Shown here: positions 1-39,096 of the stretch, piece after piece
Numbering within the stretch: the stretch's first letter is position 1
How the letters are laid out: each line of letters starts with the position of its first letter
DNA from: a virus
Virus record (IMG/VR): IMGVR_UViG_3300021363_000012
Location: 1 to 39,096 of that record
Strand: one strand, 5' to 3'
DNA length: 39,096 bases
Notes under the pieces: generated by a model
Told to the model about the DNA's origin: nothing
Database searches by the model: none
The model's input: only the letters and a program-made list of their open reading frames with translations
Made by a program: the position numbers and the translations under genes

Positions 1-140
1 CGGTGCATCGCCTTGGTCTTTTAATCTCTACACGAAACTTTCTATCACCAAAGAAACTAATGCTGAGATACAACCCGGCAGTGTCAGCATAACTATTGCT
101 ACGATAGCCACGCCCTTTGTCGATCAAGGGAACGGAACCT
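1..140. repeat. Direct terminal repeat, left copy (contig overlap)
   Basis: This segment is repeated at the right end of the window (38958-39096). The two copies differ by one base: this one has GATCAAGGG where the right copy has GATCAGGG. Only this version keeps the reading frame open through the join, so the right copy probably carries a deletion error. A repeat this short at both ends of an assembled phage sequence normally marks a circular map, as from circularly permuted DNA. A true short terminal repeat is less likely because a gene crosses it. Confidence 0.93.
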
Positions 141-2371
141 TGACAAACGTTACAAGCCCACTGTTGAATTTCGGGACAATTAACTACATGACGGGCGATG
201 TAGTTATCACCGATACGGCAGGTTCTGGTCATGACACGCACGTCACTATGATCTATTATCCCGCTTTGCCTGTCATGGGGATTTTGAAGCGAGACGTGGC
301 GACGATAGGAATAGATTCGACGGTATTTTTTGATACAAAATACGCCTATCAATACGTCAATGGTTTCCAGGAATTAGACCCAACAAAGACGTGGACGGGA
401 ACAAATACGGACTTTTTTTGGGCAGCTAATTACCAGGGTGCAACGCCGGATTTGAGATATTTTTTCGTTACCAACAATAATATTACTTTAGCAGCTTCAA
501 CTCCTTATGATCCGATTAGATATTTCAACAATTCTATTTGGACAGATTTACAGCCAATTATTGCAGATAATCCTCCGAGCCCAGCTCAATCAAAACTTTG
601 GCAAGCATTAATACTAATTCCTTATTACGGGCGTTTGTTAGCATTAAATACATGGGAAGGTCTTACTTCTGGCGGTGTTGCAGGGGCGACGAACTTCTTC
701 GCCAGATGCAGATTTAGTCAAATTGGAGACCCTACAAATCAAACCATAGGTTGGAGATCAGATCTATTTGGTCGTGGTGGATTCGTCGATGCCCCTACAA
801 ATGAAAGCATTGTAAGCGCAGCATTTTTTAGAAACACGCTTATAGTATTTTTTGAATATTCTACATGGCAATTGAGATACATAGGTGAATATGGTTTACC
901 GTTTATTTGGGAAAGGATTTCTTCAGATTTTGGGGCTGTTAGTACTTATAGTCCTATTGTATTTGATCAGGGAGTCATGGTTGTCAGCGATCGAGGAATT
1001 GTTCAAGCTGCTGCCAATGGAGTTACCCGACTAGATGATCAAATTCCTGAGCAAGTTTTTGGCTTTGAAATACAAAATAGCGGACCAAATTTTGTCCATG
1101 GCGTTCGAGATTTTGAAAAGGAAGTCGTCTACTGGAATTATCTAGATACAGCCAATGCTTCTACGAATCAGACGTATCCCAACACCGTGTTGATTTTTAA
1201 TTACAGAAACAATACTTGGGCAAAAAATAGAGATACAATTACATGCTTTGGCCCAAGTCAATTCCAATTTGGCATTACTTGGGATAGTTTGACGACCTAC
1301 TGGGATAGCAACGTTTCTTGGGACAATGTCGATGACCAGCAGTACGTCGATTATGTTACCTGTGGGACACAGCAGGGATTCATTAATATCTATCAGAATC
1401 CAGATGCTGCGACGCCTCAGCCAGTAACAACGCTTTATGCCAATACCATGGCTATAACAGCAATAGATTTTACCGCGCATCCAACAAAAGTTACAATTCC
1501 TAGCCACAATTTGGACAATGGAGAAATTATTTATATTCAGGGTACTCTTTGGGTGTCTGGTTCGCCTCCTGTTCCTGTTGCTGATCCAGGTATAAATAAC
1601 AAAATTTACAACGTCACAGTCGTAGATGCCAATACAGTAACGTTAGCCACATGGAACTTTGTATCTCAAAACTATGATGCCGTTGATATAACCTCATCAG
1701 ATGTTTATATCGGAGGAGGTCGTGTGACACTATTTCCAAAAATGAACATACAGGGTAAGGACTTTAACCCGTTTCAGAATGCCGGAAAGCAGTTCAAATT
1801 GTCCTTTATCGACTTTCAAATGGATTCGAATCTCTTTTCTCCAGCAATAACAGCGACGACGATACAGTTGTTTGTAAATAGTTATTTAGACGAGCAGGCT
1901 AATCTTCTAAGCACGAACCAGGAACTGATTAATTCATCTCAGGGGTGTGGATTCATCACGAATGCAACAAAGGCAAATCCCTGCCAGATTACGAGTCCAA
2001 ATCATAGCCTAATCACAGGGACGCTTATCTACATCGGCAATGTCGTTGGCATGACGCAACTGAATGCTGCAATTTATACAATTACCGTCGTCGATGCGAA
2101 TAATTTTACCTTGAATAACACGGATTCAACTGGGTTCAGTACATATATTACTGGTGGCGTATGGAATACTTCATCCGTTAATGGGCAAACGTACATTCCA
2201 GGATCTAAATACGCCTGGTACCGCTTCTATAGCACGCAATTCGGCCAATATCTGCGCATTGGACTAACTTATGACGACAATCTCATGAATCAATTGGCGA
2301 CGCACCAAACGCCCATGGAATTGAATGCTATGAATATTTGGTTCCGAGAGGGTGGAAGATTAATAAACTAG
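1..2371 (+). CDS. Tail nozzle-like structural protein, 3' part of a gene crossing the contig join
   Basis: The frame is open from the first base and continues the gene that starts at 38752. Joined across the circular map it encodes about 858 residues. The position just after the head-completion genes and the mostly beta, Asn/Thr/Tyr-rich composition suggest a large tail-hub or nozzle protein (role of P22 gp10), which is inferred from context. Two similar beta modules lie near residues 550-620 and 710-770 of the full protein. They have the pattern of E1 FCCH-like domains seen in phage tail proteins: I-T-S-x-N-H-S-L, then Y-x-I-T-V-V-D-A-N-x-F-T-L, then Y-I-T-G-G. The TTG at 140 is an internal codon, not the start. 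The next gene begins 7 bases after the stop. Confidence 0.8.
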   Translation, partial: GASPWSFNLYTKLSITKETNAEIQPGSVSITIATIATPFVDQGNGTLTNVTSPLLNFGTINYMTGDVVITDTAGSGHDTHVTMIYYPALPVMGILKRDVATIGIDSTVFFDTKYAYQYVNGFQELDPTKTWTGTNTDFFWAANYQGATPDLRYFFVTNNNITLAASTPYDPIRYFNNSIWTDLQPIIADNPPSPAQSKLWQALILIPYYGRLLALNTWEGLTSGGVAGATNFFARCRFSQIGDPTNQTIGWRSDLFGRGGFVDAPTNESIVSAAFFRNTLIVFFEYSTWQLRYIGEYGLPFIWERISSDFGAVSTYSPIVFDQGVMVVSDRGIVQAAANGVTRLDDQIPEQVFGFEIQNSGPNFVHGVRDFEKEVVYWNYLDTANASTNQTYPNTVLIFNYRNNTWAKNRDTITCFGPSQFQFGITWDSLTTYWDSNVSWDNVDDQQYVDYVTCGTQQGFINIYQNPDAATPQPVTTLYANTMAITAIDFTAHPTKVTIPSHNLDNGEIIYIQGTLWVSGSPPVPVADPGINNKIYNVTVVDANTVTLATWNFVSQNYDAVDITSSDVYIGGGRVTLFPKMNIQGKDFNPFQNAGKQFKLSFIDFQMDSNLFSPAITATTIQLFVNSYLDEQANLLSTNQELINSSQGCGFITNATKANPCQITSPNHSLITGTLIYIGNVVGMTQLNAAIYTITVVDANNFTLNNTDSTGFSTYITGGVWNTSSVNGQTYIPGSKYAWYRFYSTQFGQYLRIGLTYDDNLMNQLATHQTPMELNAMNIWFREGGRLIN

Positions 2372-2378
2372 AGGCTAC

Positions 2379-2882
2379 ATGACATTTTCTAGTGATCCTT
2401 CTCTTAATACAAACCAATTGCCCGTATCTCTTGATGTAAATCCGCAGGAAAACGGTTTTCAAGATATATTGCTTCTCTATTTGCGTCGAGTTGCAAATGC
2501 CGTAAATACTAAGGAAAGCGGACTATTTTTGCTCCAAGAAAACGCGGCATTCGAACAATGGTTTCAATCGGGGAATCCTCAACAAAACAGAAACGCTTAT
2601 CGGATTACCGTAGATCTTGTCTTACTCAACGGCGGCAATATCCCAGCAGGAAGTACAAGCCTTGTTCTGTCAACGACTACGCAACCCATGCTTATTAATG
2701 GCTATCTTTTCCCTGTGCAGGGCTTTGGGGGAGCGGTAGATACTAGCGGACTTTCTTATTTTCTGAATGATCCGTCTATTTACGTAAGATATCAAAACTC
2801 GACAAATACAATAATTATCCAGAACAACAGCGGAAATGCACTGACGTGGTGCGTATGGGTTCAAGAATATTTAAAGGTGTGA
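2379..2882 (+). CDS. Small virion-associated protein of unknown function
   Basis: This 167-residue protein starts 8 bases after the nozzle-like gene with GAGG in front of the ATG. The N-terminal third looks helical (residues 25-65) and the rest is beta-rich, ending in W-C-V-W-V-Q-E-Y. No catalytic motif or membrane segment is visible. Its position between the nozzle-like protein and the ejection-type proteins suggests a minor tail or fibre-attachment protein, but the family is not recognised. A 15-base stretch at its 3' end (2864-2878) is repeated inside the following HNH gene. Confidence 0.75.
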   Translation: MTFSSDPSLNTNQLPVSLDVNPQENGFQDILLLYLRRVANAVNTKESGLFLLQENAAFEQWFQSGNPQQNRNAYRITVDLVLLNGGNIPAGSTSLVLSTTTQPMLINGYLFPVQGFGGAVDTSGLSYFLNDPSIYVRYQNSTNTIIIQNNSGNALTWCVWVQEYLKV

Positions 2883-2932
2883 CTTGTTTTGAAGTAGCAA
2901 GTATTACATAATAATCTCCAAAGTGAGGTTTT

Positions 2933-3616
2933 ATGAAAAAGCGGATTATTCCAGGTAGAAGATACAACCGTTTGATTGTAATAGAAAAAATCGGAAATCG
3001 TCTCTGGAAATGTTTATGCGATTGTGGAGAATATTTAAAGGTAGGCACATCTCAACTTGGAAGGCAAAAACACTGTCAATATGAATATAGATTGTCTGAT
3101 GAAAAATATCATGAAAAATTAAGAAAAAACTTTAAGGAAAAGTATATAAAAAAAAATGAATGTTGGGAATGGAATAAGTGTGTCCCAAAACATGGATATG
3201 GAGTAACGGGCTATCGTAGAAAATCAATATTGGCTCATAGACTTTCTTGGTTTTTATTCAAGGGAATTATTCCAGACGGAATAGATGTTTGCCATCACTG
3301 TGACAACCCAAAATGCGTTAATCCAAATCATTTGTTTTTAGGAACTGCCAAAGACAATGTAAAAGATTGTTTTAGTAAAAACAGAAAATCACACAAAGGC
3401 GAAAAGCATCCTGGAGCAAAAATTAAAGGACAGGATGTTAAAGAGATATTCGAATTAAGAAAAAACGGTTGGACTCATCAAAAATTAGCTGATAGATTCA
3501 AATTAACTCAATCAACCGTCAACAATATACTTCACAGACGGCTCTGGAAACACATCGATTTAGGTGAGATATGGCAGGATTTAGTGAATGGCTCTTCGGA
3601 AGCCCAGACAAATTGA
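2933..3616 (+). CDS. HNH homing endonuclease with C-terminal helix-turn-helix
   Basis: This 227-residue protein has the usual layout of phage free-standing HNH enzymes. A short N-terminal zinc-binding module (C-L-C-D-C-G, then C near residue 45) is followed by an HNH_3 core at about residues 95-140. The core shows A-H-R-L-S-W, then C-H-H-C-D-N-P-K-C-V-N-P-N-H-L-F, with the catalytic histidine pair and zinc cysteines present. A helix-turn-helix at about 165-210 (K-L-A-D-R-F-K-L-T-Q-S-T-V) probably binds DNA. AGTGAGG lies upstream of the ATG. The last 46 bases overlap the next structural gene, so the insertion sits tightly between virion genes. It is more AT-rich than its neighbours, as expected for a mobile gene. 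Confidence 0.92.
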   Translation: MKKRIIPGRRYNRLIVIEKIGNRLWKCLCDCGEYLKVGTSQLGRQKHCQYEYRLSDEKYHEKLRKNFKEKYIKKNECWEWNKCVPKHGYGVTGYRRKSILAHRLSWFLFKGIIPDGIDVCHHCDNPKCVNPNHLFLGTAKDNVKDCFSKNRKSHKGEKHPGAKIKGQDVKEIFELRKNGWTHQKLADRFKLTQSTVNNILHRRLWKHIDLGEIWQDLVNGSSEAQTN

Positions 3617-4233
3617 ATAAAGTTCCGACTGGGACGCCGCAGCAAGAACAGTTACATAATCAAATTCTTTCTCAAGCCATGGGAATGTCTCAAAATGGTG
3701 GTGGTTATAATAGGGCGCAGGACTATTACAGCAATCTCTTGGGACCAAACCAACAGGAAGCCTATAATCAATTCTCACAGCCATATTTGCAACAATTCCA
3801 GGAACAAATGCTTCCTCAGATAGCTGAAAGATTTGCTGGTGCCGGTGCTCTCTCTTCAAGTGGCTTTGGTCAGGCTCTAGGCGGGGCAACTTCTAATCTT
3901 CAATCTCAATTGGCACAACTTTTCTCTCAACTCCAAGGCCAAGCGGCAGGAGCACAGACAAATCAGTTCAACCAATTGTCTCAGAATGGGCTGAATTATC
4001 AACCATTTGCCTACAATCAGGAAGAAGGTTCCCAAGGATTCTTAGGCCCACTTATGGGTGGACTTGCCGGAGCTTTAGGAGGCCCTCTTGGTTCGGCTTT
4101 AGGCTCTGGGATAGGGAGCGGCATTAGTAGTCTGTTTAAAAATTCTCAACAAAATTCTGGACTCACACGCAGAGGAATTGATTCACTGTTTAAAAATATA
4201 AACAGGAATGAAAAATATGGGGGAATAGGTTAA
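3571..4233 (+). CDS. Probable internal virion / DNA ejection protein, Gly- and Gln-rich
   Basis: This 220-residue protein has a Gln/Asn-rich helical first half. Near residues 150-185 is a Gly/Leu/Ala-rich hydrophobic stretch (F-L-G-P-L-M-G-G-L-A-G-A-L-G-G-P-L-G) that could insert into or cross a membrane. Such stretches occur in podoviral ejection proteins that form a DNA conduit through the envelope. The ATG lies inside the 3' end of the HNH gene, with AGGTGAG 6 bases upstream, so its translation signal is embedded in the endonuclease gene. The stop overlaps the next start (TAATG), indicating coupling. The role comes from position and composition, not from a recognised family. Confidence 0.72.
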   Translation: MAGFSEWLFGSPDKLNKVPTGTPQQEQLHNQILSQAMGMSQNGGGYNRAQDYYSNLLGPNQQEAYNQFSQPYLQQFQEQMLPQIAERFAGAGALSSSGFGQALGGATSNLQSQLAQLFSQLQGQAAGAQTNQFNQLSQNGLNYQPFAYNQEEGSQGFLGPLMGGLAGALGGPLGSALGSGIGSGISSLFKNSQQNSGLTRRGIDSLFKNINRNEKYGGIG

Positions 4234-5501
4234 TGCCTCAATATATTAAATCGGGAAATCCACAGGGGAAATTATCAGAAATGCTCGGAATGAGTCTTGG
4301 TCAAGGTCTAGGCAGCGGACTAAATACTTTTTTCGCTAATAGAAGCTTAGACAGCGTTTTACATGACAAGGCTCTAGAAGGCGCACCGCAAAGTAAGAAA
4401 TTAGAAGCACTTCGATCGGCATTGAGTCCTTATGGCGAAAAGGGACAAGAGATATTTCAACAAAGAATGCAAATTGAACAGCAGGAAATGAACGAGCAAC
4501 AACAAGACGTTCTAGGGCGCGTTGTAGAGGGCCAAAAGGTGCCAGCCAAGGACTTAGCCAAGCTCAGCCCAGAAAATCAATTGAAGGTCATGCAAATACA
4601 GAAAAACCGACAAATCGGGCGTTCTGTCTATGATTCCCTAATTAAGGCCGGTTATCCTGAAGATACTGCAAAAATATGGCAGAATCAGATGGAAAATGCT
4701 CCAACAGGGGGCCAAAGCGACGTAATTAGAAATGTAAATGATTTGATTCGTAGGTCTAAATCTGGGAAGGGATTAACGGGGCCAGATCAAGCAACGCCAC
4801 AAACGGCGCCAAACATTGACATACCTGGCACAAACCTAGGTGCATTGCCTCTTGACTTTCCTGAATTGCCAGAACCAGCAGGCGTCACTCCGGCAGACAT
4901 GGTGCGTCAAAATGAGTACAGAGAAAAGACAAATACGCCTCTATATAACGAAACTGTCGATCGATTAAATGCTCTTGACGATGAGTATCGCGAAGTCAAG
5001 CACTTGCAGGATTTGAATGAAACTCCAGGGGCGTTGCCAACAGGTGCGGAAAAGTGGAACGTCGATTGGGAATCAGGGGATTTGCGCGTCAAGGCTCTCG
5101 CAACACCTGAAGCACAAGATTATGCCAAAACGATTGCACGTATGGCTAGACGGGCTAAGGACTTCTTTCCAGGCCGTGTGACTAACTTCGACTTGGATCA
5201 ATTCAAACAAGGTTTTCCAACACTAGCAAACAGCCCTGAAGGTCGTCGTCTTATCGCAGAGCAGCTTGCCCTGGGAAATCGCATTGCCTACCTCAAGGAT
5301 GAAACTTTTAAGGCAGCCATGGATCACTATGGGTCAGGCGCCGATCCCGTCTTGGTCAAAAAGTATGCTACTGAGAATTATAGAAAATTGAAATCTCAAT
5401 TGGAAGATCAATTGAAAAGTGTTAATGCCCAAGCCAGATCCAAGGTTGAACAAGATGGCGGCAAAACAGCTCGCCCTTCATTAGATGAGTTGTTGGAATG
5501 A
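4233..5501 (+). CDS. Probable internal virion / ejection protein, coiled coil
   Basis: This 422-residue protein is largely helical, with Gln/Glu-rich coiled-coil segments near residues 70-130 and 350-410. A Pro-rich linker near 185-225 separates N- and C-terminal halves. There is no signal peptide or membrane segment. It sits second in a block of three overlapping genes (TAATG at its start, ATGA at its end), the usual arrangement for podoviral ejection proteins such as P22 gp7, gp20 and gp16. I did not recognise a specific family; the role is inferred. Confidence 0.7.
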   Translation: MPQYIKSGNPQGKLSEMLGMSLGQGLGSGLNTFFANRSLDSVLHDKALEGAPQSKKLEALRSALSPYGEKGQEIFQQRMQIEQQEMNEQQQDVLGRVVEGQKVPAKDLAKLSPENQLKVMQIQKNRQIGRSVYDSLIKAGYPEDTAKIWQNQMENAPTGGQSDVIRNVNDLIRRSKSGKGLTGPDQATPQTAPNIDIPGTNLGALPLDFPELPEPAGVTPADMVRQNEYREKTNTPLYNETVDRLNALDDEYREVKHLQDLNETPGALPTGAEKWNVDWESGDLRVKALATPEAQDYAKTIARMARRAKDFFPGRVTNFDLDQFKQGFPTLANSPEGRRLIAEQLALGNRIAYLKDETFKAAMDHYGSGADPVLVKKYATENYRKLKSQLEDQLKSVNAQARSKVEQDGGKTARPSLDELLE

Positions 5502-7264
5502 GTACTAAAGAAAAATATCAAAAGGCCAAGCAGCATGGATATTCTGATCAAGAGATCATGGAACATATGGCCAAAAAAGATCCAGCTTTTGAAGGAAAAA
5601 TAGCCAAAGCGAAAGAAGCTGGGTATTCGCCGCAAGAAATTTTAAATTACTATAATTCTGCTCCAAAACAAAAAGAAACAGGCGCTGTTGAAGATATTGC
5701 CAAACAAGGTGCCCAAGGATTTGGCATAGGATCTCTCGGAACTTATGGAGATATTCTTGACCTTCTAGGCATACAAAGTGAAGGCATGCTTCCTGGAGAA
5801 AAGGAAAAATATGGGCGTGAAAGCGATATTCTCAAAAGTATGCAAGAGGGGAAAAGACCGTCAGCGTCTGAGATTGCAGAGCTTTCCGGTGACGATGAGA
5901 TTAGCCCTAGAACTTCTCGGCTGGCTTCATCGCAGAACGTCGAAGAAGTAGGTAAAAAACTTGGTCTCGTTTCTGAACCAAAAACAGCAGCAGGACGTTA
6001 TGCTCGTCGCATTGGCAAGATCGGCGGTGGGACAGCATCCTTAGGTGGCGGAGGCATTCTAGCTCCTATAGCCGCCGGAACAGCTGGACAGACATTGGAA
6101 GAAATTGGTGCACCTCCATGGGCACAGGCAGCAGCAGAGATTGTTGCTGGACTTAAGTTTGCTCCCAAGACAAATGTTCCCATCACTTCAAAAAGCAAGG
6201 AAGTTGAAAAGGTCATTGTGGATTTGAGAAAAGCAGGATTTGCTGAAAAAGACATTACCTTAGCCAAGAATGCCCTGGAAGAACGAAACATTTTGAAGAA
6301 GTTTGCCACCCTGACTCCTAAAGCTGAAAATGCAATACAACAAGGAGTAAAAAACAGTGAAGAGCTTTTCAAGGAACAAATCAAAAAAGGGCTTCCCGGA
6401 TACGCTGAGGGTGGTTTGCCTTATCTTGAAAAACAGGCTAGTGGAGTTTATCAAGCGATGGAAGAACTGGCCTCCAGCGTGCCCATAAAAAACAAAGAGC
6501 CATTTAGAAAATCCATTCAAGATTCCATTGATTACATGCAAAAATCCGCCCTTCTTCCAGAAGAAAAGCAGTTCATAGAGTTCCTTAAAGAAGGCCTTGA
6601 AAAGGTAGACAAATCCGATACCGCGGACTTCATGACTAGCTTTTACAGAAAACTGGGAAAGTCCGGCAAGTGGACTGATGCTAAAACAAAAGAACACCTT
6701 TTGACGACCGTGCAAAAAGGCATCAAGAATAGCTTCGCAGAGTCGGGCACTGAAGCTGCTAAATTTGGCAAGTACTTCGAGAAAACAAACGAGGCATGGA
6801 AGCACTGGATAAAGACCAGAGACTTCATGGAAACCATCGAGAAAGCTTCTACAGTCGATGGGATGAACTTCAAGAAGCTTTCCTCCATCTTGAATAATCC
6901 AGAAAATCATGAGCTTGCTAAAAAGGTTCTCGGTCCTGAGCAACTTGATAATATTAAGACGATAAACAAAGGTGCCGAGGCTATAGAATCTCTCCTGAAG
7001 CAAATTAAACCAGCAGACCAGTCATCAAAAATGATTAAGTCATTAGAGGCGGCAAGAGCATTTTTTACAGGATCTTGGAAGACTTTGGGGGCTCTTATGA
7101 CATATGAAACAGCTAAAAGCGTAGCGACCAAAATTCTTATTGATCCCAAAAAACAGAATATAGCCAAAAAGCTTATAATAGCCGCTAAGAATAACTCCCC
7201 TCAGCAGGCAGCTATTCTAGCGCAAGAATTAGTCGAAGATGATTCCGTCCATCCAGAGAAGTAA
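5498..7264 (+). CDS. Large internal virion / ejection protein with N-terminal short repeats
   Basis: This 588-residue protein begins with two copies of a short helical repeat about 32 residues apart (A-K-Q-H-G-Y-S-D-Q-E-I and A-K-E-A-G-Y-S-P-Q-E-I), a motif seen in large virion proteins of many podoviruses. A Gly/Ala-rich hydrophobic section lies near residues 165-205 (G-G-G-T-A-S-L-G-G-G-G-I-L-A-P-I), and the rest is Lys/Glu-rich helix. It is the last gene of the rightward ejection block, just before a leftward gene cluster. No transglycosylase or peptidase motif is visible, so the protein may form the conduit rather than cut the wall. The long open frames on the opposite strand here are shadows. 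Confidence 0.72.
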   Translation: MSTKEKYQKAKQHGYSDQEIMEHMAKKDPAFEGKIAKAKEAGYSPQEILNYYNSAPKQKETGAVEDIAKQGAQGFGIGSLGTYGDILDLLGIQSEGMLPGEKEKYGRESDILKSMQEGKRPSASEIAELSGDDEISPRTSRLASSQNVEEVGKKLGLVSEPKTAAGRYARRIGKIGGGTASLGGGGILAPIAAGTAGQTLEEIGAPPWAQAAAEIVAGLKFAPKTNVPITSKSKEVEKVIVDLRKAGFAEKDITLAKNALEERNILKKFATLTPKAENAIQQGVKNSEELFKEQIKKGLPGYAEGGLPYLEKQASGVYQAMEELASSVPIKNKEPFRKSIQDSIDYMQKSALLPEEKQFIEFLKEGLEKVDKSDTADFMTSFYRKLGKSGKWTDAKTKEHLLTTVQKGIKNSFAESGTEAAKFGKYFEKTNEAWKHWIKTRDFMETIEKASTVDGMNFKKLSSILNNPENHELAKKVLGPEQLDNIKTINKGAEAIESLLKQIKPADQSSKMIKSLEAARAFFTGSWKTLGALMTYETAKSVATKILIDPKKQNIAKKLIIAAKNNSPQQAAILAQELVEDDSVHPEK

Positions 7265-7293
7265 CAGAATCCCTCCAATTATTTGTAATACAA

Positions 7294-7527
7294 TCATTTT
7301 CTTTTCCTCTCTTCTATTGAGCACAGTCTATTATGAAAATCCTTCATTTCTAGCTGAACTAGTTGAACGTCTTCTTTAATCGCTACTATTAAATTAACAA
7401 TATCGCGTCTGTCCGCATTCGCTTCACCACGACTCCATAGGAAGAGGGTAACTACAATGGCTCCCATGGCGATTATGATACCCATGCCAGTTAAAATAAT
7501 AGTTATTAATAATCCAAAGTTTTCCAT
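7294..7527 (-). CDS. Small single-span membrane protein, paralogue 1 (C-terminal DFH/IEER motif)
   Basis: This 77-residue protein has one hydrophobic helix at residues 6-32, then a charged helix ending in D-F-H-N-R-L-C-S-I-E-E-R-K-R-K. The same ending occurs in the products of 7530-7730 and 8130-8297, so all three are paralogues. AAAGGA lies 5 bases before the ATG. It is the last gene of the leftward cluster. N-out/C-in or the reverse cannot be told. The size and one-helix plus coiled-coil plan would fit an accessory lysis, superinfection or membrane-tethering protein, but no function is established. Confidence 0.75.
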   Translation of the reverse strand: MENFGLLITIILTGMGIIIAMGAIVVTLFLWSRGEANADRRDIVNLIVAIKEDVQLVQLEMKDFHNRLCSIEERKRK

Positions 7528-7529
7528 AT

Positions 7530-7730
7530 CTATCCTTTCTTATTTCTCTCTTCTATTGAGCATAGTCGGCTGTGAAAGTCCTTAATGTCTTCTCGAATTG
7601 CATTAATCAAATCTCTGTTACTTTGAATCATATTTTGCATATGTCGTGTATCTGCTCTACTTTCAACTCTATTCCATATCCATAGGCCAAATACACCTAT
7701 AAAAAAGATGATAAATTGTGTCCATTCCAT
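7530..7730 (-). CDS. Small single-span membrane protein, paralogue 2
   Basis: This 66-residue protein starts with the hydrophobic segment W-T-Q-F-I-I-F-F-I-G-V-F-G-L-W-I-W, then a polar helix and the shared ending D-F-H-S-R-L-C-S-I-E-E-R-N-K-K. AAGGA precedes the ATG by 6 bases. The gene lies 2 bases from paralogue 1 and must be co-transcribed with it. Sequence outside the C-terminal motif has diverged strongly from paralogue 1, so the motif is the likely functional or interaction part. Function unknown. Confidence 0.77.
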   Translation of the reverse strand: MEWTQFIIFFIGVFGLWIWNRVESRADTRHMQNMIQSNRDLINAIREDIKDFHSRLCSIEERNKKG

Positions 7731-7732
7731 AG

Positions 7733-7948
7733 TTATTCCTTGTTAAAATTCTTTTCTCTATTTTCTTTTGCCTGATATAGACCAAGGGCCATATTTATCA
7801 GTTCGAGCGACCGTGAATATCCAATGATTTTTCCATCATCAAGACCGGAAATTGTTGCGCTTTCTGGCATGTTTTTTATAAGTTCGATTTTATATTCGAT
7901 CTCTCTTTTTGCTGCCGTTATCAGATTAAATAAAAAACTTTCGTTCAT
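7733..7948 (-). CDS. Small helical protein of unknown function
   Basis: This 71-residue, probably all-helical soluble protein has a central G-L-D-D-G-K-I-I-G-Y-S segment. The chosen ATG overlaps the stop of the upstream helix-turn-helix gene (ATGA). An in-frame start 15 bases further upstream is possible but less likely. It lies 2 bases before membrane paralogue 2. No recognised family. Confidence 0.68.
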   Translation of the reverse strand: MNESFLFNLITAAKREIEYKIELIKNMPESATISGLDDGKIIGYSRSLELINMALGLYQAKENREKNFNKE

Positions 7949-8133
7949 GGTTTCTTCTCGCACATACCTTGTAAATGCAGTCTCTCTAGTTCCGATTCAG
8001 CGATCCTAAACGGCCCATATTTCCCAACACTTGGTCTCGATGCAAAGATCTTTCCCTCTCTAATTGCCCTGCGAATGCTACCTGGGTGCATTTTTATCCT
8101 CTCGGCAAATTCCTTAACCGTTAAGAAGATCAT
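7945..8133 (-). CDS. Excisionase-like / MerR-type helix-turn-helix protein
   Basis: This 62-residue protein follows the short winged-helix plan of the HTH_17 family: F-L-T-V-K-E-F-A-E-R-I, then H-P-G-S-I-R-R-A-I-R-E-G-K-I, with a wing containing G-P-F-R-I. Such proteins bind DNA as excisionases or small regulators. No integrase gene is visible, so regulation of this leftward cluster is the simpler reading. Its start overlaps the stop of membrane paralogue 3 and its stop overlaps the next start, which indicates tight coupling. Confidence 0.82.
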   Translation of the reverse strand: MIFLTVKEFAERIKMHPGSIRRAIREGKIFASRPSVGKYGPFRIAESELERLHLQGMCEKKP

Positions 8134-8297
8134 TTCTTGTTCCTTTCTTCAATAGAACATAGTCTTCCATGAAAATCTTTCATTTCATCGGAAATGGCCT
8201 TCAGATGCGCTAGAGTATGCAAATGTAAGGGGATAACGATGCCAAGAACCGTTCCTAGCATTGTGCCCATGAGAACTAATAATTGAATCCAATCCAC
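8130..8297 (-). CDS. Small single-span membrane protein, paralogue 3 (GTG start)
   Basis: This 55-residue frame starts at GTG with AAAGGA 6 bases upstream. It encodes D-W-I-Q-L-L-V-L-M-G-T-M-L-G-T-V-L-G-I-V, then a polar helix and M-K-D-F-H-G-R-L-C-S-I-E-E-R-N-K-K. The C-terminal motif matches the two other membrane paralogues nearly residue for residue, which is strong evidence that the frame is real. It is the first gene of the leftward cluster, and its stop overlaps the helix-turn-helix start. Function unknown. Confidence 0.75.
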   Translation of the reverse strand: MDWIQLLVLMGTMLGTVLGIVIPLHLHTLAHLKAISDEMKDFHGRLCSIEERNKK

Positions 8298-8444
8298 AAT
8301 AAATCCTTTGTTTCAAACACGATAATAGTGTAACACGGCGTTCACAATAAGTCAATCTTCCTGCGGACAACGGCTATTTCTATTGACTGGCGTTATTTTT
8401 ATACAGCAATTTTAAATTTTAACGACTCAATAGGAGTATTCATC
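8298..8444. promoter_or_regulatory. Divergent intergenic control region
   Basis: This 147-base gap separates the leftward small-gene cluster from the rightward fibre block and must hold promoters for both. On the minus strand a TTGACT lies at 8345-8350 and a TATTAT further in, but the spacing is 22 bases, so the assignment is weak. On the plus strand TTGACT (8393-8398) is followed by TATACA, again at a non-standard distance. A good AATAGGAG ribosome site precedes the ATG at 8445. The location is firm; the exact promoter boxes are not. Confidence 0.4.
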
Positions 8445-9506
8445 ATGTCTAAAATGTTTCAAGTTTACGGTATCGGACAGGCACTAATCCCCGTGCTTCC
8501 TCCTCCTATCCCTTTTCAAAGCGCCCCTCCAAGCAACCAAACAAACTATGAGATAGGGCAAATTGCCTATACCCCTGCTAATGCGCCTACCACTTTTTAT
8601 ATCTATGCTGGTGGGGGAAACTGGGAAGTTTTGGCTGCTAGTGGCGGAAATATTTCTCAAGTGCTAGGAACCGCTAATCAAGTTGCAGTTTCTACCGTGG
8701 CTGGGGTTGCTACGATTTCTTTGATCGGACCTTATACACCAACTACCTTCACGGCCCATGGCGTTTTAATTGGAGAAGGCACTAGCTCGATTGTTGCAAC
8801 AAGTGCAGGAACCGCAGGACAAGTGTTAGTTTCTGGTGGAGCTTCGGCGAACCCAACATGGACAACAACCACATTCCCAACTACTGCTGGAGCAACAGGT
8901 ACAATTTTAAGATCCAATGGCACTAACTATGTCGCCTCAACAGATACGTGGGTTGATACTGTGGTAGCTGGTGATATTTTAATTGCTACAGCTACAAACG
9001 TCGTTGGTTCTTTAGCTGACGTAGCTACAGGGCAAGTTCTAATGAGCGGTGGTGTCGGTGTAGCACCTGCATATTCAGGTTCTCCATCAATCTCAGGAAG
9101 CTTGACAGCCGGTACAACTGTGACGGCAACGTCTGGTGCAATTACCGCCACTAACGGAAACTTTGTTGCTACATCGGTTGGCACTGGTATCCTTTTGAAT
9201 TCTTCTCAAGCATCTGGGGTTGCGTCTAGCCCTGTAGTTGTTAACGGAAGATCGGGAAGAGCAACATTCACTACTGTTTCTATTGCAGCAGCGGCCGACC
9301 TTACTTTGACTATCACAAACTCAGCAATTACAGCTTCGACAACTGAAGTCATGTTAAGCATGAGTGGAGCAACAACAGGATCGGCACTAAGCATTAAGAG
9401 CAAAACCGCTTCGGCAGGATCTCTTGCAATCGTTATCACAAACGGAACAGGCGCGACAACTTCAACGGATGATATTCAGATTGATTTTCTAGTATTAAAC
9501 GCATAA
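8445..9506 (+). CDS. Tail fibre-like protein, Ala/Thr/Gly-rich repetitive
   Basis: This 353-residue protein is dominated by Ala, Thr, Gly, Ser and Val with hardly any charged residues, and has short repeating units such as G-Q-V-L-V-S-G-G and G-Q-V-L-M-S-G-G. This composition is typical of fibrous, probably trimeric, beta-structured tail fibres. The N-terminal 60 residues (Pro-rich, with Y-E-I-G-Q-I-A-Y and T-F-Y-I-Y-A-G-G) resemble the start of many fibre proteins and may attach to the particle. It opens a rightward block of four genes with fibre features. High Ala/Thr codon usage explains the long shadow frames on the other strand. Confidence 0.78.
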   Translation: MSKMFQVYGIGQALIPVLPPPIPFQSAPPSNQTNYEIGQIAYTPANAPTTFYIYAGGGNWEVLAASGGNISQVLGTANQVAVSTVAGVATISLIGPYTPTTFTAHGVLIGEGTSSIVATSAGTAGQVLVSGGASANPTWTTTTFPTTAGATGTILRSNGTNYVASTDTWVDTVVAGDILIATATNVVGSLADVATGQVLMSGGVGVAPAYSGSPSISGSLTAGTTVTATSGAITATNGNFVATSVGTGILLNSSQASGVASSPVVVNGRSGRATFTTVSIAAAADLTLTITNSAITASTTEVMLSMSGATTGSALSIKSKTASAGSLAIVITNGTGATTSTDDIQIDFLVLNA

Positions 9507-9551
9507 GGGATATCGAAATAAAAGCAGAACAAAAAGATAAAGAGGAAAGTA

Positions 9552-9848
9552 ATGGAAATCCGCAATCTGAATCGACCTAGAGGACTAATTAATCCGCAGG
9601 GAGAATATCTTCCTCAGACTTTTAGGGATTTGGCATATAGAGGCGATCTAAACGGAGGAGCAAACCTTGTTTATATTGGGTTTGCTAGACCTGGGACTAG
9701 TGAAGGTGATTTGGCGTGGCAGATTTTCTTCATTACATATGCTGGCAGCACGCCATTATCAATTACATGGCCTGTTGGAGCTGACGGTACCGTTTCAAAC
9801 GATTTTTCTTTTTCTTGGACTGCCAGAACTAGTTATACATATGCTTGA
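9552..9848 (+). CDS. Small fibre-associated virion protein
   Basis: This 98-residue protein is preceded by AGAGGAAAG. After a Pro/Gly-containing N-terminus it is beta-type, with Y-I-G-F-A-R-P-G-T and W-Q-I-F-F-I-T-Y-A-G. Similar short proteins of this pattern are common next to phage fibre genes, where they are thought to form part of the fibre or its connector. This is inferred from location and pattern only. Confidence 0.7.
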   Translation: MEIRNLNRPRGLINPQGEYLPQTFRDLAYRGDLNGGANLVYIGFARPGTSEGDLAWQIFFITYAGSTPLSITWPVGADGTVSNDFSFSWTARTSYTYA

Positions 9849-9854
9849 GGAAAA

Positions 9855-10400
9855 ATGACTGTATCATTAATTTACAACCCCTTCACTCAAAACTTTGATT
9901 TTGTAGGAACGGGAGGTGGCGGTGGAGGCAATGGAATTGAAACCATTAACTCAAATAATCCTAATGGATCGTTTAACTATTTTCTAGTTGGTGCTAACGG
10001 AATAACAGTAACTGAATCAGCGTTTACATCTACAATTGGAAGTCCGTCAGGAGCATTTGCATTCAACGGTGTATTAGGGACTTCTCAAGCAGCGGTTAAG
10101 GGGAATGCCTATGTATTGACTAGTGTTTTGCCTACGACTGTTTCCTTACCAGCAAATGGCGGCACTGCATTAGGTGATACAATAAAAATTATCGGTCTTA
10201 GCGGTGGGTATACCATTTCTCAGGCGGCCGACCAACAAATAATTCTAGGTGCAGAAAGTTCTAGTTTAGGGGCTTTGGGGACTGCATTTTGTAGCGGTGC
10301 CGTTTTCAATGCAATCACATTAACTTGTGTTAGTGTAGCTGGAGGAGTTTTTCTTTGGGCTGCAATAGATCCACCGCAAGGAACATTCACTACAACATAA
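9855..10400 (+). CDS. Fibre or baseplate-type virion protein with Gly-rich hinge
   Basis: This 181-residue protein starts 6 bases after the previous stop with TGAGGAAAA upstream. Its N-terminal V-S-L-I-Y-N-P-F-T-Q-N-F-D-F-V is followed by a run of Gly and then G-I-E-T-I-N-S-N-N, the same kind of Gly hinge plus I-T-T-I-N-G used twice in the next gene. The rest is small-residue-rich beta structure. It is probably a fibre segment or the particle-proximal part of the spike assembly. Confidence 0.73.
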   Translation: MTVSLIYNPFTQNFDFVGTGGGGGGNGIETINSNNPNGSFNYFLVGANGITVTESAFTSTIGSPSGAFAFNGVLGTSQAAVKGNAYVLTSVLPTTVSLPANGGTALGDTIKIIGLSGGYTISQAADQQIILGAESSSLGALGTAFCSGAVFNAITLTCVSVAGGVFLWAAIDPPQGTFTTT

Positions 10401-10409
10401 AGGTAAAAA

Positions 10410-13226
10410 ATGCCAGGGCCAGCAAATGCGTTAAATATAAATGAGGAAGGCGTAACCTATTTCGATGGATCAAGCCAATTTAGCGGTATTCCAGGCGTAA
10501 CAGCTGGATTTGTTCTTACAGATAATGGGGCCGGCATGGTTCCGAGCTTTCAATCATCGGTCGGTGTTTCAAAATTTCCTATTACTCCTTTCGTAGTTGG
10601 TCCTATAGGGGATGCTGGATACCAAACTATTCAGGCTGCGTTGAATGCAGCTAATGGTGCTGGCGGTGGGATAGTCTATGTACAGCCAGGAACTTATACA
10701 GAAAATCTGACCCTTTATGATAAAACGCAAGTCGTAGGTGCCGTTGGTTTGGCTGATACGGGGGATTTAATCATTGTAGGAGTTCACACGCCTCCAACTT
10801 CTGGCGGATTTGTGTTCAGAAATGTCACACTACAAAGCGCCACACATATTTTCAATTCTGCTATTGCTGGTTCGGCCCATTTGATCATAATCGATGCAGC
10901 AATCATCGTAACGAATGGATATACATTTAATCTTCCCAACTGGACAGGAAAACTAGAATCTTTTGATGTAAACGATCGGGGTTCTACTAACGATGGGTAT
11001 GTAAATAATACGGGCGGTGCTGAAGTTGCTCTTTTTAGCTGTGCCGTAGGGGCTGGTTCTGGAAATGTTATGACTGTTTCGGGATCCACTTCCATATTTA
11101 CCTGTGCAGTCAGCGCGCCTTTAAATTGTGTCACGGGGTCTTCCGTTTTCTTAGAAGGAAATGTACATCTCAACACGATCACTTTCTCTAATAATTCTAC
11201 TGGCGAGATCGTATATAGCGAAGTAGATGCGCAAATTACTATGAGTTCTTCCGGAGCATGGCTGATTAGTGAAACCACTATAAATACGGCATCAAATCCT
11301 GCGATCGCCGGTTCTGGTGCAGGGATATTAACTCTAGGGGGAATCACTTTTGTTTCTGGAAATAACATTTCAGGAACATTAACTCTAGCCGGAGCTACGG
11401 GATTTTTACCAACTGTACTTACCAACGGTCAATTAATTATCGGTAAAACTAACAGTGGCGCAGTCGCAGGGTCTCTTACTAGTACTGGGGGTTCGATCAC
11501 AATTACTCCTGGAGCAGGAACTATTAATCTAGAAACAGCAGGTGGAGGCGGCGGGATCACAACTCTTAATGGCGACATTGGGTCTGCCACGGGTTCTACC
11601 ATTTTAGTAACAGCTCTAGGATCGATCAGTGGACAAGATTGTGGATCATCTGTTGCTTTTACTGGAAGCGGATCAACCATGGAGCTTGATGTTACCGATG
11701 CAGCTGGAAATACTTTTATAGGTAGGGGAGCTGGGAAACTTAATAGTCAGGCGAGTACCTCTGTAGCTCTTGGTGTTATCGCCCTAAGATCCATTTCAAC
11801 TACATTAGGTTCCAATAGTAATACAGCGATTGGTTATGCATCTATGAATTCAACGGTTCAAGGGGTTCAAAATACAGCCGTTGGACTTTTTAGCCTTGGC
11901 AGTTCTTTAGGCGATAGCAACACTGCAATAGGATGTCAAGCTCTATCCTCATTGGTTGGAACTGGTGGAGTGGGAGATTTCAATACTGCTGTAGGGAATG
12001 CCGCAGGAGCAGGAGTTGTAAGCGGAACTTTAAATACTTTTCTTGGATATAACTCTGGTAATAATTATACCGGATCAGAAAGCAATAACTTATGCATTGC
12101 ACATCCAGGGACAACTGGAGACAACGATACGATTAGGATTGGACTTGGGTCTAAAACAGCATGTTTCGTAGCAGGAATAGCGGGTGTAACCGTCTCTAAT
12201 ACGAATATGGTTACGATCAACACGGCTACAGGACAAATGGGATCTCAAGCCGTTCCGGGAGGTGGAGGGATCACGACGATCAACGGCGATTCTGGCTCGA
12301 TTTCCGGTAGCACAGTTACAATATATGCTGATAATTCTACTCAAAATTGTGGATCTTCTGTTGAGTTTGTTAACAGCGGAACGATTTCTATACTAAATGT
12401 TACTGATAGTTCTCACAACACTATCATAGGCAAATCTGCTGGAAATGCAACTCTAACTGGCTCTGTAAGTTGCATATATGGGGAGAGTGCCGGAAGTTCT
12501 CTTACGACAGGATTTAACAACAATTTTTTTGGTTTTTTCGCGGGACATACTGTTGACAGCGGCACGTCAAACAATATTTTTGGAAATTCTGCGGGACAAT
12601 TTATAACTACCGGATCAGACAATGTATTGCTCGGGCAGGGTACTGGTGGAAATTTAGTTGGTGGTTCAAGAAATATTTTAGTTGGTTCAGGCAGCGGATT
12701 TAATCTTGTTTCTGGGACTGACAACCTTTCAATAGGTAATAATAGCGGTTCTGCTTATTCTTCTTCAGAATCTAGCAACATTCTACTAACAAACACTGGT
12801 GTTGTAGGCGAATCTAACGTAATCCGAATCGGCACACAAGGTTCAGGAGCAGGACAACAAAATGCATGTTTCATTGCTGGAATCGATGGAGCTACTGTTA
12901 CAGGATCAGCCGTCTTAATTTCTTCTAGCGGGCAACTTGGGGACATTGTTTCATCTGCAAAAGTAAAAGAGAATATCCAAGACATCGCCCAAACCAAATA
13001 CTCAATACTCGATTGTCGCCCCGTTTCCTTCAATTATAAGTCAGACGAAACCAAAACAAAGTGTTTTGGATTGATTGCCGAAGAAGTGGAGAAAGTATTT
13101 CCTGATCTTGTTTTATACAAAGAGGGAGAGCCTTACTCGATCAAATACCATGAAATGCCAGCGTTACTCTTAGCCGAGATTCAAAAATTACGCGCAGAAA
13201 TAGACCTTCTTAAAAAGAGAAAATAA
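10410..13226 (+). CDS. Tail spike/fibre with beta-helix and C-terminal S74 intramolecular chaperone
   Basis: This 938-residue protein is probably the receptor-binding spike. Residues 65-340 look like a pectin-lyase-type beta helix, beginning Y-Q-T-I-Q-A-A-L-N-A-A-N with G-G-I-V-Y-V-Q-P-G-T-Y. Two homologous modules follow, about 378-616 and 617-846. Each opens with G-G-G-G-I-T-T-(L/I)-N-G-D, continues with repeats of the N-T-A-I-G / N-N-I-F-G type and closes with I-R-I-G ... A-C-F-(V/I)-A-G-I. The last 90 residues form a peptidase S74 domain (S-S-A-K-V-K-E-N-I-Q; F-G-L-I-A-E-E-V-E; Y-H-E-M-P-A-L-L-L-A-E-I-Q) ending in a coiled coil. In this family it guides trimer folding and cuts itself off before the Ser. 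Confidence 0.92.
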   Translation: MPGPANALNINEEGVTYFDGSSQFSGIPGVTAGFVLTDNGAGMVPSFQSSVGVSKFPITPFVVGPIGDAGYQTIQAALNAANGAGGGIVYVQPGTYTENLTLYDKTQVVGAVGLADTGDLIIVGVHTPPTSGGFVFRNVTLQSATHIFNSAIAGSAHLIIIDAAIIVTNGYTFNLPNWTGKLESFDVNDRGSTNDGYVNNTGGAEVALFSCAVGAGSGNVMTVSGSTSIFTCAVSAPLNCVTGSSVFLEGNVHLNTITFSNNSTGEIVYSEVDAQITMSSSGAWLISETTINTASNPAIAGSGAGILTLGGITFVSGNNISGTLTLAGATGFLPTVLTNGQLIIGKTNSGAVAGSLTSTGGSITITPGAGTINLETAGGGGGITTLNGDIGSATGSTILVTALGSISGQDCGSSVAFTGSGSTMELDVTDAAGNTFIGRGAGKLNSQASTSVALGVIALRSISTTLGSNSNTAIGYASMNSTVQGVQNTAVGLFSLGSSLGDSNTAIGCQALSSLVGTGGVGDFNTAVGNAAGAGVVSGTLNTFLGYNSGNNYTGSESNNLCIAHPGTTGDNDTIRIGLGSKTACFVAGIAGVTVSNTNMVTINTATGQMGSQAVPGGGGITTINGDSGSISGSTVTIYADNSTQNCGSSVEFVNSGTISILNVTDSSHNTIIGKSAGNATLTGSVSCIYGESAGSSLTTGFNNNFFGFFAGHTVDSGTSNNIFGNSAGQFITTGSDNVLLGQGTGGNLVGGSRNILVGSGSGFNLVSGTDNLSIGNNSGSAYSSSESSNILLTNTGVVGESNVIRIGTQGSGAGQQNACFIAGIDGATVTGSAVLISSSGQLGDIVSSAKVKENIQDIAQTKYSILDCRPVSFNYKSDETKTKCFGLIAEEVEKVFPDLVLYKEGEPYSIKYHEMPALLLAEIQKLRAEIDLLKKRK

Positions 13227-13437
13227 ATGACCAGGGGACACGTTGCGATTTATCGAGATACTTTTTAAGATAAATGAAATCGTATCCCTCTTTTTTACTA
13301 CAATCTTTATTGTTTTGAATGGTTTCAGCGACAAGTTTGATATAATTTTCTGCTAAGTCCATTGGTGCGACGGAAACTTTTTCGGCAAAACATGAAAAAG
13401 TAAGAAAAAGAACGATCATGAATTTAGTCAAAAACAT
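13210..13437 (-). CDS. Small exported protein with signal peptide
   Basis: This 75-residue protein begins M-F-L-T-K-F-M-I-V-L-F-L-T-F-S-C-F-A-E. This reads as a signal peptide with either signal peptidase I cleavage at F-A|E or a poor lipobox ending in Cys16. The mature part is charged and helical. It overlaps the spike gene end by 17 bases in convergent orientation. A minus-strand promoter with good boxes lies at 13478-13507 and TTTGAGGTC precedes the ATG. It is a single-gene unit opposite to its neighbours, the pattern of a moron. Function unknown; a lysis or superinfection role is possible. Confidence 0.66.
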   Translation of the reverse strand: MFLTKFMIVLFLTFSCFAEKVSVAPMDLAENYIKLVAETIQNNKDCSKKEGYDFIYLKKYLDKSQRVPWSFIFSF

Positions 13438-13469
13438 GCGACCTCAAAGTTATTTTTTCGTGCAAAATA

Positions 13470-13486
13470 AGCTATATGTTATAGCT
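13470..13486. repeat. Perfect inverted repeat, 7-base arms
   Basis: AGCTATA and TATAGCT flank TGT. The repeat overlaps the predicted -10 box of the leftward promoter for the 13210-13437 gene, so it may be an operator rather than a terminator (no T tract follows). Confidence 0.5.
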
Positions 13487-13507
13487 CTTGTTTAGGATAT
13501 AAGTCAA
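13478..13507 (-). promoter_or_regulatory. Predicted sigma70-type promoter for the small exported protein
   Basis: Read on the minus strand: TTGACT (13502-13507), an 18-base spacer, then TATAAC (13478-13483), about 40 bases before the ATG at 13437. The boxes match the consensus in 5 of 6 positions each. This is a sequence match only. Confidence 0.55.
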
Positions 13508-13564
13508 ATTGCCAACGGAGCTGCGACTAGAAGCCAAAAGCATCAAAAATAGAAAGGAACATTC

Positions 13565-13786
13565 ATGCTTGATACATTAAAAGAATTGTTTAAAGAGGGT
13601 TTGGGATATACTCATGTAGCTGGACTTTTACAACAGTTAGCAAATATTACTAACATTGTTAACGTACAATACATGAAAGATGGGGATGCCAAAAATGAGG
13701 CCATCGATGTTATATGCGCCATGCTTCAGGCCCATAAAGATGTGCCGTTAGCTGCGCCTAAAGAGGTGACAGATGCCGTTGCTTAA
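13565..13786 (+). CDS. Small helical protein of unknown function
   Basis: This 73-residue protein has AAAGGAAC upstream of the ATG. It is helical, with a hydrophobic heptad-like stretch (V-A-G-L-L-Q-Q-L-A-N-I-T-N-I-V-N-V) and a second helix containing A-I-D-V-I-C-A-M-L. No transmembrane span is long enough to be certain. The stop lies inside the start of the next tiny gene (overlap 14 bases). Unrecognised. Confidence 0.65.
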   Translation: MLDTLKELFKEGLGYTHVAGLLQQLANITNIVNVQYMKDGDAKNEAIDVICAMLQAHKDVPLAAPKEVTDAVA

Positions 13787-13919
13787 GGGAAAGAAAAATA
13801 TTGGTCACAACATCAAAGAAGAAGAAAAGGCCGGCAAGGAGCCCAAGCAGGCTATTGCGATTGCCTTAAATGTCGCTCGAAAATCCGGTGCAAAAATCCC
13901 CAAAAAAGGAAAGAAATAA
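13773..13919 (+). CDS. Very small Lys-rich phage protein (MPLLKGK type)
   Basis: This 48-residue protein begins M-P-L-L-K-G-K-K-N-I-G-H-N-I-K-E-E and contains A-G-K-E-P-K-Q-A-I-A-I-A-L-N-V-A-R-K. This matches the widespread family of tiny basic phage proteins (DUF6496-like) with the pattern S-x-N-I-K ... G-K-P-x-K-Q-A-V-A-I-A. Function is unknown; the charge suggests nucleic acid or capsid contact. The start overlaps the upstream gene and the stop overlaps the next start (TAATG). Confidence 0.82.
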   Translation: MPLLKGKKNIGHNIKEEEKAGKEPKQAIAIALNVARKSGAKIPKKGKK

Positions 13920-14059
13920 TGGACAAAGAGATCAAAGCAGAAAAAAAATCCATAGATAAGGGCATGGACAAGCTCGTGCACATGGACAAGAAAAATGACA
14001 AGAAGCACGAGAAGAAAGGCGCCAAAAAAGCCATGAAGAAGAAAGCTGCTAGAAAATAA
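13919..14059 (+). CDS. Very small Lys-rich basic protein
   Basis: This 46-residue protein, nearly 40% Lys, contains M-D-K-L-V-H-M-D-K-K-N-D-K and ends K-A-M-K-K-K-A-A-R-K. It is translationally coupled to the preceding tiny basic protein (TAATG) and followed after 7 bases by a terminator-like hairpin, so the two form the end of a short operon with 13565-13786. Unrecognised; a nucleic-acid-binding role is only a guess. Confidence 0.68.
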   Translation: MDKEIKAEKKSIDKGMDKLVHMDKKNDKKHEKKGAKKAMKKKAARK

Positions 14060-14066
14060 ATCGTCT

Positions 14067-14102
14067 ATCCCTATAATAATCACTTATTCTAGGGATTTTT
14101 TA
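14067..14102 (+). terminator. Intrinsic terminator-like hairpin abutting the next start codon
   Basis: A 13-base stem (ATCCCTATAATAA against TTATTCTAGGGAT, one mismatch) with loop TCAC is followed by a run of T. The next ATG (14102) begins directly at the end of the T run, and the only ribosome-site-like sequence for that gene (TAGGGAT) is the 3' arm of the stem. The same element could therefore stop transcription and hide the ribosome site. Confidence 0.75.
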
Positions 14103-14296
14103 TGCTTATCGACACACAATCCGAAGAGATGTTCTGGATTCTTTGCAGGGTAAACATGGATTTGATGGATTTTCTATGTGATGAAAAACCTGAACACGTT
14201 TTACAAGTTAAAAGAGGCGATTGGATCAAATGTTGGCAGGAAGAAAACCTCAATCCAGTAACCTTAGAACAGTGGTTGCCTACCAATGATAATTGA
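14102..14296 (+). CDS. Small acidic protein of unknown function
   Basis: This 64-residue protein contains four Trp and several acidic residues (E-E-M-F-W-I-L-C-R and R-G-D-W-I-K-C-W-Q-E-E). Its 3' end overlaps the metallophosphoesterase start by 11 bases, so the two are coupled. Expression may depend on the hairpin just upstream. No family recognised. Confidence 0.6.
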   Translation: MLIDTQSEEMFWILCRVNMDLMDFLCDEKPEHVLQVKRGDWIKCWQEENLNPVTLEQWLPTNDN

Positions 14297-14930
14297 CTGC
14301 ATCGGGTGTCTTCATGGAGATAGACCCAAACTAGAGGGCGGAGATATGCTCATAGTCACGGGCGACTTAACGGCTCGGGACACTGTTGATGAGTATTTGA
14401 GTTTTTACGAATGGCTCGACAATCAAGAATATACAAAAAAAATCCTCATCGCCGGAAATCATGACAACGAATTGGCTAAAGTAGAATATGGAGATAGATC
14501 CGATAGGTTCTATCCTTCTATTTATCTCTGCGATTCTGGTACCGACTTTGAAGGCTTAAAAATTTGGGGTTCTCCCTGGACTAGCCGTTTCGAGGGCATA
14601 AATCCTCATTGCTGCGCTTTTACTGGGGCCTGTGACGGCGAGATAGCTCCACATTTTGAACTCATTCCTCCAGATGTGGATATTCTCATTACTCATGGGC
14701 CTCCTTTTACAATTAGAGACATGACAAAGGACGGCCGTCAAGTAGGCTCTGTTTCCCTCATGGCTCAGCACATAACTCGCCTGAGGCCAAAGCTGTGGGT
14801 TTTTTCGCATATTCATGAAGGCTATGGGAAAGACGGGCCATATCCCTGGAGCGGGACAACGTACGTAAATTGCAGCATCATGAATGAAAAATACCAACCG
14901 ATTAATAAGCCGATAAGGATCGAGCTATGA
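14286..14930 (+). CDS. Calcineurin-like metallophosphoesterase
   Basis: This 214-residue protein has the ordered metal-site motifs of the family: I-G-C-L-H-G near residue 5-10, V-T-G-D-L-T near 24-29, A-G-N-H-D near 56-60, T-H-G-P-P near 138 and S-H-I-H-E-G-Y-G near 177. The pattern is closest to the small MPPED-type enzymes that hydrolyse phosphodiesters. The first motif is unusual: the metal-binding Asp expected before Leu-His-Gly is Cys here, which may reduce metal binding at one site. The ATG overlaps the upstream gene. Substrate and role in infection are unknown. Confidence 0.87.
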   Translation: MIIDCIGCLHGDRPKLEGGDMLIVTGDLTARDTVDEYLSFYEWLDNQEYTKKILIAGNHDNELAKVEYGDRSDRFYPSIYLCDSGTDFEGLKIWGSPWTSRFEGINPHCCAFTGACDGEIAPHFELIPPDVDILITHGPPFTIRDMTKDGRQVGSVSLMAQHITRLRPKLWVFSHIHEGYGKDGPYPWSGTTYVNCSIMNEKYQPINKPIRIEL

Positions 14931-15325
14931 AAAAGATGCGCCTTTCTAAGAAGCCTAGCACAGAAGAAAACAAGCTCTTCAATCAGATCAAAAAGCACAT
15001 CAAAACACACGAAGAGGCGTTTTCCTTCATGCTGACGTACATGGGAATGATGTCCATTATGTTAGACTTTATTTCCGAAACCCATGGGAACGAAGAAAGA
15101 ATCCACGAACTTCCTGAGAGAACTAAATGTGCCGTGGCTCAGGCAATTTATCATTTCAAACTTCTTGGAGAAATGGCCCGAGGCGAAGTAGATGAAGGAG
15201 GTGTCGATGTTAGGTGGATGCCCATTGAAGATGATGGGTGGGAGGCTAGCGCCAAAATTTCTGAGAGAATGGTCGTTATAATAAAAGAACTTCATAGACA
15301 ATTGCAGGCCGAAGGAAAACTGTGA
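14927..15325 (+). CDS. Helical protein of unknown function
   Basis: This 132-residue protein overlaps the metallophosphoesterase stop (ATGA). It is all-helical in appearance, with a Met-rich hydrophobic segment (F-M-L-T-Y-M-G-M-M-S-I-M-L) near residues 35-47 and a basic N-terminus (M-K-K-M-R-L-S-K-K). The next gene starts with nearly the same first residues (M-K-K-M-R). No known family or catalytic motif. Confidence 0.7.
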   Translation: MKKMRLSKKPSTEENKLFNQIKKHIKTHEEAFSFMLTYMGMMSIMLDFISETHGNEERIHELPERTKCAVAQAIYHFKLLGEMARGEVDEGGVDVRWMPIEDDGWEASAKISERMVVIIKELHRQLQAEGKL

Positions 15326-15519
15326 AAAAGATGCGCATTGAGAGCCTGGAACATCTCATGGACGAAACGAATGAAAAAGAGGTTGTTCTTATGGCTTTCT
15401 TCCTGGCCGATAAATCGGTAAGAGATCTGAGAGAAATAGGAATCGAAACCGGTCTTATCGAGACGATAATTTTAAAGGACAAAGAATACCAAAGGAAAAA
15501 CTATCTAATAAATCAGTGA
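15322..15519 (+). CDS. Small protein of unknown function
   Basis: This 65-residue helical protein is coupled to the preceding gene by a 4-base GTGA overlap. It contains V-V-L-M-A-F-F-L-A-D-K-S-V and R-E-I-G-I-E-T-G-L. It is the last gene of the rightward run begun at 14102, and its 3' end overlaps the convergent lipoprotein gene by 15 bases. Unrecognised. Confidence 0.62.
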   Translation: MKKMRIESLEHLMDETNEKEVVLMAFFLADKSVRDLREIGIETGLIETIILKDKEYQRKNYLINQ

Positions 15520-15672
15520 GATTAGTTTTATAGTCCCGTAGGTAGTACGGCTCAAGGGCGTCTTCGGTACCTCCTGTTCTTCGAAAATAACAGAATCTTT
15601 TATGTCGTTATTAATTATTGGGAAAAACCATGTGCAGGATGACAAGAGAGTGAGCAATACTATGTATTTCAT
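15505..15672 (-). CDS. Small lipoprotein
   Basis: This 55-residue frame has AAAGGAG 5 bases before its ATG. It begins M-K-Y-I-V-L-L-T-L-L-S-S-C-T-W, a clear lipoprotein signal with lipobox L-S-S-C. The mature part is about 43 residues and contains E-E-Q-E-V-P-K-T-P-L-S-R. It is the last gene of the leftward recombination operon, 36 bases after the exonuclease stop. Small phage lipoproteins often act in lysis (Rz1-type spanins) or superinfection exclusion. No Rz partner is embedded around it and the protein is not strongly Pro-rich, so the role is open. Confidence 0.72.
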   Translation of the reverse strand: MKYIVLLTLLSSCTWFFPIINNDIKDSVIFEEQEVPKTPLSRTTYGTIKLISLIY

Positions 15673-15708
15673 ATAACTCCTTTCTTGCCATCCTACGGCA
15701 AAATATCT

Positions 15709-16569
15709 CTAAGCAACAAGTATTTTCCAGGCTGTCGTTGAATCCTTTCGATACTTATCTAAGTCGACTCCCTTAATTTCTGGAATGGCATCATAATCGA
15801 CGCGTCCGCGCATAGTCGTCTTCATGGCTCTAATACCATCGCCTAAACAGTTTTGATCGCCACAGAGGCTTAAAATGGCTTTTCTGTAGTCTTCCTTGAC
15901 GACTTCGAGATTTTTTATCTGCTCACATATTTTTCGGTACTCTGAGGCAACGGAACCCCAAGACGGATCAAGAGACATATCCTTGTAATCGGCATCTTGA
16001 AGTGCTGGAGGTTCATTGAGAGCAATGCACCGCCAAAACTCTCGAGCTTTGGGCATGAATTTCTTAACCCATAGAGCATCTGGCAAGACCTCGATACAAA
16101 TTCCGTCAATTCCATCGTAGCTATAATAAAAGCACCTTTCGGCTCCAGTGACGAGCATTTGGTGTTGCATTTGATCTAAATAGTACTGAGGAACTTCTTG
16201 ATTCTTGGCCATGTTGTGAAGCTTAGATCCACCGCACTTGATTTCCAGTACGGCGTTGCACTCCCCACAGAATCCATCAAGAGAGGCTCCTAGGAAAGAA
16301 AATTCACTGCTCTCTACGACAATAGGAACCATAGAGATTCCATGACGCTCAGTAAATTGTGTCCTGGCTTCTGGTTCTAAGCGCTTTCCCCTTTCCATGG
16401 CTTCGTTACTCTTCTTGTCCTCAATGAGACCGAGCTTTCTTTGCCAGCATGTATAGGGCGTATCCCAAGGGTTATTGCCCATGATGATTGATGATTCCGT
16501 TGCCGTTATGACGGTTTTTCTCCAAGACAGCCATTCTGAGGATCCTTGTTCTAGTTCAATTACCTTCAT
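15709..16569 (-). CDS. YqaJ-type viral exonuclease (lambda Exo-like recombinase nuclease)
   Basis: This 286-residue protein has the PD-(D/E)XK motif order of the YqaJ family: S-S-E-W-L-S-W-R-K-T-V-I-T-A-T near residues 10-25, G-K-R-L-E-P-E-A-R near 63, L-G-A-S-L-D-G near 92, and L-E-I-K-C near 106 with the catalytic E-x-K. The family degrades the 5' strand of double-stranded DNA ends, leaving a 3' tail for the annealing protein encoded two genes upstream. The pair is a lambda Red / RecET-type recombination system. The ATG overlaps the stop of the preceding gene. Confidence 0.92.
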   Translation of the reverse strand: MKVIELEQGSSEWLSWRKTVITATESSIIMGNNPWDTPYTCWQRKLGLIEDKKSNEAMERGKRLEPEARTQFTERHGISMVPIVVESSEFSFLGASLDGFCGECNAVLEIKCGGSKLHNMAKNQEVPQYYLDQMQHQMLVTGAERCFYYSYDGIDGICIEVLPDALWVKKFMPKAREFWRCIALNEPPALQDADYKDMSLDPSWGSVASEYRKICEQIKNLEVVKEDYRKAILSLCGDQNCLGDGIRAMKTTMRGRVDYDAIPEIKGVDLDKYRKDSTTAWKILVA

Positions 16570-16913
16570 TTTTTGTCTCCTAGCTGGCTATAAAATAAAG
16601 CAATGGATTCTAGAAAGTCTCCCAAGAATGGGTACATTTCTAATCGTGTTTTCACATTAGTTTCGCTAAGAGGCTTCCCGCTATACACGGTCAATTTTTT
16701 CGAGTCCCAGACCAAAGTCGTTGAATAATTTGCATTTGGTTTGTAGGCTTTGTCAAATTCCCCAAAGCCCGACTTTTGCAGAAAGGATTCTGCACGTCGG
16801 ATATCTACGCCGATAGCGTCCATTTTCTTTATGTGGTCTTCAGAGATTTTCTTAGCCGCAAGATATTTGTCTTGCAGCTCTTGGGTACTAAATTCGTGTA
16901 TTTCGTTGTCCAT
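16566..16913 (-). CDS. Protein of unknown function between RecT- and YqaJ-like genes
   Basis: This 115-residue protein overlaps both neighbours by a few bases, so all three are translated as a coupled set. The first 60 residues are helical (coiled-coil-like E-L-Q-D-K-Y-L-A-A-K-K-I), the rest mixed. Conserved placement inside recombination operons would suggest an accessory of exonuclease or annealing protein; no motif supports a specific job. Confidence 0.68.
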   Translation of the reverse strand: MDNEIHEFSTQELQDKYLAAKKISEDHIKKMDAIGVDIRRAESFLQKSGFGEFDKAYKPNANYSTTLVWDSKKLTVYSGKPLSETNVKTRLEMYPFLGDFLESIALFYSQLGDKK

Positions 16914-17710
16914 TATGCCACCGCTATGTTTTCTTTGTTTTTGTCATTTAAATATTTAATCTTATTGTTTATAGAAATTACACATCTATCATAACATAAT
17001 TTCGGAATTTCCTGTAGATTGGTTGCGTTATACATTTTCTTAATCCAATTGATGAAACTATTTCTGCTTTCTTCGTCAAGGAGATCGACAAGACCTGCCA
17101 GTGTAGCAATCTCTTCTGCGCTTATTTTTTCGCTCTCATCTAGTTCCGGTGCCGCACTCTTGATCTCAATATCTTGATCAGCATCTTCAAGCGGTCTCTT
17201 CTCAGCGGGAACGTTCATTATGTCCCATTTCTCGTCCTCGGAATAGGCATTCCCAACTACATCGGAAAATAGCGTTCTAGCGAGAGTAGACATGGCGCGA
17301 TTGTATAACATCTGCTTAGGAAATTTCTTCCAAGTAGCAGAATTCACGAGGCCTGCTATTTGCGCATCTTCCATGGTGAACTCAAACTTTACGGAGTCCC
17401 CGTTGTCTTTTCTGACTCCGATAACGACACATTTTTGCGATGTCCATTCGGGTATTTTAATGCTGTGACCTTCTTTGCGTATTCTGTCCGTCATGAGGGC
17501 CGTACTCATGGAGATCTTGCCGTTGACGACATAGAAGCCCCCGTTGATTGCCTTCATGGGTGAGATGCCGAGATCCTTGGCTGTAAGCATGACATTCATG
17601 AGGGTATCAACCGACATGTTGTGCGTGCCGCCTTTTGAAGCTACTGAAGCTAGGGCGCGGAAATAATCAAACTCTTGTTTTTGATTTTGTTGTTTTACTA
17701 ATGTTGACAT
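16913..17710 (-). CDS. recT: RecT-family single-strand annealing protein
   Basis: This 265-residue protein matches the core pattern of RecT-like recombinases: I-S-P-M-K-A-I-N-G-G-F-Y-V-V-N-G-K-I-S-M near residues 54-73, M-T-D-R-I-R-K near 78, then F-T-M-E-D-A-Q-I-A-G-L and W-K-K-F-P-K-Q-M-L-Y-N-R-A-M-S near 110-140. Such proteins coat and anneal complementary single strands, working with the YqaJ-type exonuclease encoded downstream. The C-terminal third is acidic and variable. GTGGAG precedes the ATG, behind a striking run of ACAAAAAC repeats (minus strand). The symbol is a family name. Confidence 0.87.
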   Translation of the reverse strand: MSTLVKQQNQKQEFDYFRALASVASKGGTHNMSVDTLMNVMLTAKDLGISPMKAINGGFYVVNGKISMSTALMTDRIRKEGHSIKIPEWTSQKCVVIGVRKDNGDSVKFEFTMEDAQIAGLVNSATWKKFPKQMLYNRAMSTLARTLFSDVVGNAYSEDEKWDIMNVPAEKRPLEDADQDIEIKSAAPELDESEKISAEEIATLAGLVDLLDEESRNSFINWIKKMYNATNLQEIPKLCYDRCVISINNKIKYLNDKNKENIAVA

Positions 17711-17764
17711 AATTTTACTCCACTTTTTTTTGTTTTTGTTTTTGTTTTGAGGGTATTTTTGGCG
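17711..17764 (-). promoter_or_regulatory. A/C-rich leader of the RecT-like gene
   Basis: On the minus strand the leader contains several AACAAA/ACAAAA units before the GTGGAG ribosome site. Similar stretches precede 18055, 18385 and 22485. Such unstructured purine-rich leaders can enhance translation, but a binding role for a phage or host protein is equally possible. Confidence 0.35.
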
Positions 17765-18055
17765 TTATACAAAGTCTGCCCAGGATAGTCCTAGACAGTC
17801 CATGCATCCAGTACAACATCCTAGGTTTTCACCTTCAGCTTCGTCTAGTTCAATCTCCTCGAGGATGTCATTGCGACAGTCATCTTGATAGATACTTTCA
17901 TATGCCTCCTCATGAGAAACTGCATTACAGTTGCCTATCATGGTGATAGGGTATATGTTGATTTTTTGTGCCGATATGCTCTTGGCAAAATCCTCGAGCA
18001 TGGATGAAATAGAAGCTACTTTGGCGAGTGCTGCTTCTTGGGTATTGGTATTCAT
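17765..18055 (-). CDS. Small acidic protein with Cys cluster
   Basis: This 96-residue acidic protein ends in C-C-T-G-C-M-D-C-L-G, a cluster of four Cys that could bind a metal. The middle contains D-D-C-R-N-D-I-L-E-E-I-E-L-D-E-A-E-G-E. GAGG precedes the ATG, behind an A-rich leader on the minus strand. It is an early gene of the leftward recombination operon. Unrecognised. Confidence 0.65.
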   Translation of the reverse strand: MNTNTQEAALAKVASISSMLEDFAKSISAQKINIYPITMIGNCNAVSHEEAYESIYQDDCRNDILEEIELDEAEGENLGCCTGCMDCLGLSWADFV

Positions 18056-18086
18056 AGTCTTGCCTCGTTTGTTTTTGTTTTTTTTG

Positions 18087-18236
18087 CTACTTATTCAATG
18101 ATTTTTTGTGGTTCACGGCAAAGGCTCTAGCATCTTTCTTGGTTTTAAAAAGGCCTATTGCTACTCCATATAAATTTCCCTCGGGATAAAAGATTAGTTC
18201 GTAATATTTTATCTTGTTTTTCTGTCTCAGTGTCAT
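18087..18236 (-). CDS. Very small basic protein, first gene of leftward operon
   Basis: This 49-residue frame encodes Y-Y-E-L-I-F-Y-P-E-G-N-L-Y-G-V-A-I-G-L-F followed by K-T-K-K-D-A-R-A-F-A. The alternating pattern looks like a beta hairpin plus helix, typical of a small real domain. No strong ribosome site is visible before the ATG, which lowers confidence. It would be the promoter-proximal gene opposite the Cro-like gene. Confidence 0.5.
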   Translation of the reverse strand: MTLRQKNKIKYYELIFYPEGNLYGVAIGLFKTKKDARAFAVNHKKSLNK

Positions 18237-18285
18237 TGTGTAGTGTAATTCTCGTTGTCCCCACATGCATTCCTCATTTTGTTTT

Positions 18286-18344
18286 TATCAGAAAAGTCTT
18301 GTTTTTCCCAACTTGTCTTGATATACTGATTATCGTATCAGAAA
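18286..18344. promoter_or_regulatory. Probable operator region between the leftward operon and the Cro-like gene
   Basis: TATCAGAAA occurs twice in the same orientation at 18286-18294 and 18336-18344, exactly 50 bases apart, about five DNA turns. The second copy is also the right half of a TGATA-(12)-TATCA inverted repeat at 18319-18340. This spacing and the location between divergent transcription units fit binding sites for the Cro-like protein or a repressor. Promoter boxes are not clear enough to assign. Confidence 0.5.
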
Positions 18345-18384
18345 CCTGACATTTAACGCAAACGAAAACGAGACAAAGACAAAT

Positions 18385-18585
18385 ATGAATAAATTCCTGG
18401 CATGGATTAAGAGCAATGATAAGAAGCAACGCGGCGTAGCAGAAAAGCTCGATATTAGTACGGCGACGCTGCATGACATATTGCGTAAGGGCCATATGCC
18501 AAGCCTGCGCCTGGCTTACGAAATAGAGCAGTACACAAAAGGAGCCGTTACCGTCTATGACTGGATAGATCAAGAACCAAAATAA
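18385..18585 (+). CDS. Cro/CI-type helix-turn-helix regulator
   Basis: This 66-residue protein has a Cro-like helix-turn-helix: Q-R-G-V-A-E-K-L-D-I-S-T-A-T-L-H-D-I-L, then M-P-S-L-R-L-A-Y-E-I-E. It ends with V-T-V-Y-D-W-I-D, the usual beta extension of small Cro-like repressors. It faces away from the recombination operon with a 148-base control region between. ACGAGAC in the leader is the only ribosome-site candidate. It is likely to control both divergent promoters. No separate larger CI repressor was seen. Confidence 0.85.
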   Translation: MNKFLAWIKSNDKKQRGVAEKLDISTATLHDILRKGHMPSLRLAYEIEQYTKGAVTVYDWIDQEPK

Positions 18586-18713
18586 GCAAATAAAGAAATC
18601 ACCAGGGCTATCGCCGAAATAGAAGCTAAGAAAATCAGCACATAGAGAAATTCCGGCGTAGCTCTTATTCCCTCCACAATTTCGTTGAAAACTTCCTTCC
18701 AAGGCTCTTTCAT
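18570..18713 (-). CDS. Small single-span membrane protein
   Basis: This 47-residue frame has AAGGAAGG 6 bases before the ATG. A charged N-terminus (M-K-E-P-W-K-E-V-F-N-E-I) is followed by a strong hydrophobic helix, F-L-Y-V-L-I-F-L-A-S-I-S-A-I-A-L-V-I-S-L. It overlaps the Cro-like gene end by 16 bases in convergent orientation. Holin-like or inhibitory membrane roles are possible for such small proteins; nothing in the sequence decides. Confidence 0.62.
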   Translation of the reverse strand: MKEPWKEVFNEIVEGIRATPEFLYVLIFLASISAIALVISLFAYFGS

Positions 18714-18969
18714 ACATAACCTTCCTTATGAGCATAATTGCTCTAAATGAAAAGTACTGAATAAATAAAAGGCTTGCAAATATATTTTTGAAATATTATG
18801 AAAAGTGATGCAGCCGACGCCAATCGGCTGCACCGAGACTAGAATACCATCAAAACGCCAACAATCCAGGAGATTCGCAAAAAACTAGCCCACGAAATCA
18901 GGGAAAGCGGACATTTGACCGGATCATCGTACGTTTTCCTTGTTAAAAAAATCAACAATTTTCACAAGG
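18714..18969 (+). promoter_or_regulatory. Leader of the replication region with hairpin
   Basis: No convincing gene is present. An AT-rich stretch (TTGCAA at 18774, TATTAT at 18794) could be a promoter but has only a 14-base spacer. At 18810-18831 GCAGCCG and CGGCTGC form a perfect 7-base stem around an 8-base loop, with no T tract after it. The stem-loop core CGACGCCAATCG resembles CGACGTCTAATCG in the hairpin at 19633-19659, so the two may be related RNA elements. Confidence 0.45.
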
Positions 18970-19308
18970 ATGACGAATTTGCAAAAACAACCAAAAATTC
19001 CCCCTAAGATGCCTTGGATTAAGGTGGGGAATGTCAAAGAATATATTGTAGTTCCTGACAAGAAAACAGGTAAGGACAGCCAGAAACCAATTCAGTATAC
19101 CTATAAGGATATTGAGTATGATTTAGAGGGCTGGGCCAATGGTCAAAAATTCCTTCCAGAAGACTTCGATCTAGTTCACATGAGACTTAAGCGAGAAAAG
19201 ACAGTTCCAGGCTGGATTAGCGGATCATCTTGGTTCGGGCTTAGACTGAAATCGGATGATGTCGTTGTGCGTTGGAAAAGAATGCACGAAGGAGATGGAT
19301 CATGCTAG
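18970..19308 (+). CDS. Protein of unknown function, start of replication operon
   Basis: This 112-residue protein is rich in Lys, Pro and Trp (P-K-M-P-W-I-K-V-G-N, W-I-S-G-S-S-W-F-G-L). The ATG was chosen because a TTG 30 bases upstream has no ribosome site; AAGG directly abuts the ATG, closer than normal, so the start is uncertain. The end carries the ribosome site of the next gene. No recognised family. Confidence 0.65.
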   Translation: MTNLQKQPKIPPKMPWIKVGNVKEYIVVPDKKTGKDSQKPIQYTYKDIEYDLEGWANGQKFLPEDFDLVHMRLKREKTVPGWISGSSWFGLRLKSDDVVVRWKRMHEGDGSC

Positions 19309-19580
19309 ATTACAGTGAGTTTCCCCCCATCAAATATTTCATACGAGTACTAAAAAGCTGCCCAGAAAGTGCGCTCCTTTATATCCAAATCTGGAAGAAA
19401 AGAGGGTCTCTTATGAGCTTTGTTGTTCCTAGGCGCGATGTGCGTCGGGAGTACTTGATTTCGCCTACCATGTTTAGGAATTTACTCGCGCCTTTGGCGT
19501 TTCTGAATCTCATTAACTTCATCGAAGACGATGACGGAAGATATCAGATTGACGTCTCGGGGCCGCATAGCAATGAATGA
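19302..19580 (+). CDS. Small winged-helix-like protein
   Basis: This 92-residue protein is preceded by GGAG 6 bases before the ATG, inside the previous gene. The pattern Y-I-Q-I-W-K-K-R-G, V-V-P-R-R-D-V-R-R-E-Y-L-I-S-P-T-M-F-R-N-L-L-A-P-L, then L-I-N-F-I-E-D-D-D-G-R-Y-Q-I-D-V looks like a winged helix: recognition helix followed by two strands. It could be a regulator or origin-binding accessory, inferred from fold pattern and position. Confidence 0.66.
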   Translation: MLDYSEFPPIKYFIRVLKSCPESALLYIQIWKKRGSLMSFVVPRRDVRREYLISPTMFRNLLAPLAFLNLINFIEDDDGRYQIDVSGPHSNE

Positions 19581-19632
19581 GTTAAAACTTTATTGCAATG
19601 GATGCTATAGATGTGCTAGCTTGGTAAATGAA

Positions 19633-19747
19633 AATGCCCCGACGTCTAATCGGGGCATTGGATCGGCGCGGCAACGCCATGATGGAGTGTTAACAGTTTC
19701 CATCATAGCACCGCGTATCAAATTGCGCAACACTTTCATGAGGTGCT
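19633..19747 (+). ncRNA. Series of four hairpins before the replication initiator (regulatory leader or antisense-type RNA)
   Basis: Four stems follow each other with almost no gap. AATGCCCCGA/TCGGGGCATT (19633-19659, 10 bp); GGCG/CGCC (19665-19678); ATGATGGA/TCCATCAT (19679-19706, 8 bp); AGCACC/GGTGCT (19707-19747, 6 bp, long loop containing TTGCGCAA). The last arm lies directly against the ATG at 19748 and contains the ribosome site (GAGGTG), so closing it would block translation of the initiator. An alternative 60-residue frame (19573-19755) covers the same bases but has no ribosome site. Confidence 0.6.
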
Positions 19748-20659
19748 ATGTCTGAAAGATTTTTAAAGTTCATTCCCTCCAAAGAAGCCCTATATCTCCT
19801 CACTAAAAAAGGACACGCTTTTCGTTTACTGGCTATTGTTGCCGAATTAGCCCGTCGATATGAAGGCGGAGTCGATGGATTGAAAGTGGGAGAAGCCTTG
19901 ATTGGCGGCCACGAAAACTACGACATGTCTGAACAAAATTATCGAACCGCAAAAGACATTTTGGTTAGACGCCAACACCTCAAAATCGTGGAAACGTGCC
20001 GCACTCGCAAAAAAGTAACGACCGGGATAACGACCGTCGGGACAAAGGTAAAGCTCTTATCTTCAAGCGTTTGGGATATAAATTCTGACACAGGTAACGA
20101 CCGAAGTAACGACCGTCCAACGACCGACCAACGACCGACCAACGACGAACTAAGAATGATTAAGAAAGAAAAGAAAGATCATCATCCCTACCCTTCTGCT
20201 TCCGGACTGACGGATGACTTTTCTTCGAAAGAGGAAAAGGTAAAAGTTTGTGATGGAGTTTTCATGAGAAAAAAAGATCTTGATTTGTGCATACAGCTCA
20301 AGGGAAGCCTCGAGAAAGTTCAGGAGGGGATTGCGTTTATCCTCGGGAGCAAGAAGAGAAAATGCGATATCACGGACTGGCCAAATGCCCTCGCAAACTG
20401 GAAGGTCGAAAACAAGGTCAAGGTAAATATCCGAGAGAATGCGAACCTAGCGGAAAAATTGTGCCGTCAGTTCGAGGAATTTGAGAATGGGAACGGCTGG
20501 AGGATTCGACTGTATACGGATCAAAACAGAGATCAAAAAGGAATTCTTTTCGAGAGCGAAAGCGCCTATCACGAGTCGGTTTTCGTCGCGCTGGTCGATG
20601 GAGAATTTAAGCAAAAATGTAGAGATTTGATAGAGAAAAACATTGTAGGAGAAAAATGA
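19748..20659 (+). CDS. Lambda-O-like replication initiator with origin iterons inside the gene
   Basis: This 303-residue protein has a helical N-terminal DNA-binding part (residues 1-110; A-K-D-I-L-V-R-R-Q-H-L-K-I-V-E resembles a winged-helix end). A low-complexity linker at about 117-136 (Asn/Asp/Arg/Thr/Pro) follows, then a C-terminal domain (about 165-300) of mixed helices, likely for helicase or loader contact. The linker is encoded by a direct-repeat array, exactly the arrangement of lambda O, whose origin lies inside its own gene. Identity as initiator is inferred from this and from position. The ribosome site GAGGTG is part of a hairpin arm. No helicase gene follows, so host DnaB would be recruited. 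Confidence 0.75.
   Translation: MSERFLKFIPSKEALYLLTKKGHAFRLLAIVAELARRYEGGVDGLKVGEALIGGHENYDMSEQNYRTAKDILVRRQHLKIVETCRTRKKVTTGITTVGTKVKLLSSSVWDINSDTGNDRSNDRPTTDQRPTNDELRMIKKEKKDHHPYPSASGLTDDFSSKEEKVKVCDGVFMRKKDLDLCIQLKGSLEKVQEGIAFILGSKKRKCDITDWPNALANWKVENKVKVNIRENANLAEKLCRQFEEFENGNGWRIRLYTDQNRDQKGILFESESAYHESVFVALVDGEFKQKCRDLIEKNIVGEK
20017..20182. other. Probable replication origin: iteron array plus AT-rich segment
   Basis: AACGACCG occurs at 20017, 20029, 20096, 20108, 20119 and 20130, with a partial copy (AACGACG) at 20141. The spacing is 11-12 bases within each group, about one helical turn, so bound proteins would sit on one face. A purine-rich AT-rich stretch follows at 20150-20182, as in the lambda origin where unwinding begins next to the iterons. 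The array lies inside the putative initiator gene. Confidence 0.75.
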
Positions 20660-20847
20660 GAATTTACGAAGTTTGGTATGGATGTGGAAAACATGTTTTT
20701 GAGGCAGATGAAATAAAATTTCGAGACGACTTTCTCCATGAAACAAAGAAAGAACCCCTCGTACTTTATCAAAAAGGGAGGCTTCTTGCCATTCTCAAAG
20801 AATGGGAATACGTGATAGATGTCACTGAAAAATTTATTGCGAAATGA
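20656..20847 (+). CDS. Small protein of unknown function
   Basis: This 63-residue protein is coupled to the initiator by an ATGA overlap, with GTAGGAG 6 bases upstream. The sequence (Y-E-V-W-Y-G-C-G-K-H-V-F-E-A-D-E-I, E-P-L-V-L-Y-Q-K-G-R-L-L-A-I-L) looks like a small beta-rich domain. It overlaps the frame of the next gene by 4 bases if the upstream start is used. No family recognised. Confidence 0.66.
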   Translation: MRIYEVWYGCGKHVFEADEIKFRDDFLHETKKEPLVLYQKGRLLAILKEWEYVIDVTEKFIAK

Positions 20848-20885
20848 AAGTAAAAGCGTTATCACAAACAAAAAAGGAGTTAAAT

Positions 20886-21200
20886 ATGAGTCAATTTGAT
20901 TTCGTTAGTCATGAAAGTTTTCCAGAAGATGAATACACTAAGGAAGCCGTCGTTCTGTGCATAAAAAAAGAGCATCGAGTGACCTTCGTGAGAAAAAAAA
21001 TGAATACCGGCGCCATGTTTTGGGATGTAATTTCAGCCTCCGTCAAGAAGGGCGGCGAGAAGAAGTTTCTCAAGAGCTACTCGCAGGACAGCAATTTTCT
21101 CCATGAGGATATAAAGCATTTTCTTGAAGCACGATCTTGGGAAAAGGGAGGAAGTGCGAATTTGCCGCAAAAAAACGAAAACGAAGATATCCCGTTTTGA
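20886..21200 (+). CDS. Putative ssDNA-binding or SSB-tail-bearing replication protein
   Basis: This 104-residue protein starts at the ATG with AAGGAG 6 bases upstream; an in-frame ATG at 20844 lacks a site. Its core (V-T-F-V-R-K-K-M-N-T-G-A-M-F-W-D-V-I-S-A-S-V, then F-L-H-E-D-I-K-H-F-L-E-A-R-S-W-E) matches a pattern found in phage replication regions. It ends N-E-D-I-P-F, the acidic tip by which SSB proteins recruit partners. It may be a minimal SSB, or a protein that mimics the SSB tip. No canonical OB-fold signature can be called by eye. Confidence 0.65.
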   Translation: MSQFDFVSHESFPEDEYTKEAVVLCIKKEHRVTFVRKKMNTGAMFWDVISASVKKGGEKKFLKSYSQDSNFLHEDIKHFLEARSWEKGGSANLPQKNENEDIPF

Positions 21201-21276
21201 GTTTGATATTGGAAACAAGGAAGGCCAGCCAAGGCACTTTAGATGCCCTACAATCGATCAAAAGGGGGATAGGGCT

Positions 21277-21702
21277 ATGAACACTCGGATTAAGAAAAAT
21301 AGTCGATCCTGGGCTAAAAGAAGTGCCAAAATCGAGATCTGTATAGACAAAGCGACCTTTGATATCCCCCTGCGGACTAAGAGCGAAGCGAACTGCTTCG
21401 AACCCTGGCCCGTGAGGCACCGGAGGCACTCGGAGCAGAAGCGCCTGGTAGGCACGTTTCTTAACCCTCACCGTGGCCTTTTCCGGCTGCCGTGCCGCGT
21501 TGTCCTCACCCGATTCGCCCCGCACGAGCTGGACGTCTTCGACAACTTGCCCGCAAGCTTCAAGTACATCGTCGACGCTATCTGCGCAATTATAACAGGA
21601 AACTACATTGCCGGTCGAGCAGATGGAGATAAAAGAATCTCAATATCGTGCGATCAAGTAAAAAGTTTAGAATATGGAATTAGAATTGAAATTAGTTGGT
21701 AA
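21277..21702 (+). CDS. rusA: RusA-like Holliday junction resolvase
   Basis: This 141-residue protein has a RusA-type signature at about residues 74-120: V-V-L-T-R-F-A-P-H-E-L-D-V-F-D-N-L-P-A-S-F-K-Y-I-V-D-A-I, then A-D-G-D-K-R. The aspartates (near 86, 89, 100 and 118) fit the metal-binding acids of RusA, which cuts four-way junctions arising in phage recombination or packaging. The start was placed where AAAGGGGGAT precedes an ATG; the frame is open further upstream. The region 21360-21580 is clearly GC-richer than all neighbours, suggesting recent acquisition. The symbol is a family name. Confidence 0.72.
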   Translation: MNTRIKKNSRSWAKRSAKIEICIDKATFDIPLRTKSEANCFEPWPVRHRRHSEQKRLVGTFLNPHRGLFRLPCRVVLTRFAPHELDVFDNLPASFKYIVDAICAIITGNYIAGRADGDKRISISCDQVKSLEYGIRIEISW

Positions 21703-22471
21703 ACAAAAAACAACAAAAACACAAACAAAATGGCAAACTATGGCAGAAAGAAAAATATATATAACCACAAATTATGCGCAATTTAGGTTTTTAAATAGAA
21801 ACAGAGACGTAAATCCGGAGCTGCTTCTTGCTTCTATTAAGAAAAAAAACCTTCTAATTGATGATCCAATTTGCGTTGATAAAGATATGAATGTATTAAA
21901 AGGTCAAAACAGATTAATAATTGCAGAAATTATAAAATCTCCTATTTCTTATTTTTTCGCTGAAGAAATGACAGAAGATGATATTGCACAATGCGAAGTT
22001 AAAAGGGCCTGGGTGTTAACCGACTATTTAAAATATTATGGACATTTACCGCCTTATATTTTTATTAAACTCGTTATCGATATATATAAAATCCCTCTCC
22101 ATTGTGCCGTCGCTTGCTGTGCTTTCGGAGATTCTCCCTATGAAAAATTTAGACAGGGTACATTTGCTTTAAAAAAAGATCCGTTTGTTTTAGAGAGATC
22201 GATAAAAATGACCATGGAAGTAGTAGAGTTTTTAAAAAACTTGGTGAGTTTAATTGGAAAGAAAAATGCTAGTTTTAATAACAGGCTATTTAGGGCAATT
22301 TTTCATTGTTGCACCCTAGAAAACTATAATCACGATCACATGTTGTCCGCGCTTCAAAGTTATCAAAAATATGCCCTTGAATTATTAAACATAAATTCGC
22401 AGTCTCTGATTGTAGAATCCCTAAAGAATGGAATTTACAATCGTCGATTGTCTGACAAAAACAAAATCTAA
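21674..22471 (+). CDS. ParB-like nuclease-domain protein
   Basis: This 265-residue protein (or about 243 from the ATG at 21740) has a ParB/sulfiredoxin-type domain near residues 25-120: N-R-D-V-N-P-E-L-L-L-A-S-I, then D-P-I-C-V-D-K-D-M-N-V-L-K-G-Q-N-R-L-I-I-A. The last segment matches the G-x-x-R/N-R-L motif of the phosphate-binding loop. The C-terminal half is helical with no known match. Neither start has a good ribosome site; an A/C-rich stretch lies between them. Phage proteins of this class are often nucleases or partition-like factors. Confidence 0.75.
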   Translation: MELELKLVGKQKTTKTQTKWQTMAERKIYITTNYAQFRFLNRNRDVNPELLLASIKKKNLLIDDPICVDKDMNVLKGQNRLIIAEIIKSPISYFFAEEMTEDDIAQCEVKRAWVLTDYLKYYGHLPPYIFIKLVIDIYKIPLHCAVACCAFGDSPYEKFRQGTFALKKDPFVLERSIKMTMEVVEFLKNLVSLIGKKNASFNNRLFRAIFHCCTLENYNHDHMLSALQSYQKYALELLNINSQSLIVESLKNGIYNRRLSDKNKI

Positions 22472-22484
22472 CAAAAGGAAAGTT

Positions 22485-22724
22485 ATGATGTTAAAACCAG
22501 TAGGAAAAAGGGTTTTGATTCAAGGCGTTATAGGCAACGCAGGGAATATAATTTTAACCCAGAAACCCACGAAATTCTTGGTAATAGCAATTGGTGATGA
22601 AGTTACAAAAGTCAAAATCCAAGATATTATTTTCCTCGAAAAACACTTCGGTGTTGAAATAGATCACGAAAAAGAAAAATATCTAATAATTGACGAAATG
22701 AGCATTTTGGCTAAGCTTGACTAA
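22485..22724 (+). CDS. Very small GroES-like co-chaperonin
   Basis: This 79-residue protein starts at ATG with AAAGGAAAG upstream. It follows the GroES beta-barrel pattern: M-L-K-P-V-G-K-R-V-L-I-Q, G-N-I-I-L-T, L-V-I-A-I-G-D-E-V, V-K-I-Q-D-I-I-F-L, then Y-L-I-I-D-E-M-S-I-L-A-K-L. Compared with cellular GroES (about 97 residues) it is shortened, mostly in the mobile loop between the first strands and in the roof. The family caps GroEL-type folding chambers; phage versions such as T4 gp31 help fold the coat protein. Whether a shortened loop can still bind GroEL is open. Confidence 0.7.
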   Translation: MMLKPVGKRVLIQGVIGNAGNIILTQKPTKFLVIAIGDEVTKVKIQDIIFLEKHFGVEIDHEKEKYLIIDEMSILAKLD

Positions 22725-22740
22725 AAACTTTTTTATTGCC

Positions 22741-22775
22741 TACCGTGAGGAAAAGAAAAGAAAAAAAGCACGGTA
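22741..22775 (+). repeat. Inverted repeat with purine-rich loop before a small gene
   Basis: TACCGTG and CACGGTA are perfect 7-base arms around a 21-base purine-only loop beginning AGGAAAAG. The next ATG (22780) lies 4 bases after the right arm. The only ribosome-site-like bases are in the loop, so the hairpin would shorten the distance between site and start and may control translation. Confidence 0.5.
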
Positions 22776-22779
22776 ATAC

Positions 22780-22965
22780 ATGAACGAACTCACGGTTATT
22801 TTAAAAGATAGTTCAAGAACATATAAGCAAGAATTTACTATTTACGAAGTTTATACAGCGTCTCCCGATGATCCTCAAGTTAGAAAATGCATTGATCAAG
22901 CCAAGAAGAACTTTATCGGGGAACCTGATCGTATTTTAATTCGCATTGACTTTGAGGTAGAATGA
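22780..22965 (+). CDS. Small protein of unknown function
   Basis: This 61-residue protein (L-T-V-I-L-K-D-S-S-R-T-Y-K-Q-E-F-T-I-Y, R-I-L-I-R-I-D-F-E-V) looks like a small alpha/beta domain. Its stop overlaps the small terminase start (ATGATG), so it is co-translated with packaging genes. Unrecognised. Confidence 0.62.
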   Translation: MNELTVILKDSSRTYKQEFTIYEVYTASPDDPQVRKCIDQAKKNFIGEPDRILIRIDFEVE

Positions 22966-23393
22966 TGGTTAGACCTAGAGAGTTTTCTTATCCCCCTGAA
23001 AAGATGATTGAGCTTGGTAAGGAAATGGTCGACTATGTAAAACAAAATAAAGAAACAATTCTGCATCTTTGCGAGTGGTATACGATCGAAAAGGGGTATA
23101 CTTATAACGAATGGAAAACATTCATCCAGAGAGCCGAGTTCGTTCCCTATTACGAGCAAGCTCTTAAGATTATAGGACTAAAGTATGTTGATAAAAACAG
23201 CAACGTCAGGGACAAAATCTCGGACAGATGGCAAAGGATCTACTTTGGCGACCTCAGAGAAGGCGAAGACAAAGACGCCGATGATAACGAGCTTCGCAAA
23301 GCTTCCGCCCTTAAAGGGGAAGCTAGAGCCCTTGAGCAAGAAAGAATCAAAGTCATCGAAGAAGTTCAAAGAAGTAAAAGAAAGCTGAAATAA
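22962..23393 (+). CDS. terS: Putative terminase small subunit
   Basis: This 143-residue helical protein lies directly before the large terminase. The N-terminal half has helices with W-Y-T-I-E-K-G-Y-T-Y-N-E-W-K-T-F-I, resembling the DNA-binding helix-turn-helix of small terminases. The middle carries D-K-I-S-D-R-W-Q-R-I-Y-F-G, and the C-terminal third is a charged coiled coil (A-R-A-L-E-Q-E-R-I-K-V-I-E-E-V). In P22-like phages this subunit selects the packaging start on concatemers. Assignment rests mainly on position and architecture. Confidence 0.72.
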   Translation: MMVRPREFSYPPEKMIELGKEMVDYVKQNKETILHLCEWYTIEKGYTYNEWKTFIQRAEFVPYYEQALKIIGLKYVDKNSNVRDKISDRWQRIYFGDLREGEDKDADDNELRKASALKGEARALEQERIKVIEEVQRSKRKLK

Positions 23394-23448
23394 TTTTTCG
23401 GCTCAAGTCCACTCCGTGGATGCCTCACGGCACCGAGGCTAACATTTT

Positions 23449-23476
23449 TGTCAATTTAACGCAAACGCATCACAAT
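23449..23476 (+). promoter_or_regulatory. Predicted promoter before the large terminase, containing a repeated 14-base element
   Basis: TTGTCA begins at 23448, followed by a 17-base spacer and CACAAT (23471-23476). The spacer starts with ATTTAACGCAAACG (23454-23467), which is identical to 18351-18364 just before the Cro-like gene. The shared 14-mer suggests a common factor acting at both control points. Confidence 0.45.
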
Positions 23477-23491
23477 ACTAGAAGCATTAAG

Positions 23492-23591
23492 GGTTGTTAC
23501 GTCGCATAGGTAAGATAGTCCTAATGAGCGGGACAAAAGGTGAATAAGAAAAATGAATATCCTTTGTAAGAGTGCAAGTCTCTTGGCAACC
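23492..23591 (+). ncRNA. Compact multi-branched RNA structure between small and large terminase genes
   Basis: The outer stem GGTTG/CAACC (23492-23496 with 23587-23591) closes a chain of hairpins that use most of the bases between: TTAC/GTAA (23497-23513), GTCC/GGAC (23518-23534), AAAGG/CCTTT (23536-23565) and AAGAG/CTCTT (23568-23584). No good coding frame covers the 224-base gap, and the terminase start follows 27 bases later. A further CCGTG/CACGG hairpin sits at 23415-23431. It may be a regulatory leader, a packaging-related RNA or an intron remnant. Bases AAGATAGTCC recall the group I S element, but other core elements are missing. Confidence 0.5.
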
Positions 23592-23617
23592 ATCTATAAA
23601 ATAACCAAGGCCAAATC

Positions 23618-24310
23618 TTGAGCGAAGAATATATACCCACTCAAGAAGAATTAAACGATAAGCTGTGGCGCCTAACCCACCTCTATTACATTACCAACAA
23701 ATCCGGCCAGGAAGTCCTGTTCAATCTCAATTGGGCTCAACAAGAGCTGTATCATAAGGAATGGCATCAAATGCTTGTCCTAAAGGCTCGGCAGCTTGGC
23801 GTTACAACGTACTTTTCAATTAATTTCTTAGACGATTGTTTTTGGCATCCTAATACCAACGCAGGCATTATTGCACATAGGAAAGAAGACGCCGAACAAA
23901 TCTTCAAACAAAAGGTAAAGTATGCCTACGACAGAATGCCCCTGTGGACGAGAGCTTTTAACAGCGCAACAAATGACAGAGCTGGAGAACTCGCTTTCGA
24001 AAACGGATCTAGTTATCGGGTCTCTACTGGGTTTCGCTCTGGTACTTACCAGCGCCTGCTCGTGTCCGAATTCGGGAAAATATGCGCAAAGTCACCTGAT
24101 GTTGCTAAAGAAATTGTCACAGGCTCACTCAACACTGTCTCAGCAGATCAAGTTATTGCTATTGAATCAACGGCCGAGGGGAGAGAGGGATACTTCTATG
24201 ACTTCTGTAAGAGAGCGGAAGAAATGCAATTGTCAGGAAAAAAGCTAACCAAAATGGATATGAGGTTTTTTTTCTTTCCTTGGTATGAAGAAGAATCGTA
24301 TAGGATTTGA
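23618..24310 (+). CDS. terL: Terminase large subunit, N-terminal ATPase half (split gene)
   Basis: This 230-residue protein contains only the packaging ATPase domain. An adenine-binding-type N-W-A-Q-Q lies near residue 38; a Walker A variant K-A-R-Q-L-G-V-T-T at 56-64; a Walker B region R-L-L-V-S-E-F near 146; and the coupling motif I-E-S-T-A-E-G at 182-188. It stops after [10 protein letters not shown], where intact terminases continue into the nuclease domain. That domain is encoded separately at 24914 after an HNH gene. The start is TTG with AAGG 7 bases upstream; an in-frame stop lies just before. The two halves sum to 507 residues, the normal length of a full large terminase. Confidence 0.92.
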
Positions 24311-24336
24311 TTCATGAATACCGTATAATACCAGTT

Positions 24337-24933
24337 ATGAAAATATGCAAAAACTGCTCTACTCAATTTGAATCTACACTCACAAGAAAGATATTCTGTA
24401 ATCGCCGATGCAAAGAAAAGTATTACAATAGGGTGCAGTATGAACAGCAAAGAAAGAAGTTTAACAGGAGTACTATTGTTGCAAATACATGCAGAATCTG
24501 TCAAAAAGAATGCAACAATTTGGCAGTCAATGATGCATTGTGCAAGCGATGTTATGCCTATGTTTTTCATATGAAAGAAAAAGGACTGCCTACGGACACA
24601 CAGAGTGTTTTAGATCATAGGGAATATCAACGAACCAGAGAGAAAAAGCATTATAACGGTGACGGATATGTTGTTTTGCATAAGAAGGGACATCCCAATG
24701 CCATGAAATATGGGCGTATTTGCGAGCACACATTTGTTATGTCTGAGCATTTAGGAAGACCTATAAAAGACAAAGAAACCGTACATCATAAGAATGGGAT
24801 TCGAGACGACAATCGAATTGAGAATTTAGAACTTTGGGGACATTCTCATCCATATGGACAAAGGATTGAAGATAAGGTTGAATGGGCAATTTCATTTTTA
24901 AAGGAGTACGGATATGTCGTTTCCAGAGACTAG
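24337..24933 (+). CDS. HNH homing endonuclease interrupting the large terminase gene
   Basis: This 198-residue protein starts with two zinc-ribbon-like motifs (C-K-N-C ... F-C-N-R-R-C and C-R-I-C ... C-K-R-C). The HNH core at about residues 120-180 follows: [42 protein letters not shown]. Catalytic His pair and Asn are present. It fills nearly all the space between the terminase halves, leaving no room for a normal group I intron outside the frame. It therefore looks like an intronless insertion, as known for mobE in phage Aeh1 nrdA. Its 3' end holds the ribosome site for the nuclease half. Confidence 0.92.
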
Positions 24934-25747
24934 CATAATTGTTTCCAAGGAAATCAATGAATACCTAGATCATATCGAAATCGAACGTCAAAGAAAGATT
25001 GACGAAGATCAGAGACGATGGTATGAAATGAAGCAGCGCATGCTCGGACAAGAGATGATGCGACAAGAATACCCCTCAACGCCAAAGGAGGCTTTTGAAA
25101 GTGCGAACGAAGGTCTTTATTACGGTACTCAGCTCAGCAAATTGCGTGCTCTCGGGAATGTGTGCAGGGTTCCCTACGACGATAGTACACCTGTCCATAC
25201 CGCTTGGGACATTGGTCTTGACGACTTTACTTCAATATTTTGTTTTCAAGTGGGACGCGGCGGCGCGGTCTCGATTATAAACTTTTACGAAAACTGGGAC
25301 GAAGGAGCAGCTCATTACTGTGATTGGCTTAATAAACAAAAATACCGCTTTGGACGTCATATCTTCCCTCATGATGCGAGAAAAAGAGACGCTGGAGCTA
25401 AGACGCAATATCTCGACTTTGTTACGCCAAACCTCGAAGGCAAGTTTGTCGTATTGGATATCAAAGAATGTGACAAACTGGAAGGTATCCAAACGGTACG
25501 ATCTATGCTATCGCGTTGTGTATTCGATGAAGAAAAAACGGCGAAGGCTATTAGACACCTTGAGGCTTACAAAAAGGTTTGGGATGATCGACTCGGATGC
25601 TATAAAAACACACCGCTACACGATGAACATAGCCATGCCGCAGATGCGTTCCGTTACTTGGCCGTCGGTCTTAAGGGGCTTGAGCGAAAAGACAATAGCA
25701 GCGCAGAAAACGATTTGAAGGCAGTGAATAGGTATTACGGCGTATGA
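24914..25747 (+). CDS. terL: Terminase large subunit, C-terminal nuclease half (split gene)
   Basis: This 277-residue protein begins with the linker normally joining ATPase and nuclease ([18 protein letters not shown] at 53-61). It then carries the RNase H-like nuclease: D-I-G-L-D-D near 99-104, H-D-A-R-K-R-D near 153-159, and [13 protein letters not shown] near 236-248 with the last catalytic Asp. The ATG has AAGGAG 7 bases upstream, inside the HNH gene, so it can be made as a separate chain. It overlaps the HNH stop by 20 bases. All nuclease acids are present, so it appears functional if it can pair with the ATPase half. Confidence 0.92.
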
Positions 25748-25935
25748 TCGACAAAGAAAAGTGGCTCAAAGTTTTTACCACCAAACAGGATTGCGATTAT
25801 TGCGACAGAAAAAAGCAAACCATTATGTACGCCGTTGTACGGCCAATTTATTTATGGAAAGACGACAAAATGATAATCGCCAATATCAGTGTAGCTAAAA
25901 AGTGTATGAAATGCATCGAGGAGGAAAGCGAATGA
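25744..25935 (+). CDS. Small zinc-ribbon-like protein
   Basis: This 63-residue protein is coupled to the terminase stop (ATGA overlap). It has C-D-Y-C-D-R near residue 17 and C-M-K-C near 56, a CxxC...CxxC pair that could hold one zinc ion. The stretch between is beta-rich. Function unknown; it opens a run of about ten small coupled genes between terminase and portal. Confidence 0.68.
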   Translation: MIDKEKWLKVFTTKQDCDYCDRKKQTIMYAVVRPIYLWKDDKMIIANISVAKKCMKCIEEESE

Positions 25936-26168
25936 CAACACCGCAAGCAACCTTACAAAACCTTGAATATCGAATAAGAAGGATTTCCGAGCTTCTTGAA
26001 GGCAACGAGCATACCGGTGACATTACAGAGATATTGGCGCAAATGGAGCTGCAAAATGACGATATCATGGCGAGCCAACAGAGGCTTGAGAATCTTATGA
26101 ATTTGATTGTGAAATTCCTGAGTAGAGAAGATGTGGCGCAAAGTTGCGTCAAAAAGGAGACATTATGA
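25932..26168 (+). CDS. Small coiled-coil protein, paralogue A
   Basis: This 78-residue protein has GAGGAGG before an ATGA start/stop overlap. It is a long helix pair: T-P-Q-A-T-L-Q-N-L-E-Y-R-I-R-R-I-S-E-L-L-E and A-S-Q-Q-R-L-E-N-L-M-N-L-I-V. The product of 26714-26917 shares the same order of residues (Q-A-T-L, L-L-E, Q-x-R-x-E-x-L-x-x-x-I-V), so the two are paralogues. Function unknown. Confidence 0.68.
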   Translation: MTTPQATLQNLEYRIRRISELLEGNEHTGDITEILAQMELQNDDIMASQQRLENLMNLIVKFLSREDVAQSCVKKETL

Positions 26169-26506
26169 ACATCGTCAACGACAAAATATTATCGCATCTG
26201 AAGGGTTATCGAGCTTATTATTTTTCCTATGCTGTATTTCTAGCGTGCCTATTCACATCGCCATACGTCTACTCGTTCTTCGACTTCCATCCTTGCGAAG
26301 CCTATGAGCATTATGAACGAGATCGGACAAGCTGGGAACGTGAGCACGGTACTGAGACTGCATTTATGAGTTATCCGGTGTGGATAGAACTAGATCAACA
26401 ACGTGACAAAGATTTATGGCGCGAGATCGGAGATGATTTTGCCCTGTGCTTTGATCCTTGGTTTGAGCCAAAACCCTATGAACATGATTTTGGGAGAGAA
26501 GAATGA
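26165..26506 (+). CDS. Small membrane-anchored protein
   Basis: This 113-residue protein has AAAGGAG 5 bases before the ATG. A hydrophobic segment near residues 19-38 (Y-F-S-Y-A-V-F-L-A-C-L-F-T-S-P-Y-V-Y-S-F-F) is followed by a long acidic, aromatic soluble part (W-E-R-E-H-G-T-E, D-F-A-L-C-F-D-P-W-F). Probably an N-terminal anchor with the rest in the cytoplasm or periplasm. Unrecognised. Confidence 0.66.
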   Translation: MNIVNDKILSHLKGYRAYYFSYAVFLACLFTSPYVYSFFDFHPCEAYEHYERDRTSWEREHGTETAFMSYPVWIELDQQRDKDLWREIGDDFALCFDPWFEPKPYEHDFGREE

Positions 26507-26643
26507 AAAAGATTTTATTTCTAGCTGGCATGTCAATGGCCATATGGCTCCATGCAGATCCAGGTATCATGATTGACATAGATATCATATTCGAAAGGCC
26601 AAGCGGTCCTGGCGGAGTAGTTATGGGGGAACAATGCAAATAG
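26503..26643 (+). CDS. Very small exported protein
   Basis: This 46-residue frame overlaps the preceding stop (ATGA) with GAGAGAAGA upstream. It begins M-K-K-I-L-F-L-A-G-M-S-M-A-I-W-L-H-A|D, a clear signal peptide with cleavage after H-A. The mature peptide of about 28 residues has I-D-I-D-I-I-F-E-R. Function unknown; an envelope-active peptide is possible. Confidence 0.58.
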   Translation: MKKILFLAGMSMAIWLHADPGIMIDIDIIFERPSGPGGVVMGEQCK

Positions 26644-26708
26644 TCTTTGTTTTGATACCAAAGGTTTTTAGAAAATTTCTTGCATTTTGTGGACATTTAG
26701 ATAAGTAA
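26634..26708 (+). CDS. Possible 24-residue peptide
   Basis: A short frame, M-Q-I-V-F-V-L-I-P-K-V-F-R-K-F-L-A-F, begins inside the end of the previous gene with GGGGGA 3 bases before the ATG. It is hydrophobic and basic, amphipathic in appearance. Length alone gives little support, so it is listed as a possibility. Confidence 0.25.
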   Translation: MQIVFVLIPKVFRKFLAFCGHLDK

Positions 26709-26713
26709 AATCT

Positions 26714-26917
26714 ATGACAATACAACAAGCCACTTTATACAGACTAGAGAGCCGTGTGAGCTATCTATGCAATCTCTTGGAAGCTAACGCAGACCATGAA
26801 AGCATTAGCGAAAGAATGAAGAGGGTGGAGCTTGACATTGGAGATCTTATGTCAGCTCAGCATCGCATGGAAAGTCTTTTGAATCATATTGTAAATATTT
26901 TGGACGAGAAGGGATAA
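26714..26917 (+). CDS. Small coiled-coil protein, paralogue B
   Basis: This 67-residue paralogue of the protein at 25932 has the shared pattern Q-Q-A-T-L-Y-R-L-E-S-R-V near the start and Q-H-R-M-E-S-L-L-N-H-I-V near the end. No good ribosome site is visible upstream. The duplication is separated by two membrane or exported small genes. Unknown role. Confidence 0.66.
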   Translation: MTIQQATLYRLESRVSYLCNLLEANADHESISERMKRVELDIGDLMSAQHRMESLLNHIVNILDEKG

Positions 26918-26919
26918 CT

Positions 26920-27153
26920 GTGCTGGATATGTGGAATTGGCTCATAGAGTGCTACAAGGACGGATCATACACCCTCGAAAACCTTGAAGATGTTATGAGG
27001 AGCGACAAGGCAGCTCGTGAGATGTGGGAGGAATTTACGTCATGTTCTAGTGATTTTATCCCAGACGTGCGAGACGAAGTGGCTGCGATTCTTGCCTATC
27101 TGAAGAAAAAGGACATAGATGACGGAACTGGAAGAGTGTCTCAAGATCATTGA
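26920..27153 (+). CDS. Small acidic protein of unknown function
   Basis: This 77-residue protein (GTG start, AAGGGATAA upstream; an ATG three codons later is an alternative) is helical and acidic, with M-W-N-W-L-I-E-C-Y and V-R-D-E-V-A-A-I-L-A-Y-L-K-K-K. It overlaps the next gene by 35 bases. No recognised family. Confidence 0.6.
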   Translation: MLDMWNWLIECYKDGSYTLENLEDVMRSDKAAREMWEEFTSCSSDFIPDVRDEVAAILAYLKKKDIDDGTGRVSQDH

Positions 27154-27301
27154 TAAAGCCACCAATCGAGAGTTAAGGCCAAAGTGCAAAGCATCGGTGA
27201 AAATGATATTTGCTCTCATCGATAGTGTTGAAGAATTTGTTCCAAAGCCCACTCAAAACAAAATATTCCGAAGGTATAGGGATCTGATAAAATATGGATG
27301 A
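27119..27301 (+). CDS. Small basic protein of unknown function
   Basis: This 60-residue helical protein is rich in Lys and Arg toward the end (K-I-F-R-R-Y-R-D-L-I-K-Y). It overlaps both neighbours (35 bases upstream, 8 bases downstream). No motif recognised. Confidence 0.57.
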   Translation: MTELEECLKIIDKATNRELRPKCKASVKMIFALIDSVEEFVPKPTQNKIFRRYRDLIKYG

Positions 27302-27626
27302 ATTTATTTACCGACCCATTCAAAATGATAATCAAAGGGTTCGTTTTACATTTCCTGGCGAGAAGGGTGTTCAATTTATCCATCGTCCACGCAGTAATGG
27401 AAGCTGTTCATTTACGAGCATGACGAGGGGCGTTAAATTTTCCCGCCATATTGCTATTCTAGATGATTGGTGGCTTTTTGGAGGCACCAGATTGTCTAGG
27501 ACTCTGTATCGACTCAAACATCCCATTATCTACTCTAAGCGAGGCATACGTGGCTTATATCGCCGAATTAAGCGCATTTTCGTAAAACCCAAGATGATTC
27601 AACCAGTCATTAGGAATCGAAAATGA
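27294..27626 (+). CDS. Basic protein of unknown function
   Basis: This 110-residue, strongly basic protein has a beta-like first half (V-R-F-T-F-P-G-E-K-G-V-Q-F-I) and a Lys/Arg-rich second half (R-G-L-Y-R-R-I-K-R-I-F-V-K-P-K). A Trp-Trp pair (D-D-W-W-L-F-G-G) lies in the middle. The charge suggests nucleic acid binding, but no domain is recognised. Start and stop overlap neighbouring genes. Confidence 0.62.
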   Translation: MDEFIYRPIQNDNQRVRFTFPGEKGVQFIHRPRSNGSCSFTSMTRGVKFSRHIAILDDWWLFGGTRLSRTLYRLKHPIIYSKRGIRGLYRRIKRIFVKPKMIQPVIRNRK

Positions 27627-27898
27627 TCTATGACATACCATTGCCCGTTAGATGGGTTAACAAAAAAGACATAATCGATTTATACCCGGAGAAACCTATG
27701 GAAGTAATCAAAGGCAAGCAAATCTTAAACAGAAGAATAAAGGAAATCATTTGGGATGAGCCCGAATCAAACCTTACTTTTCCTCAAGTCCTAACGTATT
27801 GCGAAGGCATGGGAAAACCACTATTCAAGATCACCATTGAGAAAAATCAAGAAGATTTCTTTGTTGACGAGAAGGGACAGAAGTGGGTTAAAGCATAA
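27623..27898 (+). CDS. Small protein of unknown function
   Basis: This 91-residue alpha/beta protein has E-V-I-K-G-K-Q-I-L-N-R-R-I-K-E and ends with F-F-V-D-E-K-G-Q-K-W-V-K. It overlaps the preceding stop by ATGA and the following start by TAATG. Unrecognised. Confidence 0.62.
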   Translation: MIYDIPLPVRWVNKKDIIDLYPEKPMEVIKGKQILNRRIKEIIWDEPESNLTFPQVLTYCEGMGKPLFKITIEKNQEDFFVDEKGQKWVKA

Positions 27899-28068
27899 TG
27901 AAGCATTGCAACCATTGCGATCCAAAAAACTTTGTGATATATGGATTTTGCAAGAATTGTAAACGACGTTGCGAATGCCCTATGTTCGATGAGAAAGGTA
28001 CCATGGACATGTGGGACTATGAAGAATATAAGAAACGATGGAACCAATTAAAAGAGGATACAAAATGA
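27898..28068 (+). CDS. Very small zinc-ribbon protein
   Basis: This 56-residue protein has C-N-H-C near residue 4, then C-K-N-C and C-E-C near 18-27, enough Cys/His for one or two zinc sites. The tail is an acidic/aromatic helix (M-W-D-Y-E-E-Y-K-K-R-W). It is coupled on both sides by overlapping start and stop codons. Role unknown; small zinc ribbons in phages often contact host polymerase or nucleic acid. Confidence 0.66.
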   Translation: MKHCNHCDPKNFVIYGFCKNCKRRCECPMFDEKGTMDMWDYEEYKKRWNQLKEDTK

Positions 28069-28391
28069 CAGACGAGAATACCATAGCTGATGCAGCGCCA
28101 ATTGAATCAGCACAAGCACAAGAGAAACCTTTTGTTGCAGCGCCTGAAGGCACAGCTTCAATGTCGCATCCAAAACCACAGAGAACTATTTTCCGTTTCA
28201 AGGGCATCAAAGACAGAGCAATTGATTTAGGGAAAATCTATAAAGTTTCATTCGAAGAAAATGAAAAAAAGGTTCTTCTCCAAATATCGCCTAAACCAGA
28301 AGACCCTTCCGATGCGGTAGAGTTTGAGAGTGTAGAAGCAGCTTATAGGGGCTATGAACAAATCATAGGCGTATGGGCTAGAGGTGCATGA
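28065..28391 (+). CDS. Protein of unknown function with disordered N-terminus
   Basis: This 108-residue protein has an Ala/Glu/Pro-rich N-terminal 40 residues, probably disordered. A small alpha/beta domain follows: T-I-F-R-F-K-G-I-K-D, Y-K-V-S-F-E-E-N-E-K-K-V-L-L-Q-I-S and F-E-S-V-E-A-A-Y-R-G-Y. Start and stop overlap neighbours (ATGA). No family recognised. Confidence 0.65.
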   Translation: MTDENTIADAAPIESAQAQEKPFVAAPEGTASMSHPKPQRTIFRFKGIKDRAIDLGKIYKVSFEENEKKVLLQISPKPEDPSDAVEFESVEAAYRGYEQIIGVWARGA

Positions 28392-29008
28392 TGTTTTGGA
28401 ACGACATTGAGGACATAAAAAGCGGTATTCTATCTATAGCGTCTCGTCTCGATGCGCTAGAAAAAAGAGCACATTGTTCGGCAGAAAGTCTGTCTACTAT
28501 TCCCATTAGATGCGATGGACAAAGAGTCATGGACGCTGGCATTGAAGATATCAAGGAGTTGCTTTGTGATGTTTTTTGCTCGGAAGATGAAAATAATACC
28601 ATCAATAGACTTCATGACAAAGTAGATGGCTTGATAAAGGACGCCAACAGAGAAGAGGCGGTTTTATTAGCTGAAAAAACTTTAGACAAATTTGAAGATT
28701 ACATGAAGAATGTCGATAAATTTAACGCCATGATTAATGGGTTCAAGGGCTGCGTCGCTATGGCTAGATCTTCTATTGCTGAGGGGAACATTTTATCCAA
28801 AACGATCGATGAAATGAAAAAAGTAGCCGATATTTCACAGCATATTCATAAATCCATGCTCGCCTTTATCAGAGCGGGCGACAGTCTTGAGCAAAAGTCT
28901 TTTTTCAAAATAAATGCCATATATAAGGCCGTATGCGAAAGTGAGGAGAAAAAACCTATCAAAAAGAAAAAGGTCGTCAAGAAGAAGGTGGTTTCTCCGG
29001 CCCCTTAA
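28388..29008 (+). CDS. Helical coiled-coil protein with Lys-rich tail
   Basis: This 206-residue, almost entirely helical protein has a coiled-coil-like N-terminus (I-K-S-G-I-L-S-I-A-S-R-L-D-A-L-E). The tail is very basic (K-K-P-I-K-K-K-K-V-V-K-K-K-V-V). Two adjacent ATG codons are possible starts. It is the last rightward gene before the portal and overlaps a leftward gene by 32 bases at its end. Unknown function. Confidence 0.68.
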   Translation: MMFWNDIEDIKSGILSIASRLDALEKRAHCSAESLSTIPIRCDGQRVMDAGIEDIKELLCDVFCSEDENNTINRLHDKVDGLIKDANREEAVLLAEKTLDKFEDYMKNVDKFNAMINGFKGCVAMARSSIAEGNILSKTIDEMKKVADISQHIHKSMLAFIRAGDSLEQKSFFKINAIYKAVCESEEKKPIKKKKVVKKKVVSPAP

Positions 29009-29246
29009 TCTCGATGTCTTTAATCGCGCAATCGAGTATTTTAACGAAAAGATTCCTATAATACAGAACTTCGGTCAGCGTTTTGCATTGTCCTAGCATA
29101 CAATTAATAGTTGAACTTATGAGGGCCGACATGGAGAGTCTCAGTGCGTTGCCAGCTAATATTGTATTCATATAAGTCTCAATCTTGTCTGTCATTTCTA
29201 TAACATCTACTACATCGTCCTGCGGAATATCGGGTAATTCTGTCAT
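28977..29246 (-). CDS. Small leftward gene of unknown function
   Basis: This 89-residue helical protein starts with AAGGAAC before the ATG and has M-T-E-L-P-D-I-P-Q-D-D-V-V-D-V-I-E near the N-terminus. It is divergent from the portal and convergent with the coiled-coil gene. A lone leftward small gene within a rightward block is the usual pattern of a moron. Unrecognised. Confidence 0.6.
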   Translation of the reverse strand: MTELPDIPQDDVVDVIEMTDKIETYMNTILAGNALRLSMSALISSTINCMLGQCKTLTEVLYYRNLFVKILDCAIKDIEIKGPEKPPSS

Positions 29247-29310
29247 TTAGTTCCTTGCCAATAACAAATTTTATCTTACAAGATTAAGTTATAAATATCT
29301 ATGGAGTCTC

Positions 29311-31326
29311 ATGCGCAATAATTCGCCGATTTTCTGGCCGGAAGATTCATTAAATCTCTCTCTGCGCCAGGGCATGGAGAAGAACTACTCGGACAGTATC
29401 AATATCTTACAAACCCAGTGGTACCAAGCGGATCTCAATCAGCGCTTCACCATGAACGACCAAGAGGTTTGGGGTCTTATCTTCCCAGGAGTTGCTACAT
29501 ATCGGCGCAAGATATGGAACTTCAACATCATGAATCCCATTTCAGAGGCCATAAGCGGTCAACAGAGACAGACGAGAAAAAGCGGTGCCGTAATCCCTGT
29601 GCGCGATGGTATGCAAAAGACGGCCGACCAACTCACAAAGTGCCTCTATCATAATCACAAAGAAGGTTTTCATACAACTTTTAGCGACGCATTCCAGCTG
29701 GGTGCCGTCATTCAAGGTCTCGGCTTTATGTACATGTACGGAGATAGTACAAAAGATCCGCTGAGTCCTGATCCAAAATGGCGCTATGTAGATATGAAAA
29801 GCTGCCTATTTGATCCATATTATCGCAAGAGCGATATGAGCGATGCACGTTTCTGGTGGGTAAGAACTTTTTTCGATGCTCAAGAAGCGGCCCTAATGTA
29901 CCCGCAGTTCGGCGATGAAATCCTATCACTGCCTAAGGGCACATATCGCGATGATAAATTCTTCTACATGCCGGAAGTTTATCAAATCCAGTTTCCGAAT
30001 CTTATTGCCTTTGATGAATATTGGTACCTCACGAGCCGAGAAGCTACTTTCCTTATCGATAAAAAGACAGAAGAATGCCAAGAGTTTTCGGGTACCAAAG
30101 AACAGCTCAAAGAGATTATGCAAGCTTTTCAGGGTAAATTGTCTACCTTGAAAAAACAAGTTCCCACAGTTAGACGCAGTATTATTTTGAATGATCGCGT
30201 CATTGTCGATGAACCAAACCCCTATGGCATGGATAGATACCCTGTTGTCCCCCTGCATGCTTTCTTCACGGCGGATACTCCCTACTACGCCTACAAGTTC
30301 AATAGCCCCATGACTATGCTCCGTGATTGCCAGTACCTTTTGAACCGCCTCAAGGTATCCAATTTAGAAATTTTGGACGCTCAGCAACAAGGACTCAAAA
30401 TTAAAAAAGGTGCTCTCGTTACTCCAGAGGATGCACTAAATTCTGGCCATGGGCGTGTTTTGAGCATCGATCCAGATTTCTCCATGGATGATGTTCAGGC
30501 TATGCCGATCGTGCCTCCTAGCCCAGTTATGTTGCAAATGGAAGACATGCTCAAGGGGATTTTCTTCAACATTGCAGGTATTGATCCTAGCGCCATGGGT
30601 ATGGATGTTGACGACAAGGCGGGCATTATCTCTATGATGAGACAAGCGGCTACTGCACGGAACTTACAGAGGCTTTTTGACCAGGCCGACGAAAGTCAAA
30701 GACAGTGTTGCGATATAGAAGTTGAATACATCCAAAAGAATTGGACTTATGGCAAGGTGCGTCAGGTTATTGGCGAGGAACCAACAGCTGAATTCGATAG
30801 CAAGATTTTCTTCAAATACGGCTGCAAAGTAGTCCAGGCAGCACTTACCGAAAGCCAGCAGCAACTAGAATTGGCTCAAATTCTGCATTTCCAACAATTG
30901 TATCCCGATTTGCTTCCTCCCGATGAAGTCCTAGAATGCATGACGATACAGAACAAAGATCGCATTATCGAAAAAGTCATGTCTCGTCAGAAAGCACAAC
31001 AAGAGCAGGCCCAGAAAATGGAGCAACTGCAAATGCAGCAAATGCAAGTCGACAATATGACGAAAGTAGCCTATGCGCATAGTCAAGAGGGATTGGCCAA
31101 GGAAAGAGTGGCTAAAATCCAAACAGATAGCGCCGTGGCTCAGGATAAATTGCGCCGAGCTCATCAAGAGGATACTGCAAGTATGCTCAATGTCGTTAAG
31201 GCGCTTAAGGAACTGCAAGGCATGGATCTCGATCACCTAATGCAGAGAATCCAGATCCTTAACGAAATAAGCCCTGCTGCTAATTCTGACAAGGAAGTCA
31301 CTCCGAGTAACCAAAGCGTTGCTTAA
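29311..31326 (+). CDS. Portal protein, P22-like
   Basis: This 671-residue protein is the size and pattern of P22-type portals, the 12-subunit ring at one capsid vertex through which DNA passes and to which terminase docks. Visible features include W-G-L-I-F-P-G-V near residue 52, R-R-K-I-W-N-F-N-I-M-N-P-I near 65-77, I-A-G-I-D-P-S-A-M-G near 425 and a Gln/Met-rich coiled coil (Q-Q-E-Q-A-Q-K-M-E-Q-L-Q-M-Q-Q-M) near 565-600. The coiled coil corresponds to the long barrel helix of this family. GGAG lies 4 bases before the ATG. Confidence 0.92.
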   Translation: MRNNSPIFWPEDSLNLSLRQGMEKNYSDSINILQTQWYQADLNQRFTMNDQEVWGLIFPGVATYRRKIWNFNIMNPISEAISGQQRQTRKSGAVIPVRDGMQKTADQLTKCLYHNHKEGFHTTFSDAFQLGAVIQGLGFMYMYGDSTKDPLSPDPKWRYVDMKSCLFDPYYRKSDMSDARFWWVRTFFDAQEAALMYPQFGDEILSLPKGTYRDDKFFYMPEVYQIQFPNLIAFDEYWYLTSREATFLIDKKTEECQEFSGTKEQLKEIMQAFQGKLSTLKKQVPTVRRSIILNDRVIVDEPNPYGMDRYPVVPLHAFFTADTPYYAYKFNSPMTMLRDCQYLLNRLKVSNLEILDAQQQGLKIKKGALVTPEDALNSGHGRVLSIDPDFSMDDVQAMPIVPPSPVMLQMEDMLKGIFFNIAGIDPSAMGMDVDDKAGIISMMRQAATARNLQRLFDQADESQRQCCDIEVEYIQKNWTYGKVRQVIGEEPTAEFDSKIFFKYGCKVVQAALTESQQQLELAQILHFQQLYPDLLPPDEVLECMTIQNKDRIIEKVMSRQKAQQEQAQKMEQLQMQQMQVDNMTKVAYAHSQEGLAKERVAKIQTDSAVAQDKLRRAHQEDTASMLNVVKALKELQGMDLDHLMQRIQILNEISPAANSDKEVTPSNQSVA

Positions 31327-31415
31327 ATAATCGAATCTAAAAAAGCCTTTACAGGTGGCATTTTTATTCAGCACTTTAATTTCAGATGAGTCAACAAGTC
31401 TAACAAGGTGTTATT

Positions 31416-31613
31416 ATGAAAGAAAAAATGTCAAAACATGGCTATGTACAGGGCGATATGAAGCCTACTGTGGAGAGCTATCAAAAGCCAGAAAAGGATT
31501 TTGCAGAACGTGGATTCAGCAAAACCGATGAGTATATCGAAAGACAGGATAAGCGACAAGCTGGCATGTCTAAGGATCTCAATAAGCAGGCTTATAATGG
31601 CCGTTATTCTTAA
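31416..31613 (+). CDS. Small charged protein downstream of portal
   Basis: This 65-residue hydrophilic protein (Y-Q-K-P-E-K-D-F-A-E-R-G-F-S-K-T-D-E-Y-I-E-R-Q-D) has AAGGTG upstream. It appears largely disordered or helical. With the next small gene it lies between portal and a terminator, so it is probably made late. Unrecognised. Confidence 0.65.
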   Translation: MKEKMSKHGYVQGDMKPTVESYQKPEKDFAERGFSKTDEYIERQDKRQAGMSKDLNKQAYNGRYS

Positions 31614-31624
31614 TAGGAGTTGTT

Positions 31625-31804
31625 ATGGTCAAAAAGTCAGAATCAAGGTCATACTCCGTAGAAGTGCAAAAAGGCCCTATTCGTATGGATGAACAATATT
31701 CCGAGCAATTGCGAAGAGAGCCTGAACACACTATGCGAGACATGGACAATTTGCGCATGCGTCAAGAAAAAATGACGTTGACTTTGCATACTCCGAAACA
31801 ATAG
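31625..31804 (+). CDS. Small charged protein before terminator
   Basis: This 59-residue frame has AATAGGAG 5 bases before the ATG. It is hydrophilic and helical (R-M-D-E-Q-Y-S-E-Q-L-R-R-E-P-E, M-R-D-M-D-N-L-R-M-R). It is followed by a strong terminator. Unrecognised. Confidence 0.66.
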   Translation: MVKKSESRSYSVEVQKGPIRMDEQYSEQLRREPEHTMRDMDNLRMRQEKMTLTLHTPKQ

Positions 31805-31822
31805 CGTTTATCTTTTGTGTTG

Positions 31823-31857
31823 TGGCACTGATTGCACGTCGGTGCCATTTTTTATTT
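31823..31857 (+). terminator. Intrinsic terminator after the portal unit
   Basis: TGGCACTG and CGGTGCCA form an 8-pair stem (one G-T pair) around a 9-base loop, followed by ATTTTTTATTT. This is a standard factor-independent terminator, 18 bases after the stop at 31804. Confidence 0.85.
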
Positions 31858-31868
31858 AGAGGGTTTTT

Positions 31869-32147
31869 ATGAGCGACTCATGTGACGACTGCGGTTGGCA
31901 TACTCTTGAATGTATTTGCGGATCTGGTTGTCCGTGCCGCCAAAGCGATCATTATACGCATTTGAACGCGGTGAGAAAATCTACTGGCGTCCGCGATGTA
32001 AAATGGGTAAATGTTCGTGGAAGATCTGAGCATGAAGCTGTTTTATTAGACAAGGATTTGTGTAATTCCTTAGGCCTAGATCAGGCATACGAGATCATGG
32101 TATACCTGAAGCGCTGGGGTAGATTTTTATGCGAGAAGGAGGCTTGA
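31869..32147 (+). CDS. Cys-rich zinc-binding-type protein
   Basis: This 92-residue protein carries seven Cys in the first 23 residues (C-D-D-C-G-W-H, C-I-C-G-S-G-C-P-C), suggesting a metal-binding module. An alpha/beta part follows with V-K-W-V-N-V-R-G-R. AGAGGG precedes the ATG just after the terminator. The 3' end overlaps the convergent gene by 21 bases. Function unknown. Confidence 0.68.
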   Translation: MSDSCDDCGWHTLECICGSGCPCRQSDHYTHLNAVRKSTGVRDVKWVNVRGRSEHEAVLLDKDLCNSLGLDQAYEIMVYLKRWGRFLCEKEA

Positions 32148-32678
32148 TTTCTTCTCAATAGGCTTAGTGCTCAGGAGTTGATCCCCGCGAAAAAGCTCAT
32201 TTTCAATCCAATTGCCTTCGTCATCTTTTTTAAAGCCAAAGTACTCAAGTTGCAAATTTTCCCATCGTCTAATCATGTCAACGCGCATGGGATCAAAAAG
32301 ATCTGGGCACGATAAAATATTCATCATTTGCGACCTGTGAGGCAATTCCCAGCAAAAATACACATCTCCCCCAGGATAGACGTGAAAGGCCATCATGTCT
32401 TGTTCGGGATAGGGACGGTACTTCGTTATTTTTCGTATTCTAACTAAACCCTTTTTCAACATGAGGTCGTATTTCTCGTATATGGCTAGGTAAAAGGGTT
32501 TTCCTTCCATGGCTTTTGTGCCTTCTTCTATTGCTTCATTAATATCTACAACGAGGTCTTTCTTGATCTCGTGATTCACATCTCCAATGACGACTCCTCT
32601 CTCCCCGTTAATCTGCGCATCGCGGTATATTTTCCCCGCCGTTTCTCTGGTGGGATCAATTTTTGATATGTAGTCCAT
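32127..32678 (-). CDS. Protein of unknown function in leftward insert
   Basis: This 183-residue protein starts at an ATG with AAGGAAA upstream; the frame is open further upstream, within the zinc-finger gene. It has a Met/Asp/aromatic-rich alpha/beta sequence, with K-P-F-Y-L-A-I-Y-E-K-Y-D, Y-P-G-G-D-V-Y-F-C-W-E-L-P-H-R and L-F-D-P-M-R-V-D-M-I. No known family. With the zinc-finger gene it forms a leftward pair interrupting the rightward structural block. Confidence 0.68.
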   Translation of the reverse strand: MDYISKIDPTRETAGKIYRDAQINGERGVVIGDVNHEIKKDLVVDINEAIEEGTKAMEGKPFYLAIYEKYDLMLKKGLVRIRKITKYRPYPEQDMMAFHVYPGGDVYFCWELPHRSQMMNILSCPDLFDPMRVDMIRRWENLQLEYFGFKKDDEGNWIENELFRGDQLLSTKPIEKKSSLLLA

Positions 32679-32959
32679 TCTATTTCCTTCCCTTTGACTT
32701 TTCTCGTCCAGTGATTGCTTAATTGATTTTTGTGCCCAGCCGTTGCGCACTCACGCGAACAAAAGATCGATCTCTGTCTCTTTTTCTCACTTTTCTTACG
32801 AATGATTTCTTTGCTACACGTGCGGCATAGGCGTCTTTTTTCTGTTTGATTTTCTGAGCTTTTTTGGAGCTTTTCCTGATACACGCAGTGATAACAAAAT
32901 TTCTGATTATTTATAAAATCAGTAACTAATCTTTCTGATTTACAATTATCACAAATCAT
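32576..32959 (-). CDS. Zinc-finger-like protein overlapping its downstream gene
   Basis: This 127-residue protein has C-D-N-C ... C-Y-H-C near residues 3-25 and C-R-T-C ... F-C-S-R-E-C near 45-70, two zinc-ribbon-like units, then a basic segment. The paired-Cys plan recalls the N-terminus of the HNH gene in the terminase, but no HNH core is present. Its last 103 bases overlap the following gene in another frame, an unusually long overlap. Either the overlap is real or one of the two ends is mis-placed. Confidence 0.62.
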   Translation of the reverse strand: MICDNCKSERLVTDFINNQKFCYHCVYQEKLQKSSENQTEKRRLCRTCSKEIIRKKSEKKRQRSIFCSRECATAGHKNQLSNHWTRKVKGKEIEWTTYQKLIPPEKRRGKYTAMRRLTGREESSLEM

Positions 32960-32978
32960 ATTTTCTCATTTTATTTGA

Positions 32979-33007
32979 CTTATATAATTTTTATTAAACA
33001 AAGTCAA
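32979..33007 (-). promoter_or_regulatory. Predicted promoter of the leftward insert
   Basis: On the minus strand TTGACT (33002-33007) is followed after 17 bases by TATAAG (32979-32984), about 20 bases before the zinc-finger ATG at 32959. The boxes and spacing are close to the sigma70 consensus. Confidence 0.62.
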
Positions 33008-33008
33008 T

Positions 33009-33039
33009 GTAAGGCGCAAATAAGACGGAATAGCCTTAC
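33009..33039 (+). repeat. Inverted repeat in the scaffold leader
   Basis: GTAAGGC and GCCTTAC are perfect arms around a 17-base loop, in the leader 53 bases before the scaffold start. No T tract follows, so it is more likely a leader hairpin or operator than a terminator. Confidence 0.5.
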
Positions 33040-33091
33040 GTCACGGCGTGCATGTGTGGACTTAGCCAACCACCGAACAAAAAGGACATTC

Positions 33092-33859
33092 ATGACTGAG
33101 ATTCAAGACCAAAACAGCGGAAATATTGAGGTAGCTCCTCCGGTAGAAAACCAAGTCAATGAAGTGAAAGAGGTGCAACAAGTTCAAGAGCCGGTAAATA
33201 ACCAGCACTTGAAGGCGATGCGCCTCAAGAATGCCGAACTCGAAAGAGAGCTGAAGCAATTGCGAGAAGCACAGATGCAAATTATGCAAGCACAACTTGC
33301 TAATCAGCAGACTGCGCGTCAAGCGGAGCCAGACGAGTTTGATAAAATCGGCGATGAAGAGTTCATTCCTTTAGGTAAGGTGAAAAAGCTAGCTGATAAG
33401 AACAATCAGAAAGTACTCAAAAACGCTGAAGAGTTCGTGAAACAAGAGGTGCAAAAGGCACTTCAAAAACGCGACTCAGATCAATTCATGGATCGCTTGA
33501 ATCGTCAATATTCAGATTTCTCCGAGATCGTCACTCCTGAAACTTTATCAATTTTGGAAGAAAAGGAACCGGAGTTAGCTGCGTCGATTGCGGATTTGAA
33601 AGATCCATACAAGATCGGAATGCAAAGTTACAAGTACATCAAGGCGTTAAAACTTTCAGAAACAGCCAAGGATGTGAGACGAGAGAAGGAAGTAGACAAA
33701 GCGATCGAAAAGTCAGGGAAGGCGGTAACGTCCCCCATGGCCTACGATAAGCGGCCTATTGCCCAAGCTTTCAAGCTCACAGACGCTATGAAGAAGGATT
33801 TATATCGTGAGATGCACGGCTACGCAGCCATGGCTAGCTCGGTTCCCGAAATGACCTAA
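33092..33859 (+). CDS. Scaffolding protein
   Basis: This 255-residue hydrophilic protein is Gln/Glu/Lys-rich, with a coiled coil near residues 40-80 (L-K-N-A-E-L-E-R-E-L-K-Q-L-R-E-A-Q-M-Q-I) and a basic C-terminal helical end (K-K-D-L-Y-R-E-M-H-G). It sits directly before the coat gene and after the portal unit, as scaffolding proteins do. AAAGGA lies 5 bases before the ATG. The frame opens upstream but without a ribosome site. Confidence 0.82.
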   Translation: MTEIQDQNSGNIEVAPPVENQVNEVKEVQQVQEPVNNQHLKAMRLKNAELERELKQLREAQMQIMQAQLANQQTARQAEPDEFDKIGDEEFIPLGKVKKLADKNNQKVLKNAEEFVKQEVQKALQKRDSDQFMDRLNRQYSDFSEIVTPETLSILEEKEPELAASIADLKDPYKIGMQSYKYIKALKLSETAKDVRREKEVDKAIEKSGKAVTSPMAYDKRPIAQAFKLTDAMKKDLYREMHGYAAMASSVPEMT

Positions 33860-33880
33860 TAGGTCAAGGGAACAAAAACT

Positions 33881-34828
33881 ATGACAGTCTCAATTGCATC
33901 GTTGCCGCCGCAAATACAACAGCGGTACAACGCAAAGCTTCTGTCAACTCCAGAGCACAACTTAATTCACCAATTGTTTGCTACCCCTGTTGAGTTGCCA
34001 GATAACCAAGGCTTCATTGATAGACAAAGCAGATACGATCGATTAGATCTATTTGAAGTGCCTCTCGATGATGGCCAAAACAACCCACCACCACAACAGC
34101 TTAATCGCGTTGATGTGGATTGCCGTGTACGCGTGTATGCGACCTATATCGTCTTGACTCGTCAAGTTACGATTACCAACGAAGACCCTGTGCTAAATAG
34201 TGCTGCGGCTCGATTAGGACAAAGTTTAAGAGAAACTCAGGACGCCCTCCAAAGAGATAATTTGGAAAGTTCAGCTAGTATAATAAATTCTGTCGGGGGT
34301 AGTAACGGGGATATTCCAACTGAAATGACTATTTCAGATGTAGATGATGTTTTTACTGTATTACAAAATAACTCTGGCGAATACATAACAAACATTGTAG
34401 AAGCTGAACTGCGTTTTGGAACATCGCCAATTGGAGATGCATACGGTTGCATGTTGACCACAAGAATGATTCCTGTGCTCTACAACATGTCCGGTTTCAT
34501 CAAGAAATTCCAATATCCAAACATCTCACAAACACTATCTGTTGAGATCGGCGGAGCAAACAACATTCGCTTCTTTGCTTCTGAGCAAGGCTCTGTCTCT
34601 CCTAACGCATCTATGCTCGGGAACGATATTGCTAATTGTTTTGTAGCAGCGAAAGAGGCTTACAAAGTTGTGTGGCAAGCAGGTGGTAAGGCTCGCTTTA
34701 TCTATCTGCCTCCTGGATATAACAACGACCCATGCATGCTCCGGCATACGGCAGGTTGCTCGTTCTATCAAGGGCAATGCATCACGAATGATCTTTGGGT
34801 TCAAAACTTACGCTCAACAGGAATCTAA
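33881..34828 (+). CDS. Major capsid protein
   Basis: This 315-residue protein follows the scaffold gene. It has the expected coat length and a mixed sequence fitting an HK97-type fold: a long helix-like segment near residues 105-130 (A-A-A-R-L-G-Q-S-L-R-E-T-Q-D-A-L), T-R-Q-V-T-I-T-N-E-D near 93, and K-V-V-W-Q-A-G-G-K-A near the C-terminus. It resembles coat proteins of N4 gp56-like type in pattern, but assignment to a subfamily is not certain. AAGGGAA lies 11 bases before the ATG, a somewhat long spacing. Confidence 0.83.
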   Translation: MTVSIASLPPQIQQRYNAKLLSTPEHNLIHQLFATPVELPDNQGFIDRQSRYDRLDLFEVPLDDGQNNPPPQQLNRVDVDCRVRVYATYIVLTRQVTITNEDPVLNSAAARLGQSLRETQDALQRDNLESSASIINSVGGSNGDIPTEMTISDVDDVFTVLQNNSGEYITNIVEAELRFGTSPIGDAYGCMLTTRMIPVLYNMSGFIKKFQYPNISQTLSVEIGGANNIRFFASEQGSVSPNASMLGNDIANCFVAAKEAYKVVWQAGGKARFIYLPPGYNNDPCMLRHTAGCSFYQGQCITNDLWVQNLRSTGI

Positions 34829-34837
34829 GGAGGTCAT

Positions 34838-35926
34838 ATGTTGCCATTTTCATTCATAGGCGCCTGGTCTTACACCAACGCCGCAACGCCCGTTGCACAA
34901 AATATCCCTATGACCGCTAAGCCCGATTGGGTTTTCGTCAAGGATACAACCAACTGGGGTGCACAAAGCACAGCCGCTAATCCTGTCTATGCCGAATGGT
35001 TTAGCACAATGGCCGCTGGTTCTTTTCTAGCTCTTGGACAACCAAGTTCAACAGGTTCTGGAGTTACCACATATGCTTCACAAGGCACATCTGGTGGATT
35101 CACTTTCATTGATCAAACTAATCCTCCAACTTTTGCAAAAGTTGCGATTACAGCGATCAACGGAACTACATTTGTTGTTTCTACAGGTACAACTACTGGC
35201 ATTAGTGTCGGCGATTGGATTCGTCTCATTAACGTCACTGGAGCCTTAGAAATTAGCGGATCTAACCTGTATCAAGTAACGGCCGTTTCTGCTGGCGTAA
35301 GCATCACGCTCGGCTACGCAGCATCTGCCACAAGTGCTGGTTTAGTAATTGCTAACGGAACGACTGGATTTTACCAAAAGGTTTATCCAACTCAATTCCT
35401 TCCGAACACGCTGCCCGTTGCTTACATTACACAAGCAACCCAGGCCGTTGTTTATTTCTTCAGACAAAACCCATACACACCTGGGGAACTTGTAGATTTC
35501 CAAATCCCAACACCTTACGGAATGACTCAATTGAGCAATCTGACAGGCAAGTCAGGAAGCGGCCCATTCTCAAGCAATCCAGCGGGCGCAGCTCGGGTCT
35601 TGAGTGTAACGAATTCCGCGACTGTTTCTTCGATCACAATCGATGTAGACACAACCGGATTTACTGCATTCCAATTCCCAGTATCGGCGTCATTTGCCGG
35701 TGGGGCATCTCCTGCTGTGTGTGTACCAGCGGGCTCTGGCGTTGTTCCTCTTAACGGAAGTGCAACAATCCCAGCATCTCCTCCAGGAACAAACCTTGCC
35801 GATGCATTCGACAACAAGTCGCAATACGTCATGAACATTGGTTTGTCCGCTGTAGGAGTTGCAAGCGCAAACATGACTGTGTTCGCGTTTAAAGCTGATT
35901 TTGTAAACGGAATTACCAACGCGTAA
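34838..35926 (+). CDS. Structural protein (decoration or head-fibre type)
   Basis: This 362-residue protein has a perfect AAGGAGG 5 bases before the ATG, suggesting high expression. It is Ala/Thr/Ser/Gly-rich and beta. Residues 100-150 form a beta module (T-F-V-V-S-T-G-T-T-T-G-I-S-V-G-D-W-I-R-L, Y-Q-V-T-A-V-S). The C-terminal half, from about residue 185, is paralogous to the product of 36338-36718 (shared F-x-P-N, I-T, P-x-x-x-G-M-x-Q-L, V-D-T-T, V-P-A-G-S-G and A-F-D-N). Its place next to the coat suggests a decoration protein. Confidence 0.75.
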   Translation: MLPFSFIGAWSYTNAATPVAQNIPMTAKPDWVFVKDTTNWGAQSTAANPVYAEWFSTMAAGSFLALGQPSSTGSGVTTYASQGTSGGFTFIDQTNPPTFAKVAITAINGTTFVVSTGTTTGISVGDWIRLINVTGALEISGSNLYQVTAVSAGVSITLGYAASATSAGLVIANGTTGFYQKVYPTQFLPNTLPVAYITQATQAVVYFFRQNPYTPGELVDFQIPTPYGMTQLSNLTGKSGSGPFSSNPAGAARVLSVTNSATVSSITIDVDTTGFTAFQFPVSASFAGGASPAVCVPAGSGVVPLNGSATIPASPPGTNLADAFDNKSQYVMNIGLSAVGVASANMTVFAFKADFVNGITNA

Positions 35927-35932
35927 TTAATT

Positions 35933-35958
35933 GGAGGGATTAAAAACCCCTCCTTTTT
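35933..35958 (+). terminator. Terminator-like hairpin between coat-associated genes
   Basis: GGAGGG and CCCTCC pair around a 9-base loop and are followed by TTTTT. It lies just after the structural gene ending at 35926 and would reduce readthrough into the next genes, giving higher output of coat and decoration than of tail parts. Confidence 0.75.
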
Positions 35959-35978
35959 ACTTTAAAAAAGGATTTATC

Positions 35979-36341
35979 ATGGAAGTTAGAGAATTAAATA
36001 AGAAACCAAAGAATTCATTACCTCCAGCAGAGCGCGAGGCATTGATTACAAAAATGCGCAAGGAAGACGACAAGATTCGCAAGGGTATGTTCGAATTCCT
36101 CGATGCTCAAGGCGGATGGTTAGAATTTTCTCACCGAATCTATCCAGGAGAGCCTATTCAAATGATTAAGCTCGTTCATGGAGAAATCTGCGATTTGCCT
36201 ATGGGAATCGTGAGACATTTGAACAATACGAAGCGTAAGGTTCGTAGATATTCTATGGAAATTCCAACAGATGGCAAGAAACCTCCTAGAAGCTTCGAAA
36301 CGATATCTAGATGCAGATTCACACCAATGGATGTAATGTGA
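35979..36341 (+). CDS. Small head/neck protein of unknown function
   Basis: This 120-residue basic protein has AAAAAAGGA upstream of the ATG. It contains M-R-K-E-D-D-K-I-R-K-G-M-F-E-F, then F-S-H-R-I-Y-P-G-E-P-I and M-E-I-P-T-D-G-K-K-P-P-R. Position between decoration and neck genes suggests a virion or assembly role. The stop overlaps the GTG start of the next gene. Confidence 0.7.
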   Translation: MEVRELNKKPKNSLPPAEREALITKMRKEDDKIRKGMFEFLDAQGGWLEFSHRIYPGEPIQMIKLVHGEICDLPMGIVRHLNNTKRKVRRYSMEIPTDGKKPPRSFETISRCRFTPMDVM

Positions 36342-36718
36342 GCGCTCCTAACTCAAATTACGGGCCTCCCTTCGGGGCGAACTTCATTCCGAATTTGCAG
36401 TACATAACAAATATCACGCGCTCGTTTCCTGCTATCGTGACCTTTTTAGATGATACTAATTTTACCGTGGCAGAATGGATATCTTTTCGCATCCCTCCTG
36501 CCAACGGTATGATTCAACTTAATAATGAGAAAGCACAGATAATTTCACTTACTCCAAATACGGTAACAATAGCAGTAGACACGACGAATTTTTATCCGTT
36601 TATATATGTTCAAGACCCACAGGTTCCTTGTGTAGCGGTTCCGGCAGGCTCTGGAATCATACAGGGGACAACGGCGGTCACGTTAGAAGATGCCTTTGAT
36701 AACGAGCCGACTACATGA
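36338..36718 (+). CDS. Small structural protein paralogous to the C-terminal half of the decoration-type protein
   Basis: This protein of about 126 residues (GTG start overlapping the previous stop; ATG at 36311 is an alternative) has F-I-P-N-L-Q-Y-I-T-N-I-T, then P-P-A-N-G-M-I-Q-L, I-A-V-D-T-T-N-F-Y-P-F, C-V-A-V-P-A-G-S-G-I and D-A-F-D-N. These match in order the C-terminal half of the product of 34838-35926, so one arose by duplication of the other. The stop overlaps the next start (ATGA). Confidence 0.73.
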   Translation: MSAPNSNYGPPFGANFIPNLQYITNITRSFPAIVTFLDDTNFTVAEWISFRIPPANGMIQLNNEKAQIISLTPNTVTIAVDTTNFYPFIYVQDPQVPCVAVPAGSGIIQGTTAVTLEDAFDNEPTT

Positions 36719-37857
36719 CAATAACATTTGTACCAACGTTTCCTTTATATCCGACACTGGCTAATGCCGTCACTAAGACGAGAAAGTTAACTGGTTCGAG
36801 CAACTCATTTCAGGTCACGGATAGCTACATTGTTCAGCAAATGCATAGTTTTTATTCCTATGACTTGCCAGCTAAGTTTCGATCATTAAAGCTCAAGGAT
36901 ATTTATACATTTACAACGAACGTTGGCCAAGATGTTTATCCATTCAACAGCGAATTGTATATTACAGTTAATCAACCTTGCACGTGCGCTAAAAGAGAAA
37001 TAAGATTATTTACCGATCCGTGGTCATTTTACGGCTCAAATTTTAACTGGCAGCAGTTTACTAACTTTGCTTCCGGCAACGGAACTACAGGTCCGTACAG
37101 CGGTTTCACAACAGCCAACCCGCTTGTAGCCAGTTTCAACAACGACCCAGGAACCCAGACGAACAGGAACCTATTTTTCCCTCAAGGACGCATTCAAAAC
37201 GTTCTAATTACGGCAAACGTCATAGGTGCTAATGGCGTCGGAGAAACCCAGAATGTAACCGATGATGGTCAAGGCAATCTGATTCAAATATTCCAGACAA
37301 GCAACAGTACCAATCAAGAGTACGGTTGGACGTATTATAGGCAATATGCCTCAGCTACGCCTACAGTACCAGGTGGTGCAACAATTAACTATCAAACAGG
37401 TGAAATCACCGGCCTTGTCTTTGCTCAGGCCATACCTGCTGGTACTCCGATACAGATTCAATACAATCCCAAGCTTTTCAATATTCCTCTAGCGATCATG
37501 TTCTATCAAAACCAGTTCACATTGTGCCCAGTGCCAGATGCCGGTTATACAATCGAGCTTACTTGCTATAGACAGCCAATACAAGCCCTTCTGGCGGCCG
37601 ATATGTCTGGCAACCCAGAATTGTCCGAGTGGTGGGAAATACTTGCTGTAGGGGCCTCTAAGAAGATCTTCGAGGAAAGACTAGATAGCGACGGTGTCAT
37701 GTTTATTGACAAAATGCTCAAAGAAAGATACGACGTCATTGAGACGAGAACGTACGCCCAGATAGGACAGCAAAGAATTAGAACAATTTACACAGATCAG
37801 CTTACCGATAATTACGGTTCCTCTGGCGGTGCCCTTACTAACTTTGGATCGATATGA
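36715..37857 (+). CDS. Head-tail connector / tail tube-like protein
   Basis: This 380-residue protein is beta-rich (F-N-I-P-L-A-I-M-F-Y-Q-N-Q-F, Y-T-I-E-L-T-C-Y-R-Q-P-I) with helical stretches near its C-terminus (L-S-E-W-W-E-I-L-A-V-G-A-S-K-K-I). It lies between coat-related and nozzle-like genes, the place of the gp4-type adaptor or a tail tubular protein in podoviruses. No specific family motif is visible by eye. It starts in the overlap with the preceding gene and its stop overlaps the next small gene. Confidence 0.7.
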   Translation: MTITFVPTFPLYPTLANAVTKTRKLTGSSNSFQVTDSYIVQQMHSFYSYDLPAKFRSLKLKDIYTFTTNVGQDVYPFNSELYITVNQPCTCAKREIRLFTDPWSFYGSNFNWQQFTNFASGNGTTGPYSGFTTANPLVASFNNDPGTQTNRNLFFPQGRIQNVLITANVIGANGVGETQNVTDDGQGNLIQIFQTSNSTNQEYGWTYYRQYASATPTVPGGATINYQTGEITGLVFAQAIPAGTPIQIQYNPKLFNIPLAIMFYQNQFTLCPVPDAGYTIELTCYRQPIQALLAADMSGNPELSEWWEILAVGASKKIFEERLDSDGVMFIDKMLKERYDVIETRTYAQIGQQRIRTIYTDQLTDNYGSSGGALTNFGSI

Positions 37858-37985
37858 AAAAAAAGCAGAAGAGCAAACCGCAGAAAGTTCCGATTCAGGA
37901 TAAGAAAAAGAAAGTTAAATCGCTACCAAACAAACCTATTCCGCTCGGTGGCGGGCCATTTGTTGGGCGACATACAACGGGGTAG
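37854..37985 (+). CDS. Very small Lys/Pro-rich basic protein
   Basis: This 43-residue frame overlaps the preceding stop (ATGA). It is Lys/Gln/Pro-rich (K-K-K-Q-K-S-K-P-Q-K-V) and ends L-G-G-G-P-F-V-G-R-H-T-T-G. Tiny basic proteins at this position are common in related phages. Function unknown. Confidence 0.58.
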   Translation: MKKKQKSKPQKVPIQDKKKKVKSLPNKPIPLGGGPFVGRHTTG

Positions 37986-37990
37986 TTCTC

Positions 37991-38128
37991 ATGGTTGTCA
38001 TCAAGGGAAAAGAAAAAATAGTCAACAAGCCACTAGCACCTGCAAAAGCCAAGTTGAGCGAGAAAAATAAGAAGAAATTACGCAACCCTCGAAATGTACA
38101 GCCAATACCAACTGTTTGCGTTAGCTAA
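37991..38128 (+). CDS. Very small Lys-rich basic protein
   Basis: This 45-residue frame starts 5 bases after the previous stop. It is Lys-rich (V-V-I-K-G-K-E-K-I-V-N-K-P, K-N-K-K-K-L-R-N-P-R) and ends in V-C-V-S. The TAAGGAGAG at its stop is the ribosome site of the next gene, which supports the 3' end. Function unknown. Confidence 0.58.
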   Translation: MVVIKGKEKIVNKPLAPAKAKLSEKNKKKLRNPRNVQPIPTVCVS

Positions 38129-38136
38129 GGAGAGTT

Positions 38137-38751
38137 ATGCCAATACCAACATACACCCCAGGATATCCACCAGATGGGTCATCTCTTGGGCAAACAAAAG
38201 TTGTCATAAGAAATAACCTTGATGGAACATTTCAGACACTTGCCGTAGATCATATTGATAATAATGGAAGTCCAGGAAGCAACCCGGCTGGATATCACAA
38301 AATTATCCACGAAGTAAGTCAGACGAATGTATCGACAGCTACGAATGTTAACCAAGTTTTCTCTGGAGTCCCTGGAACCTTGGTGGTTAATTCGACAACA
38401 ACCCCAGCAATTCCAAACAATGGTGATACGCAACTTTATTCACTTAGTGGCGCAGGGGTTTTATCTCAACTTACAGGGAGTCTTCTTGCTGGAAATGGGT
38501 ACGCTTGGGTTGGTGGAATCCTATTACAATGGGGAACATTTTCCATGGCCTCGAATATTCATTCACAAGGAGTTTCTTACCCGATTGTTTTTCCTCATAA
38601 TGTCTTTATGCCAGCAGTTATTGGGAGTACGAGCAACGATCCTGCTGAGGCGGCTGGGGTGAACCTTTCTTCCGTCAGCACGTCAGGATTTACGGCATAC
38701 AGAACAGGAAACGGCAACCTTAATTACACGTTTATAGCCATAGGAAACTAA
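38137..38751 (+). CDS. Tail fibre/needle-type protein with gp53-like C-terminal domain
   Basis: This 204-residue protein has GGAGAG before the ATG. The N-terminal 60 residues are Pro/Gly/Asn-rich with a V-D-H segment typical of a common podoviral tail family. The C-terminal 90 residues resemble the gp53-like fibre domain: G-N-G-Y-A-W-V-G-G-I-L-L-Q-W-G-T-F, S-Y-P-I-V-F-P-H-N-V-F-M-P-A-V-I-G. Such domains form trimeric tips of fibres. It may be a tail needle or short fibre attached to the tail end. Confidence 0.78.
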   Translation: MPIPTYTPGYPPDGSSLGQTKVVIRNNLDGTFQTLAVDHIDNNGSPGSNPAGYHKIIHEVSQTNVSTATNVNQVFSGVPGTLVVNSTTTPAIPNNGDTQLYSLSGAGVLSQLTGSLLAGNGYAWVGGILLQWGTFSMASNIHSQGVSYPIVFPHNVFMPAVIGSTSNDPAEAAGVNLSSVSTSGFTAYRTGNGNLNYTFIAIGN

Positions 38752-39096
38752 ATGTCTTCAGGCTTTCAACAGGTTCTTATCGGCGGATACCCAAGCGGAG
38801 GACTTTCTCAGGATAGAAAACCTGCATTACTTGCCAATGAAGCCTATTCTGAGCTGAACAATGCCTACGTTTTCCGAGAAAGAACCAAGAAAAGAGACGG
38901 TGAAGTCCCCATGGGTCGTCTGTCTCGCGTCACAACTAATTTCGATATACTAAATAGCGGTGCATCGCCTTGGTCTTTTAATCTCTACACGAAACTTTCT
39001 ATCACCAAAGAAACTAATGCTGAGATACAACCCGGCAGTGTCAGCATAACTATTGCTACGATAGCCACGCCCTTTGTCGATCAGGGAACGGAACCT
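38752..39096 (+). CDS. Tail nozzle-like structural protein, 5' part of a gene crossing the contig join
   Basis: The ATG directly follows the previous stop. The first residues are M-S-S-G-F-Q-Q-V-L-I-G-G-Y-P-S-G-G, then E-L-N-N-A-Y-V-F-R-E-R-T-K-K-R-D-G-E. The segment from 38958 repeats the window start. The frame continues at base 1 only if the left-copy reading (GATCAAGGG) is used; the right copy, lacking one A, would run into a TGA just past the join. The full product is about 858 residues. Confidence 0.85.
   Translation, partial: MSSGFQQVLIGGYPSGGLSQDRKPALLANEAYSELNNAYVFRERTKKRDGEVPMGRLSRVTTNFDILNSGASPWSFNLYTKLSITKETNAEIQPGSVSITIATIATPFVDQGTEP
38958..39096. repeat. Direct terminal repeat, right copy (contig overlap)
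   Basis: This 139-base copy of window bases 1-140 lacks one A near its end. The pair shows that the sequence closes into a circle of about 38,957 bp. Confidence 0.93.

Follow-up and report, generated by a model that had tools for sequence, protein, structure and literature searches.

An HNH endonuclease gene splits a phage large terminase gene between the ATPase core and the lid, probably leaving a two-chain packaging motor

The large terminase gene (terL) of an IMG/VR virus record of 39,096 bp, which is referred to at its full length as the window, was analysed. The gene is interrupted by an HNH endonuclease gene that entered without an identifiable intron, and it is predicted to be read as two polypeptides; the best overall explanation is that these two chains probably assemble into a working packaging motor. 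The evidence leans, less firmly, towards a broader reading in which a packaging ATPase can operate with its force-transmitting lid in trans, this state having been made by endonucleases on at least three occasions in the same place and having become permanent in one lineage, where the gap hosts cargo genes.

Anatomy of the interrupted gene

The features of the interrupted gene in the window are as follows.

23618-24310, + strand: TerL chain A, ASCE (RecA-like) ATPase core, 230 aa, TTG start; intact relatives are collinear
23780-23809, + strand: Walker A-type motif, chain A residues 55-64; K56, R58, Q59, G61 and T64 are invariant in the family alignment
24068-24070, + strand: catalytic-glutamate position E151 (VSEFGK) of chain A, an invariant column
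24164-24175, + strand: coupling-motif-like ESTA, chain A residues 183-186; columns E183-A186 are invariant
24305-24925, + strand: inserted DNA, ~621 nt, running from the R229 codon to the retained 3' flank, placed by junction comparison with intact relatives
24337-24933, + strand: HNH homing-type endonuclease gene, 198 aa from the ATG, 208 aa from the TTG at 24307
24727-24837, + strand: HNH_3 catalytic core, Pfam match to residues 141-177 of the ORF from 24307
24901-24906, + strand: AAGGAG ribosome-binding site for chain B, within the HNH coding sequence
24914-25747, + strand: TerL chain B, ATPase lid, linker and nuclease, 277 aa, ATG start
24914-25102, + strand: predicted lid part of the ATPase domain, chain B residues ~1-63, with helices 12-25, 31-44 and 46-52
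25103-25690, + strand: RNase H-like TerL nuclease domain, chain B residues ~64-259, with WDIG, FPHD and HAADAFR

Chain A matched the terminase families phrog_26724 (2.6e-62) and phrog_2 (5.6e-20), and chain B matched phrog_2472 (1.9e-56). This last profile, a single one, crosses the break, covering residues 185-230 of chain A and 12-253 of chain B. The length of phrog_26724 (192 aa) suggests that other terminases may be broken near residue 190. The middle ORF carries an HNH nuclease core (Pfam HNH_3, 8.8e-9, above the Pfam cut-off) and matched phrog_20891 (4.3e-24). The TerL ATPase-core residues K56, E151 and E183-A186 all lie in chain A, and the acidic residues of the TerL nuclease, D99, D154 and D244 of chain B, are likewise invariant.

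The HNH ORF extends over 24307-24933, and the ATG at 24337 is the more likely start, although no clear SD precedes it. Its frame differs from that of terL, chain A closes with a stop at 24308, and the HNH frame takes up all of the insert except ~32 nt at the 5' end. Ten in-frame stops separate the two halves, and terL resumes 603 nt past the chain A stop, the last HNH codons overlapping terL DNA and the HNH stop codon lying within it. The AAGGAG sits 7 nt upstream of the ATG of chain B, both inside the final HNH codons, so that the endonuclease gene provides the restart for the gene broken by it. In L052, another split contig, the ATG of the nuclease half begins at the second base of the tyrosine codon in the HNH C-terminal ...EYGY. 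SD-like sequence was also present upstream of chain B in the split sequences L033, L034 and L092, and was weaker in L052 and L032.

The initial annotation of this DNA had described an intronless endonuclease insertion producing two separate polypeptides of 230 and 277 aa that keep their catalytic motifs, the second with its own AAGGAG and ATG inside the HNH gene, and had seen no room for a group I intron. The arrangement given above is in accordance with this description, as far as the sequence can tell.

Position of the break in the protein

There was no TerL structure close in sequence, and a fold comparison was therefore used, in which an AlphaFold model of the intact relative L048 (mean pLDDT 82) was aligned to solved terminases. 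The ATPase domains of T4 gp17 and P74-26 cover the model from residue 1 or 13 to 288-296, the nuclease domains of SPP1, RB49 and G20c cover it from 291 or 293 to 480-486, and DEAD-box cores cover residues 14 to 219-222. The break follows residue 229, in the loop preceding helices 239-252, 258-278 and 283-288. The model thus puts it where the ASCE core gives way to the lid, ~60 residues short of the boundary between ATPase and nuclease. The HNH gene had been proposed to sit exactly at the domain linker, dividing the protein into an ATPase and a nuclease chain; this was rejected by the structure mapping, which gives the chains as ATPase core and ATPase lid plus nuclease.

A model of window chain B shows the nuclease from residue ~64 and matched residues 234-417 of D6E TerL (VIA Z 17.8, rmsd 2.7, 171 aligned) and the SPP1 G2P nuclease (VIA Z 15.6). 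These matches of chain B skip residues 1-63, and the lid assignment is therefore drawn from the intact homologue. D6E has the same order of core, lid, 12-residue linker and nuclease (PMC5727402). As the lid is predicted to travel with the nuclease, force would have to be transmitted across a non-covalent joint between core and lid.

Intact relatives and recurrence of the split

Scans of IMG/VR gave ~30 close relatives with one continuous terL, and the family alignment contained 32 relatives with a single intact gene against six split sequences. The alignment of both halves to intact terminases, suggested beforehand as a check, thus showed 32 relatives reading straight through as one polypeptide, whereas the window is divided by the chain A stop and the new start at 24914. 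Around the break the intact relatives read ...PWYDEPGYR-ESSESIIV-SKETNEYLD..., and the break of all six split sequences falls in the place of this variable loop of 7-8 residues after 'YR'. The six are the window (with L001/L043), L052/L015, L032, L033, L034 and L092. In GenBank phages, three terL neighbourhoods were checked and all were intact, and a spread of 60 of the 463 tblastn hits held no two-piece terL match.

On the maximum-likelihood tree four changes of state are required, and well-supported branches force at least three of these. The window and L052 are placed among intact sequences; L032, L033, L034 and L092 belong to a separate clade in which L091 and L093 are intact sisters. A single ancestral split is rejected by this tree, which needs at least three independent splits, all in the same loop.

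Split clade lacking an active HNH gene

In the clade of L032, L033, L034 and L092, chain A ends in YRLK* and the restart lies at MDIV[VI]S[QK]ET or slightly upstream of it. The space between the halves is nil in L032 (AAATAATGG), an unrelated 240-bp ORF in L033, ~500 bp in L034 and ~1.35 kb in L092 (L092:1070-2419), the last holding a 296-aa ORF. The L034 gap ORF matches phrog_374 'HNH endonuclease' (4e-23) in two short stretches outside the HNH core and has no Pfam HNH match; it thus looks like the remnant of an HNH-type endonuclease that has lost its nuclease. The split of this clade may have begun with an endonuclease. In the L092 gap ORF a U-box/RING domain (PF04564, 3.8e-7), unusual in a phage, occurs together with glycine-rich segments.

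Between members of this clade both halves showed pS of 0.63-0.82 and pN of 0.02-0.10, and the intact pair L091/L093 was alike. Both halves are therefore under strong purifying selection, with synonymous divergence near saturation. Such conservation would not be kept by broken halves, and from these substitution patterns the terminase of this clade very probably functions as two chains and can outlive its endonuclease. The selection argument is carried by this clade and not by the window, whose split is too young for a selection test and whose own conservation proves little.

The principal rival explanation is that terL was broken by the HNH gene in a genome that is decaying, or in a dead variant, the halves giving no working terminase. 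It draws on the fact that a young split retains open frames for a while even without selection, and on the contig L001/L043, in which the arrangement is identical to the window with one base difference over 10.8 kb. That sole difference (L001:3836, window 23812) gives TAA for TAC and turns codon 65 of chain A (Y65) into a stop. Relatives carry tyrosine at this codon, so the stop is either derived or erroneous, and a genuine stop would make the L001/L043 copy defective. The same contig, as a second occurrence of the arrangement, makes an assembly chimera in the window unlikely. Against a defective gene, the window copy has open frames and retains every motif, and the amino acid identity of its halves to intact relatives, 83-90%, is nearly that among the intact relatives themselves (85-91%). 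Portal, major head protein, tail-type and RecE/RecT genes are also present. A working phage with a defective terL would need a second copy, and a protein search of the record, which may be incomplete, with chain B gave a single one. The same split is moreover held under purifying selection in the other clade. A dead arrangement is accordingly considered unlikely, and a functional two-chain TerL is preferred.

Splicing and frameshifting

A second alternative keeps TerL as one full-length chain, the insert being an unrecognised intron or its stops being bypassed. The HNH genes of phage terL usually lie in splicing introns, as in Pectobacterium phage CB7 (PMC7344957) and in Bastillevirinae such as SIOphi (PMC11878797), and the terL of ICP1 is likewise spliced, with an endonuclease gene adjoining (PMC10448857). 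In the window no Rfam intron was matched over 22900-26000, either at the gathering threshold or at E <= 10. This result, the ~32 nt outside the HNH frame and the ten in-frame stops make an intron or intein very unlikely on sequence grounds, an intron being rejected on the missing Rfam match and also on size; the frame of the HNH gene also differs from that of terL. Chain B further has its own SD and ATG, and the sister splits carry no insert or unrelated inserts. Cryptic splicing or bypass is thus most improbable, and two separately translated chains remain the favoured reading. A frameshift joining the halves is excluded by length and stops for L033, L034, L092 and the window; it is possible on paper in L032, through its overlap.

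A group I core noted by eye upstream of terL (ACTAGA ... AAGATAGTCC, 23474-23521) was rejected, as it had no Rfam match and the extra DNA compared with L011 is only ~150 nt, which is too short.

Insertion and probable homing footprint of the endonuclease

In L052/L015 the insertion occupies the same terL site as in the window, with an HNH protein 41% identical to that of the window. L052 and the intact L065 have near-identical genomes locally, and their identity was profiled in 75-nt steps of 150 nt. From the terL start to the insert it runs 99, 94, 88, 85, 87, 85, 80, 79 and 75%; after the insert it runs 95, 93, 92, 82, 92, 96, 97, 97 and 99%, and then 100% for more than 1 kb, the return to 100% lying ~600 bp downstream of the insert. 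Next to the insert the likeness is no greater than between unrelated family members. The gradient, seen in one contig pair and crossing a loop that belongs to the more variable part of terL, appears co-conversion-like, as would be expected from double-strand-break repair. Uninterrupted alleles are many, and for the window itself such a gradient is unavailable.

In other phages, relatives of the window HNH gene were found as free-standing genes close to terL, portal or capsid genes. In many viral contigs (L200-L217) they lie in the terL-portal interval or ahead of the major capsid gene, apparently a hot spot for this family. The window also holds, at 2933-3616, a second HNH endonuclease of a different family (phrog_59, 2.2e-29).

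That the HNH protein serves the phage in packaging, its gene not being selfish, as proposed for HK97-type proteins, where an HNH protein encoded beside terminase acts with it at the cos site (discussed in PMC10448857), is hardly credible, since the HNH is missing from terL of all intact relatives, its copies in the window and L052 are so dissimilar, its relatives occupy many positions and split relatives live without it.

Proposed mechanism

For the preferred two-chain TerL the following course is proposed. A free-standing HNH homing endonuclease gene would have entered an exposed variable loop of terL without intron or intein. The 5' end of the insert places a stop just past the ATPase core, and its 3' coding end gives a ribosome-binding site and an ATG, in another frame, for the rest of terL. 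One transcript would probably yield chain A, the HNH protein and chain B. The HNH protein is presumed to be a nuclease that cleaves DNA, and the insertion would spread into intact terL alleles through repair of the double-strand break. Chains A and B would most likely join non-covalently into a working motor with the lid in trans, and packaging activity is presumed for this assembly. After the split the two-chain form may persist, the endonuclease becoming a remnant, absent or replaced by cargo, as the related clade suggests.

Other features near terL and in relatives

A conserved RNA-like element lies just 5' of terL (window 23398-23466; also L011 ~4130-4250 and L004 ~2170-2290), with the layout TTTCGGCTCAAGTCC-hairpin-GATG-hairpin-CACCGAG-AACA(A/T)TTTTGTCAATTTA; the window copy matched no Rfam family. 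The ~150 nt between this element and terL (23467-23617) are absent from the relatives compared and have tRNA-like pieces (GGTTGTT...GGCAACC, AGAGTGCAAGTCTCT), and ARAGORN found no tRNA there. A promoter scan of the terL region was no better than shuffles.

In L069:5163-5210 (the same contig as L030 and L120; IMGVR_UViG_3300028800_000184) an otherwise normal terL has 45 nt inserted in frame within its Walker A motif. The insertion carries a near-perfect long hairpin with an in-frame TGA and repeated CGG codons flanking it (GCACGG[...]TAAATCGG), and its RNA fold has a z of -6. The exact hairpin arms were in no other IMG/VR contig. The layout can be likened to translational bypass elements, of which T4 gene 60 has one. 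In L074:5001-5735 (also L003) the ATPase part holds an inverted copy of residues 33-132, which is probably an assembly chimera.

Significance

Structure-based packaging models pass the force of ATP hydrolysis via the lid to the nuclease domain in one polypeptide (PMC5727402). A natural motor that is divided at the core-lid junction would, if working, show that the covalent connection is dispensable, and the split TerL would be a ready two-component system for tests of force transmission. In the open-access literature no report was found in which terL is split by an intronless endonuclease, and none of a natural split between core and lid. A 2023 survey gives 'at least one instance' of an endonuclease-split functional gene, naming nucleotide reductase (PMC10448857); if the present reading is true, terL joins the very few essential phage genes that endonucleases have split into functional chains. 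The relatives display possible fates after a split, namely an active gene, a remnant, an empty split and replacement cargo. To annotation pipelines, phages with a split terL appear terminase-less or defective.

Comparison with known systems

The T4, D6E, P74-26 and SPP1 large terminases have the same ATPase and nuclease folds (Z 14-19) in a single chain, whereas in the window the core-lid connection is broken. HNH genes in group I introns of terL (CB7, PMC7344957; SIOphi, PMC11878797; splicing in ICP1, PMC10448857) likewise mark terL as a common homing target; those introns are spliced so that one chain is restored, while the window has no recognisable intron core and its second half is predicted to be translated separately. 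Inteins, as in cyanophage Mic1 TerL (PMC7156551) and MIJ3 PolB (PMC6892783), are also endonuclease-associated insertions in essential genes, but they splice as protein, whereas in the window the HNH and terL frames differ and chain A is closed by a stop.

The T4 topoisomerase genes split by mobA and the split gene 43 of phages 25 and 44RR (PMC2988022) also give two chains through an endonuclease or spacer DNA, in proteins different from TerL. Gene 43 of 44RR resembles the HNH-less split state of terL. For gene 43 it is unclear whether the split or the endonuclease came first, whereas the relatives of terL show intact, HNH-split, remnant and empty states.

The likeness to the mobE-split nrdA of Aeh1 (PMC2988022), drawn in the initial annotation, is supported, as in both an intronless HNH-type endonuclease gene lies in an essential gene that is left in two chains. 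The two Aeh1 polypeptides were shown biochemically to be jointly active, which we infer for TerL. The Aeh1 protein is a ribonucleotide reductase and not a motor, and terL, unlike nrdA, is split repeatedly at one site, with one split lineage that has no active endonuclease.
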